From NCBI RefSeq assembly GCF_002305895.1, contig NZ_CP022203.1:3884501-3948500 (forward strand): DNA of 64,000 bases, in the 5' to 3' direction. The DNA is from Corallococcus macrosporus DSM 14697. GTDB lineage: Bacteria; Myxococcota; Myxococcia; Myxococcales; Myxococcaceae. Under the pieces are notes generated by a model that did not search any database, was not told the origin of the DNA, and was given only the letters and a program-made list of their open reading frames with translations. The translations under genes and the position numbers were made by a program. Below are positions 1-64,000 of the stretch, piece by piece. Positions within the stretch are counted from its first letter, which is position 1. The number at the start of each line of letters is the position of its first letter.

Positions 1-69
1 GACGCCCAGGGCAGTGGCAAGGGCCTGGGCGAACGCGGCGCGATAATGGGAGTAGACGGATGTGCTCAT
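1..69 (-). CDS. 5' end of a truncated gene, possibly arginyl-tRNA synthetase
   Basis: Reading the minus strand from an ATG at 69 gives 23 codons beginning MSTSVYSHYRAAFAQALA and running off the left edge. The alanine-rich amphipathic start resembles the N-terminal additional domain of some arginyl-tRNA synthetases, but 23 residues cannot prove this. A hairpin at 96-116 separates it from the histidine kinase gene upstream on the same strand, which suggests its own transcription unit. The call of a coding start is fair; the product name is a guess. Confidence 0.45.
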   Translation of the reverse strand, partial: MSTSVYSHYRAAFAQALATALGV

Positions 70-95
70 GGGACCGCGCGGATACTAGACAAACC

Positions 96-116
96 GAGGT
101 GGCTTCCGGCCACCTC
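96..116 (-). terminator. Intrinsic-terminator-like hairpin after the hybrid histidine kinase gene
   Basis: An 8-bp perfect inverted repeat, GAGGTGGC (96-103) and GCCACCTC (109-116), flanks a 5-nt loop. Read on the minus strand it lies about 30 nt beyond the histidine kinase stop at 145 and is followed by GGTTTGTC, a short T-rich tract. It probably ends the dnaJ-HEAT-kinase transcript before the gene starting at 69. Confidence 0.5.
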
Positions 117-144
117 TTGTTCGCGCCCATGGCGAATCCCCCAC

Positions 145-1845
145 TCAAGGCACGGCGGGGGCTCGTCGGCTGGGCCGGACCACCGCGGAGACGGTGTCCA
201 GCAGCTTGGGCAGGTTGAGAGGCTTTTCGAAGAACCCGTCGATGCGCTCCAGCCCCTGTCCCGAGGTGAGGGACGCCACCTCGGTGGCTCCGGAGATGAT
301 GTACACGACGATGTCCGCCAGCGACTCGTTGCCGCGGATGAAGCGGAGCACCGACTGCCCGTCCTCCTCGCTCAGCCGCAGGTCGAGCAGGACCATGGCC
401 GGCCGGATGTGGGAGAGGATGGAGCGCGCCTCCGAGGCGCCCGAGGTGGCCATCACCCGGTAGCCCTCCTGCTCCAGCACCTGTTGGAGCACCTCGCGGC
501 AGTCGGCGTCGTCCTCCACCAGCAGGATGCCGCCGGACTTGGGCGCCGCCTGGGCCATTTCCGGCGCGCTGACGGCGCCGGCGAACATGGGGAGCACCAT
601 CTGGAAGGTGCTGCCCTCGCCCAGGACGCTGGCGCTCTCCATGCGCCCGCCGTGCAGGGCGACAATCTTCCCCACCAGCGGCAGGCCCAGGCCCGCGCCC
701 GGCGGACGGGGCATGCCCGGCGTCGCGCGGTAGAAGGCGTCGAAGACGTGCTCCAGGGCCTCGCTGGACATGCCCGGGCCGCTGTCCTGGACGGTCAGCA
801 TCGCCAGTCCGTCCTCGGCGGAGACGCGCACCTCGACGGTGTCGTCCGCCTCGCTGTGGTGGATGCCGTTCTCCACGAGGTTGTGGATGGCCTCCGCGAT
901 GCGCTCGCGGTCGCCCCGGACGAAGACCTCGGGGCAGGGGGGAATCATCACGCGCACCTTGCAGTGCTCCGCGAGCGCCCCCAGCGTGCGCACCACCTCC
1001 TCCGCCACGGCCTTGAGTCCGAAGGGGCGCTGGTTGAGCTGCATCTTCCCGGACTGGAGCCGGGACATGAGCAGCAAATCGTTCACCATGCGCAGCATCC
1101 GGTCCGAGTTCCGGTCGCAGATCTGCACCGCGCGGCGCTGGGCATCCGTGAGGGGCCCCAGCTTCTCGCGCCCCAACATCGCCAGGTAGGACTTGATGGT
1201 GGTGAGCGGGTTCTTCAAGTCGTGCGAGACGTTGCCCAGCAGCTCCTCGCGGTTCTGCTCCAGGCTCTTGAGCCCCGCGATGGCCGTCTGCAGGTCCTTG
1301 TTGCGGCGGGCGCTGTCGTCGCGCAGGCGCGCCACCTCGTAGGCGGCGGTGAGCTGCGCGGCCAGCGACTCCAGCAGCGTCTCGGAGGGCTCGCGCCGGG
1401 CGCCCAGCACCACCAGGACACCGCCGACACCCTGCGAGCCCTCGAGCGGGACGGCCAGGGTGTCCCCGTCGCGCAGCAGGGCCTTCTGGGAGAACGCCTT
1501 GCCCACCACGCCCTCCCCAGGGACGGCGGCGGTGACGCGGTCGTCGTAGCGGCCGCGCACGTGCTCGACGTGGAGCTGCTTCCGGGAGGGGAAGTAGCGC
1601 GCCACGTAGCAGACCTTCGGCTTGAGGAGCGTGTGGATCGTCTGAAGGTGTGAGCGGAGCGCCTCGGTGGGCCCCGCGTTGTCCGTCAGGTGCCGCGCCA
1701 TCTCCAGCAAGGCGCGGTGCGCGGTATCCGCATCCACCGGGGGGAGGGGCTTCGTGGCCCGCTTCGGAGTCTTCTTGGCGGCCGCCTTCGCGACCGGACG
1801 CAGCGGTACGACTTCCGCCAGCGTCCCCTTCTTCTTTGAGCGCAC
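145..1845 (-). CDS. Hybrid histidine kinase: GAF, HisKA, HATPase and C-terminal receiver
   Basis: Cytoplasmic two-component hybrid kinase of 566 residues with no membrane segment. After a basic, Ala/Lys-rich N-terminus comes a GAF-like domain (about 45-175), a short coiled coil, a dimerisation domain with the phospho-acceptor His208 in NVSHDLKNPL, and a catalytic domain with N box (HNLVENGIHH), G1 (DSGPGM) and G2 (GAGLGL). A receiver domain follows (about 438-555) with acidic pocket EDD, phospho-acceptor Asp488 in LLDLR, and the ISG and EKP motifs. The likely route is His208 to Asp488 and then to an unlinked partner. The start is GTG at 1845 with AGGA about 8 nt upstream. It lies downstream of dnaJ and a HEAT protein on the same strand; the input signal is unknown. 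Confidence 0.93.
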   Translation of the reverse strand: MRSKKKGTLAEVVPLRPVAKAAAKKTPKRATKPLPPVDADTAHRALLEMARHLTDNAGPTEALRSHLQTIHTLLKPKVCYVARYFPSRKQLHVEHVRGRYDDRVTAAVPGEGVVGKAFSQKALLRDGDTLAVPLEGSQGVGGVLVVLGARREPSETLLESLAAQLTAAYEVARLRDDSARRNKDLQTAIAGLKSLEQNREELLGNVSHDLKNPLTTIKSYLAMLGREKLGPLTDAQRRAVQICDRNSDRMLRMVNDLLLMSRLQSGKMQLNQRPFGLKAVAEEVVRTLGALAEHCKVRVMIPPCPEVFVRGDRERIAEAIHNLVENGIHHSEADDTVEVRVSAEDGLAMLTVQDSGPGMSSEALEHVFDAFYRATPGMPRPPGAGLGLPLVGKIVALHGGRMESASVLGEGSTFQMVLPMFAGAVSAPEMAQAAPKSGGILLVEDDADCREVLQQVLEQEGYRVMATSGASEARSILSHIRPAMVLLDLRLSEEDGQSVLRFIRGNESLADIVVYIISGATEVASLTSGQGLERIDGFFEKPLNLPKLLDTVSAVVRPSRRAPAVP

Positions 1846-1946
1846 GGGGTGAATCCTCGCTCAAGTTCCGCGCGCATGTGAACGGCCTGTGCCCTCCGGG
1901 GCCTTCCGGAGGACAGTGTTCGTGTCGGCTGGCCGACAGCCGGGGC

Positions 1947-2678
1947 TCAGGCCCGGCGCTGGATGCGCTGGTCGTTGCCCAGGGCGTAGGGCTCCACCAG
2001 CAGGGGCTGCACCTTCTCCTGGTAGCCCTCCACGGAGAAGCCCCCTTCGGCCAGGGCGCCGAGCGCGGACGTCTGCACCCGGCGGGCCGTCTCATCCGCG
2101 GTGAGCAGCTTCAGCATGGGCTCGCGCGCCGGCTCGTACTTGAAGGTGCCCAGCGCCTTGAGCGCGGCGATCTTCACGTCGTCCGACATGTCCTCCAGGA
2201 AGGGCACCACCACGGGGGGGATGCGAGCGTCCTGGCTGCCGGCCACGTGGTGCAGCAGCACCACCTTCTTCTCCGGGTTGCGCGTGTAGTGCGCGGACAG
2301 GTGCTGGAGCGCGCTCACGCAGGCGCTGATGACCTCCTCCTCGGAGGTCAGCTCACCGAGCAGCCGCAGGGCCCAGGAAGCGGCCTGCTCGCTGGTGCGC
2401 AGGAACTCCAGGATGGGCGGCACGGCGACGTCCTTGCCGAAGCTCTTCACCAGCTCGAACGTGTGCTCCTTCTCATCCGCGTCCGTGGTGAGCGGGTCCA
2501 CGGTGATGGTGAAGCGGCTGAGCAGCACGGACACGGCCTCGGGGTACTTCATCTCCCCGAGCTGCTGGATGGCCTTCTGCCGGGTCGCCGGGTCTCCGTA
2601 CTTCTGGACGACCTTGGGCTTGAGCTTGAGGGCTTTCTCGGGGCCCGAGCCGCCCGTGAAGATGTCTAAGAGGCCCAT
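1947..2678 (-). CDS. HEAT-repeat protein
   Basis: A 243-residue soluble, helix-rich protein without signal peptide. Repeated helical pairs such as 'DVKIAALKALGTFK' and 'TARRVQTSALGALAEGG' identify HEAT/armadillo-type repeats across most of its length. Such proteins are scaffolds for protein-protein contacts and no enzymatic motif is visible. It sits between dnaJ (91 bp upstream) and the hybrid kinase (about 100 bp downstream), all on the minus strand, so co-transcription is plausible. Function is unknown; a link to the kinase or the chaperone is only suggested by position. Confidence 0.8.
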   Translation of the reverse strand: MGLLDIFTGGSGPEKALKLKPKVVQKYGDPATRQKAIQQLGEMKYPEAVSVLLSRFTITVDPLTTDADEKEHTFELVKSFGKDVAVPPILEFLRTSEQAASWALRLLGELTSEEEVISACVSALQHLSAHYTRNPEKKVVLLHHVAGSQDARIPPVVVPFLEDMSDDVKIAALKALGTFKYEPAREPMLKLLTADETARRVQTSALGALAEGGFSVEGYQEKVQPLLVEPYALGNDQRIQRRA

Positions 2679-2769
2679 GTGCGCGTGTGCTCCGTATGGT
2701 TCGGCGGCGTGATGAGGTGGGGCGCCGTCCGTCTATGACGGTGCGGCGCTCAGGACAAGAGGCAAGAGG

Positions 2770-3939
2770 CTAGAGCGTCAGCTCGCGACGGACGTCGCCC
2801 TGGTAGGCCCGGGCGAGCGCCTCGGCCGCGGCTTTCGCCTCGGCGGTGGTCTGCTCGGGCACCTTGACCTGGAGGTGGAGGTACAGGTCGCCCTGCGTCC
2901 CGCCCTTGAGCGAGGGAACGCCGCGTCCCTTCAGCCGCATGCGCCGGCCCGACTGGGAATGGGGGAGCACCTTCACGGTGACTTCGCCCTGGAAGGTGGG
3001 GACGCGCACGTCGGCCCCCAGCAGGGCCTCGGAGACCGTCACCGGCAGGTCCAGGTGCAGGTCGTCACCCTCACGCCGCACCAGGGGGTGCTCGGCCACC
3101 TCGGTCTCGATGTACAGGTCGCCCGGAGGGCCTCCCCGAGTCCCGGCCGCGCCCTGCCCGGAGAGGCGCACCTTCGAGCCGGTCTGCACGCCCGCGGGGA
3201 TCTTCACCGTCAGCCGGGCCTGCTCCTCCTTCACGCCCGAGCCGCCGCATTGGGGGCAGGGGGGGGTCGCCTTGCCGGAGCCGTGGCAGTTGGGGCACGC
3301 GCCGCCGCTGCCGAACAGGCTGCCCGAGCGGCGGGCCCGGCCCGTGCCGTTGCAGACGCTGCAGGTGGACACCGGGCCCGAGGTGCCCCGGCCGCTGCAG
3401 GTGGAGCACCGGCCCGGGCGGCTGAAGGCCAGGGGGCGTTCGATGCCGGAGACGGCCTCGGCCAGGCTGAGCTGGACGCGGACCGTCAGGTCCTCTCCGC
3501 GCTCGGGCCCGGCGTTGCGGCCCCGCCGGCCGAACATCTCGCCAATGTCGAAGCCCCCCGGAGCGCCCGCGCCGCCGCCACGGCCTCCGAACAGGTCGCC
3601 GAAGAGGTCACCCAGGTCGAAGCCCTCGGCGCCATAGGGAATGCCCCCGGCGCCGGCGCTCCCGGCGGACGCTTTGTAGGCCCGATAGGCCTCCGCCTTC
3701 TTCTCGTCGAAGCCAATCTTCTCCGCGTCGGGACCGAACTCGTCGTAGAGCTTGCGCTTCCGGGCATCCGACAGCACCTCGAAGGCCGCGCTGAGCTGCT
3801 TGAACTTCTCCTCGGCGGCCTTGTTGCCCGGGTTGACGTCCGGGTGGTACTTGCGTGCCAGCTTCCGGTACGCCTTCTTGACGTCCTCCGCTGAGGCCGA
3901 CCTGTCGACGCCGAGGATCTGGTAGTAGTCGTCCGCCAT
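2770..3939 (-). CDS. dnaJ: Chaperone protein DnaJ (Hsp40)
   Basis: Type I J-protein of 389 residues, the co-chaperone that stimulates DnaK ATPase and binds unfolded clients. It has the J domain with HPD at residues 32-34, a Gly/Phe-rich region ([10 protein letters not shown]), four zinc-binding CxxCxGxG-type modules ([32 protein letters not shown]) and two beta-barrel C-terminal domains. The frame stays open to 4059, but the ATG at 3939 gives the canonical start [12 protein letters not shown] and is preferred. No dnaK or grpE is adjacent. It diverges from the SurA-like gene across about 110 bp. Confidence 0.95.
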
Positions 3940-4023
3940 TTGTTCCCGCTCGTGGTGTACCCGAATCAACGTAACCAGCCGGTAGGCACGCGCCAGCAAG
4001 GACTGTCCGGACCGTGCGAGATG

Positions 4024-4029
4024 TATAAA
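4024..4029 (+). promoter_or_regulatory. Candidate -10 element for the SurA-like/rimI unit
   Basis: TATAAA at 4024-4029, preceded by TG, lies in the 110-bp divergent spacer between dnaJ and the SurA-like gene. No convincing -35 is present at 16-18 bp. If used, transcription would start very close to the ATG at 4053, giving a short leader. Weak evidence. Confidence 0.3.
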
Positions 4030-4052
4030 GTCGCCGGAGGATGAGGGAGCCC

Positions 4053-4751
4053 ATGTCACCGCCTCGCTGGCTCGGCGCGGATACCCTGTGGCTTGCGGGC
4101 TGGCTCTCGCTGGCGCCCGCCCTGGGGCACGCGGCCGCCCCGCCGTCCGGCGCCGAGGGCCGGGTCGCGGACCGGGTGGTGGCCATCATCGAGGGCCAGG
4201 TGCTCACCCTGAGCGAGCTGCGCTTCGAGGCCCGCGTCGCGCTCGTCCAGCGAGGCGGCGTGCAGGCGCTGGAGCTTCCGCTTGACGAGGACACGCTCCG
4301 GGGCGCGCTGGAGCTCATCATCAACCAGCGGGTCCAGGTCCTCAACGCGGACCGGCTTCAGGCCTTCCCAGCCGAGCCCGCCGAGGTCCAGGCGCGCCTG
4401 GCCGCGTTCCAGGCCATCCTGGGCGGGGAGACGGCGCTGAAGCGGTTCCTGACCCGCCACGACGTGGACGCCCAGGACCTTCAGCGGGTGCTGGCCCGGG
4501 GCCTGAGGGCCGAGCGCATCCTCGACAGCCGCATCAGGCTGCGGGCGCAGGTGGGGGAGACGGAGGTCCGCCGCTACTACGAGCAGCACGCGGACGAGTA
4601 CCCGGAGGGCTACGAGGCGGCGCGCTCGGCCATCCGGGAGAAGCTGGTTCGGGAGCGCTACGGCGCGCTGGCGGCGGAGGAGCTGGCGCAGGTCCGGGCG
4701 TCGGCCCAGGTGCGCCGCGTGGCGCCCTTTGCCCGGGAGGCAAGTCGATGA
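4053..4751 (+). CDS. Secreted SurA-N-domain protein lacking a peptidyl-prolyl isomerase domain
   Basis: About 232 residues from ATG 4053; an in-frame ATG at 4041 is possible, but GGAGG abuts it directly. The N-terminus is a plausible signal peptide (hydrophobic stretch [13 protein letters not shown], then GHAAA), pointing to the periplasm. The rest matches the SurA/PpiD-type N-terminal chaperone fold: [16 protein letters not shown], a long helical region, and a terminal helix. There is no parvulin domain, so it would act as a holdase-like outer-membrane-protein chaperone if SurA-like at all. Its stop overlaps the rimI start (ATGA), so the two are translationally coupled, an unexpected pairing. 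Confidence 0.75.
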
Positions 4752-5242
4752 GGCGGATGCGCGAGGAGCCGGCGCCCGAGGCCCGGCACGGCTACAGCAT
4801 CCGGCAGATGACGGCGGAAGACCTTCCCGCGGTCATGTTGCTGGAGAAGGCGGCGTTCAAGAACCCCTGGTCCCAGGACCTGCTCAAGCGCGAGCTGCAG
4901 CACGAATGGTCCACCATCCTCCTCGTGGAGGAGGAGCGGGAGGGGCAGGGGCCCGAGCTCCTGGGCCTGGCCATCTTCTGGATCGTCCATGACGAGGTCC
5001 ACGTGCTGAACGTGGCCACCGCGCCCCAGCACCGGCGGCGGGGCGTGGCGCGCGCGGTGATGGATGAGGTCCTGGCCCGGGGGCGCGCCAGACGCTGCAC
5101 CCTGGCCACCCTGGAGGTGCGCAAGAGCAACGAGGCGGCGCTCCAGCTCTACCGGGCCTATGGGTTCCGCCCCGTCGGCATCCGGCCGAACTACTACGTG
5201 GACGAGGGCGAGGACGCCGTCGTGATGGTCCTCGACTTCTAA
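4748..5242 (+). CDS. rimI: Ribosomal-protein-alanine N-acetyltransferase (RimI-type GNAT)
   Basis: GNAT acetyltransferase of 164 residues; RimI enzymes acetylate the N-terminal alanine of ribosomal protein S18 using acetyl-CoA. Visible features are the acetyl-CoA pyrophosphate-binding loop QHRRRGVARAVMDEV, the beta-strand VHVLNVATAP before it, and the typical C-terminal motif NEAALQLYRAYGFRPVGIRPNYY. It begins inside the stop of the SurA-like gene and lies just upstream of the ribosomal supercluster, which fits a ribosome-modifying role. A different protein N-acetyltransferase of the same family cannot be excluded. Confidence 0.88.
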   Translation: MRRMREEPAPEARHGYSIRQMTAEDLPAVMLLEKAAFKNPWSQDLLKRELQHEWSTILLVEEEREGQGPELLGLAIFWIVHDEVHVLNVATAPQHRRRGVARAVMDEVLARGRARRCTLATLEVRKSNEAALQLYRAYGFRPVGIRPNYYVDEGEDAVVMVLDF

Positions 5243-5354
5243 CCGCACGCGGAGTAGAGGACCGCCCCGTCGTAGACCCGCCGTGCGCGGAAGCGCCGAG
5301 GCGGGGAATGGGACCTGGGGCCCTGGCCGGTTGTAGGCAAGGGGCAGGCCGTGC

Positions 5355-5382
5355 TTGACACGGATAGGCCCCTTCCTATACT
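5355..5382 (+). promoter_or_regulatory. Near-consensus sigma-70 promoter of the str operon (rpsL)
   Basis: TTGACA (5355-5360) and TATACT (5377-5382) are separated by 16 bp. This is the best sigma-70-type match seen in the window. It lies about 80 bp upstream of the rpsL GTG, giving an expected leader of roughly 75 nt. A strong vegetative promoter is what a ribosomal supercluster needs. Confidence 0.8.
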
Positions 5383-5463
5383 CGCGCGCCTTTCCGTTGT
5401 CTTGTAGGTAGATATGCGCCGCCTGGTGTCTCTGGCGGCGACGAACCCGAAGAAGAGGTATCA

Positions 5464-5835
5464 GTGCCGACCATTAGCCAGCTGGTCCGCAAGGGCCGCG
5501 AGAAGCTCGTCGTCAAGGGCAAGAGCCCCGCGCTCAAGGAGTCCCCTCAGAAGCGTGGCGTCTGCACGCGCGTGTACACCACGACCCCGAAGAAGCCGAA
5601 CTCGGCCCTCCGCAAGGTGGCCCGTGTGCGTCTGACGAACGGGATCGAGGTCACGTCCTACATCCCCGGCGTGGGTCACAACCTCCAGGAGCACTCGGTG
5701 GTGATGATCCGCGGTGGCCGTGTGAAGGACCTCCCGGGCGTCCGCTACCACATCGTCCGTGGAACGCTGGACTCCGTGGGTGTCGCGGGCCGCAAGCAGA
5801 GCCGCTCCAAGTACGGCGCGAAGCGTCCGAGCTGA
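5464..5835 (+). CDS. rpsL: 30S ribosomal protein S12
   Basis: 123 residues, the usual length, starting at GTG 5464. S12 sits at the decoding centre and controls fidelity. The streptomycin-relevant positions are wild type: Lys43 in TTPKKPNSA and Lys88 in [13 protein letters not shown]; Asp89, the usual methylthiolation site, is present. First gene of the str operon behind the promoter at 5355-5382, followed by rpsG after 150 bp. Confidence 0.98.
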
Positions 5836-5985
5836 ACGCTCGTCACGCGGATCACCTTCTGTAGCGCAGAGTTCGGACGCATCGCCCCGCACCCTGGGGA
5901 GCGTCCTTGGGAAGTTCCTCCTGCAGTTTTTGAAGCCCCGTGCATTCCTCCCGATGGGAGTGGGGCGTAAGGGAAGAGAGAAGAG

Positions 5986-6456
5986 ATGCCTCGCCGTCGC
6001 GTAGTCGCCAAGCGCAAGATTCTCCCGGATCCGAAGTTCCAGGACCGGCTCGTCACCAAGTTCGTCAACGACCTGATGCGGAAGGGCAAGAAGTCCATCG
6101 CGGAAGGCGTTTGCTACGGTGCCTTCGCCCTCATCGAGGAGCGCGCGAAGGAAGACCCCCTCAAGACCTTCAAGAAGGCCCTCGACAACGTCAAGCCGGT
6201 GCTCGAGGTCAAGAGCCGCCGCGTCGGCGGCGCCACCTACCAGGTGCCCGTCGAGGTCCGTCAGGACCGCCGCGTGGCGCTCGGCATGCGTTGGATCATC
6301 ACCTACTCCAAGGCGCGTGGTGAGAAGACCATGCAGGAGAAGCTGGCCGGTGAGATCATGGACGCCGCCAACAACCGCGGCAACGCGGTGAAGAAGCGTG
6401 AAGACACGCACAAGATGGCGGAGGCCAACAAGGCCTTCGCTCACTACCGCTGGTAG
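5986..6456 (+). CDS. rpsG: 30S ribosomal protein S7
   Basis: 156 residues, standard length, beginning [19 protein letters not shown]7 nucleates assembly of the 30S head by binding the 3' major domain of 16S rRNA; in enterobacteria it also represses str mRNA translation. Conserved blocks [15 protein letters not shown] and [15 protein letters not shown] are intact. The AGAGAAGAG tract before the ATG serves as the ribosome binding site. A strong terminator-like hairpin follows 21 nt after the stop. Confidence 0.98.
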
Positions 6457-6477
6457 GCCCCCAAGGCTTCGCGGTCG

Positions 6478-6515
6478 CCGCCCGGATGCAGAGGATGCAT
6501 CCGGGCGGTTTTGTT
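6478..6515 (+). terminator. Strong intrinsic terminator between rpsG and fusA
   Basis: A perfect 13-bp stem, CCGCCCGGATGCA (6478-6490) with TGCATCCGGGCGG (6496-6508), closes on a 5-nt loop and is followed at once by TTTTGTT. This is the clearest textbook Rho-independent terminator in the window. It splits the str operon after rpsG, so fusA must be reached by read-through or by its own promoter in the remaining 85 bp. Confidence 0.85.
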
Positions 6516-6600
6516 AGATGGAGCAGGTTCTCTGAAATCGTCCGGCCGGCAGGTGTCGAGGCTTCGAGCCCGCCCTTCCTTCCTGGAGAGGTATTGAGTC

Positions 6601-8676
6601 ATGGCCCGTGAGTACCCCCTCGAGCGCTACCGCAACATCGGCATCATGGCGCACATCGATGCCGGCAAGACGACGACGACGGAGCGCATCCTCTTCTACA
6701 CCGGCGCCATCCACCGGATGGGCGAGGTGCATGAAGGCAACACCACCACCGACTGGATGGTCCAGGAGCGCGAGCGCGGCATCACCATCACGTCCGCCGC
6801 CATCTCCGCCTTCTGGGCGCGGCGCGATCAGCGCTACCGCGTCAACATCATCGACACGCCGGGGCACGTGGACTTCACCATCGAGGTGGAGCGCAGCCTG
6901 CGCGTGCTGGACGGTGCCATCGCCGTGTTCGACGCGGTGAACGGCGTGGAGCCCCAGTCCGAGACGGTCTGGCGCCAGGCGGACAAGTACAAGGTCCCCC
7001 GCATCTGCTTCATCAACAAGATGGACCGCGTGGGCGCCGACTTCGAGATGTCCGTGGGCACCATCCGCGAGAAGCTGGGCGCGCGTGCGGTCCGCATGCA
7101 GTTGCCGCTGGGGGCGGAGGACAAGCACCGCGGCGTCATCGACCTGTTGAAGATGAAGGCCCTGGTGTTCCAGGACTCGGAGCAGGGGAGCCGCTACGAA
7201 GAGGCGGACATCCCGGAGGAGTACCAGGAGGCCGCCGCCGCGGCGCGCGGCGAGCTGCTCGAGGCCGCGGCCGAGCAGGACGACGCGCTCACCGAGAAGT
7301 TCCTCGAGGGCGTGGAGCTGACCGAGGACGAGGTCCGGGGCGCCATCCGCAAGGGGTGCGTGGGCCTGAAGCTGTTCCCGGTGTTCTGCGGTTCGGCCTT
7401 CCGCCACAAGGGCGTGCAGCCGCTGCTGGACGCGGTGGTGGACTACCTGCCCAGCCCGCTGGAGGTGCCGCCCATCCACGGCAAGACGCCCAACGGCGAG
7501 GACGCCGTGCGCGAGACGCGGGACGACGCGCCCTTCAGCGCCCTGGCGTTCAAGATCATGAACGACCCGGCGTTCCAGTCCCAGACGCTGACCTTCCTCC
7601 GCGTGTACTCCGGCAAGCTGGAGGCGGGCACGGCGGTGTGGAACTCGGTGAAGGGCAAGCGCGAGCGCGTCAGCCGCCTGGTGCAGATGCGCGCGGACAA
7701 GAAGGACGAAATCACCGAGTGCTACGCCGGTGACATCTGCGCGGTGGTGGGCCTGAAGCTGGCCGGCACCGGCGACACGCTCTGCGACGACAAGCAGCCC
7801 ATCATCCTGGAGCGGATGGAGTTCCCCGAGCCCGTCATCGACATCGCCATCGAGCCGAAGTCGACGGCGGACCAGGACAAGATCCTCCAGTCGCTGCAGC
7901 GGCTGGCCATGGAAGACCCGTCCTTCCGCGTGAAGACGAACGAGGAGACGGGGCAGACGCTCATCGCCGGCATGGGCGAGCTCCACCTGGAGATCATCGT
8001 CGACCGCCTCCTGCGCGAGTTCAAGGTCGACGCGAACATCGGCAAGCCGCAGGTGGCCTACCGCGAGACGGTCTCCACGCAGGTGGAGATGGAAGGGAAG
8101 TACATCCGCCAGACGGGGGGCCGCGGCCAGTACGGCCACATCTGGCTGCGCGTGGCCCCCAATGAGCCGGGGCAGGGCTTCTCCTTCGAGAACAAGGTCA
8201 CCGGCGGCGCGGTGTCCAAGGAGTTCGTGGACGCGGTGAAGTCCGGCTGCGCCGAGGCCATGCAGAACGGCCCGGTGGCGGGCTACCCCATGGTGGACGT
8301 GAAGGTGGAGGCCTTCGATGGCTCCATGCACGACGTGGACTCCAGCGAGATGGCGTTCAAGATTGCCGGCTCGCTGGCGTTCAAGGACGCCGTGCGCACG
8401 GCCGCGCCGGTGCTCCTGGAGCCCATCATGAACTGCGAAATCGTCACGCCCGACGACTTCATGGGGGATGTGATTGGCGACCTGAACGGGCGGCGCGGGA
8501 AGGTGCTGGGGATGACGCCCCGGCCTGGCCGGGTGCAGGCCATCCAGGCGCAGGTGCCCCTGGCGGCCATGTTCGGCTACTCGACCGACCTGCGCAGCCG
8601 CAGCCAGGGAAGGGCGACGTACACCATGCAGTTCAGTCACTACGCGCCCGCGCCCAAGTCGGCGCTCAACCGCTGA
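6601..8676 (+). CDS. fusA: Translation elongation factor G
   Basis: 691 residues. EF-G is the GTPase that drives translocation and, with RRF, ribosome recycling. G1 is [10 protein letters not shown], switch II is DTPGHVDF, and G4 is NKMD; domains II to V follow, including the domain IV segment [14 protein letters not shown]. Start at ATG 6601 with GAGAGG upstream. Located behind a terminator-like hairpin and 144 bp before tuf, so its expression may be partly independent of rpsL-rpsG. Confidence 0.97.
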
Positions 8677-8820
8677 GTGGCTGGAGCCCGGCCGCGGACC
8701 GGTCGGGCGATTTCAGTTGACGTTGTGGCGGGTTTGGAGCAGGACGCAGCACCTTCGCAGTTGTTTTCCGCGAGTCGACTCGTGCCGGGCTTCGAACCGG
8801 CAACCCCGTGAGGAGAGGCC

Positions 8821-10011
8821 ATGGCCAAGGAGAAGTTCGAGCGTAACAAGCCCCACGTGAACATCGGCACGATCGGACACGTGGACCACGGCAAGACGTC
8901 GCTGACCGCCGCCATCACCAAGGTGCTGGCGAAGACGGGCGGCGCCACGTTCCTGGCGTACGACATGATTGACAAGGCGCCGGAGGAGCGTGAGCGCGGC
9001 ATCACGATCTCCACCGCGCACGTGGAGTACCAGACGACGAACCGGCACTACGCCCACGTCGACTGCCCGGGCCACGCCGACTACGTGAAGAACATGATTA
9101 CGGGCGCGGCGCAGATGGACGGCGCCATCCTGGTGGTGTCGGCGGCGGACGGCCCGATGCCCCAGACGCGCGAGCACATCCTGCTGGCGCGCCAGGTCGG
9201 CGTTCCGTACATCGTCGTCTTCCTGAACAAGGTGGACATGCTGGATGACCCCGAGCTGCGCGAGCTCGTGGAGATGGAAGTCCGGGACCTGCTCAAGAAG
9301 TACGAGTTCCCTGGCGACGACATCCCCATCATCCCGGGCTCGGCGCTCAAGGCGCTGGAGGGTGACACCAGCGACATCGGCGAGCCGGCCATCCTGAAGC
9401 TGATGGAGGCGGTGGACAGCTACATCCCGACGCCGCAGCGCGCGACGGACAAGCCCTTCCTGATGCCGGTGGAGGACGTGTTCTCCATCTCCGGCCGCGG
9501 GACGGTGGCCACCGGCCGCGTGGAGCGCGGCATCATCAAGGTGGGCGAGGAAGTGGAAGTCGTCGGTCTGCGTCCGACGCAGAAGACGGTCGTCACGGGC
9601 GTGGAGATGTTCCGCAAGCTGCTGGACCAGGGCATGGCGGGCGACAACATCGGCGCGCTGGTGCGCGGCCTGAAGCGCGAGGACATGGAGCGCGGCCAGG
9701 TGCTGGCCAAGCCGGGCAGCATCACCCCGCACACCAAGTTCAAGGCGCAGATTTACGTGCTGTCCAAGGAAGAGGGCGGCCGTCACACCCCGTTCTTCAA
9801 GGGGTACCGTCCGCAGTTCTACTTCCGCACCACGGACGTGACGGGCTCGGTGAAGCTGCCGGACAACGTCGAAATGGTGATGCCGGGCGACAACATCGCC
9901 ATCGAGGTGGAGCTCATCACCCCGGTGGCGATGGAGAAGGAGCTGCGCTTCGCCGTTCGCGAGGGTGGCCGCACGGTGGGCGCCGGCGTCGTGGCGGAAG
10001 TCGTCGAGTAG
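8821..10011 (+). CDS. tuf: Translation elongation factor Tu
   Basis: 396 residues, typical EF-Tu length. It delivers aminoacyl-tRNA to the ribosome as a GTP complex. Motifs seen: [10 protein letters not shown] (G1), DCPGHADY (switch II), NKVDM (G4), SALKALEG (G5), and the C-terminal barrels with [27 protein letters not shown] precedes the ATG at 8821. It is the last gene of the str group; a 200-bp spacer separates it from rpsJ. Only one tuf copy is in the window; no tRNA genes flank it. Confidence 0.98.
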
Positions 10012-10026
10012 CGTACAGGCCCCCAA

Positions 10027-10067
10027 CGGCTCCCTGAGTCCCCCAATGGGGAATTTTCGGGGAGCCG
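10027..10067 (+). promoter_or_regulatory. Nested inverted repeat in the tuf-rpsJ spacer
   Basis: CGGCTCCC (10027-10034) pairs with GGGAGCCG (10060-10067), and an inner hairpin CCCC-AAT-GGGG (10041-10051) fits inside. It begins 16 nt after the tuf stop and is followed by no T-run. It could be a terminator-like element for the str mRNA or a leader structure of the S10 operon. Confidence 0.45.
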
Positions 10068-10079
10068 ATGGGAATCCAG

Positions 10080-10108
10080 TTGCACACCCTGGGGCGGGAT
10101 GGTACACA
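10080..10108 (+). promoter_or_regulatory. Possible S10-operon promoter
   Basis: TTGCAC (10080-10085), a 17-bp spacer and TACACA (10103-10108) lie about 105 bp upstream of rpsJ. The -35 is good and the -10 matches the consensus at only three positions. Offered because the 200-bp tuf-rpsJ spacer is the natural place for an S10 promoter. Confidence 0.3.
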
Positions 10109-10213
10109 CCGCGCCCCTTCGTTCTGAAGAAACGGCTCTGTGAAATCCAGGGGATGTCGGTCGTAACGCCCTCCCGCGGCAGAGGCAGAGTTCGTCCAAA
10201 GAGGTTCTTGCGA

Positions 10214-10522
10214 ATGGCGACACAGAAGATCCGCATCCGGCTGAAGGCGTACGACTCGAAGCTCCTGGACCAGAGTGCGGGTGAGATCGTCGAGACGGCC
10301 AAGCGCACGGGCGCGAAGGTGGCCGGTCCGATCCCCCTTCCCACGCGCATCAACAAGTTCACCGTGTTGCGGTCTCCGCACGTGGACAAGAAGAGCCGTG
10401 AGCAGTTCGAGATCCGTACGCACAAGCGCCTGCTCGATATCCTCGAGCCCACGCAGCAGACGCTGGATGCGTTGATGAAGCTGGATCTGTCGGCTGGCGT
10501 TGACGTCGAGATCAAGTCCTAG
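10214..10522 (+). CDS. rpsJ: 30S ribosomal protein S10
   Basis: 102 residues from ATG 10214, the normal S10 length, beginning [20 protein letters not shown]. The frame stays open upstream, but no homologous sequence lies there and GAGG at 10201-10204 can act as the binding site. S10 is a 30S head protein and, as NusE, an antitermination factor. Conserved blocks [19 protein letters not shown] and the [17 protein letters not shown] region are present. The next gene is rplD rather than rplC. Confidence 0.97.
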
Positions 10523-10575
10523 GAAGCGGGTGGGCGTTCGAGTGGTTTCACTCCGACCCCCGCGAGGAAAGTGCC

Positions 10576-11199
10576 ATGGCGAAGTTTGACGTTGTCGACC
10601 TGGATTTGAAGAAGGTGTCGGAGATCGAGCTCTCCGACGATGTCTTCGGCACCGAGCCGAACGCCCACCTGTTCTACGAGGTGGCGAAGATGCAGCAGAT
10701 CAACCGGCGCCGCGGCACGGTCGGGGTGAAGAACACCTCGCTGGTCAGCGGCGGCGGCAAGAAGCCCTGGAAGCAGAAGGGCACCGGCCGCGCTCGTCAG
10801 GGCTCCATCCGCGCTTCCCACTGGGTGGGTGGCGGCAAGGCGATGGCTCCCAAGGCGCGCGACTACTTCTACCGCCCGCCCCGCAAGGTGCGCCGCGGCG
10901 CCCTGAAGTCCGCGCTGTCCCTGCGGGCCCAGGAGAAGACGCTCATCATCCTGGACGGCTTCTCCCTGGATGCTCCGAAGAGCAAGCAGGCCTTCGAGGT
11001 CCTCACCAAGCGGCTGAAGCTCCAGAACGCCCTGGTGATTGACGACAAGGGCAACACCAACCTGCACCGCAGCGTGCGCAACCTGGCGAAGTTCGACGTG
11101 CTGCCGCCCGAGGGCCTGAACCTCGAGGCCGTTCTCCGGCACTCGCACCTCGTCCTCACGTCCGCGGCCGCGAAGACCCTCGAGGGGGCGCTGTCATGA
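10576..11199 (+). CDS. rplD: 50S ribosomal protein L4
   Basis: 207 residues, standard length. L4 binds 23S rRNA domain I, lines the exit tunnel with an extended loop ([19 protein letters not shown] is visible), and in E. coli represses its own S10 operon. GCGAGGAAAG precedes the ATG. Only 53 bp separate it from rpsJ, so rplC, which usually lies here, is missing. Its stop overlaps the rplW start. Confidence 0.97.
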
Positions 11200-11489
11200 A
11201 TCTGAACGACGTCATCAAGGGCCCGCTCATCACCGAGAAGCTGGACAAGGCCCGCGAGAAGTTCCGCCAGTACTCGTTCATCGTCGACCGCAAGGCGACG
11301 AAGCACGACGTGGCCCGCGCGGTGGAGACGCTCTTCAAGGTCACCGTCGAGGGCGTGAACACCAACATCGTCCGCGGCAAGATCAAGCGGGTGGGTCGTA
11401 GCATCGGCAAGCGGCCCAACTTCAAGAAGGCGGTTGTGACGCTGAAGCAGGGCGACTCGATCGAACTCTTCGAGGGAGGGGCGGCCTGA
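11196..11489 (+). CDS. rplW: 50S ribosomal protein L23
   Basis: 97 residues. L23 surrounds the tunnel exit and docks SRP and trigger factor. Conserved start [20 protein letters not shown] and the RNA-binding block [15 protein letters not shown] are present. ATG 11196 lies inside the rplD stop (ATGA), so translation is coupled. rplB follows after 34 bp. Confidence 0.97.
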
Positions 11490-11523
11490 CGCCACGGCGT
11501 CGAGCCAGCCTGAGGAACACACC

Positions 11524-12369
11524 ATGGGCATCAAGAAGTACAAGCCGACTAGCGCCGCCCGCCGTCTGATGACGGTGTCCGACTTCGCGGACATCACCAA
11601 GGACTCGCCCGAGAAGAGCCTCACCGAGCCGCTCAAGCGCTCCGGTGGTCGCAACGTTCACGGGCACATCACCCGCCGGCACCAGGGCGGCGGCCACAAG
11701 CGCCGCTACCGCGTCATCGACTTCAAGCGCCGGGACAAGGATGGCGTCCCCGCGAAGGTCGTGGCCGTCGAGTACGACCCGAACCGCACCGCCAACATCG
11801 CGCTGCTGCACTACGCGGACGGCGAGAAGCGCTACATCCTCGCTCCGGTCGGCCTGAGCGTGGGTGACACCGTGTTCGCCGGCGAGGGCGCGGACATCCG
11901 GCCTGGCAACAGCCTGCCGCTGCAGAACATCCCGGTGGGTACGGTCATCCACAACGTGGAGCTGAAGCCGGGCCGTGGCGCCCAGGTCATCCGCTCCGCC
12001 GGCACGTCCGGCCAGCTGATGGCGAAGGAGGAGCGCTACGCGCAGGTGCGTATGCCCTCCGGCACCGTCCGCAAGGTCCTCATCGAGTGCCGCGCCACCG
12101 TGGGTCAGGTCGGCAACATCGAGCACGAGATCATCCGTATCGGCAAGGCGGGTAAGAGCCGCTGGCTGGGCATCCGTCCCACCGTCCGCGGTCTGGCGAT
12201 GAACCCGGTCGACCACCCGCACGGCGGTGGTGAAGGCAAGTCCGGTCAGGGTAACCCGCACCCTGTGTCCCCCTGGGGCAAGAAGACCAAGGGTCTCACC
12301 ACGCGCACCAACAAGCGCACTGACAAGTTCATCGTCTCCGGCCGCCGCCAGGGCGCGCGCAGCCAGTAA
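11524..12369 (+). CDS. rplB: 50S ribosomal protein L2
   Basis: 281 residues, a few more than E. coli L2. It is a primary 23S rRNA binder needed for subunit association and peptidyl-transferase activity. The conserved [19 protein letters not shown] segment and the [13 protein letters not shown] loop with its universally conserved histidine are intact. It is followed 9 bp later by rpsS, in normal S10 order. Confidence 0.98.
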
Positions 12370-12378
12370 GAGGATTCC

Positions 12379-12666
12379 ATGGCTCGTTCGATCAAGAAGG
12401 GTCCGTTCGTCGACGACTTCCTCGTGAAGAAGATCGAGGACATGATCAAGACGAACAAGAAGGCCGTCGTAAAGACGTGGTCCCGCCGCTCCACCATCCT
12501 TCCGGAGTTCGTGGGTCACACCTTCGCGGTGCACAACGGGAAGAAGTTCATCCCGGTGTTCGTCACGGAGAACATGGTTGGCCACAAGCTCGGCGAGTTC
12601 GCCCCGACGCGTGCGTTCGGCGGTCACTCGGCGGACAAGAAGGTCGCCAAGGCCCCGGGCAAGTAG
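12379..12666 (+). CDS. rpsS: 30S ribosomal protein S19
   Basis: 95 residues starting [20 protein letters not shown]19 lies in the 30S head beside S13 and contacts the A-site tRNA. The block [26 protein letters not shown] can be recognised in the middle. Position between rplB and rplV is canonical. Confidence 0.97.
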
Positions 12667-12701
12667 CCTGGCGCATTGCCTGAGAGCCTGAGGAGAAGAC
12701 C

Positions 12702-13046
12702 ATGGAGTCGACTGCACATCTGCGTTTCCTGCGCATGAGCCCCCGCAAGATTTCCACCGTTGCGGAGCTCGTCCGGGGCAAGCCTGTCGAGGCGGCCCTC
12801 AACATCCTGAAGTTCACCAAGCGCGCCGCGGCCAAGCCGGTGGAGAAGCTCATCAAGAGCGCCGTGGCCAACGCGACTGACAAGTCCAAGGGCCAGGTCG
12901 ACGTGGACACGCTCTACGTGAAGACCATCTCCGTGGACCAGGGCCCCACCCAGCGCCGGTTCATGCCGCGCGCCATGGGCCGGGCCACCCCCATCAAGAA
13001 GAAGACGGCCCACGTCCACGTGGTGCTCGCCGAGGCGAAGAAGTAG
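12702..13046 (+). CDS. rplV: 50S ribosomal protein L22
   Basis: 114 residues. L22 binds all 23S rRNA domains, and its beta-hairpin forms the tunnel constriction with L4. The hairpin region is seen as [17 protein letters not shown], with no insertion or deletion of the sort linked to macrolide resistance. The ATG follows GAGGAGAAG with good spacing. Confidence 0.97.
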
Positions 13047-13087
13047 GACCCGTCGGGCCCTGCCCGGACGCTTCAAGGAGAATCACG

Positions 13088-13750
<663 letters not shown>

Positions 13751-13764
13751 TCAGTCCACCCGCG

Positions 13765-13791
13765 CCGGGCGCTCTCAAAAGGGGCGCCCGG
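13765..13791 (+). promoter_or_regulatory. Hairpin in the rpsC-rplP spacer
   Basis: CCGGGCGC (13765-13772) pairs with GCGCCCGG (13784-13791). The stem can extend inward to 11 bp with two G-T pairs, closing on a CAAAA loop. No T-run follows. It fills much of the 66-bp spacer and may limit exonuclease decay or tune rplP translation. Confidence 0.5.
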
Positions 13792-13816
13792 GGCAGGGCG
13801 GCGAAGGACAGCGACG

Positions 13817-14236
13817 ATGCTTCAGCCTGCTCGTACGAAGTACCGCAAGATGCACAAGGGCCGCATGCCTGGCAGTGCTCACCGGGGTAGCGACATGACC
13901 TACGGTGAGTACGGCCTGATGAGCCTCCAGCCGGGGTGGATCACCTCCCGGCAGATCGAGGCGGCTCGTATCGCGATGACGCGTCACGTGAAGCGTGGCG
14001 GCAAGATCTGGATCCGTATCTTCCCGGACAAGCCCATCACCAAGAAGCCCGCTGAGACCCGTATGGGTACCGGCAAGGGCGGCGTGGAGTACTACGTCGC
14101 GGTGGTGAAGCCCGGCCGCATCCTCTACGAGATGGAGGGTATGACGCCGGAAGTGGCCACCGGGGCGCTGAAGCTGGCGCAGGCGAAGCTGCCGGTGCTC
14201 ACGAAGATCGTGAAGCGGGCGGACCTGAGCCTCTAA
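13817..14236 (+). CDS. rplP: 50S ribosomal protein L16
   Basis: 139 residues, starting [20 protein letters not shown]16 organises the A-site and peptidyl-transferase region of the 50S. Conserved blocks [21 protein letters not shown] and [20 protein letters not shown] appear in the expected order. The canonical neighbour rpmC follows after 57 bp. Confidence 0.97.
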
Positions 14237-14293
14237 GGCACCGAGCGACGGGAGCCGGTCTTGAAGACGGCTTCCGGTCGCATGGAGAGTGAA

Positions 14294-14494
14294 ATGGCGA
14301 CTGCGAAGGAACTGAAGGAACTGTCGGCGGACGACCTGAAGCAGCGCGCGGCCGAGCTGCGCGAGACCCTGTTCCAGGACCAGCTCAAGCGGCGGACCGG
14401 CTCGCTGGACAACCCGGCCGAGCGCACCACGCACCGACGGGACCTGGCGCGGGTGCTGACCGTGCTGACCCAGAAGACGAAGGCCCAGGGCTGA
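14294..14494 (+). CDS. rpmC: 50S ribosomal protein L29
   Basis: 66 residues from ATG 14294, chosen because GGAG at 14284-14287 gives 6-nt spacing and the product MATAKELKELSADDLKQRA matches L29. An in-frame ATG at 14282 would add four residues. L29 is a helical-hairpin protein at the tunnel exit near L23. The motif TTHRRDLARVLTVLTQK closes the protein. Confidence 0.95.
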   Translation: MATAKELKELSADDLKQRAAELRETLFQDQLKRRTGSLDNPAERTTHRRDLARVLTVLTQKTKAQG

Positions 14495-14586
14495 AACCCT
14501 CGACTCCAAGCGCGCTCAGCAGGTAGAGGAGCGCGTGCGGCCATCCGGGCAGACGCCCGGGTGCATGAGAGACAGTGAGAAAGAAG

Positions 14587-14901
14587 ATGGCTGAAGCGAC
14601 CGAGACGCAGGCTCCCGCGACTTCCACCCGTGGCCGTCCCAAGACGCGCGTGGGGATCGTCACCTCCAACAAGATGCAGAAGACGGTCGTCGTCACCGTC
14701 CAGCGCCGGGCTCCGCACCCGAAGTACGGGAAGATCATGAGCCTGCGCGAGAAGTACAAGGCGCACGTGGAGGACCACGATTACCCCAAGAAGATCACCA
14801 TCAACGAGGGTGATCGGGTCCGGATCGCCGAGACCAAGCCGACGTCGAAGGACAAGCGTTGGCGCGTGGTCGAGGTGCTGGAGAAGAGCAAGAACGTCTA
14901 G
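14587..14901 (+). CDS. rpsQ: 30S ribosomal protein S17, N-terminally extended
   Basis: 104 residues from ATG 14587. The S17 core begins near [20 protein letters not shown] and ends with [14 protein letters not shown]. About 20 residues rich in Ala, Thr and Glu precede the core, so it is longer than the usual 84-residue form. S17 is a primary 16S rRNA binder in the 30S body. The upstream in-frame GTG at 14575 is less likely as a start. Confidence 0.95.
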
Positions 14902-14968
14902 CACGCATGTCCGTTCCGCGTGGCCGTGAGGCGGCGCGGGATGGTCACCGGCGACAGGAGATTCCCAG

Positions 14969-15337
14969 ATGATTCAGATGACGAGCGTGCTCGACGTGGC
15001 GGACAACTCGGGCGCGAAGAAGGTGTTCTGCATCAAGGTGCTCGGCGGTTCCAAGCGCAAGTACGCGTCCATCGGCGACGTGATCGTCGTCTCGGTGCGC
15101 GAGGCGCTTCCCAACTCGAAGGTGAAGAAGGGTGACGTGGCCAAGGCCGTCATCGTTCGCACCAAGCGCGAGGTGGGTCGTCCGGACGGCAGCTACATCA
15201 AGTTCGACGGCAACTCCGCGGTCCTCATCAACAAGGACATGGAGCCCATTGGTACGCGTATCTTCGGGCCCGTTGCCCGTGAGCTCCGCGCCCGCAAGTT
15301 CATGAAGATCATCTCGCTGGCGCCCGAGGTCCTCTGA
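14969..15337 (+). CDS. rplN: 50S ribosomal protein L14
   Basis: 122 residues, exactly the usual length, starting [21 protein letters not shown]14 forms intersubunit bridges with 16S rRNA and is the docking site of the silencing factor RsfS. Conserved [17 protein letters not shown] and [13 protein letters not shown] blocks are present. It begins the spc-type gene order, though no separate promoter was recognised in the 67-bp spacer. Confidence 0.98.
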
Positions 15338-15380
15338 GAGGACGGCAGGCCGGACGGCGAGCAGCCAGAGAGAGGAAGCC

Positions 15381-15716
15381 ATGCAGAAGCTGAAGGTGGG
15401 AGACACGGTCCAGGTCATGGCCGGGGCCGAGGCCTCCGAGAAGAACCCGGCGACCAAGCGCGGCAAGGTGCTGAAGATCGATCGCGAGGCGGAACGCGTG
15501 ACGGTCGAGGGCCTGCGCCTGGTCAAGCGTCACATGAAGAAGACGCCCCAGAGCCCCGAGGGCGGCATTGTCGAGAAGCCGGGCACGATCGCGCTGGCGA
15601 GCGTGCAGGTGGTCTGCGTCAAGTGCGACAAGCCGACCCGGGTGGGTATCCGTACCGAGGGTGAAGAGGGCAAGAAGAAGCGGTTCTGCAAGAACTGCGA
15701 CGCCCTGATTGACTAG
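15381..15716 (+). CDS. rplX: 50S ribosomal protein L24, zinc-ribbon form
   Basis: 111 residues with the KOW motif ([22 protein letters not shown]) followed by a C-terminal zinc ribbon with two CxxC pairs: CVKC and, after a basic stretch, CKNC. L24 is an early assembly initiator of the 50S. GAGAGGAAG precedes the ATG at 15381. It is followed by an unusually long 181-bp spacer holding two hairpins before rplE. Confidence 0.97.
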
Positions 15717-15741
15717 GTGTCCGCGTTGGTGCATGTATGCG

Positions 15742-15817
15742 CGCCCTTTGCCCACCCCGGTGGTGGGAAAGGGCGGGCGTGCAGGCATGGAGGGCCCGTG
15801 GAGCAACAGGGGCCCTC
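15742..15817 (+). promoter_or_regulatory. Two tandem hairpins in the rplX-rplE spacer
   Basis: Hairpin 1: CGCCCTTT (15742-15749) plus CCCACC (15751-15756) pair with GGTGGG (15762-15767) plus AAAGGGCG (15768-15775), with one bulged G. Hairpin 2: GAGGGCCC (15790-15797) pairs with GGGCCCTC (15810-15817). Neither is followed by a T-run. In E. coli the start of rplE is the S8-controlled site of the spc mRNA, so an analogous control element is conceivable here. Confidence 0.55.
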
Positions 15818-15897
15818 GCGGTGTTTCCAGGTTCCATACGAAGGACTGATCGGGCGTGCTGGGTCCACGACGGCGCCCCGAAGCAGAGGACAGGACG

Positions 15898-16551
15898 ATG
15901 GCTGACGAGAAGAAGGCCGAGCAGAAGGAAAAGAAGGCGAAGCGCGGCAAGAAGGAAGAGGCCAAGAAGGTTGGCTTTGCCGCCAACATCGAGGAAGGCC
16001 TCGAGTCCAAGCCGGCGCGCCTGAAGGTGCGTTTCTTCAAGGAAGGTGTTCCCTCCCTCCTGAAGGAACTGAACCTGAAGAACCCGATGCAGGTGCCGCG
16101 GCTGGAGAAGATCGTCGTCAACATGGGTCTGGGCGAGGCGCTCGCCAACAACAAGATCCTGGAGTCGGCGGTGGACCAGCTCGCCGCGATCACCGGCCAG
16201 AAGCCGATCGTGACGCGCGCCCGTAAGTCCATCGCGAACTTCAAGCTGCGCCAGGGGCAGGCCATCGGTGCCGCCGTCACGCTGCGCGGCGACCGCATGT
16301 ACGAGTTCATGGACCGCCTCATCACCGTGGCGCTGCCGCGCGTGCGTGACTTCAAGGGCGTGTCCCCCAAGGCGTTCGACGGGAAGGGCAACTACACGCT
16401 CGGCGTGCGCGAGCAGATCATCTTCCCTGAGATCAACTACGACCAGATCGAGAAGGTGAAGGGGCTCAACATCAGCTTCGTCACCACTGCGGCCAACGAC
16501 GAGCAGGGGCTGGCGCTGATGCGTCACTTCGGCATGCCGTTCCGTCAGTAA
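15898..16551 (+). CDS. rplE: 50S ribosomal protein L5 with Lys-rich N-terminal extension
   Basis: 217 residues from ATG 15898 against about 179 in E. coli. The L5 core starts around residue 40 ([16 protein letters not shown]) and carries [18 protein letters not shown] and [11 protein letters not shown]. The first 39 residues are a charged Lys/Glu/Ala tail. L5 with 5S rRNA and L18 forms the central protuberance and contacts S13 and P-site tRNA. GAGGACAGG upstream may be the binding site. Confidence 0.96.
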
Positions 16552-16578
16552 GCCCTCGAGCCAAGGACCCGACGAAAC

Positions 16579-16764
16579 ATGGCCAAGCTCTCCAAGATCG
16601 CCCAGGCAAAGCGCAAGCCGAAGTTCTCGGTGCGCCAGTACAACCGCTGCCCGCTGTGTGGCCGGCCGCGCGCGTTCCTGCGCAAGTTCAAGATGTGCCG
16701 TATCTGCCTCCGCAATCGCGCCCTCCGCGGTGAGATCACCGGCGTCACCAAGTCGTCCTGGTGA
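16579..16764 (+). CDS. rpsN: 30S ribosomal protein S14, zinc-binding (type Z)
   Basis: 61 residues, the short zinc-containing form, with CPLC and CRIC pairs forming the zinc site. S14 assembles late into the 30S head. The start [20 protein letters not shown] and the end [11 protein letters not shown] are typical. It sits 27 bp after rplE and 190 bp before rpsH. Confidence 0.97.
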
Positions 16765-16778
16765 GTCGGTAGGGCAGG

Positions 16779-16839
16779 GCGCCTGGCGGGCCTTCGAGTT
16801 GGCCAGGCGCGGTGGTGGGCTCCTCTCGGAGCCTCCACC
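16779..16839 (+). promoter_or_regulatory. Two tandem hairpins in the rpsN-rpsH spacer
   Basis: Hairpin 1: GCGCCTGGC (16779-16787) pairs perfectly with GCCAGGCGC (16802-16810). Hairpin 2: GGCTCC (16818-16823) pairs with GGAGCC (16828-16833) around a TCTC loop, extended by GGTGG (16811-16815) with CCACC (16835-16839). They lie directly after the rpsN stop; another 115 bp without clear structure follow before rpsH. Confidence 0.55.
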
Positions 16840-16954
16840 CTGAAGTCCGCAGTTCGTAGTGGCGGTCGTCGCGAACCCCCGGGATGGGCCCGGCAGGCGC
16901 GGTGGCCGCGAACGCGAGGTGCCCTGAACGGGCCTTCGCCTGGGAAGGTACTCC

Positions 16955-17371
16955 ATGCCGGTCAATGATCCCGTCGGCGACATGCTGACCCGCCTGCGCA
17001 ACGCTTCGCGCGCGCGTCACGACAAGGTCGTCATCCCCCACTCGAAGCTCAAGCTCGAGATCATCAAGGTCCTCAAGGACGAGGGCTACATCGGTGATTT
17101 CGTGGTCCACGAGCAGACGGTGCAGAACAAGCGCACGGTGTTCCCGGAGATCTCCGTGCAGCTCAAGTACGGTCCGGACCGCGCCCCCGCCATCACCGGC
17201 ATCCGCCGCGTGTCGAAGCCGGGTCTGCGCCGGTACGCCGCCGTGCGTGAGATTCCGCAGGTGCTGGGTGGCCTGGGCATCTCCATCCTTTCCACCTCGC
17301 GCGGCATCCTGGTGGACTCCGAGGCCCGCAAGCAGAAGGTCGGCGGCGAGCTGCTCTGCACCGTCTACTAG
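16955..17371 (+). CDS. rpsH: 30S ribosomal protein S8
   Basis: 138 residues, starting [21 protein letters not shown]8 is a primary 16S rRNA binder and, in E. coli, the repressor of the spc mRNA. The conserved C-terminal block [18 protein letters not shown] is intact with the expected serines. GGGAAGG upstream of ATG 16955 is the likely binding site. Confidence 0.97.
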
Positions 17372-17435
17372 CCAGCCGCCCGGGAGCGGCGCCCCGTGAG
17401 GGCGCGCCCCCCAGGCACACAGGACCGAGGCAACC

Positions 17436-18002
17436 ATGAGTCGGATTGGAAAACTGGCGATCAAGCTCGGCGACAAGACGAAGGCCGTCGTCGCCGGTGA
17501 GCAGGTGAACTTCGAGGGCCCCAAGGGCAAGCTGTCGGTGAAGCTGCCTGGCAAGGTCAAGGTCGAGATCAAGGACGGGCAGATGACGGTGCAGCGCGCG
17601 GATGACTCGCGTGAGGCGCGCAGCATGCACGGCCTGACCCGGACCATCCTCGCGAACGCGGCGAAGGGTGTGAGCACGGGCTTCGAGAAGAAGCTGGACA
17701 TCCGCGGCGTTGGTTTCCGCGCCGAGGTGAAGGGCAAGGCCATTCACTTCGCGCTGGGTTACTCGCACCCGGTGGTGTTCAACCTGCCCGAGGGCGTGAC
17801 GGCTGAAGTCGACAAGGCCCCGCGCAACGAGGACAGCCTGCCCACCGTGGGCCTGACGCTCCGCTCTTCGGACAAGGAAGTGCTGGGCGCGACGGCGGTG
17901 AACATCCGCTCGCTGCGTCCGCCCGAGCCCTACAAGGGCAAGGGCATCAAGTACTCCGAGGAGCGCATCCGCCGCAAGGAGGGCAAGACGGGTACGACCT
18001 AG
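17436..18002 (+). CDS. rplF: 50S ribosomal protein L6
   Basis: 188 residues, slightly longer than the usual 177. L6 has two related RNA-binding domains near the factor-binding site; the signature region is recognisable in PEPYKGKGIKYSEERIRRKEGK. Start MSRIGKLAIKLGDKTKAVV is typical. Spacing to rpsH is 64 bp; a 108-bp hairpin-containing spacer precedes rplR. Confidence 0.97.
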   Translation: MSRIGKLAIKLGDKTKAVVAGEQVNFEGPKGKLSVKLPGKVKVEIKDGQMTVQRADDSREARSMHGLTRTILANAAKGVSTGFEKKLDIRGVGFRAEVKGKAIHFALGYSHPVVFNLPEGVTAEVDKAPRNEDSLPTVGLTLRSSDKEVLGATAVNIRSLRPPEPYKGKGIKYSEERIRRKEGKTGTT

Positions 18003-18032
18003 TCGTATCGTCTTTCCTGAGTGTTCCAAACT

Positions 18033-18093
18033 CCGCCAGGTCCTCTGGTCCTGGCGGCATCATCCGGCGGCGGAAGGCCGCATCGCCGCCGGA
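18033..18093 (+). promoter_or_regulatory. Two tandem hairpins in the rplF-rplR spacer
   Basis: Hairpin 1: CCGCCAGG (18033-18040) pairs perfectly with CCTGGCGG (18050-18057). Hairpin 2: TCCGGCGGCG (18063-18072) pairs perfectly with CGCCGCCGGA (18084-18093). Hairpin 2 ends 17 nt upstream of the rplR ATG and is followed by ACGGAAAAGGAAG, leaving the ribosome binding site free. Confidence 0.6.
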
Positions 18094-18110
18094 CGGAAAA
18101 GGAAGCAGCC

Positions 18111-18467
18111 ATGCCTACGAAGCTCGACGCCCGTCTCAAGAGGAAGAACCGCATCCGCAAGAAGCTGTCGGGAACGACGGAGCGGCCGCGGCTCACCGTT
18201 TACAAGAGCCTCAAGCACATCTACGCGCAGGTGGTGGACGACACCACGGGCAAGACGCTCGCGTTTGCCTCGTCGCTGTCCAAGGACCTGAAGGGTCAGG
18301 ACGAGGGCGACAAGAAGGCGGATGCGAAGCGTGTTGGTACCCTGATTGCGCAGAAGTGCAAGGCCGCCAACGTCGATGCGGTGGTGTTCGACCGCAACGG
18401 CTTCCCTTATCACGGGCGCATCGCCGCCGTGGCCGACGCCGCGCGCGAGGCCGGGCTGAAGTTCTAA
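18111..18467 (+). CDS. rplR: 50S ribosomal protein L18
   Basis: 118 residues from ATG 18111, which follows AAAAGGAAG and gives the typical start [22 protein letters not shown]18 binds 5S rRNA with L5. Conserved [21 protein letters not shown] and [23 protein letters not shown] are present. The frame is open further upstream, but that stretch is the hairpin spacer. Confidence 0.97.
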
Positions 18468-18483
18468 GAAAGGAATCCCCCAA

Positions 18484-19005
18484 GTGGCAACTCCGATCAA
18501 TCCGAACGATCTGGACCTCACCGACCGCGTGGTGAACATCAACCGCGTGGCCAAGGTCGTGAAGGGCGGCCGTCGTTTCTCGTTCGCCGCCCTCGTGGTG
18601 GTGGGGGACGGCGCCGGGCACGTGGGCGTCGGCCTGGGCAAGGCCAACGAAGTGCCCGAGGCCATCCGCAAGGGTGGTGAGAACGCGAAGAAGAACCTGT
18701 TCCGCGTTCCGCTCGTGGGTCACACCATTCCGCATGAGGTGCTCGGTCACTTCGGCGCCGGCTGGGTGCTGCTGAAGCCGGCCAGCCAGGGTACGGGCGT
18801 CATCGCCGGCGGCGCGGTTCGCGCGGTGCTGGAGGCGGCTGGTATCCGCAACATCCTGACCAAGAGCCAGGGGTCGCGGAATCCGCACAACGTGCTGAAG
18901 GCCACGGTTGCTGGCCTGAAGCTGCTGCGCAGCGCCGAGCAGGTCTCGCGCCTCCGTGGCAAGGACGTCGAGCCGGCGAAGCTCGCCGGGGAGCAGAGGG
19001 CTTAG
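18484..19005 (+). CDS. rpsE: 30S ribosomal protein S5
   Basis: 173 residues starting at GTG 18484 with AAAGGAA upstream. S5 shapes the mRNA entry and contributes to accuracy; the double-stranded-RNA-binding fold starts at [20 protein letters not shown]. Conserved [20 protein letters not shown] is visible. Only 16 bp separate it from rplR and 3 bp from rpmD. Confidence 0.97.
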
Positions 19006-19008
19006 TCC

Positions 19009-19278
19009 ATGGCGCTCAAGGTGAAGCTGGTGAAGAGCTTTGCGGGTGCGTCCAGCGACATGCTGGACACCATCCGTGGGCTGGGCCTCAAGAAGTTCGG
19101 TGACGAGCGGATCCTCAAGGACACGTCTGCGATTCGCGGCATGTGGTTCAAGGTGAAGCACCTGGTCACACTGGAAACCGTTTCCGGCGACGCGCCGGCG
19201 CCCAAGCGCCGCAAGCCCGCCAAGGTCGCCCTGCGTGAGCGGGCGCTGGCGTACCAGGTCAAGCAGCTCAAGGCCTGA
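19009..19278 (+). CDS. rpmD: 50S ribosomal protein L30, C-terminally extended
   Basis: 89 residues against about 59 in E. coli. The L30 core (KVKLVKSFAGASSDMLDTIR, then GMWFKVKHLVTLE) is followed by some 30 extra basic residues (DAPAPKRRKPAKVALRERA). L30 is a small globular 50S protein. It starts 3 bp after rpsE and is likely translationally coupled to it. Confidence 0.94.
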   Translation: MALKVKLVKSFAGASSDMLDTIRGLGLKKFGDERILKDTSAIRGMWFKVKHLVTLETVSGDAPAPKRRKPAKVALRERALAYQVKQLKA

Positions 19279-19298
19279 GTCACGAGAGGATCGAGACG

Positions 19299-19826
19299 AT
19301 GAGCACTCTGAACAAACTGCAGCGTCCGGCGCGCTCGTGGCACCGCAAGAAGCGCGTGGGTCGCGGCCAGGGTAGTGGTCTTGGCAAGACGGCCGGCCGC
19401 GGTGGCAAGGGCCAGAAGGCCCGCACCGGCAACATGCGGTTCGAAGGCTTCGAGGGCGGCCAGAGCCCCCTGCAGCGGCGCCTGCCGAAGTTCGGCTTCA
19501 CGCCGCCGAACCGGACCGTGTACGCGGTGGTGAACCTGTCGGACATCGAGGAGCACTTCGATGCCGGCGCCACGGCGGACGTGGAGACCCTGCGCAAGGT
19601 CGGCCTGGTCAAGGGCCGCTACCACGGCGTGAAGCTCCTGGCCCGCGGCGAGCTGACCAAGAAGGTCACCGTGGTGGTGCACAAGGCGTCCGAGGCGGCG
19701 AAGGCGGCCATCCAGAAGGCGGGCGGCGCGGTGGAGGAGATTCCGCTCGTGGCCCACAAGCCGGAGTCCGCCGCCAAGGCCCACGCTGGCAAGGGCGTCA
19801 AGGCTCCTCGGCAGCCCAAGGCCTGA
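19299..19826 (+). CDS. rplO: 50S ribosomal protein L15, C-terminally extended
   Basis: 175 residues against about 144 in E. coli. The Gly-rich basic N-terminal part (KKRVGRGQGSGLGKTAGRGG) and the GGQSPLQRRLPKFGF block are typical. The last 20 or so residues form an Ala/Lys-rich tail. L15 is a late 50S assembly protein. A 12-bp hairpin follows 10 nt after its stop. Confidence 0.97.
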   Translation: MSTLNKLQRPARSWHRKKRVGRGQGSGLGKTAGRGGKGQKARTGNMRFEGFEGGQSPLQRRLPKFGFTPPNRTVYAVVNLSDIEEHFDAGATADVETLRKVGLVKGRYHGVKLLARGELTKKVTVVVHKASEAAKAAIQKAGGAVEEIPLVAHKPESAAKAHAGKGVKAPRQPKA

Positions 19827-19835
19827 GCGTGTCAG

Positions 19836-19863
19836 GCGCGCATCACTTGCCAGTGGTGCGCGC
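19836..19863 (+). terminator. Terminator-like hairpin between rplO and secY
   Basis: A 12-bp stem (19836-19847 with 19852-19863, one G-T pair) closes on a TGCC loop and is followed by TGTTTCGCTTGTG, a broken T-rich tract. It may terminate part of the transcript and so lower secY expression relative to ribosomal genes. Confidence 0.5.
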
Positions 19864-19960
19864 TGTTTCGCTTGTGTAGGCTTCTGCGCCCCTTTCCCGC
19901 TCGTGGAACAGGGGCGTTTTGTCGTCCTGGCAGAACCCTCTCGAAGAGGATGGCTACCCC

Positions 19961-21306
19961 GTGGCTCTGAACGCCTTCGCCAACGTCTTCCGTATCGCTG
20001 AGCTGCGCAGCCGGCTCGCGTATACGCTCGCGCTGCTCGCCGTCTATCGCATCGGCATCTTCATCAACACGCCAGGCGTGGACCGTTCGGCGATGAACGC
20101 GTTCATGGACGCCCAGAAGCAATCGGGCGGCCTCGTCTCGCTGTTCAACCTCTTCTCCGGAGGCGCGCTGGAGCAGATGTCCATCTTCGGCCTGGGCATC
20201 ATGCCGTACGTCAGCGCCTCCATCATCATGCAGCTCCTGGCCGTCGTCGTGCCCAGCCTGGAGCGGCTGCAGAAGGAGGGGGCGGGGGCCGGCAGAAGAT
20301 CAACCAGTACACCCGCTACGGCACCATCGCCCTCTCCGTCGTGCAGGGCATCGGTATCTCCCGGTGGTTGGCGTCGCTCGGCCGCTCCGACGGTGGCCAG
20401 AGCGGGTTCAACCAGGTGGTCGTCCCCGACGACAGCGTCTGGTTCACCTTCATGACGGTCGTCAGCCTCACGGCCGGCACGGCCTTCATCATGTGGCTGG
20501 GTGAGCGCATCACCGAGCGCGGCATCGGTAACGGCATCTCGCTCATCATCTTCGCCGGCATCGTGGCGGGCCTGCTCCCGGGTGCGAAGCAGCTGCTGGA
20601 CCTGACCCGCCAGGACGTCATCTCGGTGGCCGAGGTGCTGGCCCTGGTCGTCTTCATGCTCATCATCATCGCCGCGGTCGTCTACGTGGAGCGCGGCATG
20701 CGGCGCATCCCCATCCAGTACGCGAAGCGGATGGCGGGACGTCGGATGTTCGCTGGCCAGGCGACGTACTTCCCGATGAAGGTGAACACCTCGGGCGTGA
20801 TTCCCCCCATCTTCGCCGGTGCGGTCCTGTCCTTCCCGGCCACCCTGGGCACGTGGTTCCCGTTCCTTCAGGGCTTCCAGCGCGCCATCGAAGGCAACCT
20901 GTGGATCTACAACGGGTTGTTCGTGCTGATGGTCATCTTCTTCGCCTACTTCTACACCGCGCTGACGTTCCGTCCGGACGACGTGGCGGACAACATCAAG
21001 AAGCAGGGTGGGTACATCCCGGGCATCCGTCCGGGCCGGCAGACGGCGGAGTTCATCGAGCGCGTGCTCAACCGGCTCACGTTCGGCGGCGCCATCTACC
21101 TGTCCGTCATCTGCGTGATTCCGTCCGTCATCAGTGGCTTGCTGGGGGTGCGGTTCACCTTCGGCGGCACGGCGCTGCTGATCGTCGTGGGCGTGGCGCT
21201 GGATACGGTGCAGCAGATCGAGGGTCACCTCATCAGTCGTAACTACGAGGGCTTCGCCGGCCCTCGCGGCCCGCGCATCCGGGGCCGGGTGCGCGTGGCG
21301 GCCTGA
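19961..21306 (+). CDS. secY: Protein translocase subunit SecY, with an apparent one-base frameshift
   Basis: SecY is the channel of the Sec translocon in the inner membrane. Translation from GTG 19961 (MALNAFANVFRIAELRSRL; AGAGGA at 19945) is SecY-like up to LERLQKEGA, then changes frame; SecY resumes one frame over as GRQKINQYTRYGT and continues through ten-helix topology to 21306. The break lies in a G-rich tract at 20279-20292. Restoring a single C between 20285 and 20286 gives KEGAAGRQKI, aligned without gaps to the E. coli segment, and a 448-residue protein, normal for SecY. Since secY is essential, a sequencing or assembly error is the likely cause; a real mutation with a second secY elsewhere is the alternative. 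Confidence 0.9.
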
Positions 21307-21325
21307 GCCTCCGCGCGGGCGTTCC

Positions 21326-21358
21326 AGGCGCCTCTCCCTGTCGCGGGGAGGGGCGCCT
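21326..21358 (+). terminator. Terminator-like hairpin between secY and adk
   Basis: A 13-bp stem (21326-21338 with 21346-21358, one G-T pair) with loop TGTCGCG lies 20 nt after the secY stop and is followed by CGTCGTTC. It is strong but lacks a clean T-run. It probably separates secY from the adk unit. Confidence 0.55.
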
Positions 21359-21470
21359 CGTCGTTCCCAGGCCAGGTATTGTTCAAAGATATTCGCTGGT
21401 GCACACGGAGCGCGCGCGGAGGTTTGAGTCCTACGACTTCCGTGCCTTCCTTCGGAGCTGAGAGGAGCAC

Positions 21471-22118
21471 ATGAACCTGATCCTGTTGGGGCCGCCGAAC
21501 GCGGGGAAGGGCACGCAGGCCAAGCGCCTTTTCGCCGACTTCCAGATCCCCCAGATCTCCACCGGAGACATCCTCCGCAAGGCGGTTGCGGAGGGGACGG
21601 AGCTGGGCAAGGTCGCCGGGCCGTTGATGGCCGCCGGACAGTACGTTCCCGACGACGTCGTGATTGGCATCGTCGAGGAGCGCCTCAAGGAGGCGGACGT
21701 GGCCCATGGCTTCGTCCTGGACGGCTTCCCGCGCACGCCGGGGCAGGCGGACGCGCTGGACACGATGCTGAACCGGCTGGGCAAGCAGCTCGACGCCGTC
21801 ATCTCGCTCGAGGTGCCGCACGCGAAGCTGGTGGAGCGGGGCTCCGGCCGGCGGGTATGCCCGCAGGACGGCAGCGTCTACCACGTCTATCAGAGCCCTC
21901 CGAAGCGGGCCGGCTACTGTGACAAGTGCAACACGGGGCTCGTCCAGCGTCCGGATGACATGCCTGAGGTCATCGAGAAGCGGCTCCAGAAGTACGACTC
22001 GGAGACGGCGCCGCTGAAGGCCTTCTATGAGAAGAAGGGCCTCCTCAAGAGCGTGGATGGCGTGGGGACGCCCGAGGGCATCTACGAGGAGATCAAGGCC
22101 GCCGCGGGCAAGGCCTGA
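21471..22118 (+). CDS. adk: Adenylate kinase, long LID form with Cys3-Asp quartet
   Basis: 215 residues. It catalyses ATP + AMP to 2 ADP in the cytoplasm. P-loop GPPNAGKGTQ (7-16), AMP-site TGDILR and DGFPRTPGQA are intact. The LID domain carries C130-x2-D133 and C150-x2-C153, spaced like the zinc motif of Gram-positive-type enzymes but with Asp at the second rather than the last ligand position. GAGAGGAG precedes ATG 21471. It keeps the spc-operon position after secY; the usual next gene, map, is absent. Confidence 0.96.
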   Translation: MNLILLGPPNAGKGTQAKRLFADFQIPQISTGDILRKAVAEGTELGKVAGPLMAAGQYVPDDVVIGIVEERLKEADVAHGFVLDGFPRTPGQADALDTMLNRLGKQLDAVISLEVPHAKLVERGSGRRVCPQDGSVYHVYQSPPKRAGYCDKCNTGLVQRPDDMPEVIEKRLQKYDSETAPLKAFYEKKGLLKSVDGVGTPEGIYEEIKAAAGKA

Positions 22119-22456
22119 TCCCAGAAACACCTAGCGGGAGGGGAGGTGGCCTGGCGGGCGCCTCCTTCCTGGCCCGACCCCGCGGTAGAAGAGCTCCACC
22201 CAGGGGGGCACCTGGACTCCAAGGGAGGACAGGCGCAAGTTCACCCCGCAGCTTCAGCTCGCGCTCCCGGTGGACGGAGTCCCCGGCCTCACGGGAGGAG
22301 TTGATTTTGTTGTGACTGCGGGTGAAATAGCCCGCTGTTATGTGGGGTTGGTAGGAATCCAAGTTTTGCAGTCGCGCGGCGCTTGCCACTTGCGGACCAA
22401 AGTGCTATCCCGCCGCGCTTCCAAGAGGTTCGTGGTCCGGGAAGAGAGTCTGACGC
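22119..22456. other. 338-bp non-coding spacer between adk and infA
   Basis: No gene was recognised. The left part has an imperfect GGAGG/CCTCC hairpin around 22140-22170. The middle (about 22297-22370) is markedly richer in A and T than its surroundings. The right part holds a promoter candidate at 22383-22411. Many bacteria carry map between adk and infA; no methionine aminopeptidase sequence is visible here. Confidence 0.6.
22383..22411 (+). promoter_or_regulatory. Candidate infA promoter
   Basis: TTGCCA (22383-22388), 17-bp spacer, TATCCC (22406-22411). The -35 matches consensus at five positions and the -10 at three. It would give a leader of about 40 nt before the infA TTG start and fits a new transcription unit after the long spacer. 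Confidence 0.4.
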
Positions 22457-22675
22457 TTGCCGAAGGATGATTCCATCGAAGTCGAGGGGACCGTGATGGA
22501 GCCCCTCCCGAACGCGATGTTCCGCGTGGTGCTGGACAACGGCCACAAGGTGCTCGCGCACATCTCGGGCAAGATGAGGATGCACTTCATCCGCATCCTC
22601 CCGGGTGACAAAGTGAAGGTCGAACTGTCTCCGTACGACCTGACGCGCGGACGGATCACGTACCGGGCGAAGTAG
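22457..22675 (+). CDS. infA: Translation initiation factor IF-1
   Basis: 72 residues, the normal length, starting at TTG 22457. The protein is a single OB-fold that occupies the A site of the 30S during initiation. The sequence [20 protein letters not shown] and the [20 protein letters not shown] block are typical. Position before rpmJ is canonical. Confidence 0.97.
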
Positions 22676-22704
22676 TAGGGTGTACCCGCTGGGAATGGCG
22701 GGCC

Positions 22705-22724
22705 GCCCGTTGGGCTTTTCTTTT
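22705..22724 (+). terminator. Weak terminator-like element between infA and rpmJ
   Basis: GCCC-GTT-GGGC (22705-22715) is followed at once by TTTTCTTTT. The stem is only 4 bp, so any termination would be partial. It lies between the infA stop and the rpmJ ribosome binding site AGGAAGG. Confidence 0.3.
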
Positions 22725-22747
22725 GCTGAGGAAGGAAGTTCGCTCCA

Positions 22748-22864
22748 ATGAAGGTTCGGGCGTCCGTCAAGAAGATCTGCGACAAGTGCAAGGTTGTTCG
22801 CCGTAAGGGTATCGTGCGCGTCATCTGCGCCTCCAACCCCCGGCACAAGCAGCGCCAGGGCTAA
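22748..22864 (+). CDS. rpmJ: 50S ribosomal protein L36
   Basis: 38 residues starting [20 protein letters not shown]. The zinc site (CDKC, a later Cys and His in [10 protein letters not shown]) is intact, so this is the zinc-containing form. L36 is the smallest 50S protein and helps organise 23S rRNA near the factor-binding region. GAGGAAGG precedes ATG 22748. A 10-bp hairpin overlaps its stop codon. Confidence 0.96.
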
Positions 22865-22883
22865 CGGCCAGACGGCCGTTGGC
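22860..22883 (+). promoter_or_regulatory. Hairpin overlapping the rpmJ stop codon
   Basis: GCTAACGGCC (22860-22869) pairs with GGCCGTTGGC (22874-22883) around an AGAC loop, with one T-G pair. The left arm contains the rpmJ TAA. A ribosome ending on rpmJ would melt it, so it could couple termination to downstream rpsM expression, or simply stabilise the mRNA. Confidence 0.45.
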
Positions 22884-22918
22884 TTCAGACCAACTCCACT
22901 TAAGAAGGAAGACCGAAG

Positions 22919-23299
22919 ATGGCTCGTATCGCCGGCATCGATCTGCCGCCCAACAAGCGCGCGGTGATCTCGCTCCAGTACATCTACGGGATCGGCAACA
23001 AGTCCGCGCAAGACATCATTGCCGCGGCGGGCATCGATCCCACGACCCGGACCAAGGACCTCACCGAGGAGCAGGCCCGCAAGATCCGCGAGATCATCGA
23101 GGCCAGCTACAAGGTGGAGGGTGACCTCCGGCGCGAAGTCACCATGAACATCAAGCGGTTGATGGACCTGGGCTGCTACCGGGGCCTTCGTCACCGGAAG
23201 GGCCTGCCGGTTCGTGGCCAGCGGACGCACACCAATGCGCGTACCCGCAAGGGGCCGAAGCGGGGCATCGTCCGGGCGAAGCCGGCGGCGGGCCGCTAA
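22919..23299 (+). CDS. rpsM: 30S ribosomal protein S13
   Basis: 126 residues starting [21 protein letters not shown]13 bridges the 30S head to L5 of the 50S and contacts P-site tRNA through its basic tail ([15 protein letters not shown]). Conserved [13 protein letters not shown] and the [20 protein letters not shown] block are present. First gene of the alpha-operon order. Confidence 0.97.
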
Positions 23300-23305
23300 T
23301 CACAG

Positions 23306-23328
23306 CGCCGGCCCGTGAGGCGCCGGCG
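23306..23328 (+). promoter_or_regulatory. Hairpin in the rpsM-rpsK spacer
   Basis: CGCCGGC (23306-23312) pairs perfectly with GCCGGCG (23322-23328), 7 nt after the rpsM stop. No T-run follows. It is one of a series of hairpins in the spacers of this cluster. Confidence 0.45.
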
Positions 23329-23360
23329 TCGATCACCTCCTCCCAGGAGCAGCAATCCAC

Positions 23361-23792
23361 ATGGCTGACGAGATCAATACGGCTGCGGCGCCCACCGAGG
23401 GCGAGGCCCCTGCCGCGAAGAAGTCGAAGCGCAAGGGCAAGAAGAACATCCTCAACGGCGTGGTCCACATCCAGTCCACGTTCAACAACACCATCATCAC
23501 GATCACGGACGTGTCCGGGAACGTGATCTCCTGGTCGTCCGCCGGGGCGCGTGGCTTCAAGGGAAGCCGCAAGTCCACCCCGTTCGCGGCCCAGGTGGCC
23601 GCTGGCGACGCCGCGGCGAAGGCGATGGAGCACGGTCTGAAGAACGTGTCCGTGTTCGTGAAGGGCCCGGGCGCGGGCCGCGAGTCGGCGCTGCGCGCGC
23701 TGGCCGCCGCCGGTCTGAAGATCAACCTCATCCGCGACGTGACGCCCATCCCGCACAACGGGTGCCGTCAGCCCAAGCGTCGCCGCGTCTAA
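23361..23792 (+). CDS. rpsK: 30S ribosomal protein S11 with N-terminal extension
   Basis: 143 residues against about 129 in E. coli; the extra residues form an acidic then Lys-rich N-terminus ([18 protein letters not shown]). The core begins with [19 protein letters not shown] and ends [19 protein letters not shown]11 lies on the 30S platform and contacts the Shine-Dalgarno helix. ATG 23361 follows CAGGAG. Confidence 0.97.
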
Positions 23793-23861
23793 CCCCTTCG
23801 TCCGGGCTGCCCTCATGCCCCGGTGTGGGGGCGGCTCCAGATCACCTCTAAGGACCTCTCA

Positions 23862-24488
23862 ATGGCTCGTTACACTGCCAGCGTCTGCCGCATCTGCCGG
23901 CGCGAAAACCTGAAGATGTACCTCAAGGGCGACCGTTGCTACACGGACAAGTGCGCCATTGAGCGCCGCCCCTATCCCCCGGGTCAGCACGGCCAGGGCC
24001 GCGTGAAGTTCTCTGGCTACGGTGTGCAGCTGCGCGAGAAGCAGAAGGTCAAGCGCATGTACGGCCTGCTGGAGAACCAGTTCCGCGGCTACTACCACCG
24101 CGCGTCCGCCGCCAAGGGCAAGACGGGTGAGAACCTCCTGCAGCAGCTGGAGCTCCGTCTGGACAACGTGGTGTTCCGCATGGGCTTCGCGGACACGCGC
24201 AACGAGGCGCGCCAGCTGGTGCGCCACGGCCACTTCCAGGTGAACGGGCGCAAGGTGAACATCCCCTCGTTCGCCGTGAAGCCGGGCACCGCGGTGGAGG
24301 TGGTGGAGAAGAGCCGCAAGGTGCTCCGCATCTCCGAGGCGCTGGAGACGGTGGACCGCCGCGGCGTTCCCCAGTGGATCTCCCTGGACAAGAAGGCCTT
24401 CAAGGGCACGGTCACCACGGTCCCGAACCGCGAGGACCTGACGATGCCCATCTCCGAGCAGCTCATCGTCGAGCTCTACTCGAAGTAG
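23862..24488 (+). CDS. rpsD: 30S ribosomal protein S4
   Basis: 208 residues from ATG 23862 ([20 protein letters not shown]). S4 initiates 30S assembly and in E. coli represses the alpha operon. The N-terminal cysteines CRIC and CYTDKC form a zinc site found in many S4 proteins, and the S4 RNA-binding domain is seen as [21 protein letters not shown] strong hairpin lies just after the gene. Confidence 0.97.
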
Positions 24489-24508
24489 GCGCTTCGGATG
24501 TCGCAGTG

Positions 24509-24545
24509 GACGCCCTGGCCGACGAGGCCGGGGCGTCTTGCTTTC
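24509..24545 (+). terminator. Terminator-like hairpin between rpsD and rpoA
   Basis: A 12-bp stem (24509-24520 with 24526-24537, one T-G pair) closes on GACGA and is followed by TTGCTTTC. It lies 20 nt after the rpsD stop and could act as an attenuator that sets the ratio of rpoA-rplQ to the ribosomal genes upstream. Confidence 0.6.
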
Positions 24546-24631
24546 AAGCAGTCGCAGTCTCCACGTGCGCATCCTCCCGCCAGGCCGGTGGGTAAGTCGG
24601 TGGTGCGGCACGATTCGAGGAGCGGTACACC

Positions 24632-25654
24632 ATGGCTGATACGTTTGTTGCGAAGAACTGGCGTGACCTGATCAAGCCCCGCCGCATGGAGGTGGATCAG
24701 GACAGCGCGACTCCCACCTACGGCAAGTTCGTCGCGGAGCCGCTCGAGCGCGGCTTCGGTACGACGCTGGGCAATTCGCTCCGCCGGGTGCTGCTGTCGT
24801 CGCTGCAGGGCGCCGCCATCACCTCCGTGAAGATTGAAGGCGTGGACCACGAGTTCACGACCATCCCCGAGGTGTCCGAGGACGTCACGGACGTCGTTCT
24901 GAACCTGAAGGAAGTCCTCCTTCGGATGCACACGAACGAGACGAAGACGCTGCGCATCGAGGCGGAGGGCCCCAAGGAGGTCAAGGCCGGTGACATCATC
25001 ACCGACCCGGACACGGAGATCCTCAACCCGGGCCACCACATCTGCACCATCTCCGAGGGTGGCAAGCTCCGCATGGAGCTGACCTGCCGCCGCGGCCGTG
25101 GCTACACGCCGGCCACCGCGAACAAGGTCGCAGGTTCGCCCATCGGCACCATCCCCATCGACTCGCTGTTCTCGCCCATCCGCAAGGTGAACTACCAGGT
25201 CACCAACGCGCGCGTCGGTCAGGTCACGGACTACGACAAGCTGTCGCTCGAGGTCTGGACGGACGGCTCCGTGTCCCCGCAGGACGCGGTGGCGTACGCG
25301 GCGAAGATCATCAAGGAGCAGCTCACCGTCTTCGTGAACTTCGACGAGACGGAGGAGCCCGTCGTCGCCGAGGCGCCGAAGGAAGAGGCGAAGCTCAACG
25401 AGAACCTGTTCCGCTCGGTGGATGAGCTCGAGCTGTCGGTCCGCTCGGCGAACTGCCTGCAGCAGGCGAACATCAAGTCCATTGGCGACCTCGTGCAGCG
25501 CACCGAGGCCGAGATGCTCAAGACGAAGAACTTCGGCCGCAAGTCTCTGAAGGAGATCAAGGAGATCCTCGCGGAGATGGGCCTGTCGCTGGGCATGAAG
25601 CTGGAGAACTGGCCGCCGAAGCAGGCGCCGGCTCCCGCGGCGCCGAAGGCGTAG
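24632..25654 (+). CDS. rpoA: DNA-directed RNA polymerase subunit alpha
   Basis: 340 residues. The N-terminal domain dimerises and anchors beta and beta-prime ([20 protein letters not shown] is typical). After a flexible linker the C-terminal domain contains [20 protein letters not shown], which includes the Arg and Asn used for UP-element and activator contacts, and the helix-hairpin-helix [14 protein letters not shown]. The end is Pro/Ala-rich (APAPAAPKA). It sits between rpsD and rplQ as in most bacteria. Confidence 0.98.
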
Positions 25655-25806
25655 TAGGGTTCACGCAGGGCCTCCCACGCGGCCGCGGGCACGGCGGTCA
25701 GCGGCGCGAGGGGAGGGGGCCGGGACGTCTTCCAGCCCGAATGACAGTGGCGGGCCCCGTGCCGGGTCCGCCCATCCCACCCGGTACCTGATACGGCCGG
25801 AGTGGT

Positions 25807-25826
25807 GGAGTCCCCCGCGGGACTCC
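25807..25826 (+). promoter_or_regulatory. Hairpin next to the rplQ ribosome binding site
   Basis: GGAGTCCC (25807-25814) pairs perfectly with GGGACTCC (25819-25826) around CCGC. The rplQ ribosome binding site GGAG begins at 25827, directly at the foot of the stem. The left arm itself contains GGAG. This geometry would suit translational control of L17. Confidence 0.5.
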
Positions 25827-25837
25827 GGAGCACGACG

Positions 25838-26260
25838 ATGCGCCACAAGGTCGGACAGAGGAAGCTTCACCGCACCACGAGCCACCGGCTCGCGATGCTC
25901 AACAACATGGTGACCTCGCTGCTGGAGCACCAGGCCATCCGCACCACGCTTCCCAAGGCCAAGGAGGCCCGGAAGATCGCGGAGCGGATCATCACCCTGG
26001 GCAAGCGTGGCGGTCTCGCCAACGTTCGCCTGGCGGCCCGGACGGTCAAGGACCGCGAGGTGCTGCAGAAGGTGTTCGGCGAGTACAAGGACCGGTACGC
26101 CAACCGTCCCGGCGGCTACACCCGCATCGTCCGGCTCGGCTTCCGCCGGGGCGACGCCGCGGAGATTGCCCTCCTGGAGCTCGTGGACCGGCCGGAGAAG
26201 GCCGCTCCCGTCGACACCGAGGCGGCTGCTGCGCCCGCGGAAGAGACGAAGGCCGAGTAG
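25838..26260 (+). CDS. rplQ: 50S ribosomal protein L17
   Basis: 140 residues from ATG 25838 ([20 protein letters not shown]). L17 sits near the tunnel exit. Conserved block [21 protein letters not shown] is intact; the last 25 residues are an Ala/Glu-rich tail. The frame is open upstream to 25802, but that stretch holds the hairpin. Last gene of the supercluster. Confidence 0.97.
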
Positions 26261-26316
26261 TCCTGCACGGTCTGCATCCCTGACCCCTTCGTGAGGAGGG
26301 GCCAGGAGCAACGCGA

Positions 26317-26354
26317 GGGCGCGCTTCCGAAAGGAAGTGCGCCCTTCGTGTTTC
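26317..26354 (+). terminator. Terminator at the end of the ribosomal supercluster
   Basis: A 12-bp stem (26317-26328 with 26333-26344, one G-T pair) on a GAAA tetraloop is followed by TTCGTGTTTC. It lies between the rplQ stop and the stop of the convergent gene ending at 26369, so it may serve both directions. Confidence 0.7.
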
Positions 26355-26368
26355 TGCGGCACGGCCTC

Positions 26369-27052
26369 CTAGCGTCGCGGCGCCTGGCGGATGCGCTCCC
26401 AGGCCTGATTGAGGTCCTCGGTGAGGTCCGCGCTGTCGTCGCGGCTGCGCATCTGGATGGATTGGAAGCGGAGGTCCGCGGGCGCGGCGCCGCTGGAGCC
26501 CATCAGCTGCTTGGGGGTGATGGTGATGAACTCGCCGGGCGCCACCGCCGGCACCGCCGCCTGGTACTGCCCGTTGACGGTAAAGGTGACGTCGAACCAG
26601 GGCTCCTTGCTCTCGTTCCAGATGGTGACCGAGGGCCGGTCCAGCTTGTCGCTGAGCACCAGGCGCGCGTCCATTTCGCCCTTGCGCACGCCGCTGCCCG
26701 GGCACGCGATGGCGATGCTCGTCACCGTCATCAGCACCCAGCCGGCGATGATGGACGCCTTGTACTTGAAGAAGCGATCGCTCCGGCGGAAGTCCGCGAA
26801 CAGCTCCTTCAGGATGGAGAGGCCGTTGAGGAGGTGGTTCGACGCGTCTCCCGCGAGCCGCTTCCCCAGCGGGCCTGCCGGCTTCTCCTTTTCGAGAGGC
26901 TCGGCGCGCGCGGCGGACATCACCCGCAGGTTGGACTGGCTCGGCGCGCGCGGCATGCCCGGGCTGGACGGCACGCGCGGCTGGGAGCCAGACGGAGACG
27001 CCGCCCGAGGAGGCTGCGTTCCAGGGGGGGAGGGCTTGCGACCGTCGCTCAT
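26369..27052 (-). CDS. Pro-rich single-pass membrane protein of unknown function
   Basis: 227 residues, not recognised. Residues 1-60 are Pro/Ser/Arg-rich and probably disordered. A helical region leads to one hydrophobic segment (about 99-117, SIIAGWVLMTVTSIAIACPG). The remaining 105 residues look like a beta-rich domain (RPSVTIWNESKEPWFDVTFT, then GEFITITPKQL) that would face the periplasm if the N-terminus is inside. The Cys just after the membrane segment is notable, but the position is not a lipobox. It is the last gene of a minus-strand group with a TPR lipoprotein and PlsC. Confidence 0.75.
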   Translation of the reverse strand: MSDGRKPSPPGTQPPRAASPSGSQPRVPSSPGMPRAPSQSNLRVMSAARAEPLEKEKPAGPLGKRLAGDASNHLLNGLSILKELFADFRRSDRFFKYKASIIAGWVLMTVTSIAIACPGSGVRKGEMDARLVLSDKLDRPSVTIWNESKEPWFDVTFTVNGQYQAAVPAVAPGEFITITPKQLMGSSGAAPADLRFQSIQMRSRDDSADLTEDLNQAWERIRQAPRR

Positions 27053-27088
27053 CGGACCGCGAGTGTAGAGGCCTGGGCCCGTGGATGG

Positions 27089-28468
27089 CTACTGTGCCTT
27101 GAGTTGCTGGAGCGCGCGCGAGGCCACCGCGTTCTCAGGCTGGGTCTCCAGGACCTTCATCAGCCAATGCTCGGCCTCGCTGGCCGCCGTCTTCCGCGCC
27201 TCGGGGCGCGAGGCCTTCATCGCCTGCTCGGTGTAGAGCAGCCCCAGCCGCAGGCTGAACTCCATGTTCTCCGGGTCCTTTTCGACCACGTGCCGCAGCT
27301 CGCGTTCGGCCGCGGCGAAGTCCCCATCCAACTGGTACACGAGCGCCAGCTTGCCCCGCATCGCCACGTTGTCCGGCGACAGGGACGTGGCCACGGTGAA
27401 GGACTCCCGCGCGGCTTTGAGGTCCCTGCGCTCCAGGAGGAGGTCGCCCAGGTGGAACCAGGCCGTCTCCAGCAGCGGGTGGAGCGACACGGCCTTTTCG
27501 AAGGAGGTGCGGGCGGCGTCGGGGCGCTGACGGGACAGGTAGAGCTCGCCCAGGTACAGGTGGTTCTTTCCATCGCGGGGGGCGCGTTCAATGGCCTGCT
27601 TGAACTCGTCCACCGCGCGGCCCGCGTCGTCCAGGCGCTGGTAGGCCAGGCCCAGGAGGGCGTGCACCACCGCGACGTCCGGGTAGTCGAGCAGGATCTC
27701 CTCGAAGGCGAGGATGGCGTGCTGAGGCGCGTCCAGGTCGTTCAGGTAGCGCAGGCCTTCTTCCAGCTTGGCCTCGGCGGCCTTGGGGAAGCCGGAGAAG
27801 GGGTCGGCGATCTGCTCCATCAGCGCCCGCGCGGTGGTGACCTCCGCGGGCGTGGGCTGGCCGCGAACCACGGCGCCCAGGGCTTCCACGGCCCCGGGGG
27901 CATCCCCCGTGCGGTGGAGCGCCTTGGCCAGCGGCAGGCGCCAGGCGGTGCGGTCCGGCGCCAGCGTCGTGGCGCGGCGCAAGGGCCCCAGCGCCTCCGT
28001 GTACTGCTCCGACTCCAACCGCGCGAGCCCCAGCCGGTAATGGAACTCCGCGGTGTCCGGTGACAGGTCCACGGCGCGCTCGAAGGCGGCGACGCTGGGC
28101 GCCCCCGCGTCCCGGGCGCGGGAGAAGAGGGCCAGGCCCAGCATGTACTGGTCCACCGCGCGCTCACCGGCCGCGATCCGCTTCTGGAGCTCGGCGATCC
28201 AGGCGTCCGTCTGGCCCGCCTTCACCTGGGCCTCGGTGAGCGAGCGCGCCACGTCCAGGTCCTCCGGGGACTTGCGGTGCAGCTCCGTCAGCAGGCCCAG
28301 GGCCTTCGTGGGCTGATGCTCGTCCAGGTAGGCCCGCGCCTGGGAGAGCGGGTCGGTGGGGCGCTCCTTGGCGGAGTTCGCGGAGGTGGTGCTGCAGCCA
28401 GCGAGGAGGCCCACGCCGAGCACCGCGGCGCGAATCCAGGGACGAGGACGGAGGTGGCGGATGGTCAT
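27089..28468 (-). CDS. TPR-repeat lipoprotein
   Basis: 459 residues. The N-terminus is a lipoprotein signal with lipobox LLAGC (Cys25), so the mature protein is membrane-anchored in the envelope. From about residue 45 on, it consists of tetratricopeptide repeats (for example AEFHYRLGLARLESEQYTEA and VVHALLGLAYQRLDDAGRAV), a scaffold for protein complexes. It lies 36 bp upstream of the Pro-rich membrane protein and 14 bp downstream of plsC, suggesting a three-gene unit. The partner is unknown. Confidence 0.88.
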   Translation of the reverse strand: MTIRHLRPRPWIRAAVLGVGLLAGCSTTSANSAKERPTDPLSQARAYLDEHQPTKALGLLTELHRKSPEDLDVARSLTEAQVKAGQTDAWIAELQKRIAAGERAVDQYMLGLALFSRARDAGAPSVAAFERAVDLSPDTAEFHYRLGLARLESEQYTEALGPLRRATTLAPDRTAWRLPLAKALHRTGDAPGAVEALGAVVRGQPTPAEVTTARALMEQIADPFSGFPKAAEAKLEEGLRYLNDLDAPQHAILAFEEILLDYPDVAVVHALLGLAYQRLDDAGRAVDEFKQAIERAPRDGKNHLYLGELYLSRQRPDAARTSFEKAVSLHPLLETAWFHLGDLLLERRDLKAARESFTVATSLSPDNVAMRGKLALVYQLDGDFAAAERELRHVVEKDPENMEFSLRLGLLYTEQAMKASRPEARKTAASEAEHWLMKVLETQPENAVASRALQQLKAQ

Positions 28469-28482
28469 CTCGAGGAGGCGTC

Positions 28483-29277
28483 TCAGGAGGAGGAGATGGC
28501 GCGGGGGCGCGAGTCGCTGACACCCTCGGCGCCGGCGGAGGCCACGGCGTCATCCACGTCACCGCCCTTGCCCCCGAGGGACAGGCTGTCCTGGATGATG
28601 ACGGCGCGCACGGCGCGGGCCAGGCCTTCGCGGTCGTTCTCTGCGAAGGTGGTGGTGTCGATGGGCTTGCCAATCTTCACGCGGATGGGGCCGGGGGTGA
28701 TGTTCCAGGTGGACTTGGGCATCAAGTCCCCCGAGCCCTCGATGGTGACGGGGCAGACCGGGACGCGGGCCTTCAGCGCCAGGGCGAAGGGCCCCTTCTT
28801 GAAGGGCAGCACGCGGCCGTCCGTGGAGCGGGTGCCTTCCGGATACAGGAAGATGCTGGTGCCGCCGCGGATCTTGGCGGCTGCCGTGTTGAGCGAGGCA
28901 ATGGCCTTGGACCGGTTGGACCGGTTGATGAAGACGTGGCCCGCGAGCGCCAGGTACCAGCCGATGAGGGGCACCCACTTGAGCTGCGTCTTGGCGACGT
29001 ACCGGAAGGGGATGGGGACGGCCAGGAAGTGCGCCGGGATGTCGATGGTGGACTGGTGGTTGGCCACGTAGATGGTGGGCCGATCCGGGTCCACGTTCTC
29101 CTGCCCGATGACTTCCAGTTTCGCGCCCCCCGCCCACAACAGGACGGGCGACCAGAGCTCGCGCGCCACCCAGATGGAGCGCGAGGGGTTGAGCGTGAGC
29201 AGCATCGCCAGGACGGCAAGGGGGAAACAGATGAGCGTCCAGACCCCGGCCACGAAAATGCAGAAGAGCTTGCGCAT
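28483..29277 (-). CDS. plsC: 1-acyl-sn-glycerol-3-phosphate acyltransferase (PlsC family)
   Basis: 264 residues. PlsC enzymes acylate lysophosphatidic acid to phosphatidic acid at the inner membrane. A hydrophobic N-terminal segment (FCIFVAGVWTLICFPLAVLA) precedes acyltransferase motif I with catalytic H74 and D79 (NHQSTID), and motif III YPEGTRS. Motif II/IV residues such as VPVCPVTIEGS follow. Start ATG 29277. Homologues acting on other lipids exist, so the exact acceptor is inferred. Confidence 0.88.
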   Translation of the reverse strand: MRKLFCIFVAGVWTLICFPLAVLAMLLTLNPSRSIWVARELWSPVLLWAGGAKLEVIGQENVDPDRPTIYVANHQSTIDIPAHFLAVPIPFRYVAKTQLKWVPLIGWYLALAGHVFINRSNRSKAIASLNTAAAKIRGGTSIFLYPEGTRSTDGRVLPFKKGPFALALKARVPVCPVTIEGSGDLMPKSTWNITPGPIRVKIGKPIDTTTFAENDREGLARAVRAVIIQDSLSLGGKGGDVDDAVASAGAEGVSDSRPRAISSS

Positions 29278-29512
29278 CCCTCAGCCCGCCTCCTGGGGGC
29301 CGATGTTCAGGGCCAGAAGGTGCCCGGGCCCTCGGGCATGTCCCCCGACGCTCCCTGTCCAGGCGGTCAGGCGGCGGCCCCCGGCGGGGAGGGCGGCGGC
29401 ACCTGTCATGCGTTGAACGGGACGACGGGGGAGCATGCGTGTCTTCTACCACGTCCTACCTACACGTTGTTTCTGGTGCGCGCCGCCTGGCGGGGTTACA
29501 AGCAGGGGTGGT

Positions 29513-30127
29513 GTGGCCAGGAAAAAGTTCATCGCCATCGCGGGCAACATCGGCGCCGGAAAGACGGAGCTGACGTCCTTCCTCTGCCGGAAGTACGGGT
29601 TGACGCCCTCCTTCGAACCGAACGACCAGAACCCCTATCTGGCGGACTTCTACAAGGACATGAAGACCTGGGCGTTCCGCTCCCAGCTCTTCTTCCTGAC
29701 GCACAAGTTCCGCCTGCACCGGGAGCTGGAGCGCACCTCCGGGACGGTGCTCCAGGACCGCACCCTCTATGAGGACGCGGAGATCTTCGCGAAGAACCTC
29801 CACCGGCAGCGGCTCATCGACAAGCGGGACTGGAAGACGTACTGCGAGCTGTACGAGACGATTTCGGAGTCGTTGCGGCCCCCCGACCTGATGATCTACC
29901 TCCGCTGCCCGGTGCAGACGATTCGTGAGCGCATCCGCATCCGTGGCCGGGCCATGGAGAAGGACATCCCCACCCGTTACCTGCAGCGCCTCAACGCCCT
30001 CTACGAGGAGTGGTTCGAGGGCTACCGCCTGTCCCCCGTGCTCGTGTTGCCCACGGACAAGCTCGACTATCTGACCAACCTGGTGGACCGCGTGGACCTC
30101 TTCCGGCAGATCGAGAAGCACCTGTGA
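29513..30127 (+). CDS. Deoxynucleoside kinase family protein (dAK/dGK-like)
   Basis: 204 residues from GTG 29513, which gives MARKKFIAIAGNIGAGKTEL; the frame is open further upstream but only this start fits the family. P-loop GNIGAGKT, the DRT catalytic motif in LQDRTLYEDAEIFAKN, and the LID arginines RERIRIRGRAMEKDI mark a salvage kinase that phosphorylates deoxynucleosides. Substrate (dA, dG or dC) cannot be read. Its TGA overlaps the next ATG by one base, so it is coupled to an uncharacterised protein. Confidence 0.88.
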   Translation: MARKKFIAIAGNIGAGKTELTSFLCRKYGLTPSFEPNDQNPYLADFYKDMKTWAFRSQLFFLTHKFRLHRELERTSGTVLQDRTLYEDAEIFAKNLHRQRLIDKRDWKTYCELYETISESLRPPDLMIYLRCPVQTIRERIRIRGRAMEKDIPTRYLQRLNALYEEWFEGYRLSPVLVLPTDKLDYLTNLVDRVDLFRQIEKHL

Positions 30128-31299
30128 TGGAGGTCTACCTGCTGGCGACGGAGCAGGAGGGTCCGCCGCCGCTCGACGCACTGCGAGCCTCGTTCGCGAA
30201 TGACGAGGTGGACTTCACCCCGGACGCGGACGGAGACGGCTTCACGCTGCGGGCGGATGGCTCCGAGGTGCTGGTGCGCCTGACGCATGGCTCCGAGGGC
30301 CTGCCGCGCTTCCGCAAGGAGGTGTTCAGCGGCAGTCCGGAGGCCTTCGAGCGGCTGGGGCGCGCCAAGGCCTTCTACCACCTGTCGGTGGAGCCGGGCG
30401 GCGTGCAGCCCACGCTGCCCGTCTTCGAGGCCCTGTGGGCCGTGCGCACGCTGCTGGAGCACGTGCAGGGCGTGCTGGTGGACCTCACCGCCTTCAAGCT
30501 CCACGAGCCCGACGACGTGGCGGAAATCACGGAGCTGGACTTCGACATCCGCGACCATGTCCACCTCCACGCCGTGGAGGCCACGGAGGGGGACACGCCC
30601 CTGTGGGTGCACTCGCACGGGATGGAGAAGTTCGGCGCCAGGGATCTGGAGATCTTCCACCTGGCGGAGAAGGACCTGCTGGCCGCGGAGAGCTTCCTGC
30701 ACGAGCTCTGCACGGACCTGGCCTTCGGGCAGGGGCCCGCGCTGCGCACCCAGGTGGGCACCAGCGAGGGCCAGGTCTTCACGCTGGTGCCATCAGAAGA
30801 GGCCCGCGCCAACCTGCTGGGCGTGCCGCTGGACACCTTCGAGGGCCACGAGGGGCTCTTCCTCACCGTGGTGTCTCCGCTGGGCCGGCACAATACGTCC
30901 CAGCTCCTGGCGCCCTACCGGGAGCGGTTCGAGAAGGAGCCGGAGGAGCAGACCCAGGCCATGCGGCGCGAGGCCCAGGCGCTGCTGCCGTCCTTCCTGG
31001 CGCGCTTCCAGCGCAAGGGGTTGATGGAGCCGCTCACCTTCCTGGTCCGCGCCCCCTTCGACACGCACCCCGAAGGGAGCGACGTGACGGAGAACCTGTG
31101 GCTGGAGGTCATGGCCCGGGACGAGGGCGCCGTGGTGGGCAAGCTGGTGGATGGCGCGGTGCACACCACCGAGTGGCGCAAGGGCGCCCACGTGGAGGTC
31201 GCGGAGACCCAGGTCAACGCGCTGGCCATCAGCCGGGAAGGCCGGGCGCTGGACGAGCAGGAGCTTCGTGAACTCCTGAACGCCGAACGGCCGATGTAG
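30127..31299 (+). CDS. Uncharacterised protein with a DUF2314-like C-terminal region
   Basis: 390 residues, soluble, acidic, no signal peptide. The C-terminal 100 residues (NLWLEVMARDEGAVVGKLVD followed by a GAHVEVAETQVNAL stretch) resemble the DUF2314 pattern of a Trp-containing strand, a Gly-x-Leu turn and a charged final strand. A middle block HSHGMEKFGARDLEIFHL resembles conserved signatures of other uncharacterised families. It overlaps the deoxynucleoside kinase stop by one base (TGATG), so the two are very likely co-expressed. Function unknown; family naming is tentative. Confidence 0.75.
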   Translation: MEVYLLATEQEGPPPLDALRASFANDEVDFTPDADGDGFTLRADGSEVLVRLTHGSEGLPRFRKEVFSGSPEAFERLGRAKAFYHLSVEPGGVQPTLPVFEALWAVRTLLEHVQGVLVDLTAFKLHEPDDVAEITELDFDIRDHVHLHAVEATEGDTPLWVHSHGMEKFGARDLEIFHLAEKDLLAAESFLHELCTDLAFGQGPALRTQVGTSEGQVFTLVPSEEARANLLGVPLDTFEGHEGLFLTVVSPLGRHNTSQLLAPYRERFEKEPEEQTQAMRREAQALLPSFLARFQRKGLMEPLTFLVRAPFDTHPEGSDVTENLWLEVMARDEGAVVGKLVDGAVHTTEWRKGAHVEVAETQVNALAISREGRALDEQELRELLNAERPM

Positions 31300-31355
31300 C
31301 GCGTGGGGCCGGGGGGCCTTGCTCAGGCATCGCGGGGCGGTAGGCTCCGCGCCCC

Positions 31356-33056
31356 ATGCCCGCCCTCCTGCTGCTCACCGGTCCATCCGCCGGGCGTCGT
31401 CACGACGTACTCGCGGAGGCGACCATTGGCCGCAGTCCGTCGTGCGAAATCCCGCTGGATGACCACCAGGTCTCCCGGAAGCACGCGCTGATCTCCGTCC
31501 TCGACGGGCAGGCGCGCATCCGCGACCTGCGCTCGCGCAACGGGACGTTCGTCAACGGCGAGCGGCTCGAGGGCGAGGTGGTCCTCCAGCCCGGAGACCA
31601 GGTGCGCGTGGGCGCGACGACGGCGCTCTTCGAGCCGCCGCCGGTGACGCTGGTGGCCGACGGGCCGGAGAAGATGGGGCAGGTGCCCATCGAGGAGGTG
31701 CTGCCGCACGTGGGCACGGCGGCGGCGATGTACTCGGCGGGCATCGCGCTGCTGGGCGCGACGAGCGGCGCGCTGGTGCTGCGGCGCCTGGCGGATGAGG
31801 TGGCGCATGCGCTCAACGCCGACCGCGCGGCCGCGCTGCTGGGCAGCAGTGACGGCCTGCTCACCGCCGCGGTGTCGGGCGCGGAGGCGCTGACGATGCC
31901 GCGCGCCCTGGCGCAGGCGGCGTTGGAGCGCAAGGAGCTGGTCCAGACGGATGACGTCCTCTGCGCGCCGCTGGTCGCGTCGGGCGGCATGCCCTTCGGC
32001 GTGCTGTACGTGACGCGCGCGGAGCCGAGGTTCAGCGAGGGCGAGGGCCAGTTGCTCGCGGCGCTGGGGCGGCTGGGAGGCGAGGCCTACACCACCGTGC
32101 GCTCCCGCGTGGACGCCGAGCCGCCCGTGGCCGCGCTCACCGGCACGTCCCGGCCGCTGCGGGCCCTGCTGGAGCTGGCGCGCCGGGTGGCGGCCAGCGC
32201 GGCCCCGGTGGTGATTCATGGCGAGCCCGGGGTGGGGAAGGCGCTGCTGGCGCGCTTCGTCCATGCGCGCTCGCCCCGGGCCCTGGGGCCCTTCGTCGTG
32301 GTGGACTGCCGCGAGGCCGCCGAGGCCGTGGAGGAGGCGCTCTTCGGCCGGGCGAGCGCCCCCGGGCAGCCGCCCGTCGTGTCCGCGCTGTTGCGCGCGG
32401 ATGGGGGCTCGTTGGTGCTCCTGCACGTGGAGTCACTGGCGCGGTCCGCGGCGGAGCGGCTGGCGCGGGCGCTGGCGCGGCGCTCGGCGCCCGCGCGCCA
32501 GGGGGGCGAGGAGCCGGTGGACGTCCGGGTGCTGGCCACCGCGCCTTCCTCCGTGTCGCTGCTGGCGGCGCGCGGGGAGGTGGAGCCGGCGCTGTCCCGG
32601 GCGCTGTCGGGCTTCGAGCTGGACATGCCCCCGATGCGAGAGCGGCGCGCGGACGTGCTCCCGCTCCTGGAGCAGTTCGCGGCGCGCGCGGCGCGGCGGA
32701 TTCGCAAGGAGCCGCCGACGCTCAGCCCCGAGGCCCGGCGGCTGGTGATGGAGTATGCGTGGCCGCAGAACCTGCGCGAGCTGGAGCTGGTGGGCGAGCG
32801 GCTGGGGCTGCTGTACGCGGCGAGCCGGGTCGGCGCGCTGCAACTGCCTCCAGAGTTCCAGGAGGGAGGCGAAGCGGGCGCCAAGACGCTGCAGGGGCGC
32901 GTGGCCCGCCTGGAGCGCGACGCCATCGCCGAGGCCCTGCGCGAGGCGTCGGGGAAGAAGGTCCGCGCCGCGGAGCTGCTCGGCATCAGCCGGCCCACGC
33001 TGGACAAGAAGATTGAGGAGTACGGGCTCGCGGTGGAGCGTGGGCGCAGGGAGTGA
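31356..33056 (+). CDS. FHA-GAF regulator with a degenerate sigma-54-activator-like AAA+ domain and Fis-type HTH
   Basis: 566 residues. FHA domain at about 20-90 (GRSPSC, VSRKHA, NGTFVNG) for phospho-threonine binding. A GAF-like domain spans about 115-250. The AAA+ region keeps Walker A (G289 to K295, GEPGVGK) and the WPQNLRELE region, but the GAFTGA loop is missing and Walker B has become LVLLHVES without the usual Asp-Glu. The C-terminal Fis-type HTH is intact (KKVRAAELLGISRPTLDKKI). It probably binds DNA but is unlikely to remodel sigma-54 holoenzyme. Start ATG 31356. Confidence 0.88.
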   Translation: MPALLLLTGPSAGRRHDVLAEATIGRSPSCEIPLDDHQVSRKHALISVLDGQARIRDLRSRNGTFVNGERLEGEVVLQPGDQVRVGATTALFEPPPVTLVADGPEKMGQVPIEEVLPHVGTAAAMYSAGIALLGATSGALVLRRLADEVAHALNADRAAALLGSSDGLLTAAVSGAEALTMPRALAQAALERKELVQTDDVLCAPLVASGGMPFGVLYVTRAEPRFSEGEGQLLAALGRLGGEAYTTVRSRVDAEPPVAALTGTSRPLRALLELARRVAASAAPVVIHGEPGVGKALLARFVHARSPRALGPFVVVDCREAAEAVEEALFGRASAPGQPPVVSALLRADGGSLVLLHVESLARSAAERLARALARRSAPARQGGEEPVDVRVLATAPSSVSLLAARGEVEPALSRALSGFELDMPPMRERRADVLPLLEQFAARAARRIRKEPPTLSPEARRLVMEYAWPQNLRELELVGERLGLLYAASRVGALQLPPEFQEGGEAGAKTLQGRVARLERDAIAEALREASGKKVRAAELLGISRPTLDKKIEEYGLAVERGRRE

Positions 33057-33072
33057 GTGACGCCGCCGGGGC

Positions 33073-34041
33073 CTACCTCCGCCGGCTGAGCAGCACGCCG
33101 GAGAGGACGAGCCCCGCGCCGAGCACCTGCATCCAACTGGGCCGCTCGCCGCGCACGCCCCACGCCGTGAGGGCGGCCACCACGGGAATGCCCGTGTTGT
33201 AGAGCCCCGCGCGGCTGCTGCCCACCTTCTGCACGGTGCGGCCCCAGATGAAGTACGCGAGCACCAGCGGCACCAGCGCCGAGTACACGACGCCCGCCCA
33301 GGCGCCGGCGGTGAGGTGCGCGGGCTCCAGGCGCAGGAGCTCGGGCACGCCCGCGAGCACCACGCCCGGCGCGCCCGTCAGCATGCAGATGGCGGTGATG
33401 CGCAGCGCGGAGACCTCCGGGCCCATGGAGCGGATGCCCACGGTGTAGAGGGCCCAGCAGAGGCTCGCGCCGAGGATGAGCCCGTCCCCCAGCAGGGAGG
33501 CGCCGTGTTGGGACGCGCCACGTCCCCCCAGCACCATCAACATCCCCGCGACGCCCAGGGCCAGGCCCATCACCAGGGGCCGGGTGAGCCGCTCCACGCC
33601 GAGGACCGCGCCCAGCGTGGCGACCAACACGGGCGTCACCGCCGTCAGCATGCCGCTGTTGGCCACCGAGGTGTTCGCCAGGCCGAGGATGAAGCAGAGC
33701 TGGTACAGCGTGTTGCCCACCAGCCCGAGCCCCATGAGCTTGAGGAACACCGGGCGGGGAAGCGGCTTCCAGCCTTCGACGGCCAGGAGCAGCGCGCCCA
33801 TGGCCAGCGCGGCGAGGGTGAAGCGCAGCGACATGAAGGCCAGGGGCGGAAGCGTCTCCATCGCCTCCTTCACCACCGTGTAGTTGGTGCCCCAGACAAT
33901 CACGACGCCGACGATGGCCAGGTCGGACGCGGAGAAGCCTCGCGACGGGGCGGGCACGGCGGCGGTGGCGGGCGTGGACACGGCGGCAGGGGAATAGGCC
34001 CGGGGGGCCACGCGCGCAAGCCGACGTTTGGAGGCCGGCAT
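33073..34041 (-). CDS. EamA-family (DMT superfamily) transporter
   Basis: 322 residues with ten predicted membrane helices in two EamA halves (for example LAIVGVVIVWGTNYTVVKE at the start of the first and LILGASLCWALYTVG in the second). DMT-family carriers export or import metabolites; the substrate cannot be read. About 30 residues rich in Ala/Pro/Ser precede helix 1. It converges with the FHA regulator and diverges from psuG, whose ATG is only 15 bp away. Confidence 0.88.
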   Translation of the reverse strand: MPASKRRLARVAPRAYSPAAVSTPATAAVPAPSRGFSASDLAIVGVVIVWGTNYTVVKEAMETLPPLAFMSLRFTLAALAMGALLLAVEGWKPLPRPVFLKLMGLGLVGNTLYQLCFILGLANTSVANSGMLTAVTPVLVATLGAVLGVERLTRPLVMGLALGVAGMLMVLGGRGASQHGASLLGDGLILGASLCWALYTVGIRSMGPEVSALRITAICMLTGAPGVVLAGVPELLRLEPAHLTAGAWAGVVYSALVPLVLAYFIWGRTVQKVGSSRAGLYNTGIPVVAALTAWGVRGERPSWMQVLGAGLVLSGVLLSRRR

Positions 34042-34056
34042 GCTAAACGCCAGGGC

Positions 34057-34968
34057 ATGGACCTACGCTTTTCGGACGAGGTGCGCCGCGCGCTCGAGGC
34101 CGGCCAACCGCTGGTGGCCCTGGAGACGAGCGTCGTGGCCCAGGGCCTGCCGTACCCGGACAACCTGGCCGCGGCCCGGGCGTGCGAGGAGGCCATCCGC
34201 CGCGCCGGCGCCGTGCCCGCCGCCACCGCCATCATCGACGGGCAGCTCTGCGTCGGGCTGGAGGAGCCGGAGATGCGCCGCCTGGCGGAGGGCAAGGAGC
34301 GCCTGCTCAAGCTGGGCTCCAGGGACCTGGCCGTGGCCGTGGCCACGCGCGCCACGGGCGGCACCACCGTGAGCGCCACCTGTGAGATGGCCGCCGCCGC
34401 GGGCATCCGCGTCTTCTCCACGGGCGGCATCGGCGGGGTGCACCGCGGGGCGTCGGAGCACTTCGACATCTCCCAGGACATCGCCGCGCTGGCGCGCTTC
34501 CCCGTCGCCGTGGTGTGCGCGGGGGCCAAGTCCATCCTGGACCTGCCCAAGACGATGGAGCTGCTGGAGACGGCCGGCGTGCCCGTCATCGGCGTGGGGA
34601 CGGACGAGCTGCCATCCTTCTACAGCCGGGGTTCCGGCATCTCCCTGGAGCACCGCGCGGACGACGTGGACACCGCCGCGCGCATCGCCCGCGCGCGCTT
34701 CGAGTCGCTGAAGCAGGGCGGGGTGCTCTACACCGTGCCGCCGCCCGAGGAGACGGCCCTGCCTCGCAACGAGATGGAGCTCCACATCGCCGCGACGCTC
34801 GCGGACGCGGACCGGCAGGGCATCCGCGGCAAGGCCGTGACGCCCTTCCTCCTGTCGGAGATGGCGAAGCGCACCGGGGGCAAGACGCTCAAGGCCAACC
34901 TGGCGTTGCTCACCCACAACGCGCGCTTCGCCGGTCAGCTCGCCGTGGCCTACGCCCGCGCGAGCTGA
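34057..34968 (+). CDS. psuG: Pseudouridine-5'-phosphate glycosidase
   Basis: 303 residues from ATG 34057. PsuG reversibly cleaves pseudouridine 5'-phosphate to uracil and ribose 5-phosphate. Signature blocks: ALETSVVAQGLPYPDNL, the catalytic-lysine region GSRDLAVAVATRATGGTTVS (preceded by LLKL), FSTGGIGGVHRG, and VCAGAKSILDLPKTME. No PfkB-type pseudouridine kinase (PsuK) is adjacent. It starts 15 bp from the divergent EamA gene, so promoters must overlap. Confidence 0.93.
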   Translation: MDLRFSDEVRRALEAGQPLVALETSVVAQGLPYPDNLAAARACEEAIRRAGAVPAATAIIDGQLCVGLEEPEMRRLAEGKERLLKLGSRDLAVAVATRATGGTTVSATCEMAAAAGIRVFSTGGIGGVHRGASEHFDISQDIAALARFPVAVVCAGAKSILDLPKTMELLETAGVPVIGVGTDELPSFYSRGSGISLEHRADDVDTAARIARARFESLKQGGVLYTVPPPEETALPRNEMELHIAATLADADRQGIRGKAVTPFLLSEMAKRTGGKTLKANLALLTHNARFAGQLAVAYARAS

Positions 34969-34991
34969 GCCTTCGCACGCCGGGGCCGCCG

Positions 34992-35477
34992 CTACCGCTG
35001 GAACCAGCGCAGCAACGCTTCCAGCTCGCGGCGGTCCACCTCGTCGAAGGTGCCCTTGTGCTCGGAGTCGATGTCGAGCACGGCGAGCAGCTCCCGGTTC
35101 TTCCCGAACACCGGGACGACGATCTCCGACACGGAGCGCCCGTCACAGGTGATGTGGCCCGGGAAGGCGTGGACGTCCGCCACCACCACCGTCTCCCCCT
35201 TCGCGGCGGCGGTGCCGCACACGCCCTTGCCGAAGGGGATTTCCAGGCACCCGAGCGTGCCCTGGTACGGGCCCACCCGCAGCAGCCGGCCCGGCGTGAC
35301 GACGCGGTAGAAGCCCGTCCACAGGTGCCCGAAGGCGTGGTGCAGCAGGCAGCTCATGGTGGACATGCCGGTGATGTCGTCGTCGATGCCCTCGAGCACG
35401 GCGAGCGCGTGCTGCTTCAGCTCGGCGTAGGCTTCGGCCTTGGGCAGGCCGCGCAGATCCAGGGTGACTTCCGCCAT
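34992..35477 (-). CDS. msrC: Free methionine-(R)-sulfoxide reductase (GAF-domain MsrC type)
   Basis: 161 residues forming one GAF domain. fRMsr enzymes reduce free methionine-(R)-sulfoxide using thioredoxin-linked cysteines. The diagnostic blocks are present: VGPYQGTLGCLEIPFGKGVC with two cysteines 10 apart, and HAFPGHITCD with the third. ALDIDS-type ending appears as LAVLDIDSEHKG. Divergent from the sirtuin gene across 99 bp. Confidence 0.92.
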   Translation of the reverse strand: MAEVTLDLRGLPKAEAYAELKQHALAVLEGIDDDITGMSTMSCLLHHAFGHLWTGFYRVVTPGRLLRVGPYQGTLGCLEIPFGKGVCGTAAAKGETVVVADVHAFPGHITCDGRSVSEIVVPVFGKNRELLAVLDIDSEHKGTFDEVDRRELEALLRWFQR

Positions 35478-35576
35478 GATGGGACCTCACAAGGCGATCC
35501 CCAGGGGCGTCAGGCCCCGGTAGGGTCGGCGGTCCCATCCATAGCTTGATTCCCTTTTCGCCGCACAGGAGCCGAC

Positions 35577-36311
35577 ATGGATTCGCTCACCCTTGATTCG
35601 AAGACCTGGCTGCTCGTCCTCACGGGCGCGGGCGTCTCCGCCGAAAGCGGAGTCCCCACCTTCCGCGGGATGGGTGGACTCTGGGAGGACCAACCCGTGG
35701 AGGCCGTGGCGTCTCCGGAGGGCTTCCGGAAGGACCCCTCGCTGGTGTGGCGCTTCTACTCGGAGCGCCGCAAGGGCGCCGCCGCCGTCCACCCCAACCC
35801 GGGCCATGAGGCCTTCGTCGCCTGGGAGCGCCACCTGGGGGACCGCTTCCTGCTCGCCACCCAGAACGTCGACGGCCTGCACACGCGCGCCGGAAGCCAG
35901 CGGGTGGTGGAGATGCACGGCAACCTGTTCAAGACGCGCTGCTCGGGCTGCGAGCGCCCCCCGTTCGACGACGCCACCGTGTACCCGGTGGGCGCGGTGC
36001 CCGCGTGTGACGCGTGTGGCAAGCGGCTGCGGCCCCACATCGTCTGGTTCGGCGAGTACCTGGACCCGGCGGACCTGGAGCGCATCGAGACCTTCGCGCT
36101 GCAGGGGGCCACCTCGGGGCGCCTCGTCTTCCTGGCGGCGGGCACGTCCGGCGCCGTATTCCCAGCCGCCGGCATCGTGGACCGCGTCCGCAGGGCCGGC
36201 GGGGAGACGTGGCTGGTCAACCTCGATCCGGCGGAGAACTCCAGCCGCTTCGAGCACCGCGTCGTGGGCAGGAGCGGGGAGGTCCTGCCGGGCCTGGCGA
36301 AGCTCGTCTGA
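35577..36311 (+). CDS. cobB: NAD-dependent protein deacylase, sirtuin (CobB-like)
   Basis: 244 residues. Sirtuins remove acyl groups from lysines using NAD. Seen are GAGVSAESGVPTFRG for NAD binding, TQNVDGLHTRAG, the catalytic His in EMHGNLFKTRC, and the four zinc cysteines (CSGC, CDAC). The Y-x-x-R pair in RFYSERRK matches the class III signature that favours succinyl or malonyl groups. Shared spacer with the divergent msrC-type gene. Activity on acetyl versus succinyl lysine is inferred. Confidence 0.92.
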   Translation: MDSLTLDSKTWLLVLTGAGVSAESGVPTFRGMGGLWEDQPVEAVASPEGFRKDPSLVWRFYSERRKGAAAVHPNPGHEAFVAWERHLGDRFLLATQNVDGLHTRAGSQRVVEMHGNLFKTRCSGCERPPFDDATVYPVGAVPACDACGKRLRPHIVWFGEYLDPADLERIETFALQGATSGRLVFLAAGTSGAVFPAAGIVDRVRRAGGETWLVNLDPAENSSRFEHRVVGRSGEVLPGLAKLV

Positions 36312-36369
36312 CGCGAAAGGCGAAGGACCCCGGGGGCACGGCGGCGCTTCCGCGTGCCCCCACCGGGGC

Positions 36370-38079
36370 CTACTCGAACACGGAGATGTCCGGCCCGGAC
36401 GGCCCCGCCGGCCTGGGCGTGGGCCGGGTCGTCCGCGGGGGCGCGGCGCGCACGGGCTCCAGCACCACGTTCGCGGACTGCGTGTCACCCGCGACGCGGC
36501 TCAGGTTGAGCGTGAGCTCCTTGTCCTGGTGTCCCGGCAGGCGGAAGCTGAACGAGTGCACCTTGTCCCGCCGGAGCTGGAGCTTCGTGGGCGCGGTGCC
36601 CACCATCGCTTCACCTTCGTAGATGGACGCCCCCGCCGGCGTCGAGTCCAGGCTCACCGTGATGAGCGCCGACTCGGCCTGCGGGGCCGTCGCGTTGCCC
36701 GCGGCGACCTGGGTGCGCTGGGACGCAGGCTCGCGGGGAACCTCCACGACCTTGACCGGCTCCGTGGAGGCGCCGCCGCCCTGGGTGCCCATGACGACGG
36801 CCGCGCCCACGGCCAGCAGGACCAGCGGCACCGCGACCAGGGCCGCCTTCTTGCCGGTGGACATGCCTTCCGGCTCGGGCGGCGGCGCGGGAGGCGGCGG
36901 CGCGGACCGCTGCGCCGCCGGGCGGACACCGCTGCGGGAGGATGAGGTGGCGCCACCGCCGCCCTGCGTCCTGGCGACGACGACGTTGGAAGGCGTGGAG
37001 CCCCGGCCCAGCGTGGGCGCGGCGCCCACCCGCGAGGAGCGGATGCCGCTCTGGCTGCCATGACGGCTGCCGCGGCTGCCCGGCCGGCTGCGGCTGCCAC
37101 TGCCGCGCTCGCTGCCGCCGGAGACGCCGCCGCTGGGCATGGCGTCGAGCTCCTCGTTGGACAGGTCCGCCACGGTGTCCAGCATGGCGTCGATGAACTC
37201 CTGCGCGTTCTGGTACCGGTCCTCCTTCTCCGGCGCGAGCGCCTTCTTGAAGAAGGCATCCAGCGCGGCTGGCACGGGCGCGCCCTGGCGCTTGGTGTTG
37301 ACGGACGGCACCGCCTGGGTGAGCGACGCGGTCAGCGCCTTGCGCACCGTGTTGGCGCCGAAGGGCGAGCTGCCCGTGAGGCAGAAGTAGAGCACGCCCG
37401 CCATGGAGTAGAGGTCGGAGCGCTGGTCCACGGACTCGCCGCCGGCCTGCTCGGGCGGCATGTACTGCGGGGTGCCCAGCACCTGCCCGGTGGAGGTGAG
37501 CTGCTCCTCCTCCTCGGACTCCATGGCCTTCACCAGGCCGAAGTCCAGCACCTTGACGAAGTCCTGGCCGCTGAGCTGCTGCACCATGATGTTGTGCGGC
37601 TTCAAGTCGCGGTGGACGCAGCCCTCCGCGTGCGCGTGCGCCAGCCCCTGCGACGCCTGCTCCACGAGGCTCAAGGCCCGGCGCAGGGACATGGGGCCCT
37701 GGCGCTTCACCGTCTCCTTCAGGCTTTCGCCCTCCAGGAGCTCCATCACGTAGTAGCAGGTGCCGTCCGGCGACCGGCCGAAGTCGAAGATGGTGATGAC
37801 GTTGGGGTGGCGCAGCCGGCTGGCGAGCTCCGCCTCCCGGCGGAAGCGCTCGAAGAACTGGGGCGCGGCGGCCAGGGACGGGTTGAGCGTCTTGACCGCC
37901 ACCGGACGTTGCACGGACGTCTGGGTGGCGCGGAACACCATGCCCATGCCGCCCTGGCCCAGGACGCTTTCGATTTTGTAACGGCCGTCGAGGACCTGGC
38001 CGAGGAGCTGGAGGCTCTGGCCTGAGCAGAGGTGGTCGACGCCGTCGGTGCTTCCACAATGGGGACAGGGGGCAGCCAT
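36370..38079 (-). CDS. Ser/Thr protein kinase with N-terminal zinc ribbon and C-terminal PEGA domain
   Basis: 569 residues from ATG 38079 (an in-frame ATG at 38112 would add 11). A small Cys motif CPHC...HLC opens the protein. The kinase domain has Gly loop GQGGMGMVF, Lys63, HRDLKPHN with Asp158, DFG and PPEQ. A long Ser/Gly/Arg-rich linker leads to one membrane helix (ALVAVPLVLLAVGAAVVMG) and a periplasmic PEGA domain (LDSTPAGASIYEGEAMVGTA). This layout is common for myxobacterial Hanks-type kinases. The ligand and targets are unknown. Confidence 0.93.
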   Translation of the reverse strand: MAAPCPHCGSTDGVDHLCSGQSLQLLGQVLDGRYKIESVLGQGGMGMVFRATQTSVQRPVAVKTLNPSLAAAPQFFERFRREAELASRLRHPNVITIFDFGRSPDGTCYYVMELLEGESLKETVKRQGPMSLRRALSLVEQASQGLAHAHAEGCVHRDLKPHNIMVQQLSGQDFVKVLDFGLVKAMESEEEEQLTSTGQVLGTPQYMPPEQAGGESVDQRSDLYSMAGVLYFCLTGSSPFGANTVRKALTASLTQAVPSVNTKRQGAPVPAALDAFFKKALAPEKEDRYQNAQEFIDAMLDTVADLSNEELDAMPSGGVSGGSERGSGSRSRPGSRGSRHGSQSGIRSSRVGAAPTLGRGSTPSNVVVARTQGGGGATSSSRSGVRPAAQRSAPPPPAPPPEPEGMSTGKKAALVAVPLVLLAVGAAVVMGTQGGGASTEPVKVVEVPREPASQRTQVAAGNATAPQAESALITVSLDSTPAGASIYEGEAMVGTAPTKLQLRRDKVHSFSFRLPGHQDKELTLNLSRVAGDTQSANVVLEPVRAAPPRTTRPTPRPAGPSGPDISVFE

Positions 38080-38201
38080 GTGGGGCCGGAGTATAGACAG
38101 GCACCGGCCCAACCCGGAAAGCCCCTAGCGGACCTGGAAGCAAACGGGCAGGCACATCCGACATTCCCGAGCCGCCCGCGGGCTGTTACATCCCCGGCGC
38201 C

Positions 38202-40169
38202 ATGAGCCTCGTCATCGCCCAGGACCTCTGCCTCGCCTACGGAAAGAAGGTCCTCTTCGATAATGACAGTTTCACACTGGGTCCCAGGGACCGGGTGGGC
38301 CTCGTCGGGGCCAACGGGACGGGCAAGAGCTCGCTGATGAAGATCCTGGCGGGCGTGGCCCAGCCGGACTCCGGGACGGTGCAGTACAGCCGCAAGGCCC
38401 GGGCGGGCTACCTGCCGCAGGAGATCGCCGGCCTGCCCGACGGCACCGTCGTGGAGGCGGTGATGAGCACCGTGCCCGGCCGGGATGCCCTGGAGGCCCG
38501 CCTCAAGGAGACCGAGGAGGCGCTCGCCGCCGCCACGGACGAGGAGGACCAGTTGGAGCTGGCCCAGTCCCTGTCGGACCTCCACGCGGAGCTGGACGAC
38601 TTCGAGAACCGCTACGGCCGCCACCACGCCGAGCGCATCCTCAAGGGCCTGGGCTTCCGCGACGCGGACCTGGCCAAGCCCACCTCCGCGCTGTCCGGCG
38701 GCTGGCGGATGCGCGCGGCCCTGGCGGGGTTGCTGCTCCAGGACCCGGACCTGCTCCTCCTGGACGAGCCCACCAACCATCTGGACGTGCCCACGCTCAC
38801 CTGGTTCGACGACTTCATGCGCCGCTCCAACAAGGCGCTGGTGCTCATCTCCCACGACAAGGACTTCCTCAACCGGCAGATCAACCGGGTGGTGTCCCTG
38901 GAGGTGGAGGGCGTGCGCGAGTACACGGGCAACTACGACGAGTACAAGCGCCTGCGCGCCGAGGAGAAGGAGCTGCTGAAGGCCCGCGCGGTGAAGGTGG
39001 AGGCCCGCCGCGCGGAGCTGCAGGGCTTCATCGACCGCTTCGGCGCCAAGGCCACCAAGGCGCGGCAGGCCCAGAGCCGCGCGAAGATGCTGGAGAAGCT
39101 GGAGAAGGTGCAGGTCCTGGAGGAGCGGACGTCGATGAAGTTCCGCTTCCCCGAGGTGGAGCGGAGCGGGCGCGACGTGGTGACGCTGGAGGGCATCACC
39201 AAGCGCTACGGCGCGCAGACCATCTACGACGGCCTCACCGGCCGCGTGGAGCGGGGGCAGCGCATCGCCGTGGTGGGGGCGAATGGCGCGGGCAAGACGA
39301 CGCTGCTGAAGATGGTCGCGGGCGAGCTGGCCCCGGACACGGGGACGGTGACGCTGGGGCACAACGTGGTGGTGGGCTATTACGCGCAGCACCACGCGGA
39401 CAAGCTGGACCGGCAGAACACCATCATCGAAGAGGTGCGGCCGCTGGCCGCGGACAAGCCGGAGAGCTACGTGCGCGGCGTGCTGGGCGCGTTCCTCTTC
39501 AGCGGCGATGACGTGGAGAAGCCCATTGGCGTGCTGAGCGGTGGTGAGCGCGCGCGCGTGGCGCTGGCCAAGCTGCTGCTGGTGCCCTCCAACTTCCTGC
39601 TGATGGACGAGCCCACCAACCATCTGGACCTGGACTCGGCCGAGATGCTGATTGAAGCGCTGAAGGGCTACGGCGGCACGCTGCTCTTCGTCAGCCACAG
39701 CCGCAGCTTCATCAACGGCCTGGCGTCGCACGTGTGGGAGGTGGCCGACGGGAAGCTCACGCCGCACCCGGGCAACCTGGACGACTACCTGTACCATCAG
39801 CAGAAGCTCCAGCAGGCGGCGGCGGAGGTGGCGGCGGGGCAGGCGCGGGGCGAGAAGGGGGGCTCCGGCGGGCCCGTCTCGGAGAAGGACCGCAAGCGGA
39901 TGGAGGCGGAAGCGCGCCAGCGCCGCAGCGTGGTGGAAGGCCCCCTCAAGAAGGAGATCGCGAAGCTGGAGGCGCGCATCGCCGAGCTGGAGGCCGGGCA
40001 GCAGGAGCGCGAGGCGCAGCTCGCGGACCCGGACCTCTACAACGACTTCGCGCGCGCCAAGCCGCTGATGGACACCCACCGCGCGGGCAAGGAGGAGCTG
40101 GAAGACCTCTACGCCCGCTGGGAGGCCACGCAGGAGAAGCTGGCCGAGGCCACCGCGTCACTGGGATGA
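38202..40169 (+). CDS. ABC-F family ATPase (translation-associated)
   Basis: 655 residues with two ABC cassettes and no membrane domain. Walker A motifs GANGTGKSS and GANGAGKTT, signatures LSGGWRMRA and LSGGERARV, and Walker B motifs LLLLDEPTNHLD and LLMDEPTNHLD are intact. An interdomain linker with a basic helical arm lies between the cassettes. The C-terminal 100 residues form a coiled coil (KKEIAKLEARIAELEAG). ABC-F proteins bind the ribosomal E site to relieve stalls or confer antibiotic protection. The subgroup (Uup, YheS or other) was not resolved. Confidence 0.92.
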   Translation: MSLVIAQDLCLAYGKKVLFDNDSFTLGPRDRVGLVGANGTGKSSLMKILAGVAQPDSGTVQYSRKARAGYLPQEIAGLPDGTVVEAVMSTVPGRDALEARLKETEEALAAATDEEDQLELAQSLSDLHAELDDFENRYGRHHAERILKGLGFRDADLAKPTSALSGGWRMRAALAGLLLQDPDLLLLDEPTNHLDVPTLTWFDDFMRRSNKALVLISHDKDFLNRQINRVVSLEVEGVREYTGNYDEYKRLRAEEKELLKARAVKVEARRAELQGFIDRFGAKATKARQAQSRAKMLEKLEKVQVLEERTSMKFRFPEVERSGRDVVTLEGITKRYGAQTIYDGLTGRVERGQRIAVVGANGAGKTTLLKMVAGELAPDTGTVTLGHNVVVGYYAQHHADKLDRQNTIIEEVRPLAADKPESYVRGVLGAFLFSGDDVEKPIGVLSGGERARVALAKLLLVPSNFLLMDEPTNHLDLDSAEMLIEALKGYGGTLLFVSHSRSFINGLASHVWEVADGKLTPHPGNLDDYLYHQQKLQQAAAEVAAGQARGEKGGSGGPVSEKDRKRMEAEARQRRSVVEGPLKKEIAKLEARIAELEAGQQEREAQLADPDLYNDFARAKPLMDTHRAGKEELEDLYARWEATQEKLAEATASLG

Positions 40170-40193
40170 GCGCCGCGCTGGGGCTCGCGCGGC

Positions 40194-40862
40194 TCAGCCG
40201 GTGAACATCTTGTGGAGCAGCCACTTCAATCCCTCGGCGGCGTACCCGTGGAAGTTGAAGGCCTGGCCTCCACGCCGGGTGGGGACGAACATCGGGATGT
40301 CCCCTCGGCTGGGGCTGAACGTCTCCGAGTAGGGCGTGGAGCCCGCCGGCGCGCAGCTCCCGCAGTAGAGGCGTTCTTCGGCGACGAAGCCGTGCTCCAG
40401 CTTCAGGGCGCGCCGGCACGCGGTGCAGCAGGGGCGCCCCTCGAGCCGCACCTGGGCCCGGGCGTCCAGCGGCTCATTGCGGTACGTCTCCACGGCGTCT
40501 TGAAGCTGCTGGAGCTCGCCCGCGTCCAGGGCCACGCCCGCGCAGCCCGAGCACACCTCCATGTGGACGCCGAACACCTCCACCACCGGCAGGGGCGCGT
40601 GGCCGCAGCGTGGACAGGTGGGGGCTCGGGTTCCGCAGTCCGCGCACTCCGGGACGTACCGGAGCGCACCCTGGCAGCCCTTGCAGCAGCCGGACCTGTC
40701 CTTCGCGCGGCGGAGGAGCGCGTCCGAGACGGAGCCTCCCATCACCTTCGTCAGCGACTGGCCCTCGAACCACACGGCGCCGCAGGCGGCACAGGTCTCC
40801 AGGGGAAGCTCACCCTCCGGCGTGTGCTGCATCATGCTTGGACAGAAAGGGCAGGCGCTCAT
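40194..40862 (-). CDS. Multi-zinc-ribbon protein
   Basis: 222 residues with eight CxxC pairs: CPFC, CAAC, CKGC, CADC, CPRC, CSGC, CTAC and CGSC. The first two resemble the TFIIB-type zinc ribbon (ending CGAVWFEGQSL), and a second copy ends CSGCAGVALDAGEL with the same pattern, so the protein likely holds an internal duplication and three to four zinc sites. The final 60 residues lack cysteines and end in a helix. No enzyme motif was seen. Convergent with the ABC-F gene. Confidence 0.82.
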   Translation of the reverse strand: MSACPFCPSMMQHTPEGELPLETCAACGAVWFEGQSLTKVMGGSVSDALLRRAKDRSGCCKGCQGALRYVPECADCGTRAPTCPRCGHAPLPVVEVFGVHMEVCSGCAGVALDAGELQQLQDAVETYRNEPLDARAQVRLEGRPCCTACRRALKLEHGFVAEERLYCGSCAPAGSTPYSETFSPSRGDIPMFVPTRRGGQAFNFHGYAAEGLKWLLHKMFTG

Positions 40863-40964
40863 GGCGATGCCGTATAGGGGCTCCGTTCCGAGAGCGAAAG
40901 CGGCCTTTTCCGCGAGCCCGGCCTTGTGGGGGCTCCAGGCCGAACGCGCCGGGTGACGGCCTGG

Positions 40965-43211
40965 CTATGCGCGGAGCCGCTTGCGGCGCTCCCGCTTGGC
41001 GCGGGGCTCTCGCTGCGCGGGCCTGGCCCCGTCGCGCAGCTCGTCGGGCATGGGCAGTGACTGCGACGGACGCGTGCCGGCGGGCAGGCCCTCCACGTAA
41101 GGGGCCTCGGACGCGGGCGGCTGCTCGGTGGGGAGGGCGGGGAGGCGGATGACGAACGTGGAGCCTTCGCCCACCTTGCTCTGCACGGAGATGCTGCCGC
41201 CGTGGTTCTTCACGATGCGCTGGCAGATGGCCAGGCCCAGGCCGGTGCCCTTCTGCTTCGTCGTGTAGAAGGGCACGAAGATGTGCGGGTGCTGGTCCGG
41301 AGGGATGCCGGGGCCGTTGTCGGACACCTGCACCTCCACGAACTCAGCGCCGGCGCTGCGCAGCTCGCCGAAGCGCTCCGGCTTCTCCGTGCGCACGCTG
41401 ATGCGGCCCTCGCGCGAGCCCAGCGCCTGCACCGCGTTCTGCACCAGGTTGATGAGCACCTGCTTGAGCTGCTCCGCGTCGCCGTCCACGCGCGGCAGCA
41501 TCAAGTCCAGCTCCACGGCGAGCTGGAGGTTGGACGGCACGTCGTTCTGGATGAGCCGCATGGTGCGCGTCACCACCTCGTTGAGGTCGGTGGTGCCGAA
41601 GCTCTGCTTCATCGGGCGCGCGTAGTCGAGGAACGCCGTCACCACGCCGTTGAGGCGGTTGACCTCCTCGACGATGACCTCCAGGAACTCCGCGTCCTCA
41701 CCCTGGAACTGCGCCGGGTCCAGGCACTGCGCCGCGCCCTTGATGGCGCCCAGCGGGTTGCGGATCTCGTGCGCCAGGCCCGCCGCCATCTCACCCAGCG
41801 CGGCCAGGCGGTCCCGCTCGCGAATCTTCTCGTAGAGCTTGGAGTTCTCCAGCACCGTCGCCAGCCGCTCCGCCACCTCCAGGATGATGGCGATTTCGTC
41901 GGACGCGAAGGCCTCCGGCACCCGCTCATCCCACAGGTTGAGGAACCCGATGACGCGGTCATTGCCCATCAGCGGCACGGTGATGCCGGCCTTCACCTGC
42001 ACCAGCGCCGCGCGCGTGTCGTTGAGCCGCTTGAGCTCGTCGCGGTAGCGCTTGCCCTCCACCACCTGCAAGCGCATGGTCGCCATGCGGCGCTCCACGT
42101 TCTCCCGCAGCACCGCCTTCTGCCCGCTGGCCGCCGCGAAGAGCAGGCCGCGCGCCACCGCCGTGTCCAGGAAGGCCACCGGCAGCGGGCCGCGCGAATC
42201 CAGCAGCCGGTACCCGGGCCGGTCCTCCGCCAGCAGGTACACCGAGGCGTGCGTCACGCGGCCCGTCTCGTGGAGGGTGTCCAGCACCAGCCGGGCCAGC
42301 TCGGAGATTTCAATGACGTTCGCCATGCGCGCGCGCAGCGAGCCCAGCGAGTCCAGCAGGGCGAAGCGCTCGCGGAAGAAGATGCGCACCACCATCTCCT
42401 CCACCTTCACCTTCAGCGGCTCCAGGAGGATGAGGATGACGAACGCGGCCACCACCGTGTTGAAGAGGAAGAGGCCTGTGTTCTCCTTGCCCCACGCCGT
42501 CAGCACCGTGAAGACGGCGGCCAGGATGCTGGCCAGCACCGTCTGCGAGGCGATCTTGCCCAGCAGCTCGTGCAGGTCCATGAGCCGCAGCCGCAGCAGC
42601 GTGTGGGCCAGGAAGAACAGGTACAGCGTGGAGAAGACCGACCCCAGCGTGGGGAAGGGGATGCCGAAGCTGACCAGGAAATCCAGCGCGGAGAAGAGGA
42701 TGGCCGCGCCCGCGCCGATGGCCAGGTAGGCCAGCCGGAACTTCTCGATGCGGGACTCCGTGGTGCGGACCCGGTGGAGCAGCAACGAGCCGTAGGTCAG
42801 CAGCGTGCCCAGGACCCACACGCCCATGCACACCCGGGCCCAGAGCTTGTCGGCCAGGGGGGTGACGGCCACGGTCAGCCCCAGGACGGCGGACAGCAGG
42901 GCGAGCCGGCGGCCCACCAGGTGGGTCCCCTTGCTGACGCCCAGGAACTCCAGGAAGAAGGCGACGGCGGCGCCCGGCACCAGCGAGGCCACCAGGATGG
43001 TGGCGCCCACGGAGATGCGGGAGGCCCACGGGTAGTCGGCCGCCGGGAAGACGTTGTGAAAGAAGAGCGAAAGGTAGTAGCCGGCGACCGTCAGTGCGAA
43101 GACGGAGTACAGCGTCAGTACCCTGGGCCTGCCGGGCCGCAGCAACATGGACACGCCCAGGGCGAGCCCGATGATGGATGCCAGCAGCGCGCTCTGTGTC
43201 CGGATGTCCAT
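40965..43211 (-). CDS. Membrane sensor histidine kinase: 7TM, GAF, HisKA, HATPase
   Basis: 748 residues. Residues 1-245 contain a series of hydrophobic helices (for example SALLASIIGLALGVSMLLR and ILASLVPGAAVAFFLEFLG), matching a seven-helix sensor. A GAF domain follows (about 305-450). The dimerisation domain has phospho-acceptor His481 in HEIRNPLGAIKG; the catalytic domain has DNGPGIPP and KGTGLGLAI. The end is a basic tail (AQREPRAKRERRKRLRA). No response regulator is adjacent. Signal unknown. Confidence 0.93.
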   Translation of the reverse strand: MDIRTQSALLASIIGLALGVSMLLRPGRPRVLTLYSVFALTVAGYYLSLFFHNVFPAADYPWASRISVGATILVASLVPGAAVAFFLEFLGVSKGTHLVGRRLALLSAVLGLTVAVTPLADKLWARVCMGVWVLGTLLTYGSLLLHRVRTTESRIEKFRLAYLAIGAGAAILFSALDFLVSFGIPFPTLGSVFSTLYLFFLAHTLLRLRLMDLHELLGKIASQTVLASILAAVFTVLTAWGKENTGLFLFNTVVAAFVILILLEPLKVKVEEMVVRIFFRERFALLDSLGSLRARMANVIEISELARLVLDTLHETGRVTHASVYLLAEDRPGYRLLDSRGPLPVAFLDTAVARGLLFAAASGQKAVLRENVERRMATMRLQVVEGKRYRDELKRLNDTRAALVQVKAGITVPLMGNDRVIGFLNLWDERVPEAFASDEIAIILEVAERLATVLENSKLYEKIRERDRLAALGEMAAGLAHEIRNPLGAIKGAAQCLDPAQFQGEDAEFLEVIVEEVNRLNGVVTAFLDYARPMKQSFGTTDLNEVVTRTMRLIQNDVPSNLQLAVELDLMLPRVDGDAEQLKQVLINLVQNAVQALGSREGRISVRTEKPERFGELRSAGAEFVEVQVSDNGPGIPPDQHPHIFVPFYTTKQKGTGLGLAICQRIVKNHGGSISVQSKVGEGSTFVIRLPALPTEQPPASEAPYVEGLPAGTRPSQSLPMPDELRDGARPAQREPRAKRERRKRLRA

Positions 43212-43318
43212 GAGGAGGCGGACAGTCTAACCTGTGTCAGCCTCCGGAAATTTTCCATGACCTGCCGGTTGTCCTGGGGCGAGCCCGCGCGCATCTCCCA
43301 GCGACCCAGCCCCCGCGT

Positions 43319-45724
43319 ATGAAGCCCTTCCTTTCCAAGCTCGCCGTCGCCGCCTCCGCGCTCCTGATGACCGCGCAGGCCCCCGCCCCACGGGCGGTTT
43401 CGTCCACCCCGGCCGAGTCCGAGGCGTCTGAGGCGCCGGCCCAGCACCCCAGCAACGCGCCGCCGGAGGCGCAGTTGTCTCCGCCCCCCGACTCGGAGAA
43501 GGCCCCGCTGCCGGTGGGCTACGTGGAGGTGCTCAACCCCGCCTTCCCCAACGCCGCGCCGCCCACGCCGGTGGTGCACCGGGGCCGCCGCTACGGGCTG
43601 GAGGACCTGGCCCCGTACTTCGGGGAGGGCAAGAAGAAGGAGGCCCGCGACGCGTTCGACCGTGGACAGTACCCCCGCGCCCGCGAGCTGCTGAAGGACG
43701 AGGGCGACAGCCCCCCGGTGCGCTACCTGCGCGCCCTGGCCGCGGTGCGCGCCGGAGATGACGCGTCCGCCGCCCAGGAGTTCGCCGCGCTGGCCCCGGA
43801 CTACCCCGCGCTGAAGGACCGCTGCCTGACGCACGGCGGCGTGGCGCTGGAGAGCCTGCGCCGCTTCGACGAGGCCGCGGCGCTGCTGGAGCAGGTGCCG
43901 CCGGAGTCCAAGCTGTACGTGGACGCGCGGCTGGCCCTGTCGCGGGTGCTGCGCAAGAAGAAGGACGCGGCGGGCGCCATGGCCGCGCTGGAGCCGCTGA
44001 CCGCGCGCGCGGCGCCGAGCTGGGGCCGCAACGTGGGCGCCGAGGCGCTGATGGCCATCGCCGACATCGCCGCGGAGCAGAAGGACAGGGCCGCCGAGCG
44101 CGCCGCGCTGTGGCGCCTGTGGGCCGCGCACCCGCTGTCCGCCCTGTCGAAGCAGGCCGAGAAGCGCCTCAAGGGGCAGACGCCGCCCATGGAGGCGAAG
44201 GTGGGGCGGGGCGAGGCGCTGGTGGAGCTGCACCGCAACAGGCCTGGCCTGGCGCAGCTCGAGCCGCTGCTGCCGAAGCTCGCGCTGCCGGACCCGCTGG
44301 CCTGCCGCGCGCACTTCTCCTACGGCAAGGGGCTGCGCAAGGAGCGCCAGCACACGCGCGCCATCCAGGTGCTGACGCCGGTGGCGGAGAAGTGCCAGGA
44401 CCGCGACCTGCTGCCGCGCGTGATGTACGTGCTCGGCTCGTCGCGCTCCATCGTCGACCAGGCGCGCGGCATGGAGACCTACGAGCGGATGGCGCGCGAG
44501 TTCCCGGACCACTCGTTCGCGGACGACGGCCTGTTCTACGCGGCCGACCTCTACCTGAAGACGGGGCGCCCCCAGGAGGCCATGGCCCGGCTGGACACGC
44601 TGGCCCGGCTGTACCCGCAGGGTGACTTCCTGGGCGAGGCGCTCTTCAAGGCGTTCTGGATTGCCCGCACCACCGGCGCGGTGGACGCCGGGCTGTCCTT
44701 CCTGGACCGCATCGAGGCCCAGTTCGCCAAGGCGGACGAGAGCTACGACGTGGAGCGCGCGCGCTACTGGCGGGCGCGGACGATGCAGGAGAAGGGCAAC
44801 ATCCAGGGCGCCGCGGAGCTGTTCGAGCAGCTCTCCGTGGACCACCCGGCGACCTACTACGGGCTGATGGCGCGCTCGCAGCTCGCGAAGGTGGACCCGC
44901 CGCGGCTGGAGAAGGTGTCCGCTGAAATCTTCGCCGTCCCGGAGGCCGTCAGCCCCTGGCCGCTGTTCGCCGGCCCCATGGGCGAGGACCCGCACTTCCG
45001 CGCCGGCGTGGAGCTGTACCGCCTGGGCTTCACCGAGGCCGTGGCGTCCGAGCTGCTGGCCGTCGACCGGACGAACCTGCCCGCCGAGTCCGTGCGCCTG
45101 CTGGTGCTGGTGCTGCACGAGGCCGGTGACGAGCGCTCCGCCCACGCGGTGGCGCGGCTGGCCCTGCGCAAGGACCTGAGCGGGCGCATCACCCCGGAGA
45201 CGCGCGTGGTGTGGGAGGTGGCCTATCCCAACGCCTTCCGCGACCTCATCGAGAAGCACACCGCGGACGCGGGCGTGGAGCCGGACCTGCTGCAGGCGTT
45301 GATGCGGGAGGAGAGCGCGCTGGACCCCAAGGCGCTGTCATGGGCCGGCGCGCTGGGCCTCACGCAGTTGATGCCCTCCACCGCGCGGAGCGTGGCGCGC
45401 GAGCTGAAGCTCAAGCGCTTCAGCGTGAACCAGCTCCTCCAGCCCGACCTCAACATCCGCCTGGGCGCGCACTACCTGGGCGGCCTGCTCAAGCGCTTCA
45501 AGGGCCACACGCCCTACGCGGTGGGCAGCTACAACGCCGGCCCCGGCGCCGTGAATCGTTGGAGGTCCGACAAGCCGGACCTGGCGCTGGACGCGTGGGT
45601 GGAGGAGATCCCCATCTCCGAGACGCGCGGCTACATCAAGCGCGTGCTGCGCTCCTTCAACACGTACCAGCTCCTGTATGGACGGGCGCCCAAGCTGCCC
45701 GTGCTCAAGAGCGCCGCGAAGTAG
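43319..45724 (+). CDS. Soluble lytic transglycosylase (Slt70-like) with helical repeats
   Basis: 801 residues. A signal peptide (LAVAASALLMTAQAPAPRA) sends it to the periplasm. Residues 100-610 are a superhelix of TPR-like repeats. The C-terminal lysozyme-like domain has the catalytic Glu665 in EES (LMREESALDPKALSWAG), then GLTQLMPSTA and YNAGPGAVNRW, as in Slt family 1A. It cleaves peptidoglycan to 1,6-anhydro products. Longer than E. coli Slt70 because of a Pro-rich N-terminus. Divergent from the sensor kinase across 107 bp. Confidence 0.93.
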   Translation: MKPFLSKLAVAASALLMTAQAPAPRAVSSTPAESEASEAPAQHPSNAPPEAQLSPPPDSEKAPLPVGYVEVLNPAFPNAAPPTPVVHRGRRYGLEDLAPYFGEGKKKEARDAFDRGQYPRARELLKDEGDSPPVRYLRALAAVRAGDDASAAQEFAALAPDYPALKDRCLTHGGVALESLRRFDEAAALLEQVPPESKLYVDARLALSRVLRKKKDAAGAMAALEPLTARAAPSWGRNVGAEALMAIADIAAEQKDRAAERAALWRLWAAHPLSALSKQAEKRLKGQTPPMEAKVGRGEALVELHRNRPGLAQLEPLLPKLALPDPLACRAHFSYGKGLRKERQHTRAIQVLTPVAEKCQDRDLLPRVMYVLGSSRSIVDQARGMETYERMAREFPDHSFADDGLFYAADLYLKTGRPQEAMARLDTLARLYPQGDFLGEALFKAFWIARTTGAVDAGLSFLDRIEAQFAKADESYDVERARYWRARTMQEKGNIQGAAELFEQLSVDHPATYYGLMARSQLAKVDPPRLEKVSAEIFAVPEAVSPWPLFAGPMGEDPHFRAGVELYRLGFTEAVASELLAVDRTNLPAESVRLLVLVLHEAGDERSAHAVARLALRKDLSGRITPETRVVWEVAYPNAFRDLIEKHTADAGVEPDLLQALMREESALDPKALSWAGALGLTQLMPSTARSVARELKLKRFSVNQLLQPDLNIRLGAHYLGGLLKRFKGHTPYAVGSYNAGPGAVNRWRSDKPDLALDAWVEEIPISETRGYIKRVLRSFNTYQLLYGRAPKLPVLKSAAK

Positions 45725-45788
45725 GTGCCCCGGCGTCACCCGGGCGCGAACCGGGTGGTGTTGATGGAGAATTCGCGCGGAATGGGGG

Positions 45789-45812
45789 GTGGACACGGCC
45801 TGTTATGTCCAC
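45789..45812. repeat. Inverted repeat upstream of the cold-shock gene
   Basis: GTGGACA (45789-45795) and TGTCCAC (45806-45812) are perfect inverted arms 10 nt apart, about 145 bp before the cold-shock ATG. The spacing of 17 bp centre to centre (roughly one and a half helical turns) is loose for an operator, but the arms are exact. A TGTTAT hexamer overlaps the right half. Confidence 0.35.
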
Positions 45813-45907
45813 GCCCGGAAAAAGGGCGCGTGTGAGAGGTGGACCCCCTATGCAACCGGCCGGAAACGTGACACACGGCCAGGGCCGCCCTTTCACACGG
45901 TGTGGCA

Positions 45908-45931
45908 GCCAGCTCAATTCATGAGGCTGGC
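45908..45931 (+). promoter_or_regulatory. Small leader hairpin before the cold-shock gene
   Basis: GCCAGC (45908-45913) pairs with GCTGGC (45926-45931), leaving a 12-nt A/T-rich loop, 23 nt before the ATG. Cold-shock mRNAs often have structured leaders that change with temperature; this one is short and unproven. Confidence 0.3.
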
Positions 45932-45954
45932 AGAGAAAGAAGAAGAGAAGCGTA

Positions 45955-46158
45955 ATGGCGACTGGTACCGTGAAGTGGTTCAACGATGCGAAGGGCTTTG
46001 GGTTCATCATGCAGGACGGCGGCGGCGAGGACCTCTTCTGCCACCACACTGCGATTCAGACCCAGGGCTTCCGCACGCTGCAGGAAGGCCAGAAGGTCGA
46101 GTTCGACGTGGCCCGTGGCCCCAAGGGCCTGCAGGCTCAGAACGTTCGCCCGGTCTGA
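45955..46158 (+). CDS. Cold-shock-domain protein
   Basis: 67 residues, a single OB-fold. RNP1 is KGFGFI and RNP2 is the variant DLFCHH (usually VFVHF). The start [20 protein letters not shown] is typical. Such proteins act as RNA chaperones or antiterminators. A purine-rich AGAAGAAGAGAAG precedes ATG 45955. The 230-bp upstream spacer suggests its own regulation. Confidence 0.96.
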
Positions 46159-46292
46159 GTTCCTACTGAGCGCTCCCAGCGCTTGGTCCGAAGGCCCGGT
46201 CTCCCGAGGGAGGCTGGGCCTTTTCCTTTTGTCACCCCGATGTTCCGGGGCCCGCCTGGAACTTGCCCGGCGGCTCTCCTAGACTCGGGGGC

Positions 46293-47690
46293 GTGGGCGC
46301 CCCGTCGAACAGTGGAGACGGTGGGAAGAATGCGCTCTTGCGCGCGCTCCCCTCCGTCGAGCAGCTCCTGCGGCGCCCGTCGCTGGAACCCCTGTTGAGC
46401 GGCGTCCCCCGGGCTCGCGCCGTGGCCGCGCTCCGGTTGGCGGTGGACCGTGCCCGGGGCCGGCTGGTGGCCTCGGGCGGGCCTGGCTTCGACGACGCGG
46501 ACGTGCGGCACGCGCTGGCCACGCTGGCCACGCCGGGGCTGCGGCCCGTGCTCAACGCCACCGGGGTGGTGCTGCACACCAACCTGGGCCGCGCGCCCCT
46601 GGCGGCCTCGGCGGTGGCGCGCGTGGCGGAGGTGGCCCGGGGGTACTCGAACCTCGAATACGACCTGGATGAGGGGGAGCGGGGCAGCCGCTACGCGCCG
46701 CTGGTGGGCCTGCTGCGCTCGCTGACGGGCGCGGAGGACGCGGTGGTGGTGAACAACTGCGCGGGCGCGGTGCTGCTGGTGCTGGCGGCGCTGGCGGCCG
46801 GCCGCGAGTGCGTCGTGTCGCGCGGGGAGCTGGTGGAGATTGGCGGCGGGTTCCGCGTCCCGGAGGTGATGAAGCAGTCCGGCGCGAAGCTGGTGGAGGT
46901 GGGCACCACCAACCGCACGCGGCTGTCGGACTACGCGGCGGCGCTGGGGCCGGAGACGGCGCTGCTGGTGAAGGTGCACCGCTCCAACTTCGCGCTGGTG
47001 GGCTTCACGGAAGAGGTGGAGGTGGCGGAGCTCTCCGCGCTGGGGCGGGCGCGCGGCGTGCCCGTGTTCCAGGACCTGGGCGCGGGCGCGCTGGTGCCGC
47101 TGAAGGGCCCGGGCTCGAGCCAGGAGCTCACGGTGGCGCAGGCCGTGTCCGCGGGCGCGGACGTGGTGGCCTTTTCGGGAGACAAGCTGTTGGGAGGACC
47201 CCAGGCGGGGGTCGTGGTGGGCCGGTCCGCGCTGATTTCGCGCATCAAGGCCCACCCGCTCATGCGGGCCCTGCGGGTGGACAAGCTGACGGTCGCCGCG
47301 CTCGAAGCCACCCTGGTGCTGTACCGGGATGGCCGGGCGGACGAGGTGCCGGTGCACCGTCTGCTCGCCCAGCCGCCGGAGGACCTGCGCGCCCGGGCGG
47401 TGCGGCTGCAGGGCCTGCTGGCGGGGCGGGGTGTGCGTGCGCGGGTGGCCAGCGTGGTGGGGCAGGTGGGTGGGGGTGCCATGCCGCTGGCCGGGTTGCC
47501 GTCCTCCGCGTGCATCCTCACCCTAGAGAAGCCGGAAGCATTCCTGGAGCGCCTGCGCGCGGGAATGCCGCCGGTTATTGGCAGGATCACGGATGGCGAG
47601 GTGCTCCTCGACGTCCGGTGTCTCGAGGAGGAGGAGCTCCAGGCGGTCGCCGACGCCGTCACGGCCGCCATTCCAGGGAACCCGCCATGA
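46293..47690 (+). CDS. selA: L-seryl-tRNA(Sec) selenium transferase
   Basis: 465 residues from GTG 46293 (GGGGG at 46286). SelA is a PLP enzyme that converts Ser-tRNA(Sec) to Sec-tRNA(Sec). The N-terminal SelA pattern (LLRALPSVEQLLRRP), the Gly-rich PLP region and the lysine motif SGDKLLGGPQAG are present. Its presence implies that the organism makes selenoproteins, but selB, selC and selD are not in the window. Its stop overlaps the next gene's ATG. Confidence 0.93.
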   Translation: MGAPSNSGDGGKNALLRALPSVEQLLRRPSLEPLLSGVPRARAVAALRLAVDRARGRLVASGGPGFDDADVRHALATLATPGLRPVLNATGVVLHTNLGRAPLAASAVARVAEVARGYSNLEYDLDEGERGSRYAPLVGLLRSLTGAEDAVVVNNCAGAVLLVLAALAAGRECVVSRGELVEIGGGFRVPEVMKQSGAKLVEVGTTNRTRLSDYAAALGPETALLVKVHRSNFALVGFTEEVEVAELSALGRARGVPVFQDLGAGALVPLKGPGSSQELTVAQAVSAGADVVAFSGDKLLGGPQAGVVVGRSALISRIKAHPLMRALRVDKLTVAALEATLVLYRDGRADEVPVHRLLAQPPEDLRARAVRLQGLLAGRGVRARVASVVGQVGGGAMPLAGLPSSACILTLEKPEAFLERLRAGMPPVIGRITDGEVLLDVRCLEEEELQAVADAVTAAIPGNPP

Positions 47691-48280
47691 TCAACAGCGC
47701 CGTGCTTGTCCTCAACCGGTACTACCAGCCGGTGCATGTCACCTCGGTGAAACGGGCGTTTTCGCTCCTGTACCTGGGGGTGGCCAAGGCCATCGACTCG
47801 CAGTACCGGTTGTATGAGTTCGCGGATTGGGCGGAGCTGAGCGCCACGCAGGACTGCATCACCACCATCGACCGCACCATCCGCGTGCCCCGCGTCCTGG
47901 TGCTCAGCGCGTATGACCACCTGCCCCGTGGGCGGGTGCGCTTCTCCCGGCTCAACATCTACGCGCGCGACAACGACACCTGCCAGTACTGCGGGCAGAA
48001 CCTGCCGCGCAGCGAGCTGAACCTGGACCACGTCATGCCGCGGACCCAGGGCGGCAAGACGACGTGGGAGAACGTCGTGTGCTCCTGCGTGCCCTGCAAC
48101 CTCAGGAAGGGCGGGCGCACGCCGGAGCAGGCCCACATGAAGCTGCTCAAGAAGCCGGTGCGCCCGCGCTGGACGCCGCTGTTCCGGGGCGCCACCCGCA
48201 AGGTGACGTACCGGGAGTGGCTGCCATTCCTTCACCTGGCGGATGCCTCGTACTGGAACGTGGAGCTGCTGGACGAGTAG
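47687..48280 (+). CDS. HNH-domain protein
   Basis: 197 residues. The C-terminal half has a zinc-framed HNH fold: CQYC, the LDHVMPRTQGG core with the catalytic His, an Asn in the TTWENVV segment, and CVPC. The N-terminal 90 residues (AVLVLNRYYQPVHVTSVKRA) match a widespread group of chromosomal HNH proteins of unknown role rather than phage terminases. Starts inside the selA stop (ATGA). A link to selenium metabolism is not indicated by the sequence. Confidence 0.85.
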   Translation: MINSAVLVLNRYYQPVHVTSVKRAFSLLYLGVAKAIDSQYRLYEFADWAELSATQDCITTIDRTIRVPRVLVLSAYDHLPRGRVRFSRLNIYARDNDTCQYCGQNLPRSELNLDHVMPRTQGGKTTWENVVCSCVPCNLRKGGRTPEQAHMKLLKKPVRPRWTPLFRGATRKVTYREWLPFLHLADASYWNVELLDE

Positions 48281-48445
48281 CGCCTGCCCGGTGGGCGTCC
48301 AGGCGCGCTGACGCCGTGGGACGCCCGGGTGACTTCCCGGGAGTGACGGGTTTCCAGCGCACGCGCGGGCGGGGATGTTCCACTGAACGGATGCGGAAGG
48401 TCGGGGAGTCGACGCGACCTCGGGTTCGCGATTTGATGGGGGGGC

Positions 48446-49465
48446 ATGTCCCAACCCTCGCGAGCGCCCCGGGCGGAGTCCCGAGCCCTGGGCCCCACGG
48501 AGCCAGGCCCCATGGTCTCCGGCCCCCCTGGTCTGTCACGTCGTCCTCGTCCCCGGCGCATCATCGCGGTGGGAGGCGGGAAGGGCGGCATTGGCAAGTC
48601 CATGGTGTCCGCCAACCTGGGCGTGGCCCTGGCGCAGTCAGGCGCCAACGTGCTGCTGGTGGACGTGGACCTGGGCGGGGCGAACCTGCACACGTGCCTG
48701 GGGGTGGGGCAGCCCAACGCGACGCTGTCCGACTTCCTGCGCCGGAACAAGGCGCAGATTGAAGAGGTCATCATCCCCACCGGCGTGCCCCGGCTGTCGC
48801 TGATCGCCGGCGCGCAGGACGCGCTGGACGCGGCCAACCTCAAGTACGCGCAGAAGCAGAAGCTGCTGCGGACGTTGATGGCCACGTCGGCGGACTACCT
48901 CATCCTGGACCTGGGCGCGGGGACCAGCTTCAACACCATCGACTTCTTCATCCTCGCGGACCACGGCGTGCTGGTGATGCTGCCCGAGCCCACGTCGGTG
49001 GAGAACGCCTACCGCTTCGCCAAGGCGGCCTTCTTCCGCAAGCTCCAGCAGGTGGAGGCGCAGTACGGCATCGAGGACCTGGTGGAGGACGCGCTCACCA
49101 CCCGCGAGGGCGCGCTGCGCACGCTGCATGACGTGCTGGCGCAGGCCCGGCGCAAGGACCCGGCCATCGCGGAGCGCCTGGAGCGGGAGCTGTCCGCGTT
49201 CCGCATCCGCCTCGTCGTGAACCAGGCGCGCACGGACGCGGACCTGTCCGTGGGGACCTCGGTGGCCGCCGCGTGGAAGAAGTTCTTCGGCATCGACATG
49301 GATGTCCTGGGCGCCATTCGCTACGACGACGAGGCGTGGCGCGCGGTGCGCAAGCGCAAGCCCGTCCTCATCGAGCGGCCGGATTCCGCGGCGGCCACTG
49401 CCATTCAGGGCATCGCAACGCGTATCCTCGCGATTGACGGTTCCCCTCAGCGCTCCCCACCATGA
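48446..49465 (+). CDS. MinD/FlhG-like ParA-superfamily ATPase
   Basis: 339 residues. A 35-residue Pro/Arg-rich N-terminus precedes a deviant Walker A motif (GGGKGGIGKSMVSANLG), DVDLGGANLHTCLGV as switch I, and ILDLGAGTSFNTIDFF as Walker B/switch II. The overall pattern is closer to FlhG/FleN (MinD2) than to plasmid ParA. Those proteins cycle between monomer and ATP-bound dimer and set the position or number of surface structures. No amphipathic membrane-targeting helix is obvious at the C-terminus. Overlaps the next gene by ATGA. Confidence 0.88.
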   Translation: MSQPSRAPRAESRALGPTEPGPMVSGPPGLSRRPRPRRIIAVGGGKGGIGKSMVSANLGVALAQSGANVLLVDVDLGGANLHTCLGVGQPNATLSDFLRRNKAQIEEVIIPTGVPRLSLIAGAQDALDAANLKYAQKQKLLRTLMATSADYLILDLGAGTSFNTIDFFILADHGVLVMLPEPTSVENAYRFAKAAFFRKLQQVEAQYGIEDLVEDALTTREGALRTLHDVLAQARRKDPAIAERLERELSAFRIRLVVNQARTDADLSVGTSVAAAWKKFFGIDMDVLGAIRYDDEAWRAVRKRKPVLIERPDSAAATAIQGIATRILAIDGSPQRSPP

Positions 49466-51066
49466 AGCCCTTCGAGCAGCAGACCTACTACGAGATTCTC
49501 GAAGTCCCCGTCACCGCGCCGCTGGAGGAGATCCGCGCGGCGTATGAACGGCTGATGGAGCTGTATTCGCCGGACTCCATCGCCGTGTACGCGCTCGTGG
49601 ACGAGGGCCAGGTGGACGGGCTGCGCGCCCGGATGGCCGAGGCCCTGGAGATCCTCTCCGACGAAGAGCTGCGTGCCGAGTACGACAAGGACCTGGGACT
49701 CCCGGCGCGCCGGTTGATGGACGCGGCGGCGTCGGGTGGCGAGGTGACGCCGGCGGAAAAGCGTGCCGAGCCGGAGCGCGTCGGGGTTGCCGCTACGCAC
49801 GGGGACGAACAGACTGGCCCGCGTTCAACGCAGGTCCCCCAGGCGGGGACGGACGGGAGGCCAGGGGCAGTGCGAGACGTGCCGGTGGAGGACTCGGAGA
49901 CCGCGAGCACGGAGCGGAGCGGAGCGGAGGAGGGCGCCGCCAGGGCGACGGAGCCGCGGGTGGAGCCACTGGCCGCGGTTTCGGGACAGGCGGACTTCCG
50001 GGCCTCGTTCTTCCGGGGGTTCTCGTTCGCGTACGTGTCCAGCTCGTTGCAGGACACGCAGCGGCTGGGCAGCGCGGTGGATGTCCCCGCCGCGGCGATT
50101 CAGCCCCGGCCGGACAGCGGCTCCGCGACGGGCGCGAGCGTCCCGGCTTCGAGTGGGGAGGCCGCCGCGCCGACGACCGCGACGGTGGCCACCGTCAGCG
50201 CCCCGGCTCCGGTCAGCGAACCCGCTGCGGCGCCTGTTGCCGCGGTCTCGACGACGGCCACCCTCGTTTCGGCCACGGAGGCCCCGGCGGCGCCTGCTGC
50301 CGCGGCCTCCGCCGCTGCACCGGCAGCCCCCGTCAGCGCTCCGGCTCTGGGGGAGGAGGCCCTGGTGAATGACTCGGTCGCTCCGGCCACTGACACCCCG
50401 CCCGCGCAGGGCGCTCCGGTGGGCGTCGCGCCGGCTCCCTCGCCCTCGGCGCCTGCCACCGGGGCGACCCCGGCGCAGGATGCCCCGGTCAGCGTCGCTT
50501 CAGGTCCATCCACCTCGGCCCCTGACGCCGCGCCCGTGGCCCCTCCGGCTCCGGTCGCGACTGTCACGCCACCGGCTCCAGCGAGCGCCAGTCCGGCGCC
50601 CGGCCCCGACTCCACGGCCATCGTCCCGGTCAGCCCCACGTCCACCCAGGCCGAGCAGGGCAGGCCGGTGTCGCGTCCCGGACGCCTGGGGGACGCGCCG
50701 CAGATTGCCCAGGACTCGGCCATCGCCACGGCGGAGGCGGCGCTGGCGCAGGTGTCCCAGGCCGCGTCCCGCGCCCGTGAGCCCCGGCCTCGCATTCCGG
50801 ACATCCCGTCCGACGCCGAGTTCAATGGCGAGCTGCTCCGCCAGGTCCGCGAGGCCCGGGGGATGACCCTCCAGCAGGTCGCCGACCGCACCCGCATCTC
50901 TCGCGGGCACCTGGAGAACGTGGAGGCGGACCGCTACAACGCGCTCCCGGCGGCGGTCTACCTGCGAGGTATCCTGATGAACCTGGCCCGCGAGCTGGGG
51001 CTGGACCCGCTCCGCGTCTCCAAGAGCTACCTCGCCCTGTCTTCCGAGAAGTCAGGCAAGAAGTAG
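49462..51066 (+). CDS. J-like domain and RodZ-type HTH fusion with a disordered Ala/Pro linker
   Basis: 534 residues. Residues 1-80 resemble a J domain (TYYEILEVPVTAPLEEIRAA ... LSDEELRAEYDKDLGLP), but the HPD motif reads SPD, so DnaK stimulation is unlikely. Residues 95-440 are Ala/Pro/Thr/Val-rich and probably disordered, with a 23-residue imperfect tandem repeat (DNA near 50404 and 50473). Residues 450-525 form an HTH of the RodZ cytoplasmic type (LLRQVREARGMTLQQVADRT, then GHLENVEADRYNALP). There is no membrane helix. Translationally coupled to the MinD-like ATPase. An adaptor role is an inference. Confidence 0.85.
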   Translation: MKPFEQQTYYEILEVPVTAPLEEIRAAYERLMELYSPDSIAVYALVDEGQVDGLRARMAEALEILSDEELRAEYDKDLGLPARRLMDAAASGGEVTPAEKRAEPERVGVAATHGDEQTGPRSTQVPQAGTDGRPGAVRDVPVEDSETASTERSGAEEGAARATEPRVEPLAAVSGQADFRASFFRGFSFAYVSSSLQDTQRLGSAVDVPAAAIQPRPDSGSATGASVPASSGEAAAPTTATVATVSAPAPVSEPAAAPVAAVSTTATLVSATEAPAAPAAAASAAAPAAPVSAPALGEEALVNDSVAPATDTPPAQGAPVGVAPAPSPSAPATGATPAQDAPVSVASGPSTSAPDAAPVAPPAPVATVTPPAPASASPAPGPDSTAIVPVSPTSTQAEQGRPVSRPGRLGDAPQIAQDSAIATAEAALAQVSQAASRAREPRPRIPDIPSDAEFNGELLRQVREARGMTLQQVADRTRISRGHLENVEADRYNALPAAVYLRGILMNLARELGLDPLRVSKSYLALSSEKSGKK

Positions 51067-51151
51067 GGGAGCCGGCCGGAAACGCCCGGAGGTCACCGGC
51101 GTTGCGAGGAAAGTTGACTCCCCTCCGGCCGCTGCCTAAGTAGGTGTCACG

Positions 51152-51415
51152 ATGACGGACGAGGAAAAGGTCAAGGCGATGCGGCTCGCCCGTGCGATTG
51201 CCTCGGATATCTCGCTCTACAACGAGCAGAAGATCATCAAGGGAATCGAACAGGACAACCTCTTCGAGGTCCTCAAGGAGGAACTGGAAGAGGGCCGCGA
51301 GCTCTACAAGAGCCGCGTCAGCCAGGAGATCTTCACGAAGATGAATTTCTTCGAGCGGGCGATCAACGACATCGTCCTGCGCTCGAAGGCGCATGTGAAG
51401 TCGAAGATCTGGTAA
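51152..51415 (+). CDS. Small helical protein of unknown function
   Basis: 87 residues, soluble and almost entirely helical with alternating charges (TDEEKVKAMRLARAIASDIS, then NLFEVLKEELEEGRELYKSR). No recognised motif. Codon usage is strongly GC3-biased, and the ATG at 51152 is preceded by a short T/A-containing spacer, so it looks real. It lies 85 bp after the J-like/HTH gene and 10 bp before rluD. A role with the MinD-like ATPase is only positional. Confidence 0.75.
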   Translation: MTDEEKVKAMRLARAIASDISLYNEQKIIKGIEQDNLFEVLKEELEEGRELYKSRVSQEIFTKMNFFERAINDIVLRSKAHVKSKIW

Positions 51416-51425
51416 CCCCCTCCCC

Positions 51426-52451
51426 GTGGTAGCGCCCGACACGCGAGAGCACCGCGCTCCGCCCGAAGCCCGAGGCGAGCGCGTGGACCAGTATCTCGCG
51501 CGGGCCTTCCCGGACCTCACGCGCTCCCGCATCCATGGCCTCATCGAGGCCGGGCATGTGCTCGCGGATGGCCAGCCCGCCAAGCCGGCGCGGCGCCTCC
51601 GCGGCGGAGAGCTCCTCGTCCTCCACGTCCCCGCGCCCGTGCCCGCCGTCCCCGTGGCGGAGGAGCTGCCGCTGGCGCTGCTGCACGAGGACCGCGACCT
51701 CGTCGTCGTCGACAAGGCGGCTGGCATGGTCGTCCACCCGGGCGCCGGCCACGCCTCTGGCACCCTGGTCAACGCGCTGCTGCACCGGGTGAAGGACCTG
51801 GCCGGCGTGGGCGGCGAGCTGCGGCCCGGCATCGTCCACCGGCTCGACAAGGACACCACGGGCTGCCTCGTGGTGGCCAAGAATGAGCAGACGCTGGTCG
51901 CGCTCCAGAAGGCCTTCAAGACGCGCGCGGTGGCGAAGACGTACCTGGCCCTGGTGCACGGCGTGCCGCCGGCGGAGGGCCGCATTGAAACGCTCTACGG
52001 CCGTCACCCCGTCCACCGTCAGCGCTTCACGGGCAAGGTGAAGGAGGGCAAGAGCGCCATCACCGTGTACCGCGTCCTCGAGGCCTTCGACGGCGCCGCG
52101 CTGGTGGAGGTGGACCTGCTCACCGGCCGCACGCACCAGATTCGCGTGCACCTGTCCGAGGCCGGCCACCCCCTGCTGGGTGACGCGCTCTACGGCGCCG
52201 GGCGCAAGGCGAAGGGCGCCGCGGCGGAGGCCCAGGAGCGGCTGGGCCGTCAGGCGCTCCACGCGTGGCGCCTGTCCTTCGCGCACCCGCGCACCCACAA
52301 GGTGCTGAAGCTGGAGGCGCCCGTGCCCGCGGACCTGGAGGCGGCCCTGACGCTGCTCCGGGCCACGCTCCCCGCGCCGGCCGCGCCGCCAGGGAAGCCC
52401 GCGCCCCGGAAGGCGGCGGGCGCCAGGCGGACTACAGGCCGGACACGCTGA
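51426..52451 (+). CDS. rluD: 23S rRNA pseudouridine synthase, RluD family
   Basis: 341 residues from GTG 51426. An N-terminal S4-like RNA-binding domain (RVDQYLARAFPDLTRSRIHG) precedes the catalytic domain with the Asp-containing motif HRLDKDTTGCL and TGRTHQIRVHL. RluD makes pseudouridines in helix 69 of 23S rRNA; RluA or RluC specificity cannot be excluded. The last 30 residues are Pro/Ala/Arg-rich. Its 3' end overlaps the convergent HD-GYP-like gene by 20 bp. Confidence 0.92.
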   Translation: MVAPDTREHRAPPEARGERVDQYLARAFPDLTRSRIHGLIEAGHVLADGQPAKPARRLRGGELLVLHVPAPVPAVPVAEELPLALLHEDRDLVVVDKAAGMVVHPGAGHASGTLVNALLHRVKDLAGVGGELRPGIVHRLDKDTTGCLVVAKNEQTLVALQKAFKTRAVAKTYLALVHGVPPAEGRIETLYGRHPVHRQRFTGKVKEGKSAITVYRVLEAFDGAALVEVDLLTGRTHQIRVHLSEAGHPLLGDALYGAGRKAKGAAAEAQERLGRQALHAWRLSFAHPRTHKVLKLEAPVPADLEAALTLLRATLPAPAAPPGKPAPRKAAGARRTTGRTR

Positions 52452-53742
52452 GCGACTGCTGCCGCTTGGACAGCACCTTCACGGGCTGGATGGCCATGAC
52501 CCGCATGAAGACGGACAGCAGCTCCGGGTCGAACTTGTTCCGCATCTCCGACCACATCAGCATCAGCGCCACCTCCGGGCCGTAGGCGTCCCGGTACGGG
52601 CGCTTGGACGTGAGGGCGTCGTACGCGTCGCAGATGGCGATGATCTTCGCGTACACCCCGAGGTTCGTCTTCGGGATGATCATCTGGATGTTGCCGCGCG
52701 AGTCGCGCACGGCGGTCCCGAAGTCCGTCTTGTGCTCGAACGTCGTGACCACGCGCAGCAGCGTGGAGCGGCTGAAGCCCTTCTCCATCAGGATGTTGCG
52801 CACGGAGATGAGCGGCGCGCGCTGCACCGTCTGCTTCTCCTCGGGCGTCAGGGCGCCGCGCTTGGTGGACAGCTCCTCCGACAGCGTGGCCATGCCGGCG
52901 TCGTGGAAGAGGGCGATGTAGCCCAAGTCCCGAAGCTGCGGCTTCGTCAGCCCCAGCTCCGCGCCGAACACGACGCTCATCAGGCACACGTTGACCTGGT
53001 GGTACACGAGGTAGTCGTCCTCGCGCCGCATGGTCGTCATGCCCAGGAAGTGCGTCCGCTGCTCGTAGGAGATGTCGACGAAGTCCTGCACCAGGCGCAG
53101 CGCCTTGGAGGCGTTGATGGGCTTCCCGGCCCGCACCGACTCCAGGTACTTGGTGAGGAAGAACACCGCGCGCGCGTAGATGGTCATCGCGTACTTCTTG
53201 CGGTCCACCTTCTGGTCGCCCGGGTTGTCCAGGTCCTTGTTCAGCTTCTCCTTCAGCTTGGAGAACTTGGCCACCCGCATGTTGAGCAGCTTGCGGTTGG
53301 ACAGGCCGTCCTCTTCGGACGCCGTCGTCTGCTCCTTGCTGAAGATCCAGATGAAGTTCTTCAGCTCCGGCACGGTGACGGGCTTGGTGAGCGTGAAGCC
53401 CCCCACGTCCTTCGCGCGCAGCTCCGCCAGCAGGTAGCGCTGGTTCTCGATGGAGTTGAGGTCCACCTTCACCAGCATGCCGTTCAGGTAGAAGGACTCC
53501 TTGACGCCCGTGAGCTCCAGGCGGCCTTCCTTGCCGATGATTTGATTGATGATGTCCTGGAGCTGGTGCAGCGGCTTCTGGAAGACGGCGTTCTCCGGGT
53601 CATACATCTTCACCGAGCGCACCAGCATGTAGAGGCCGGCCACCAGCGAGCGCGCCAGGCCCTGGAGCTTCTCGTTGTGCTCGCGGCCGAACTCGCTGGT
53701 GCTCTCGTCCTGCGACTGGGTGATTTTCAGGTTGTCGGCCAT
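52432..53742 (-). CDS. Degenerate HD-GYP-type protein with an N-terminal domain shared with its neighbour
   Basis: 436 residues. The N-terminal part (about 30-135) contains VRSVKMYDPENAVFQKPLHQ and SFYLNGMLVKV and resembles the N-terminus of the adjacent HEAT protein. The C-terminal half is an HD-GYP-like domain: HDAGM, CDAYDALTSKRPYRDA. Key residues are altered: Met for Lys after HD, RAP where a His-Pro is usual, FEHKTDFG instead of HHE..DGsGYP. Cyclic-di-GMP hydrolysis is therefore doubtful; binding or scaffolding is possible. It starts 4 bp after the HEAT gene. Confidence 0.85.
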   Translation of the reverse strand: MADNLKITQSQDESTSEFGREHNEKLQGLARSLVAGLYMLVRSVKMYDPENAVFQKPLHQLQDIINQIIGKEGRLELTGVKESFYLNGMLVKVDLNSIENQRYLLAELRAKDVGGFTLTKPVTVPELKNFIWIFSKEQTTASEEDGLSNRKLLNMRVAKFSKLKEKLNKDLDNPGDQKVDRKKYAMTIYARAVFFLTKYLESVRAGKPINASKALRLVQDFVDISYEQRTHFLGMTTMRREDDYLVYHQVNVCLMSVVFGAELGLTKPQLRDLGYIALFHDAGMATLSEELSTKRGALTPEEKQTVQRAPLISVRNILMEKGFSRSTLLRVVTTFEHKTDFGTAVRDSRGNIQMIIPKTNLGVYAKIIAICDAYDALTSKRPYRDAYGPEVALMLMWSEMRNKFDPELLSVFMRVMAIQPVKVLSKRQQSLSVSGL

Positions 53743-53746
53743 GCGC

Positions 53747-55525
53747 CTATGCCTCCTCCGCCAGCGCCGAGTCGCCGAAGAGCGCCTTCTTCGTCTGGTA
53801 CATCGCCTTGCGGGCCGAGGTGAGGACCTCCAGGGGCTGGCTCTTGTCCTCCACCACCGCCTGCAACATCTTGTAGCCCTGGATGGAGCACGCGCCGCCC
53901 AGGCCGTGGATGGCCAGCAGCTTGTCCTCCAGCACCCGCTTCTTGTTGAGCAGCGAGGGCTTCACGGCGAGCATCTGCTGCATCATCGACAGGGCGCCCG
54001 GGGTGCCGGTGGAGCCGATGGCCGCGTACACCGCGGCGCGCTCGTCCGGCGTCTTCTTCTCGAAGCCCGGCTCCCTCACCAGCCGCATCAGGTCCACGTA
54101 GCCCTTGTCGCGGTCGAACTCCGGCAGCAGCTTCGCCGCCAGCATCCGCACCTGGGAGATGGGGTCCGCCAGCGCGTCCACGATGATGCGCCGGGCGTCC
54201 CCCGTCCGGCCGCGGCCGATGATGTTGAGGACCTCCAGCTTCACGACCAGGTTGGGGCTCTTCAGCACCTGGCCGAACATCTTCACCCGGTCCGGGTGGT
54301 TGCTCTTCTCCAAGATGTGGACCATGTCGCGCACTGTCTGCGGCCGCTCTGACATCAGCCGGGACACGAAGGGCTCGGGCAGCTCACGCGCGAACCCGGC
54401 GAGCGCGTCACACAGCAGGGTGCGGTTGTCGGCGACCTCGATGGTCTCCAGCACCGACAGCAGGGGGATGATGGAGTCCCGGCCCAGCACCTGGAGGTAG
54501 CGGGACACGTCCGCGGGGTTCTTCGGGCGCGTCGACTTGAGCGACTCGCCCACGCGCATCAGGCGCTGCTCCTCGCCCATCTTGTGGAGGAAGTTCTCCA
54601 GCATCTTCGCCAGGTCCTCGTTGCCCTCGCGCTGGGAGAGCGCGCGCAGCTTGAGGACAATCTGGTTCACCGTGCCGAAGTCGTCCTGGAGGAGGAGCAT
54701 GTCCAGGAGCTGCACGAAGATTTCTTCCAGCAGCGACGCGTCATCCACGCCGCCTTCCACCACCTGGAACACGGCGCTCACCAGCTTGGGGAACAGCCGG
54801 GCGTTCTCCTCCTCGGAGACCTCGCGCTGGAGCTTCGCCTTCAGCTCGTCCGAGGCGTGCCGCCCGCCCACCACGAGGCCGCGGATCTGCTCCACGCCGT
54901 CCAGCCTGGCGTCCAGGTCCTCCGCGGACACGCGCGCGAAGCGCAGGTAGTCCTCCGAGTTCGTCTGCAGGCGCGAGTAGAGGTAGCCGACCACCTTGTC
55001 GACCTCCACCTGCACCTCCTCCTCGGAGGCGTTCTCCATGGAGAAGCCCTCCACCACCACGTACTCGACGTGCTCCATGCTCGCGCGCCAGAGCTGCGCC
55101 AGCACGTCCTCCGCGCCGCGCTCCGGCTCCGACAGGGCGATGAGCGTGAAGGTGGTGAGCTCCTCCACCGTGAGCCCCGGCCGGAAGATGAGCTGACGGA
55201 TGCCGTCGCGGAAGAACTTGTAGGGCAGCGGCGTGTCTTCGGAGAACAGCGACTCGCCGAGGAGCAGGAAGTTCTGCTGCTCCACCTTCATGGACAGCGG
55301 ACCGAACTTGTCGGTGTAGGCGGAGATCGACTCGAGCGCCTTCCCCAGGAACTCCGGGAAGCGCGACTCGTTGTGACGATACATGCCAATCTGCTTGATG
55401 CCCTTGAGCAGGTGGAAGGCGAACGTCTTCGCCAACTCGACCTTCTCGCGAGCCTCGGGCGAAAGCTGCGGCTCCGCGTTGGATTCCTGGATGGCTTTAG
55501 GGGGGTGGGCCATGCTGTCACTCAA
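53747..55525 (-). CDS. HEAT-repeat protein sharing an N-terminal domain with the HD-GYP-like protein
   Basis: 592 residues, soluble. The N-terminal domain (about 32-130) has IKQIGMYRHNESRFPEFLGK and NFLLLGESLF followed by GLTVEELTTF, aligning with residues 32-132 of the downstream gene. From about 330 on it is a series of HEAT repeats (for example SNHPDRVKMFGQVLKSPNLV and DPISQVRMLAAKLLPEFD). Directly upstream of the HD-GYP-like gene with a 4-bp gap, so the two are co-translated. No enzymatic motif. Possibly a signalling scaffold. Confidence 0.85.
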   Translation of the reverse strand: MSDSMAHPPKAIQESNAEPQLSPEAREKVELAKTFAFHLLKGIKQIGMYRHNESRFPEFLGKALESISAYTDKFGPLSMKVEQQNFLLLGESLFSEDTPLPYKFFRDGIRQLIFRPGLTVEELTTFTLIALSEPERGAEDVLAQLWRASMEHVEYVVVEGFSMENASEEEVQVEVDKVVGYLYSRLQTNSEDYLRFARVSAEDLDARLDGVEQIRGLVVGGRHASDELKAKLQREVSEEENARLFPKLVSAVFQVVEGGVDDASLLEEIFVQLLDMLLLQDDFGTVNQIVLKLRALSQREGNEDLAKMLENFLHKMGEEQRLMRVGESLKSTRPKNPADVSRYLQVLGRDSIIPLLSVLETIEVADNRTLLCDALAGFARELPEPFVSRLMSERPQTVRDMVHILEKSNHPDRVKMFGQVLKSPNLVVKLEVLNIIGRGRTGDARRIIVDALADPISQVRMLAAKLLPEFDRDKGYVDLMRLVREPGFEKKTPDERAAVYAAIGSTGTPGALSMMQQMLAVKPSLLNKKRVLEDKLLAIHGLGGACSIQGYKMLQAVVEDKSQPLEVLTSARKAMYQTKKALFGDSALAEEA

Positions 55526-55605
55526 GCCTAACCCGATTTTGGACGGCCACCCAGGAGACGGCCCGTGGAAGTCTCATGGCTTGGGTGTCGTCCCCGTGAC
55601 GGGGC

Positions 55606-55995
55606 ATGAGAATGACGGGGATTTCCGGTTGTCTTGCCACATGCGTCATCCGCCGGAGCCGCGCGACGTCGCTGGCGCGGTGGGCGGCGTGTGGCTTGCT
55701 GCTCTCGCAGGCGGGGTGTTTCCGGATGAGCCTCCGCTCGGGGGCGCCGCGTGGAGGCGCTCCGGAGGAGCAGACGGGGTTCAGCCTCGTGGGCGGGCTG
55801 ACGACGTCGAACGTGGTGACGCCGGAGTGCCGCCACGGCTTCTCGCGCGTGGATGTGTATTGGCCGTGGTGGGGCCCCTTCGTCTTCGCGGTGAGCTTCG
55901 GCGTCGTCGCCCCGCTGCGCACGGAGTACGTGTGCGCCGAGGCGACGGGGGCCGCGCCGCCCGAGCACGTGCCGGACTCCCACCCACCGCTCTGA
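55606..55995 (+). CDS. Bor/Iss-like lipoprotein
   Basis: 129 residues from ATG 55606. A basic N-terminus and hydrophobic stretch lead to a lipobox (LLLSQAGC), so a lipoprotein is likely. The mature part has the sequence pattern of Bor-type outer-membrane lipoproteins: GFSLVGGLTTSNVVTPECRH, then a serine-aromatic stretch, and a final Pro...VCA. Bor proteins of phage lambda give serum resistance in E. coli; the role here is unknown. The start is uncertain because it lies only about 80 bp from the divergent HEAT gene. Confidence 0.6.
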   Translation: MRMTGISGCLATCVIRRSRATSLARWAACGLLLSQAGCFRMSLRSGAPRGGAPEEQTGFSLVGGLTTSNVVTPECRHGFSRVDVYWPWWGPFVFAVSFGVVAPLRTEYVCAEATGAAPPEHVPDSHPPL

Positions 55996-56072
55996 GGGGA
56001 GCTCCCCGGGGGGGGGGCCAGCCTCCTGGACGGGGTTTCAGGGGGCGGGCCGTACCCGCCCGGAAATGAACG

Positions 56073-56100
56073 AGGCGGCGAGGCCTGGGCCTCGCCGCCT
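56073..56100. terminator. Bidirectional terminator-like hairpin
   Basis: A stem of about 12 bp (AGGCGGCGAGGC at 56073-56084 with GCCTCGCCGCCT at 56089-56100) lies between the convergent Bor-like and OPT genes. A second perfect 9-bp stem, CCGGGCGGC (56122-56130) with GCCGCCCGG (56140-56148), lies closer to the OPT stop. Neither has a full T-run. Confidence 0.55.
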
Positions 56101-56156
56101 TGGGGGCTCAGCGGTGTTTCACCGGGCGGCCCGAAGCGAGCCGCCCGGGTCCAGGC

Positions 56157-58622
56157 TCACGCCTCCTTCCGCGGCGGCGGAGACATGGCGGCGCTCTGGC
56201 CCTTGAGGGCGGAGCGCAGCAGGAACAGCGTCAGGCCGGCGAAGAAGAGCAGGCCCCAGAGGTTGGACCACAGCGGGTGGGCGTGCTCGCTCTCGCCCAC
56301 GGCGTTGAGGAAGGCGCCCAGGCCGCCCTGGTTGCCCAGCAGGGCGGGCAGGTTCAGCGCGCGCGTGCCTGCTCCGTCGGTGGCGATTTCGAGGAACGCG
56401 ATGAGCACGCCCGCGATGGAGCCGCCGGCGATGAAGCCGGAGGAGAGCAGGGTGCCCGGCGAGAAGTCGGACTCGCCGCCGCGGATGCGGTCCACGAAGT
56501 AGCGCACCATGCCGCCCACGAAGAGCGGCGCGCTGCTGCTGATGGGCAGGTACACGCCCACCGCGAAGGGCAGCGAGGACACGCCGCACAGCTCCAGCAT
56601 CAGCGCGATGAAGACGCCCAGGAGCACCAGGTCCCACGGCAGCTTCTGGGTGAGGATGCCGTCGATGATGAGCGCGAAGAGCTGCGCCTTGGGCGCCGCG
56701 TAGCGCGTGAGCTGCTGGCCCTCGTAGACGCTGATGCGGCCGCCGATGCCCGGGTCCACCACGTACTGGATGCCGCCGGCCTCATCGACGAGGTACTTGC
56801 CCGCGGGCACCGGCGTGTCCGCGCCGCGCACGTAGCCTTCCTTGTAGGTGCGCTCCGGGCCGTCCGTGACGGCGCCCAGGTCCGCCACCTTGACGGGGGC
56901 GCCGCTGGGGACGTTGAGCGTCACCGCGCCCAGGTCCTGCGGGGACACATCGCGCCAGCTCCGCAGCTCCAGCGCGCCGCCCTGCGTGTTCAGCTCGTAG
57001 CCCTGCGCCCAGACGGCCTTGCGCAGCGCCGCCTCGTCCAGGCCGCGCGAAGCCAGCGCGTCGGCGGAGACGGCCCAGGGGAAGGTGTGCTGCACCCGCG
57101 TCTCGTTGGAGAACTCCGTCACCTGCACGCCCGGGTGGGGCTCGGGGATGGTGACGGTGGCGCCGCGGTTGAGCGTCACCAGCACCAGGCCGATGAACAT
57201 CGCGCTTGTGAGCACGCCGACGAAGAGCGCCACCTGCTGGCGCTTGGGGGTGCCGCCCACCAGGAAGGCCGTCTTGAGGTCCTGCGCGGTGGTGCCGCCG
57301 TTGGACGCGGCGATGCCGACGATGGCCGCCGTGGTGAGGGCCATGAAGCGGTCCTCGGACGACGTCCAGCCCATCAGCAGGTACACGAGGCAGGTGATGA
57401 GCAGCGTGGCCACCACCATGCCGGAGATGGGGTTGGACGAGCTGCCAATCTCACCGGTGATGCGCGCGCTCACCGTGACGAAGAAGAAGCCGAAGATGAC
57501 GATGAGGACGGCGGAGATGAAGTTCACCTCCAGCGGCGGCGCCAGCCAGATGGCCAGCACCAGCGCCGCGCTGCCGCCCAGCACCACGGTGATGGGCAGG
57601 TCCTGCTCGGTGCGCAGGAGCTGCGGCATGGCGCCCTGGCCGCGCGAGGCCTTGAGCGACTCCAGGCTGCGCTTGAAGGCCCCGACGATGGTGGGCAGGG
57701 AGCGGATGAGGCTGATGAGGCCGCCCGTGGCCACCGCGCCCGCGCCGATGTACAGCACGTACGCGTTGCGGATCTCGTCCGGCGACATGTCCCGGATGAG
57801 CTGGCCGTTGTGCATCAGCAGCGGCGTCTCCAGCCCACCGCCGAAGAAGGAGATGGCGGGGATGAGGATGAGGTAGCTCAGCACGCCACCGGCGAAGGTG
57901 ATGGCCGCCACGCGGGGCCCGATGATGTAGCCCACGCCCAGCAGCTCCGGGCTCACCTCGGTGGAGAGGGTGGCGCTCTTGAGGCCCTTCAGCGGGGTGC
58001 TGAGCACCTCGCGGAACAGCTTCATGCCGGAGTAGGCCAGCTTGTAGACGCCGCCCACGATGAATCCGGTGATGACGGTGCGGGCGTTGGTGCCCCCCTG
58101 CTCGCCGACGATGAGCACGTCCGCGCTGGCGGTGCCCTCCGGGTAGGGCAGCTTGCCGTGCTCCTGGACGATGAGGCCCTGGCGCAGCGGAATCATCATC
58201 AGCACGCCGAGCACGCCGCCCAGCGCCGCCGTGAGGAAGGCGTGGGTGAGGCTGATGTCGTAGCCCAGCAGCAGCAGGGCGGGGAGCGCGGCGGCCACGC
58301 CGAAGGCGAGCGACTCACCCGCGGAGCCCGTCGTCTGGACGATGGTGTTCTCCAGGATGCTGGAGTTGCCCAGGGCCCGGAAGATGGCGATGGAGAGCAC
58401 CGCCACGGGGATGGACGCGGAGACGGTGAGGCCCACCTTGATGGCCAGGTACACGGACGACGCGGCGAACACGATGCCCAGCAACGAGCCGAGCACCAGC
58501 GCCCGCATCGTCATCTCCGCCGGAGACCTGTCGGGGGGGACGTACGGAGTATGGGCGACTGTCGCGGTGGTCTGCGCGACCGGGACGCGATCCTCGGAGA
58601 TCGGCGGCGAACCGTGGGCCAA
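56157..58622 (-). CDS. OPT-family oligopeptide/metal-chelate transporter
   Basis: 821 residues with about 15 hydrophobic segments. The arrangement (MRALVLGSLLGIVFAASSVY near the start, then GLTVSASIPVAVLSIAIF) matches the OPT superfamily, whose members import oligopeptides or metal-siderophore complexes. A large soluble insert of about 170 residues (PHPGVQVTEFSNETRVQHTF to DPGIGGRISVYEG) lies between the membrane halves. Substrate unknown. Start ATG 58622. It has no adjacent accessory gene, as expected for OPT proteins. Confidence 0.9.
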   Translation of the reverse strand: MAHGSPPISEDRVPVAQTTATVAHTPYVPPDRSPAEMTMRALVLGSLLGIVFAASSVYLAIKVGLTVSASIPVAVLSIAIFRALGNSSILENTIVQTTGSAGESLAFGVAAALPALLLLGYDISLTHAFLTAALGGVLGVLMMIPLRQGLIVQEHGKLPYPEGTASADVLIVGEQGGTNARTVITGFIVGGVYKLAYSGMKLFREVLSTPLKGLKSATLSTEVSPELLGVGYIIGPRVAAITFAGGVLSYLILIPAISFFGGGLETPLLMHNGQLIRDMSPDEIRNAYVLYIGAGAVATGGLISLIRSLPTIVGAFKRSLESLKASRGQGAMPQLLRTEQDLPITVVLGGSAALVLAIWLAPPLEVNFISAVLIVIFGFFFVTVSARITGEIGSSSNPISGMVVATLLITCLVYLLMGWTSSEDRFMALTTAAIVGIAASNGGTTAQDLKTAFLVGGTPKRQQVALFVGVLTSAMFIGLVLVTLNRGATVTIPEPHPGVQVTEFSNETRVQHTFPWAVSADALASRGLDEAALRKAVWAQGYELNTQGGALELRSWRDVSPQDLGAVTLNVPSGAPVKVADLGAVTDGPERTYKEGYVRGADTPVPAGKYLVDEAGGIQYVVDPGIGGRISVYEGQQLTRYAAPKAQLFALIIDGILTQKLPWDLVLLGVFIALMLELCGVSSLPFAVGVYLPISSSAPLFVGGMVRYFVDRIRGGESDFSPGTLLSSGFIAGGSIAGVLIAFLEIATDGAGTRALNLPALLGNQGGLGAFLNAVGESEHAHPLWSNLWGLLFFAGLTLFLLRSALKGQSAAMSPPPRKEA

Positions 58623-58700
58623 GCGGGGGCTCCTTCAAAGGGAAACCGGCCCCTTCTAGCAGGCCCCTGGCTGGCCGTGAAACAACGCCCTCAAATGGCA

Positions 58701-58767
58701 AGCGCCCCCGCCGGTAGGGCGGAGGCGCCTTGAGGCAGGCCAGCCCCGGATTGCCGGGGGCGGCCTG
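58701..58767 (-). terminator. Paired hairpins after the sigma-factor gene
   Basis: Read on the minus strand, the first hairpin lies 7 nt after the sigma-factor stop: 58736-58749 pairs with 58754-58767 with small bulges around an ATTG loop. A second stem (58702-58712 with 58718-58728, one G-T pair) follows. T-runs are absent, so termination is likely but not certain. Confidence 0.5.
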
Positions 58768-58773
58768 GCCGGC

Positions 58774-59661
58774 TCACTGCTGGACGGCGGCGGCCTCGGG
58801 GTCCACCTCGGCCATGAGCGCGGCCAGCTCGGACTTGAGCTTGTCCTTGGCGCGAATCTCCAACTGGCGGGCGCGCTCGCGCGAGAAGCCGAAGTGCTCG
58901 CCCAGCTCCTTGAGCGTCATGGGGCGCTCGTTCATGACGCGCTGCTCGATGATGAAGCGCTCGCGCGGGTCCAGGCGCATCAGCGCGGTGCGGACGCGGG
59001 CGTTGATGAGGCCCGCCTCCTCCTTGTCGGCGAACTCGTCGTCCTGCGGGGCCGCGGCGCTCACCACGAAGTCCACGTGGCTGTTGCCGCCGTCCTCACC
59101 CATGGGCGCGTCCAGCGACAAATCCCGCCCGCCCATGCGCTGCTCCATCTCCCGCACCTCGCCCGGCTTCACGTGGAGCCGCCGGGCGATGTCATCCACA
59201 TTCACCGCCGCGTCGCCGCTGCCGAACTTCTCCAGCTCCCGCCGCGTGCGGGCCAGGCTGAAGAACAGCTTCCGCTGCGCCTGCGTGGTCCCCAACTTCA
59301 CCAGCGACCAGCTCTTGAGGATGTAGTTCTGGATGTACGCGCGAATCCACCAGACGGCGTAGGAGATGAGCCGGATGCCCTTGTCGGGGTCGAACTTCTG
59401 CACCGCCTTCATCAGGCCGATATTCCCCTCCTGGATGAGGTCGGACATCTTGATGCCGTAGGAGCGGTACTCGTAGGCGACCTTCACCACGAAGCGCAGG
59501 TTGGCCGTCACCATCCGGTGGCCGGCCGCCAGGTCGCCCTTGAGGAAGCGGCGCGCCAGCTCCTGCTCCTCCTCCACCTTGAGGAGGGAGTAGTGGTTGA
59601 TCTCCGAGAGGTACATCGCGAGGGAGCCGGAGTTGGAGGACTGCTCGGTGGATGCCTGCAT
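58774..59661 (-). CDS. RNA polymerase sigma factor, RpoH (sigma-32) type
   Basis: 295 residues. Region 1.2 remnant ([20 protein letters not shown]), region 2 ([50 protein letters not shown]), an RpoH box ([14 protein letters not shown]) and region 4 with HTH ([20 protein letters not shown]) are all present. Myxobacteria have several RpoH-like factors used in heat shock and development; this may be one such as SigB or SigC, but I could not assign it. A 464-bp upstream spacer includes an exact GTAAC/GTTAC palindrome. Confidence 0.93.
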
Positions 59662-60125
59662 GAATGGTTTCTCCGACGGTGGGCCTCGCGGGGAGGCCGA
59701 GAATGGATGGATTTCGTCTGTCGACGTGACGATGGGAGCTTGAGCAACGGAAGTGCCAACCTGCCCTCGAGGACCATTCCCAGTGTCTGCGAGGGGTTGG
59801 CGTGCTCCGGCGGCGTGTACAAGGCCGCAATCCTGTAACCGTTACGTTGCACCGGCATGAATCGCCGGATGCGCTAGCTGTAGGAGATTCAGAACTGTTC
59901 GCATTCGAGCCTCCTGTGAAGGCGTGCGGGCAGGCACGCCCAGACGGTGTGACGGCGAAGGACCGCGCCCCCGGTGGGACGCGGCCCTTGGAGCGACGCA
60001 CGCACCACCGCGTGGCCGCCCCGCCGGGAAAGGCGTAACGACGCCTCAGGCCGCTGACACACCTGGGCCGCCGGTCCGCGAGGTGGGCGGCCGGACAGTC
60101 AGGCGCGGGGCTTGATGTCTGTGTC
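59662..60125. other. 464-bp spacer upstream of the sigma-factor gene
   Basis: No gene recognised. On the minus strand it holds the sigma-factor leader, a GTAAC-C-GTTAC palindrome about 175 bp from the start, and, further from the gene, a GC-rich inverted repeat near 59970-59995 that may terminate the transglutaminase gene ending at 60126. The length suggests regulated transcription of the sigma factor. Confidence 0.5.
59835..59845. promoter_or_regulatory. GTAAC-C-GTTAC palindrome, candidate operator for the sigma-factor gene
   Basis: Exact 5-bp arms around a single base, in a locally A/T-richer stretch of the 464-bp spacer. It lies about 175 bp upstream of the sigma-factor ATG at 59661. On the minus strand TACACG lies just downstream and may belong to a promoter. 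Operator function is an inference. Confidence 0.35.
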
Positions 60126-62180
60126 TCAGGAAGCGCGCGCCTGGGGCGGGCGGGTGCCCTGGTTGGCGACGCGCCGGGACTCGGTGAGCACGGCGCGCTT
60201 CAGGTCCGCCAGCAGGCGCGCGGCCTCGCCCTGCTGGAGCGGCCGGCCGCCGAAGCGGGCCTCCAGATACCGGCGGGTGATGGGGGCCAGGGCAGGCGAG
60301 AGGGGATGCCGCTGGCTGGCGAGCCGGGCATCCAGCGCCTCCAGCGTCTCGCCTTCATCGCGGGTGATTCGAGCGGAGGCGAGCAGGGCCTCCACGGCGT
60401 CCACGAAGCGCGTGGCCGCCAGGGGGCGCTCGCGGGACAGGGACTGCGCCAGCAGGCGCCAGGCGGCATAGGCGGCCACGGCGGCCAGGAGCGCGGCCCC
60501 CCAGGCCCGGGGCGGCGGCGCGCGGCTGGGCGGCGCGTCCGGCCTGGGGACGTCCCGCGGCTGCGTGAGGGAGCGGATGACGGTGAGCTGATCGCGGAAG
60601 TTGTAGTCGAGGATGACGTCGCGCCACTGCGACTCCAGGACCTCGTAGAAGTTGATGAGCTGCTCCAGCAGCCGCGCGGACTGGCTGGCGCGGTGGGCGG
60701 GGGGCGTCGCGTCCACGGTGACGAAGCCGCGGCCCGGCACCAGCACGTGCGTCCAGGCGTGCGCGTCTCCGGCGCGGACCACGTAGCCGCCCGTGACGCG
60801 CTCGCCGCCGAAGAAGCCGGTGGCCAGCCGCGCGCGCATGCCCTGGGTGCGCAGCATCAGCGTGAGCGCGGTGGCGAAGTGCTCGCAGTGGCCCTGCTTG
60901 CGCTGGAAGAGGAAGTCGGCCACCGGATCCGGCACGTCCCCGCTCAGCTCCAGCGTGTAGCTGTACTCGCGCTGCAGCCACGCGGACAGCTTCTGCGCGG
61001 CCACCAGCGGGTCGCGCTCGCCGTTGAGCACCCGCGCGGCCGTCTGGGCGACGCGGATGTCCAACCCCTCCGGCAGCGTCAGCAGGGCGTCCTGCTCCTC
61101 CGGGGGCAACTCTCGCAGGTCATCCCCGCTGGCGTCCGGCGGGAGGCTGTAGGCCTCGTAGGAATAGGAGATGCCCTTGTCGCGGAAGCGCACCTCGCCG
61201 CCGCCCAGCTCCACGATGCGGGTGCGCCGCGGGCCAAGCTGGGTGTTGGCCACCGCGTTGCCCAGCCGGGAGGGGGTCTCCAGCGCCACCAGCGTGCGCG
61301 CGCCGTAGGCCGGCATCAGCTCCACGCGCTGGTGGACCAGGTTCTCCCGGCCCGGCCGCAGCGTCTTCATGAACTCGGCGTCGCCATTCGCGGTGCGCGC
61401 GTTGGACCACTCCTGGCCGTCGAACACGTCGTAGGTGCGGCCCACCCAGTACGCGTCGAGCGCCTCCCGCTCCGGGTCCGGAGACAGGGTGGCGCGCAGC
61501 ACGATGCGGGGGTTGTCCTTGATGGTGCCCGCGCCGCCCAGGCGCACCGTGTCGGAGAACCCCGCGGTGGCCACGCCCAACCCGGGCGCGGCGCTGGGGC
61601 CAATCATGTTCCAGTTGAGGCGTGGGAAGAGGATGAAGAAGGCCACCGCGCCCAGCACGGCGAAGCCCACGCCCGTGGCCAGCGGGCCCGTCACCGCGCG
61701 CACCGGCACCGGCTCTCCGTCCGGGACGGCGGCCTCCACCACGCCCAGCGCCAGGGCGCTGCTGGCCAGCACGCCGAAGACAATCAGGAACAGGCCGTAG
61801 ACGAGCTCACCGGAGAGCGCCGCGCCGCCCGCCACCATCAGCAGGCCAGACAGGTGGACCTGCCCGTCGGTGGCTGCGTCCGGCGTGGACAGCAGGCGCT
61901 GCGCGGAGATGAGGCCCGCGAAGGTACAGGCCGCCACCACCAGGTTGAGCGAGCCCGCCAGCACGTTCGTCCCCAGCGTCAGCGCCACGGCCAGCAGCAG
62001 CAGCGCCGTGAGCTTCACCCGGTTGGAGAAGGGCCGCCGCCCCGCCAGCGCGGCCACCAGCGCCACGCCGTAGAGCGCCAGGGCCCAGACGGGGAGCTGG
62101 CCGGACACCGCCATGGAGGCGAAGGCGAACCCGGAGCCCAGGTCCCGCAGCACCAGCCGCAGCCGCGTGCCCTTCCTCAT
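60126..62180 (-). CDS. Transglutaminase-like membrane protein (TgpA type)
   Basis: 684 residues. The N-terminal part has several membrane helices, followed by an external domain and a transglutaminase-like core with the Cys-His-Asp triad: QGHCEHFATALTLML (Cys), AGDAHAWTHV (His) and FVTVDATPP (Asp). A further helix (AALLAAVAAYAAWRLLA) and a cytoplasmic tail follow. TgpA-type proteins are usually encoded with MoxR and DUF58 proteins, as here. The ATG at 62180 overlaps the DUF58 stop. Physiological substrate unknown. Confidence 0.9.
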   Translation of the reverse strand: MRKGTRLRLVLRDLGSGFAFASMAVSGQLPVWALALYGVALVAALAGRRPFSNRVKLTALLLLAVALTLGTNVLAGSLNLVVAACTFAGLISAQRLLSTPDAATDGQVHLSGLLMVAGGAALSGELVYGLFLIVFGVLASSALALGVVEAAVPDGEPVPVRAVTGPLATGVGFAVLGAVAFFILFPRLNWNMIGPSAAPGLGVATAGFSDTVRLGGAGTIKDNPRIVLRATLSPDPEREALDAYWVGRTYDVFDGQEWSNARTANGDAEFMKTLRPGRENLVHQRVELMPAYGARTLVALETPSRLGNAVANTQLGPRRTRIVELGGGEVRFRDKGISYSYEAYSLPPDASGDDLRELPPEEQDALLTLPEGLDIRVAQTAARVLNGERDPLVAAQKLSAWLQREYSYTLELSGDVPDPVADFLFQRKQGHCEHFATALTLMLRTQGMRARLATGFFGGERVTGGYVVRAGDAHAWTHVLVPGRGFVTVDATPPAHRASQSARLLEQLINFYEVLESQWRDVILDYNFRDQLTVIRSLTQPRDVPRPDAPPSRAPPPRAWGAALLAAVAAYAAWRLLAQSLSRERPLAATRFVDAVEALLASARITRDEGETLEALDARLASQRHPLSPALAPITRRYLEARFGGRPLQQGEAARLLADLKRAVLTESRRVANQGTRPPQARAS

Positions 62181-63145
62181 GCCGCCTCCTCGTCACCGCG
62201 CGGGCGCTCGTGTCCCAGCCACGCCAGCGCGCGCAGCAGGCGCCGCTCCTGCGCCGTGCCCGCGGCGGGGCGGAGCCGCTCCTCCGGCGTGTCCAGGCCC
62301 ACCTCGTGGCCCTCCTCGATGAGCCGGTGGGCCAGGGCGGCCACCTCCTCGCAGCGGCGCTCCAGCGCCTCCGCGTCCAGCCCGGCGGCCACCGTCAGGA
62401 CGAAGGTGCGCCGCTCCTCGTGCTCGCGCTCCACCCGCAGCAGCTTCCCGGCGGAGGCGCTCTTGCGCCAGTGGATGCGGCGCGCGTCCTCACCCGGCGC
62501 CAGCTCCCGCAGGCCCACCAGGTCCCCGTTGCCGTCGTTGCGGCGGGGGTTGCCTGCGTCGCCCAGGGGGCCCTGCTCCGGCGCGCCCGGGTCCTGACAG
62601 GCGTAGGTCCGCCGCGGATAGATGAGCAGCGTGGTGTCCAGCGGAAAGACGCGCGTCTTGGCGAACAGGCCCAGCGGCCAGGTGGTGGTGACGCGCACGC
62701 CCGTGAGCAGCAGCGGGCCGCGCTGGGGCGCGGTGAGGTCCGCGCGCACGACGTGCTGCACGCCCGCGGGCAGGTAGCCCACGCCGCCCGCGCCGGTGAG
62801 CGGCGCGTCCGCCTCCGACAGCGTGAGCGCGAAGGCGTGGCCCTGGCGGCGGGAGATGGCCCAGCGGAAGGCGAAGGGCTCCTGCGCGAAGGCCGCGTCC
62901 GCGCCCACGCGCCGCACCGACAGGTAGCGCAGGCAGCGCTCGGAGAGGACGCCGGAGACCACCACCATGCTGAGCAGCAGGCCCAGCAGCAGGTAGAGGA
63001 GGTTGTTGCCGGTGTTGAGCGCGCCCAGGCCCACGCCGAACGTCACCACCAGGTAGGTGCGTCCGATGCGCGTTACCTTGAGGGTGCGCGGCGGGCGGAG
63101 CCGCGAGCGAACCCGGGCCCACCAGGGCGGGAGCCGGGGCTTCAC
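62177..63145 (-). CDS. DUF58-domain protein
   Basis: 322 residues. Two N-terminal membrane helices (TYLVVTFGVGLGALNTGNNL and the next leucine-rich segment) precede a periplasmic-type beta domain and the DUF58 signature LRELAPGEDARRIHWRKSAS. The C-terminal part looks like a degenerate von Willebrand A fold. DUF58 proteins pair with MoxR ATPases in complexes for protein maturation. Overlaps moxR and the TgpA gene by 4 bp on either side. Confidence 0.9.
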   Translation of the reverse strand: MKPRLPPWWARVRSRLRPPRTLKVTRIGRTYLVVTFGVGLGALNTGNNLLYLLLGLLLSMVVVSGVLSERCLRYLSVRRVGADAAFAQEPFAFRWAISRRQGHAFALTLSEADAPLTGAGGVGYLPAGVQHVVRADLTAPQRGPLLLTGVRVTTTWPLGLFAKTRVFPLDTTLLIYPRRTYACQDPGAPEQGPLGDAGNPRRNDGNGDLVGLRELAPGEDARRIHWRKSASAGKLLRVEREHEERRTFVLTVAAGLDAEALERRCEEVAALAHRLIEEGHEVGLDTPEERLRPAAGTAQERRLLRALAWLGHERPRGDEEAA

Positions 63146-64000
63146 CGGGGCGCCGGGACCTTTCGGGCAATCTCCTCCAGCAGGTGCGCCGCCTCGTCGC
63201 GCGCGGACACGCCCTGCACGGCGCTGCGCAGGAGGACGCGGTGGGCCCAGCAGGACACCAGCACCGCCCGGACGTCACCCGGGGTGACGAAGTCGCGCGC
63301 GTCCCACAGCGCGCTGGCCCGGGCCGCCGCGCCCAGCGCGAGCACCGCGCGGGTGGAGGCGCCGCGCTCCAGGTCCCCATGCGAGCGCGTGGCCGTGGCC
63401 AGCCGCACCACGTAGTCCGCCACCGACGCGTCCAGCCGCAGGGCGGCGGCGAAGGCGCGCAGCGACGCCAGCTCCTCGGGGCCGGACACCGTCTCCACCG
63501 CGTCCAGCGGCGGGGTGCCGTCACGGGTGACGAGCAGCCCGGCCTCCACGTCCGGCGTCGGGTGGCCCAGGGACATGCGCACCATGAAGCGGTCGAGCTG
63601 CGAGTCCGGCAGCGGGTAGGTGCCGGAGAAGTCCACCGGGTTCTGCGTGGCCACCACGGTGAAGGGCATGGGCAGCGCGTGGGTGGCGCCGTCGAGCGAC
63701 ACCTGCCCCTGGGCCATGGCCTCCAGCAGCGCGGACTGGGTGCGCGGCGGGGCGCGGTTCAGCTCGTCCGCCAGCACGAGCTGCCGGAAGAGGGGACCGG
63801 GACGGAACTGGAAGGTGGCGGTCTGCGCGTGGAAGACCTGGGCGCCCAGCACGTCCGCGGGCATCAGGTCCGCGGTGAACTGGACGCGGGCGAAGCTCAG
63901 GCCGCAGGCCCTGGCCAGCGCCTCGGCGAGCGTCGTCTTGCCCACGCCCGGCACGTCCTCCAGCAGCACGTGGCCGCCAGCCACCAGGGACGTCACCACG
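63142..64000 (-). CDS. MoxR-family AAA+ ATPase, 5' end outside the window
   Basis: The 286 codons in the window run from the right edge to the stop at 63142. Walker A (GVGKTTLAEALA), Walker B (LVLADELNRAPP), sensor 1 (VVATQNPVDFSGTYPLPDSQ) and the arginine-finger region (LDRFMVRM) are intact. MoxR ATPases act with VWA-type or DUF58 proteins as chaperones. The reading frame is open at 64000, so the start and about 30-50 residues are missing. Translationally coupled to the DUF58 gene. Confidence 0.93.
   Translation of the reverse strand, partial: VVTSLVAGGHVLLEDVPGVGKTTLAEALARACGLSFARVQFTADLMPADVLGAQVFHAQTATFQFRPGPLFRQLVLADELNRAPPRTQSALLEAMAQGQVSLDGATHALPMPFTVVATQNPVDFSGTYPLPDSQLDRFMVRMSLGHPTPDVEAGLLVTRDGTPPLDAVETVSGPEELASLRAFAAALRLDASVADYVVRLATATRSHGDLERGASTRAVLALGAAARASALWDARDFVTPGDVRAVLVSCWAHRVLLRSAVQGVSARDEAAHLLEEIARKVPAPR

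Follow-up and report, generated by a model that had tools for sequence, protein, structure and literature searches.

An N-terminal domain shared by adjacent HEAT-repeat and HD-GYP-like proteins of Myxococcota and a candidate two-subunit complex

In the 64,000-nucleotide stretch of Corallococcus macrosporus DSM 14697 analyzed here (the window; host genome 8.97 Mb, Myxococcus-type), two adjacent genes encode a HEAT-repeat protein and an HD-GYP-like protein whose N-termini are homologous and belong to one domain family. On balance we favor the reading that the two genes encode the subunits of a single complex, in which a HEAT scaffold and a pseudo-phosphodiesterase are joined as a heterodimer through these N-domains; the heterodimerization itself is what we infer from the sequences.

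Both genes lie on the minus strand, with the HEAT gene (53747..55513, 588 aa; HEAT_2 by Pfam, E=1.1e-6; homologues at all related loci) upstream of the HD gene (52432..53742, 436 aa; HD_5 by Pfam, E=2.3e-14). An earlier reading made from the letters alone, hereafter the sequence-only reading, had described the genes as coupled by a 4-bp gap, and TAG-GCGC-ATG can indeed be read directly: the intergenic GCGC (53743..53746, minus strand) lies between the HEAT stop codon TAG (53749-53747) and the ATG of the HD gene (53742). Inside the 3′ end of the HEAT gene, GGAGGAGG (53752..53759, minus strand) reads as a probable ribosome-binding site for the HD gene. The HEAT gene had previously been extended to 55525, where an in-frame TTG does offer an alternative start four codons before the ATG at 55513, but the latter is the likelier start and probably gives the 588-aa protein.

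For profile building, homologues came from three sources: a diverse sample of 40 Myxococcota genomes, 79 loci belonging to named genomes, and some 30 paralogous loci of greater divergence. With enlarged profiles of 67 and 72 sequences, none common to both sets, hhalign aligned HD residues 23-140 to HEAT residues 21-132 with a score of 57.4 (P=1.9e-9, probability 96.3%); by comparison, 100 column shuffles reached a maximum of 22.1 and the reversed profile 11.5. Divergent copies were needed for this result, as significance grew with profile diversity from P=0.043 (a less diverse set, close relatives only) through P=1.6e-4 (an earlier, more diverse set) to the final value. Searching 4913 ORFs at i-E<10, an HMM of the HEAT N-domain matched 144 HD proteins and 5 unrelated ORFs, and the reciprocal HMM of the HD N-domain matched 33 HEAT proteins and 3 unrelated ORFs. 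Chance similarity or shared composition could appeal to the least diverse profiles and to BLASTP of the HEAT protein against the HD protein, which found nothing significant (collinear alignment of 12 bits, E=63). Scores far above those of the shuffles, cross-matches outranking nearly all of the 4913 ORFs, and the same order of structural elements in two separate models refute this explanation at the sequence level, and we give it almost no credence. The shared domain proposed by the sequence-only reading therefore stands on profile-profile similarity, reciprocal HMM matches, and matching predicted topology. In a tree of N-domains, the HEAT and HD sets formed the two sides of one branch (SH-aLRT 100), which places a single duplication before all duplications of the module.

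The domain is alpha/beta and approximately 140 aa long. Hhalign, the models, and a joint alignment place it at residues 20-160 of the HD protein (53263..53685, minus strand), with AlphaFold2 elements in the order helix-helix-strand-strand-helix-strand-helix-strand (H14-44, H52-72, E75-80, E83-86, H95-110, E113-118, H124-132, and E155-159), and at residues 18-158 of the HEAT protein (55040..55462, minus strand), in the order helix-helix-strand-strand-helix-strand-helix-helix-strand (H19-44, H49-70, E73-77, E82-84, H96-102, E105-110, H116-127, H137-144, and E149-153; pLDDT mostly at least 90 up to residue 130). This order agrees between the two independently predicted structures, and because matching elements continue to the last strands (E155-159 and E149-153), the domain reaches approximately residue 160 in both proteins. 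The limits first proposed, 32-132 (HD) and 32-130 (HEAT), thus captured a real resemblance but stopped short of the domain's end. Among the motifs described at that time, G-x-L-x-hydrophobic, F-x-L-x-G, and TV-x-EL-x-x-F were correct, while Lys-x-MY was inexact (VKMYDPEN in the HD protein, IGMYRHNE in the HEAT protein), and the following Asn is shifted by one position between the two window proteins, even though it occupies Tyr+4 in divergent members of both proteins. In the joint alignment, divergent members have a (Y/H)-x-P-x-N element in common; G-x-L strands are also visible, as is R-x-L-x-F with EL-x-x-F after it.

Scans of 59 members against Pfam and NCBIfam placed no curated family over the N-domain, giving isolated single-member matches only, and a PDB sequence search returned no match covering it. 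The weak matches, S3 and cytochrome among them, were isolated and judged to be chance. Fold searches with the whole HEAT and HD models returned the HD and HEAT parts only, since those parts dominated. The shared N-domain thus appears, from these searches, to be an undescribed family absent from both Pfam and NCBIfam.

Beyond the N-domain, the HEAT protein continues through a low-confidence linker (residues 181-220 of the model) into a regular superhelix of paired helices at residues 222-588 (53750..54850, minus strand). This predicted superhelix, together with a HEAT_2 match above cut-off, upholds the earlier description of a HEAT arm. Foldseek and VIA matched residues 231-588 to HEAT and alphaRep proteins, generic HEAT/ARM scaffolds; the right-handed helical repeats are those of known scaffolds (HEAT_2, alphaRep, PP2A-A, and importins), a likeness of common repeat architecture that identifies no specific family, and the window protein differs from them by its additional N-domain.

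Residues 178-420 of the HD protein (52483..53211, minus strand) have the HD-GYP fold, common to the c-di-GMP phosphodiesterases of this type (PmGH 4mcw, PA4781 4r8z, DvhD 9rbz, and RpfG; HD_5). In VIA comparisons of model residues 178-417, the best structural match was Bd1817 of Bdellovibrio, an unconventional HD-GYP protein (3tmb_B; Z 21.3, rmsd 2.9, 213 residues), and active PmGH (4mcw_B) scored Z 16.4, with an HMM E-value of 1e-23 to 4mcw. Bd1817 is catalytically inactive and its regulatory role is unknown (PMC4159591); it binds two irons and departs from the conventional site mainly at the GYP tyrosine, whereas several metal ligands are changed in the window protein. Unlike HD-GYP phosphodiesterases, the window protein carries an N-domain that is not a GAF, PAS, or receiver input and has an obligate HEAT partner.

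Mapping the PmGH ligands by HMM alignment, we found that H248, H280, D281, H337, D372, D375, R381, and R384 are retained, equivalent in that order to PmGH H189, H221, D222, H276, D305, D308, R314, and K317 (the last as Arg), so that the HD motif itself (H280/D281) is intact. In contrast to this part of the site, which is kept as in HD-GYP phosphodiesterases, the metal ligands H250 and H277 are replaced by A309 and K338, the catalytic lysine K225 (HDxGK) by M284, and E185 by Y244, and the HHExxDGxGYP motif is replaced by EHKTDFGTAVRD, with no GYP. Activity of PmGH is essentially abolished when H250, H277, or K225 is mutated to alanine (PMC4159591), and with these residues and GYP lost, the HD arm of the window clade is probably not a c-di-GMP phosphodiesterase; the window protein would probably be a pseudo-phosphodiesterase. 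The HD-GYP-like output arm of the sequence-only reading was accordingly right as to fold, but residues required for c-di-GMP hydrolysis are gone from the window clade. Since H248, R381, and R384 are still conserved, ligand binding may persist.

In a tree of HD domains built without the ligand columns, the window protein fell within a 28-member degenerate clade (SH-aLRT 99), and the earliest branches (L070, L159, L160, L169, and L170) retain a complete metal site and HHxxxDxxGYP, as do the known phosphodiesterases. The simplest history is that an active HD-GYP protein became a pseudoenzyme while its HEAT partner was retained.

Focusing on distribution, which we surveyed within Myxococcota, profile matches to the domain were present in 143 of the 193 genomes sampled, and the number of copies was even in 124 of those 143. 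One scan of a genome collection gave loci of Myxococcota type, although the domain may also occur outside this phylum; a search of plasmids found no copies. The sequence-only reading had suggested a genome-wide search for further copies, and with a joint profile the window genome proved to contain exactly two, namely the pair itself. At every locus holding both genes (166/166), the HEAT gene is directly upstream of the HD gene on the same strand; the count by script was 165, the flagged locus (L170) having an ORF over-extended upstream. Spacing is mostly 3-4 bp (median 3-4), and other lineages have overlaps of 4 or 8 bp. Non-redundant HEAT-HD pairs number fewer than 100. Among 50 diverse loci, 49 contained the pair, the flanking genes varied such that none recurred in more than 8, and no conserved third gene was found beside it; three candidates for such a gene (clusters 2, 3, and 8) turned out to be antisense or shadow ORFs that overlap the HEAT and HD genes themselves. 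The HEAT-HD pair is thus an old two-gene module of Myxococcota.

These modules duplicate as cognate pairs, with HD and HEAT subclades mirroring each other in the N-domain tree. In genomes with several modules, no arrangement among 6144 swaps of partners within genomes gave a higher distance correlation than the true partners (r=0.825 versus a mean of 0.537), a result that is not independent proof of contact because physical linkage contributes to it; much of the cognate co-duplication signal would arise from linkage alone.

Individual loci showed a number of peculiarities. Several other Myxococcus species have a second, divergent HEAT-HD module (L230:3956-7089) that the window genome lacks. 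In UBA5297 (L172:3988-8341 and L150), the HD protein of the second module is split over two frames into an N-domain ORF and an HD ORF; this copy is frameshifted or in decay. At L238:3918-4385, a 155-aa ORF carries part of a HEAT-type N-domain; it had no detected partner and is possibly a module remnant. The pair is also present in a record titled 'Comamonas sp. KCTC 72670' (L078, BNCN01000021.1), with an HD protein 97% identical to that of the window; this record is probably mislabeled or contaminated.

The strongest evidence that the two parts work in one assembly came from natural fusions. Upon inspection, each of three genomes with odd copy numbers that we opened had a Ser/Thr kinase, HEAT, and HD fused in one reading frame, arranged as kinase-linker-HEAT-N-HD in L227 (1034-4942, 1302 aa) and L226 (3292-7098, 1268 aa), and in reversed order as kinase-N-HD-HEAT in L225 (3217-6510, 1097 aa). 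Relatives of the kinase-HEAT-N-HD type in L240, L241, L242, L243, and L247 indicate that the L226 and L227 fusions are not assembly errors, and bring the kinase fusions to at least 8 genomes. Each fusion retains a single recognizable N-domain, which suggests that this domain serves to keep the HEAT and HD halves joined. Linked across the phylum and sometimes fused with a kinase, the pair probably forms one signaling complex, and the joint function earlier proposed for the two proteins gains support from both observations; the fusions also hint that, in some lineages, these complexes belong to Ser/Thr-kinase signaling.

In the mechanism that we propose, an ancestral homodimer would have been split by duplication into a HEAT-N/HD-N heterodimer, and translational coupling would supply the two proteins in equal amounts. 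The N-domain heterodimer would then hold a client-binding HEAT superhelix beside the HD-GYP-derived domain, which in early-branching copies still resembles a metal-dependent cyclic-dinucleotide phosphodiesterase. In the window clade, the HD domain is instead probably a regulatory pseudo-phosphodiesterase, acting as a conformational switch or as a nucleotide or protein binder that controls the cargo of the HEAT arm.

Several other arrangements have to be weighed against this complex. HD-GYP domains and HEAT repeats are both capable of dimerizing or binding partners on their own, which counts against a need for N-domain heterodimerization. Each N-domain might also dock on one common third protein or site, where the arms would meet without binding one another directly; domains of common descent frequently share a binding partner, and the kinases fused to both arms could substitute for it. 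We nevertheless regard such docking as rather unlikely, as no third gene is conserved beside the pair and one N-domain per fusion is easier to understand if the N-domains normally pair together. The cognate-pair copies, the one ancient duplication, and the one-N-domain fusions fit mutual binding of the N-domains at least as well as a third partner. Less probable again is mere co-regulation, in which each protein would homodimerize through its N-domain and serve the same process with no complex between them: two homologous domains could each do so, and proteins of one pathway, too, can be encoded in tight operons, but linkage has survived many duplications while neighbors changed, and even copy numbers and several natural fusions speak for a closer association.

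The remaining alternative concerns the HD arm, which could still be catalytic: a phosphohydrolase with a different substrate and a reduced metal site (H248, H280, D281, and D372), the substrate being presented by the HEAT protein. Many phosphohydrolases of the HD superfamily work with a single metal held by similar ligands. Over 131 homologues, H248 is found in nearly all members and the HD motif in approximately 90%, and both arginines are conserved; yet at the position of the fourth ligand, D372, 27 of the 131 have Ala and further members have other residues, and H280 or D281 is missing from several. With the equivalents of the three PmGH residues sensitive to alanine also gone, we judge residual catalysis to be unlikely, only a little less so than co-regulation.

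A broader interpretation goes beyond the complex favored here, and we put it forward tentatively as a possibility rather than an expectation: the undescribed domain family may form heterodimers that are obligate and join a HEAT scaffold to an HD-GYP domain across Myxococcota, the HD arm having passed from cyclic-dinucleotide phosphodiesterase to pseudoenzyme receptor with the pairing retained, and may be wired, sometimes covalently, to Ser/Thr kinases as an undescribed kind of second-messenger/kinase integration complex. For 143 of the 193 sampled genomes, separate 'HEAT' and 'HD domain' annotations become one testable complex. The natural range of forms, from HD-GYP proteins whose site is intact to pseudoenzymes that keep their partner, should be useful for understanding HD-GYP roles beyond hydrolysis, and the Ser/Thr-kinase signaling hinted at by the fusions is very abundant in myxobacteria.

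Our literature search on HEAT and HD-GYP proteins in Myxococcus found no report of the pair. HD-GYP proteins have been counted together in c-di-GMP studies of M. xanthus (PMC4877007, PMC8844925). PmxA (MXAN_2061) shares superfamily and genus with the window HD protein; unlike it, PmxA is a membrane protein of Cache-HAMP type whose HD...GYP site is intact, and it has no reported HEAT partner. Six loci of the window genome score above cut-off for HD_5, a total equal to the M. xanthus count of HD-GYP proteins (six; PMC8844925), and from this count an orthologue is probably among the published deletion mutants, of which only those of the enzymatically active DmxA, DmxB, and PmxA were important under standard conditions (PMC4877007, PMC8844925). 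If the orthologue is one of the six, its single deletion caused no reported defect in growth, motility, or development, which would count against the complex reading.

Elsewhere in the window, a 534-aa protein (49462-51066) combines an N-terminal DnaJ domain with a C-terminal RodZ-type HTH_25 across a long Ala/Pro-rich linker, and its gene is directly preceded by that of a ParA/MinD-type ATPase (48446-49465).
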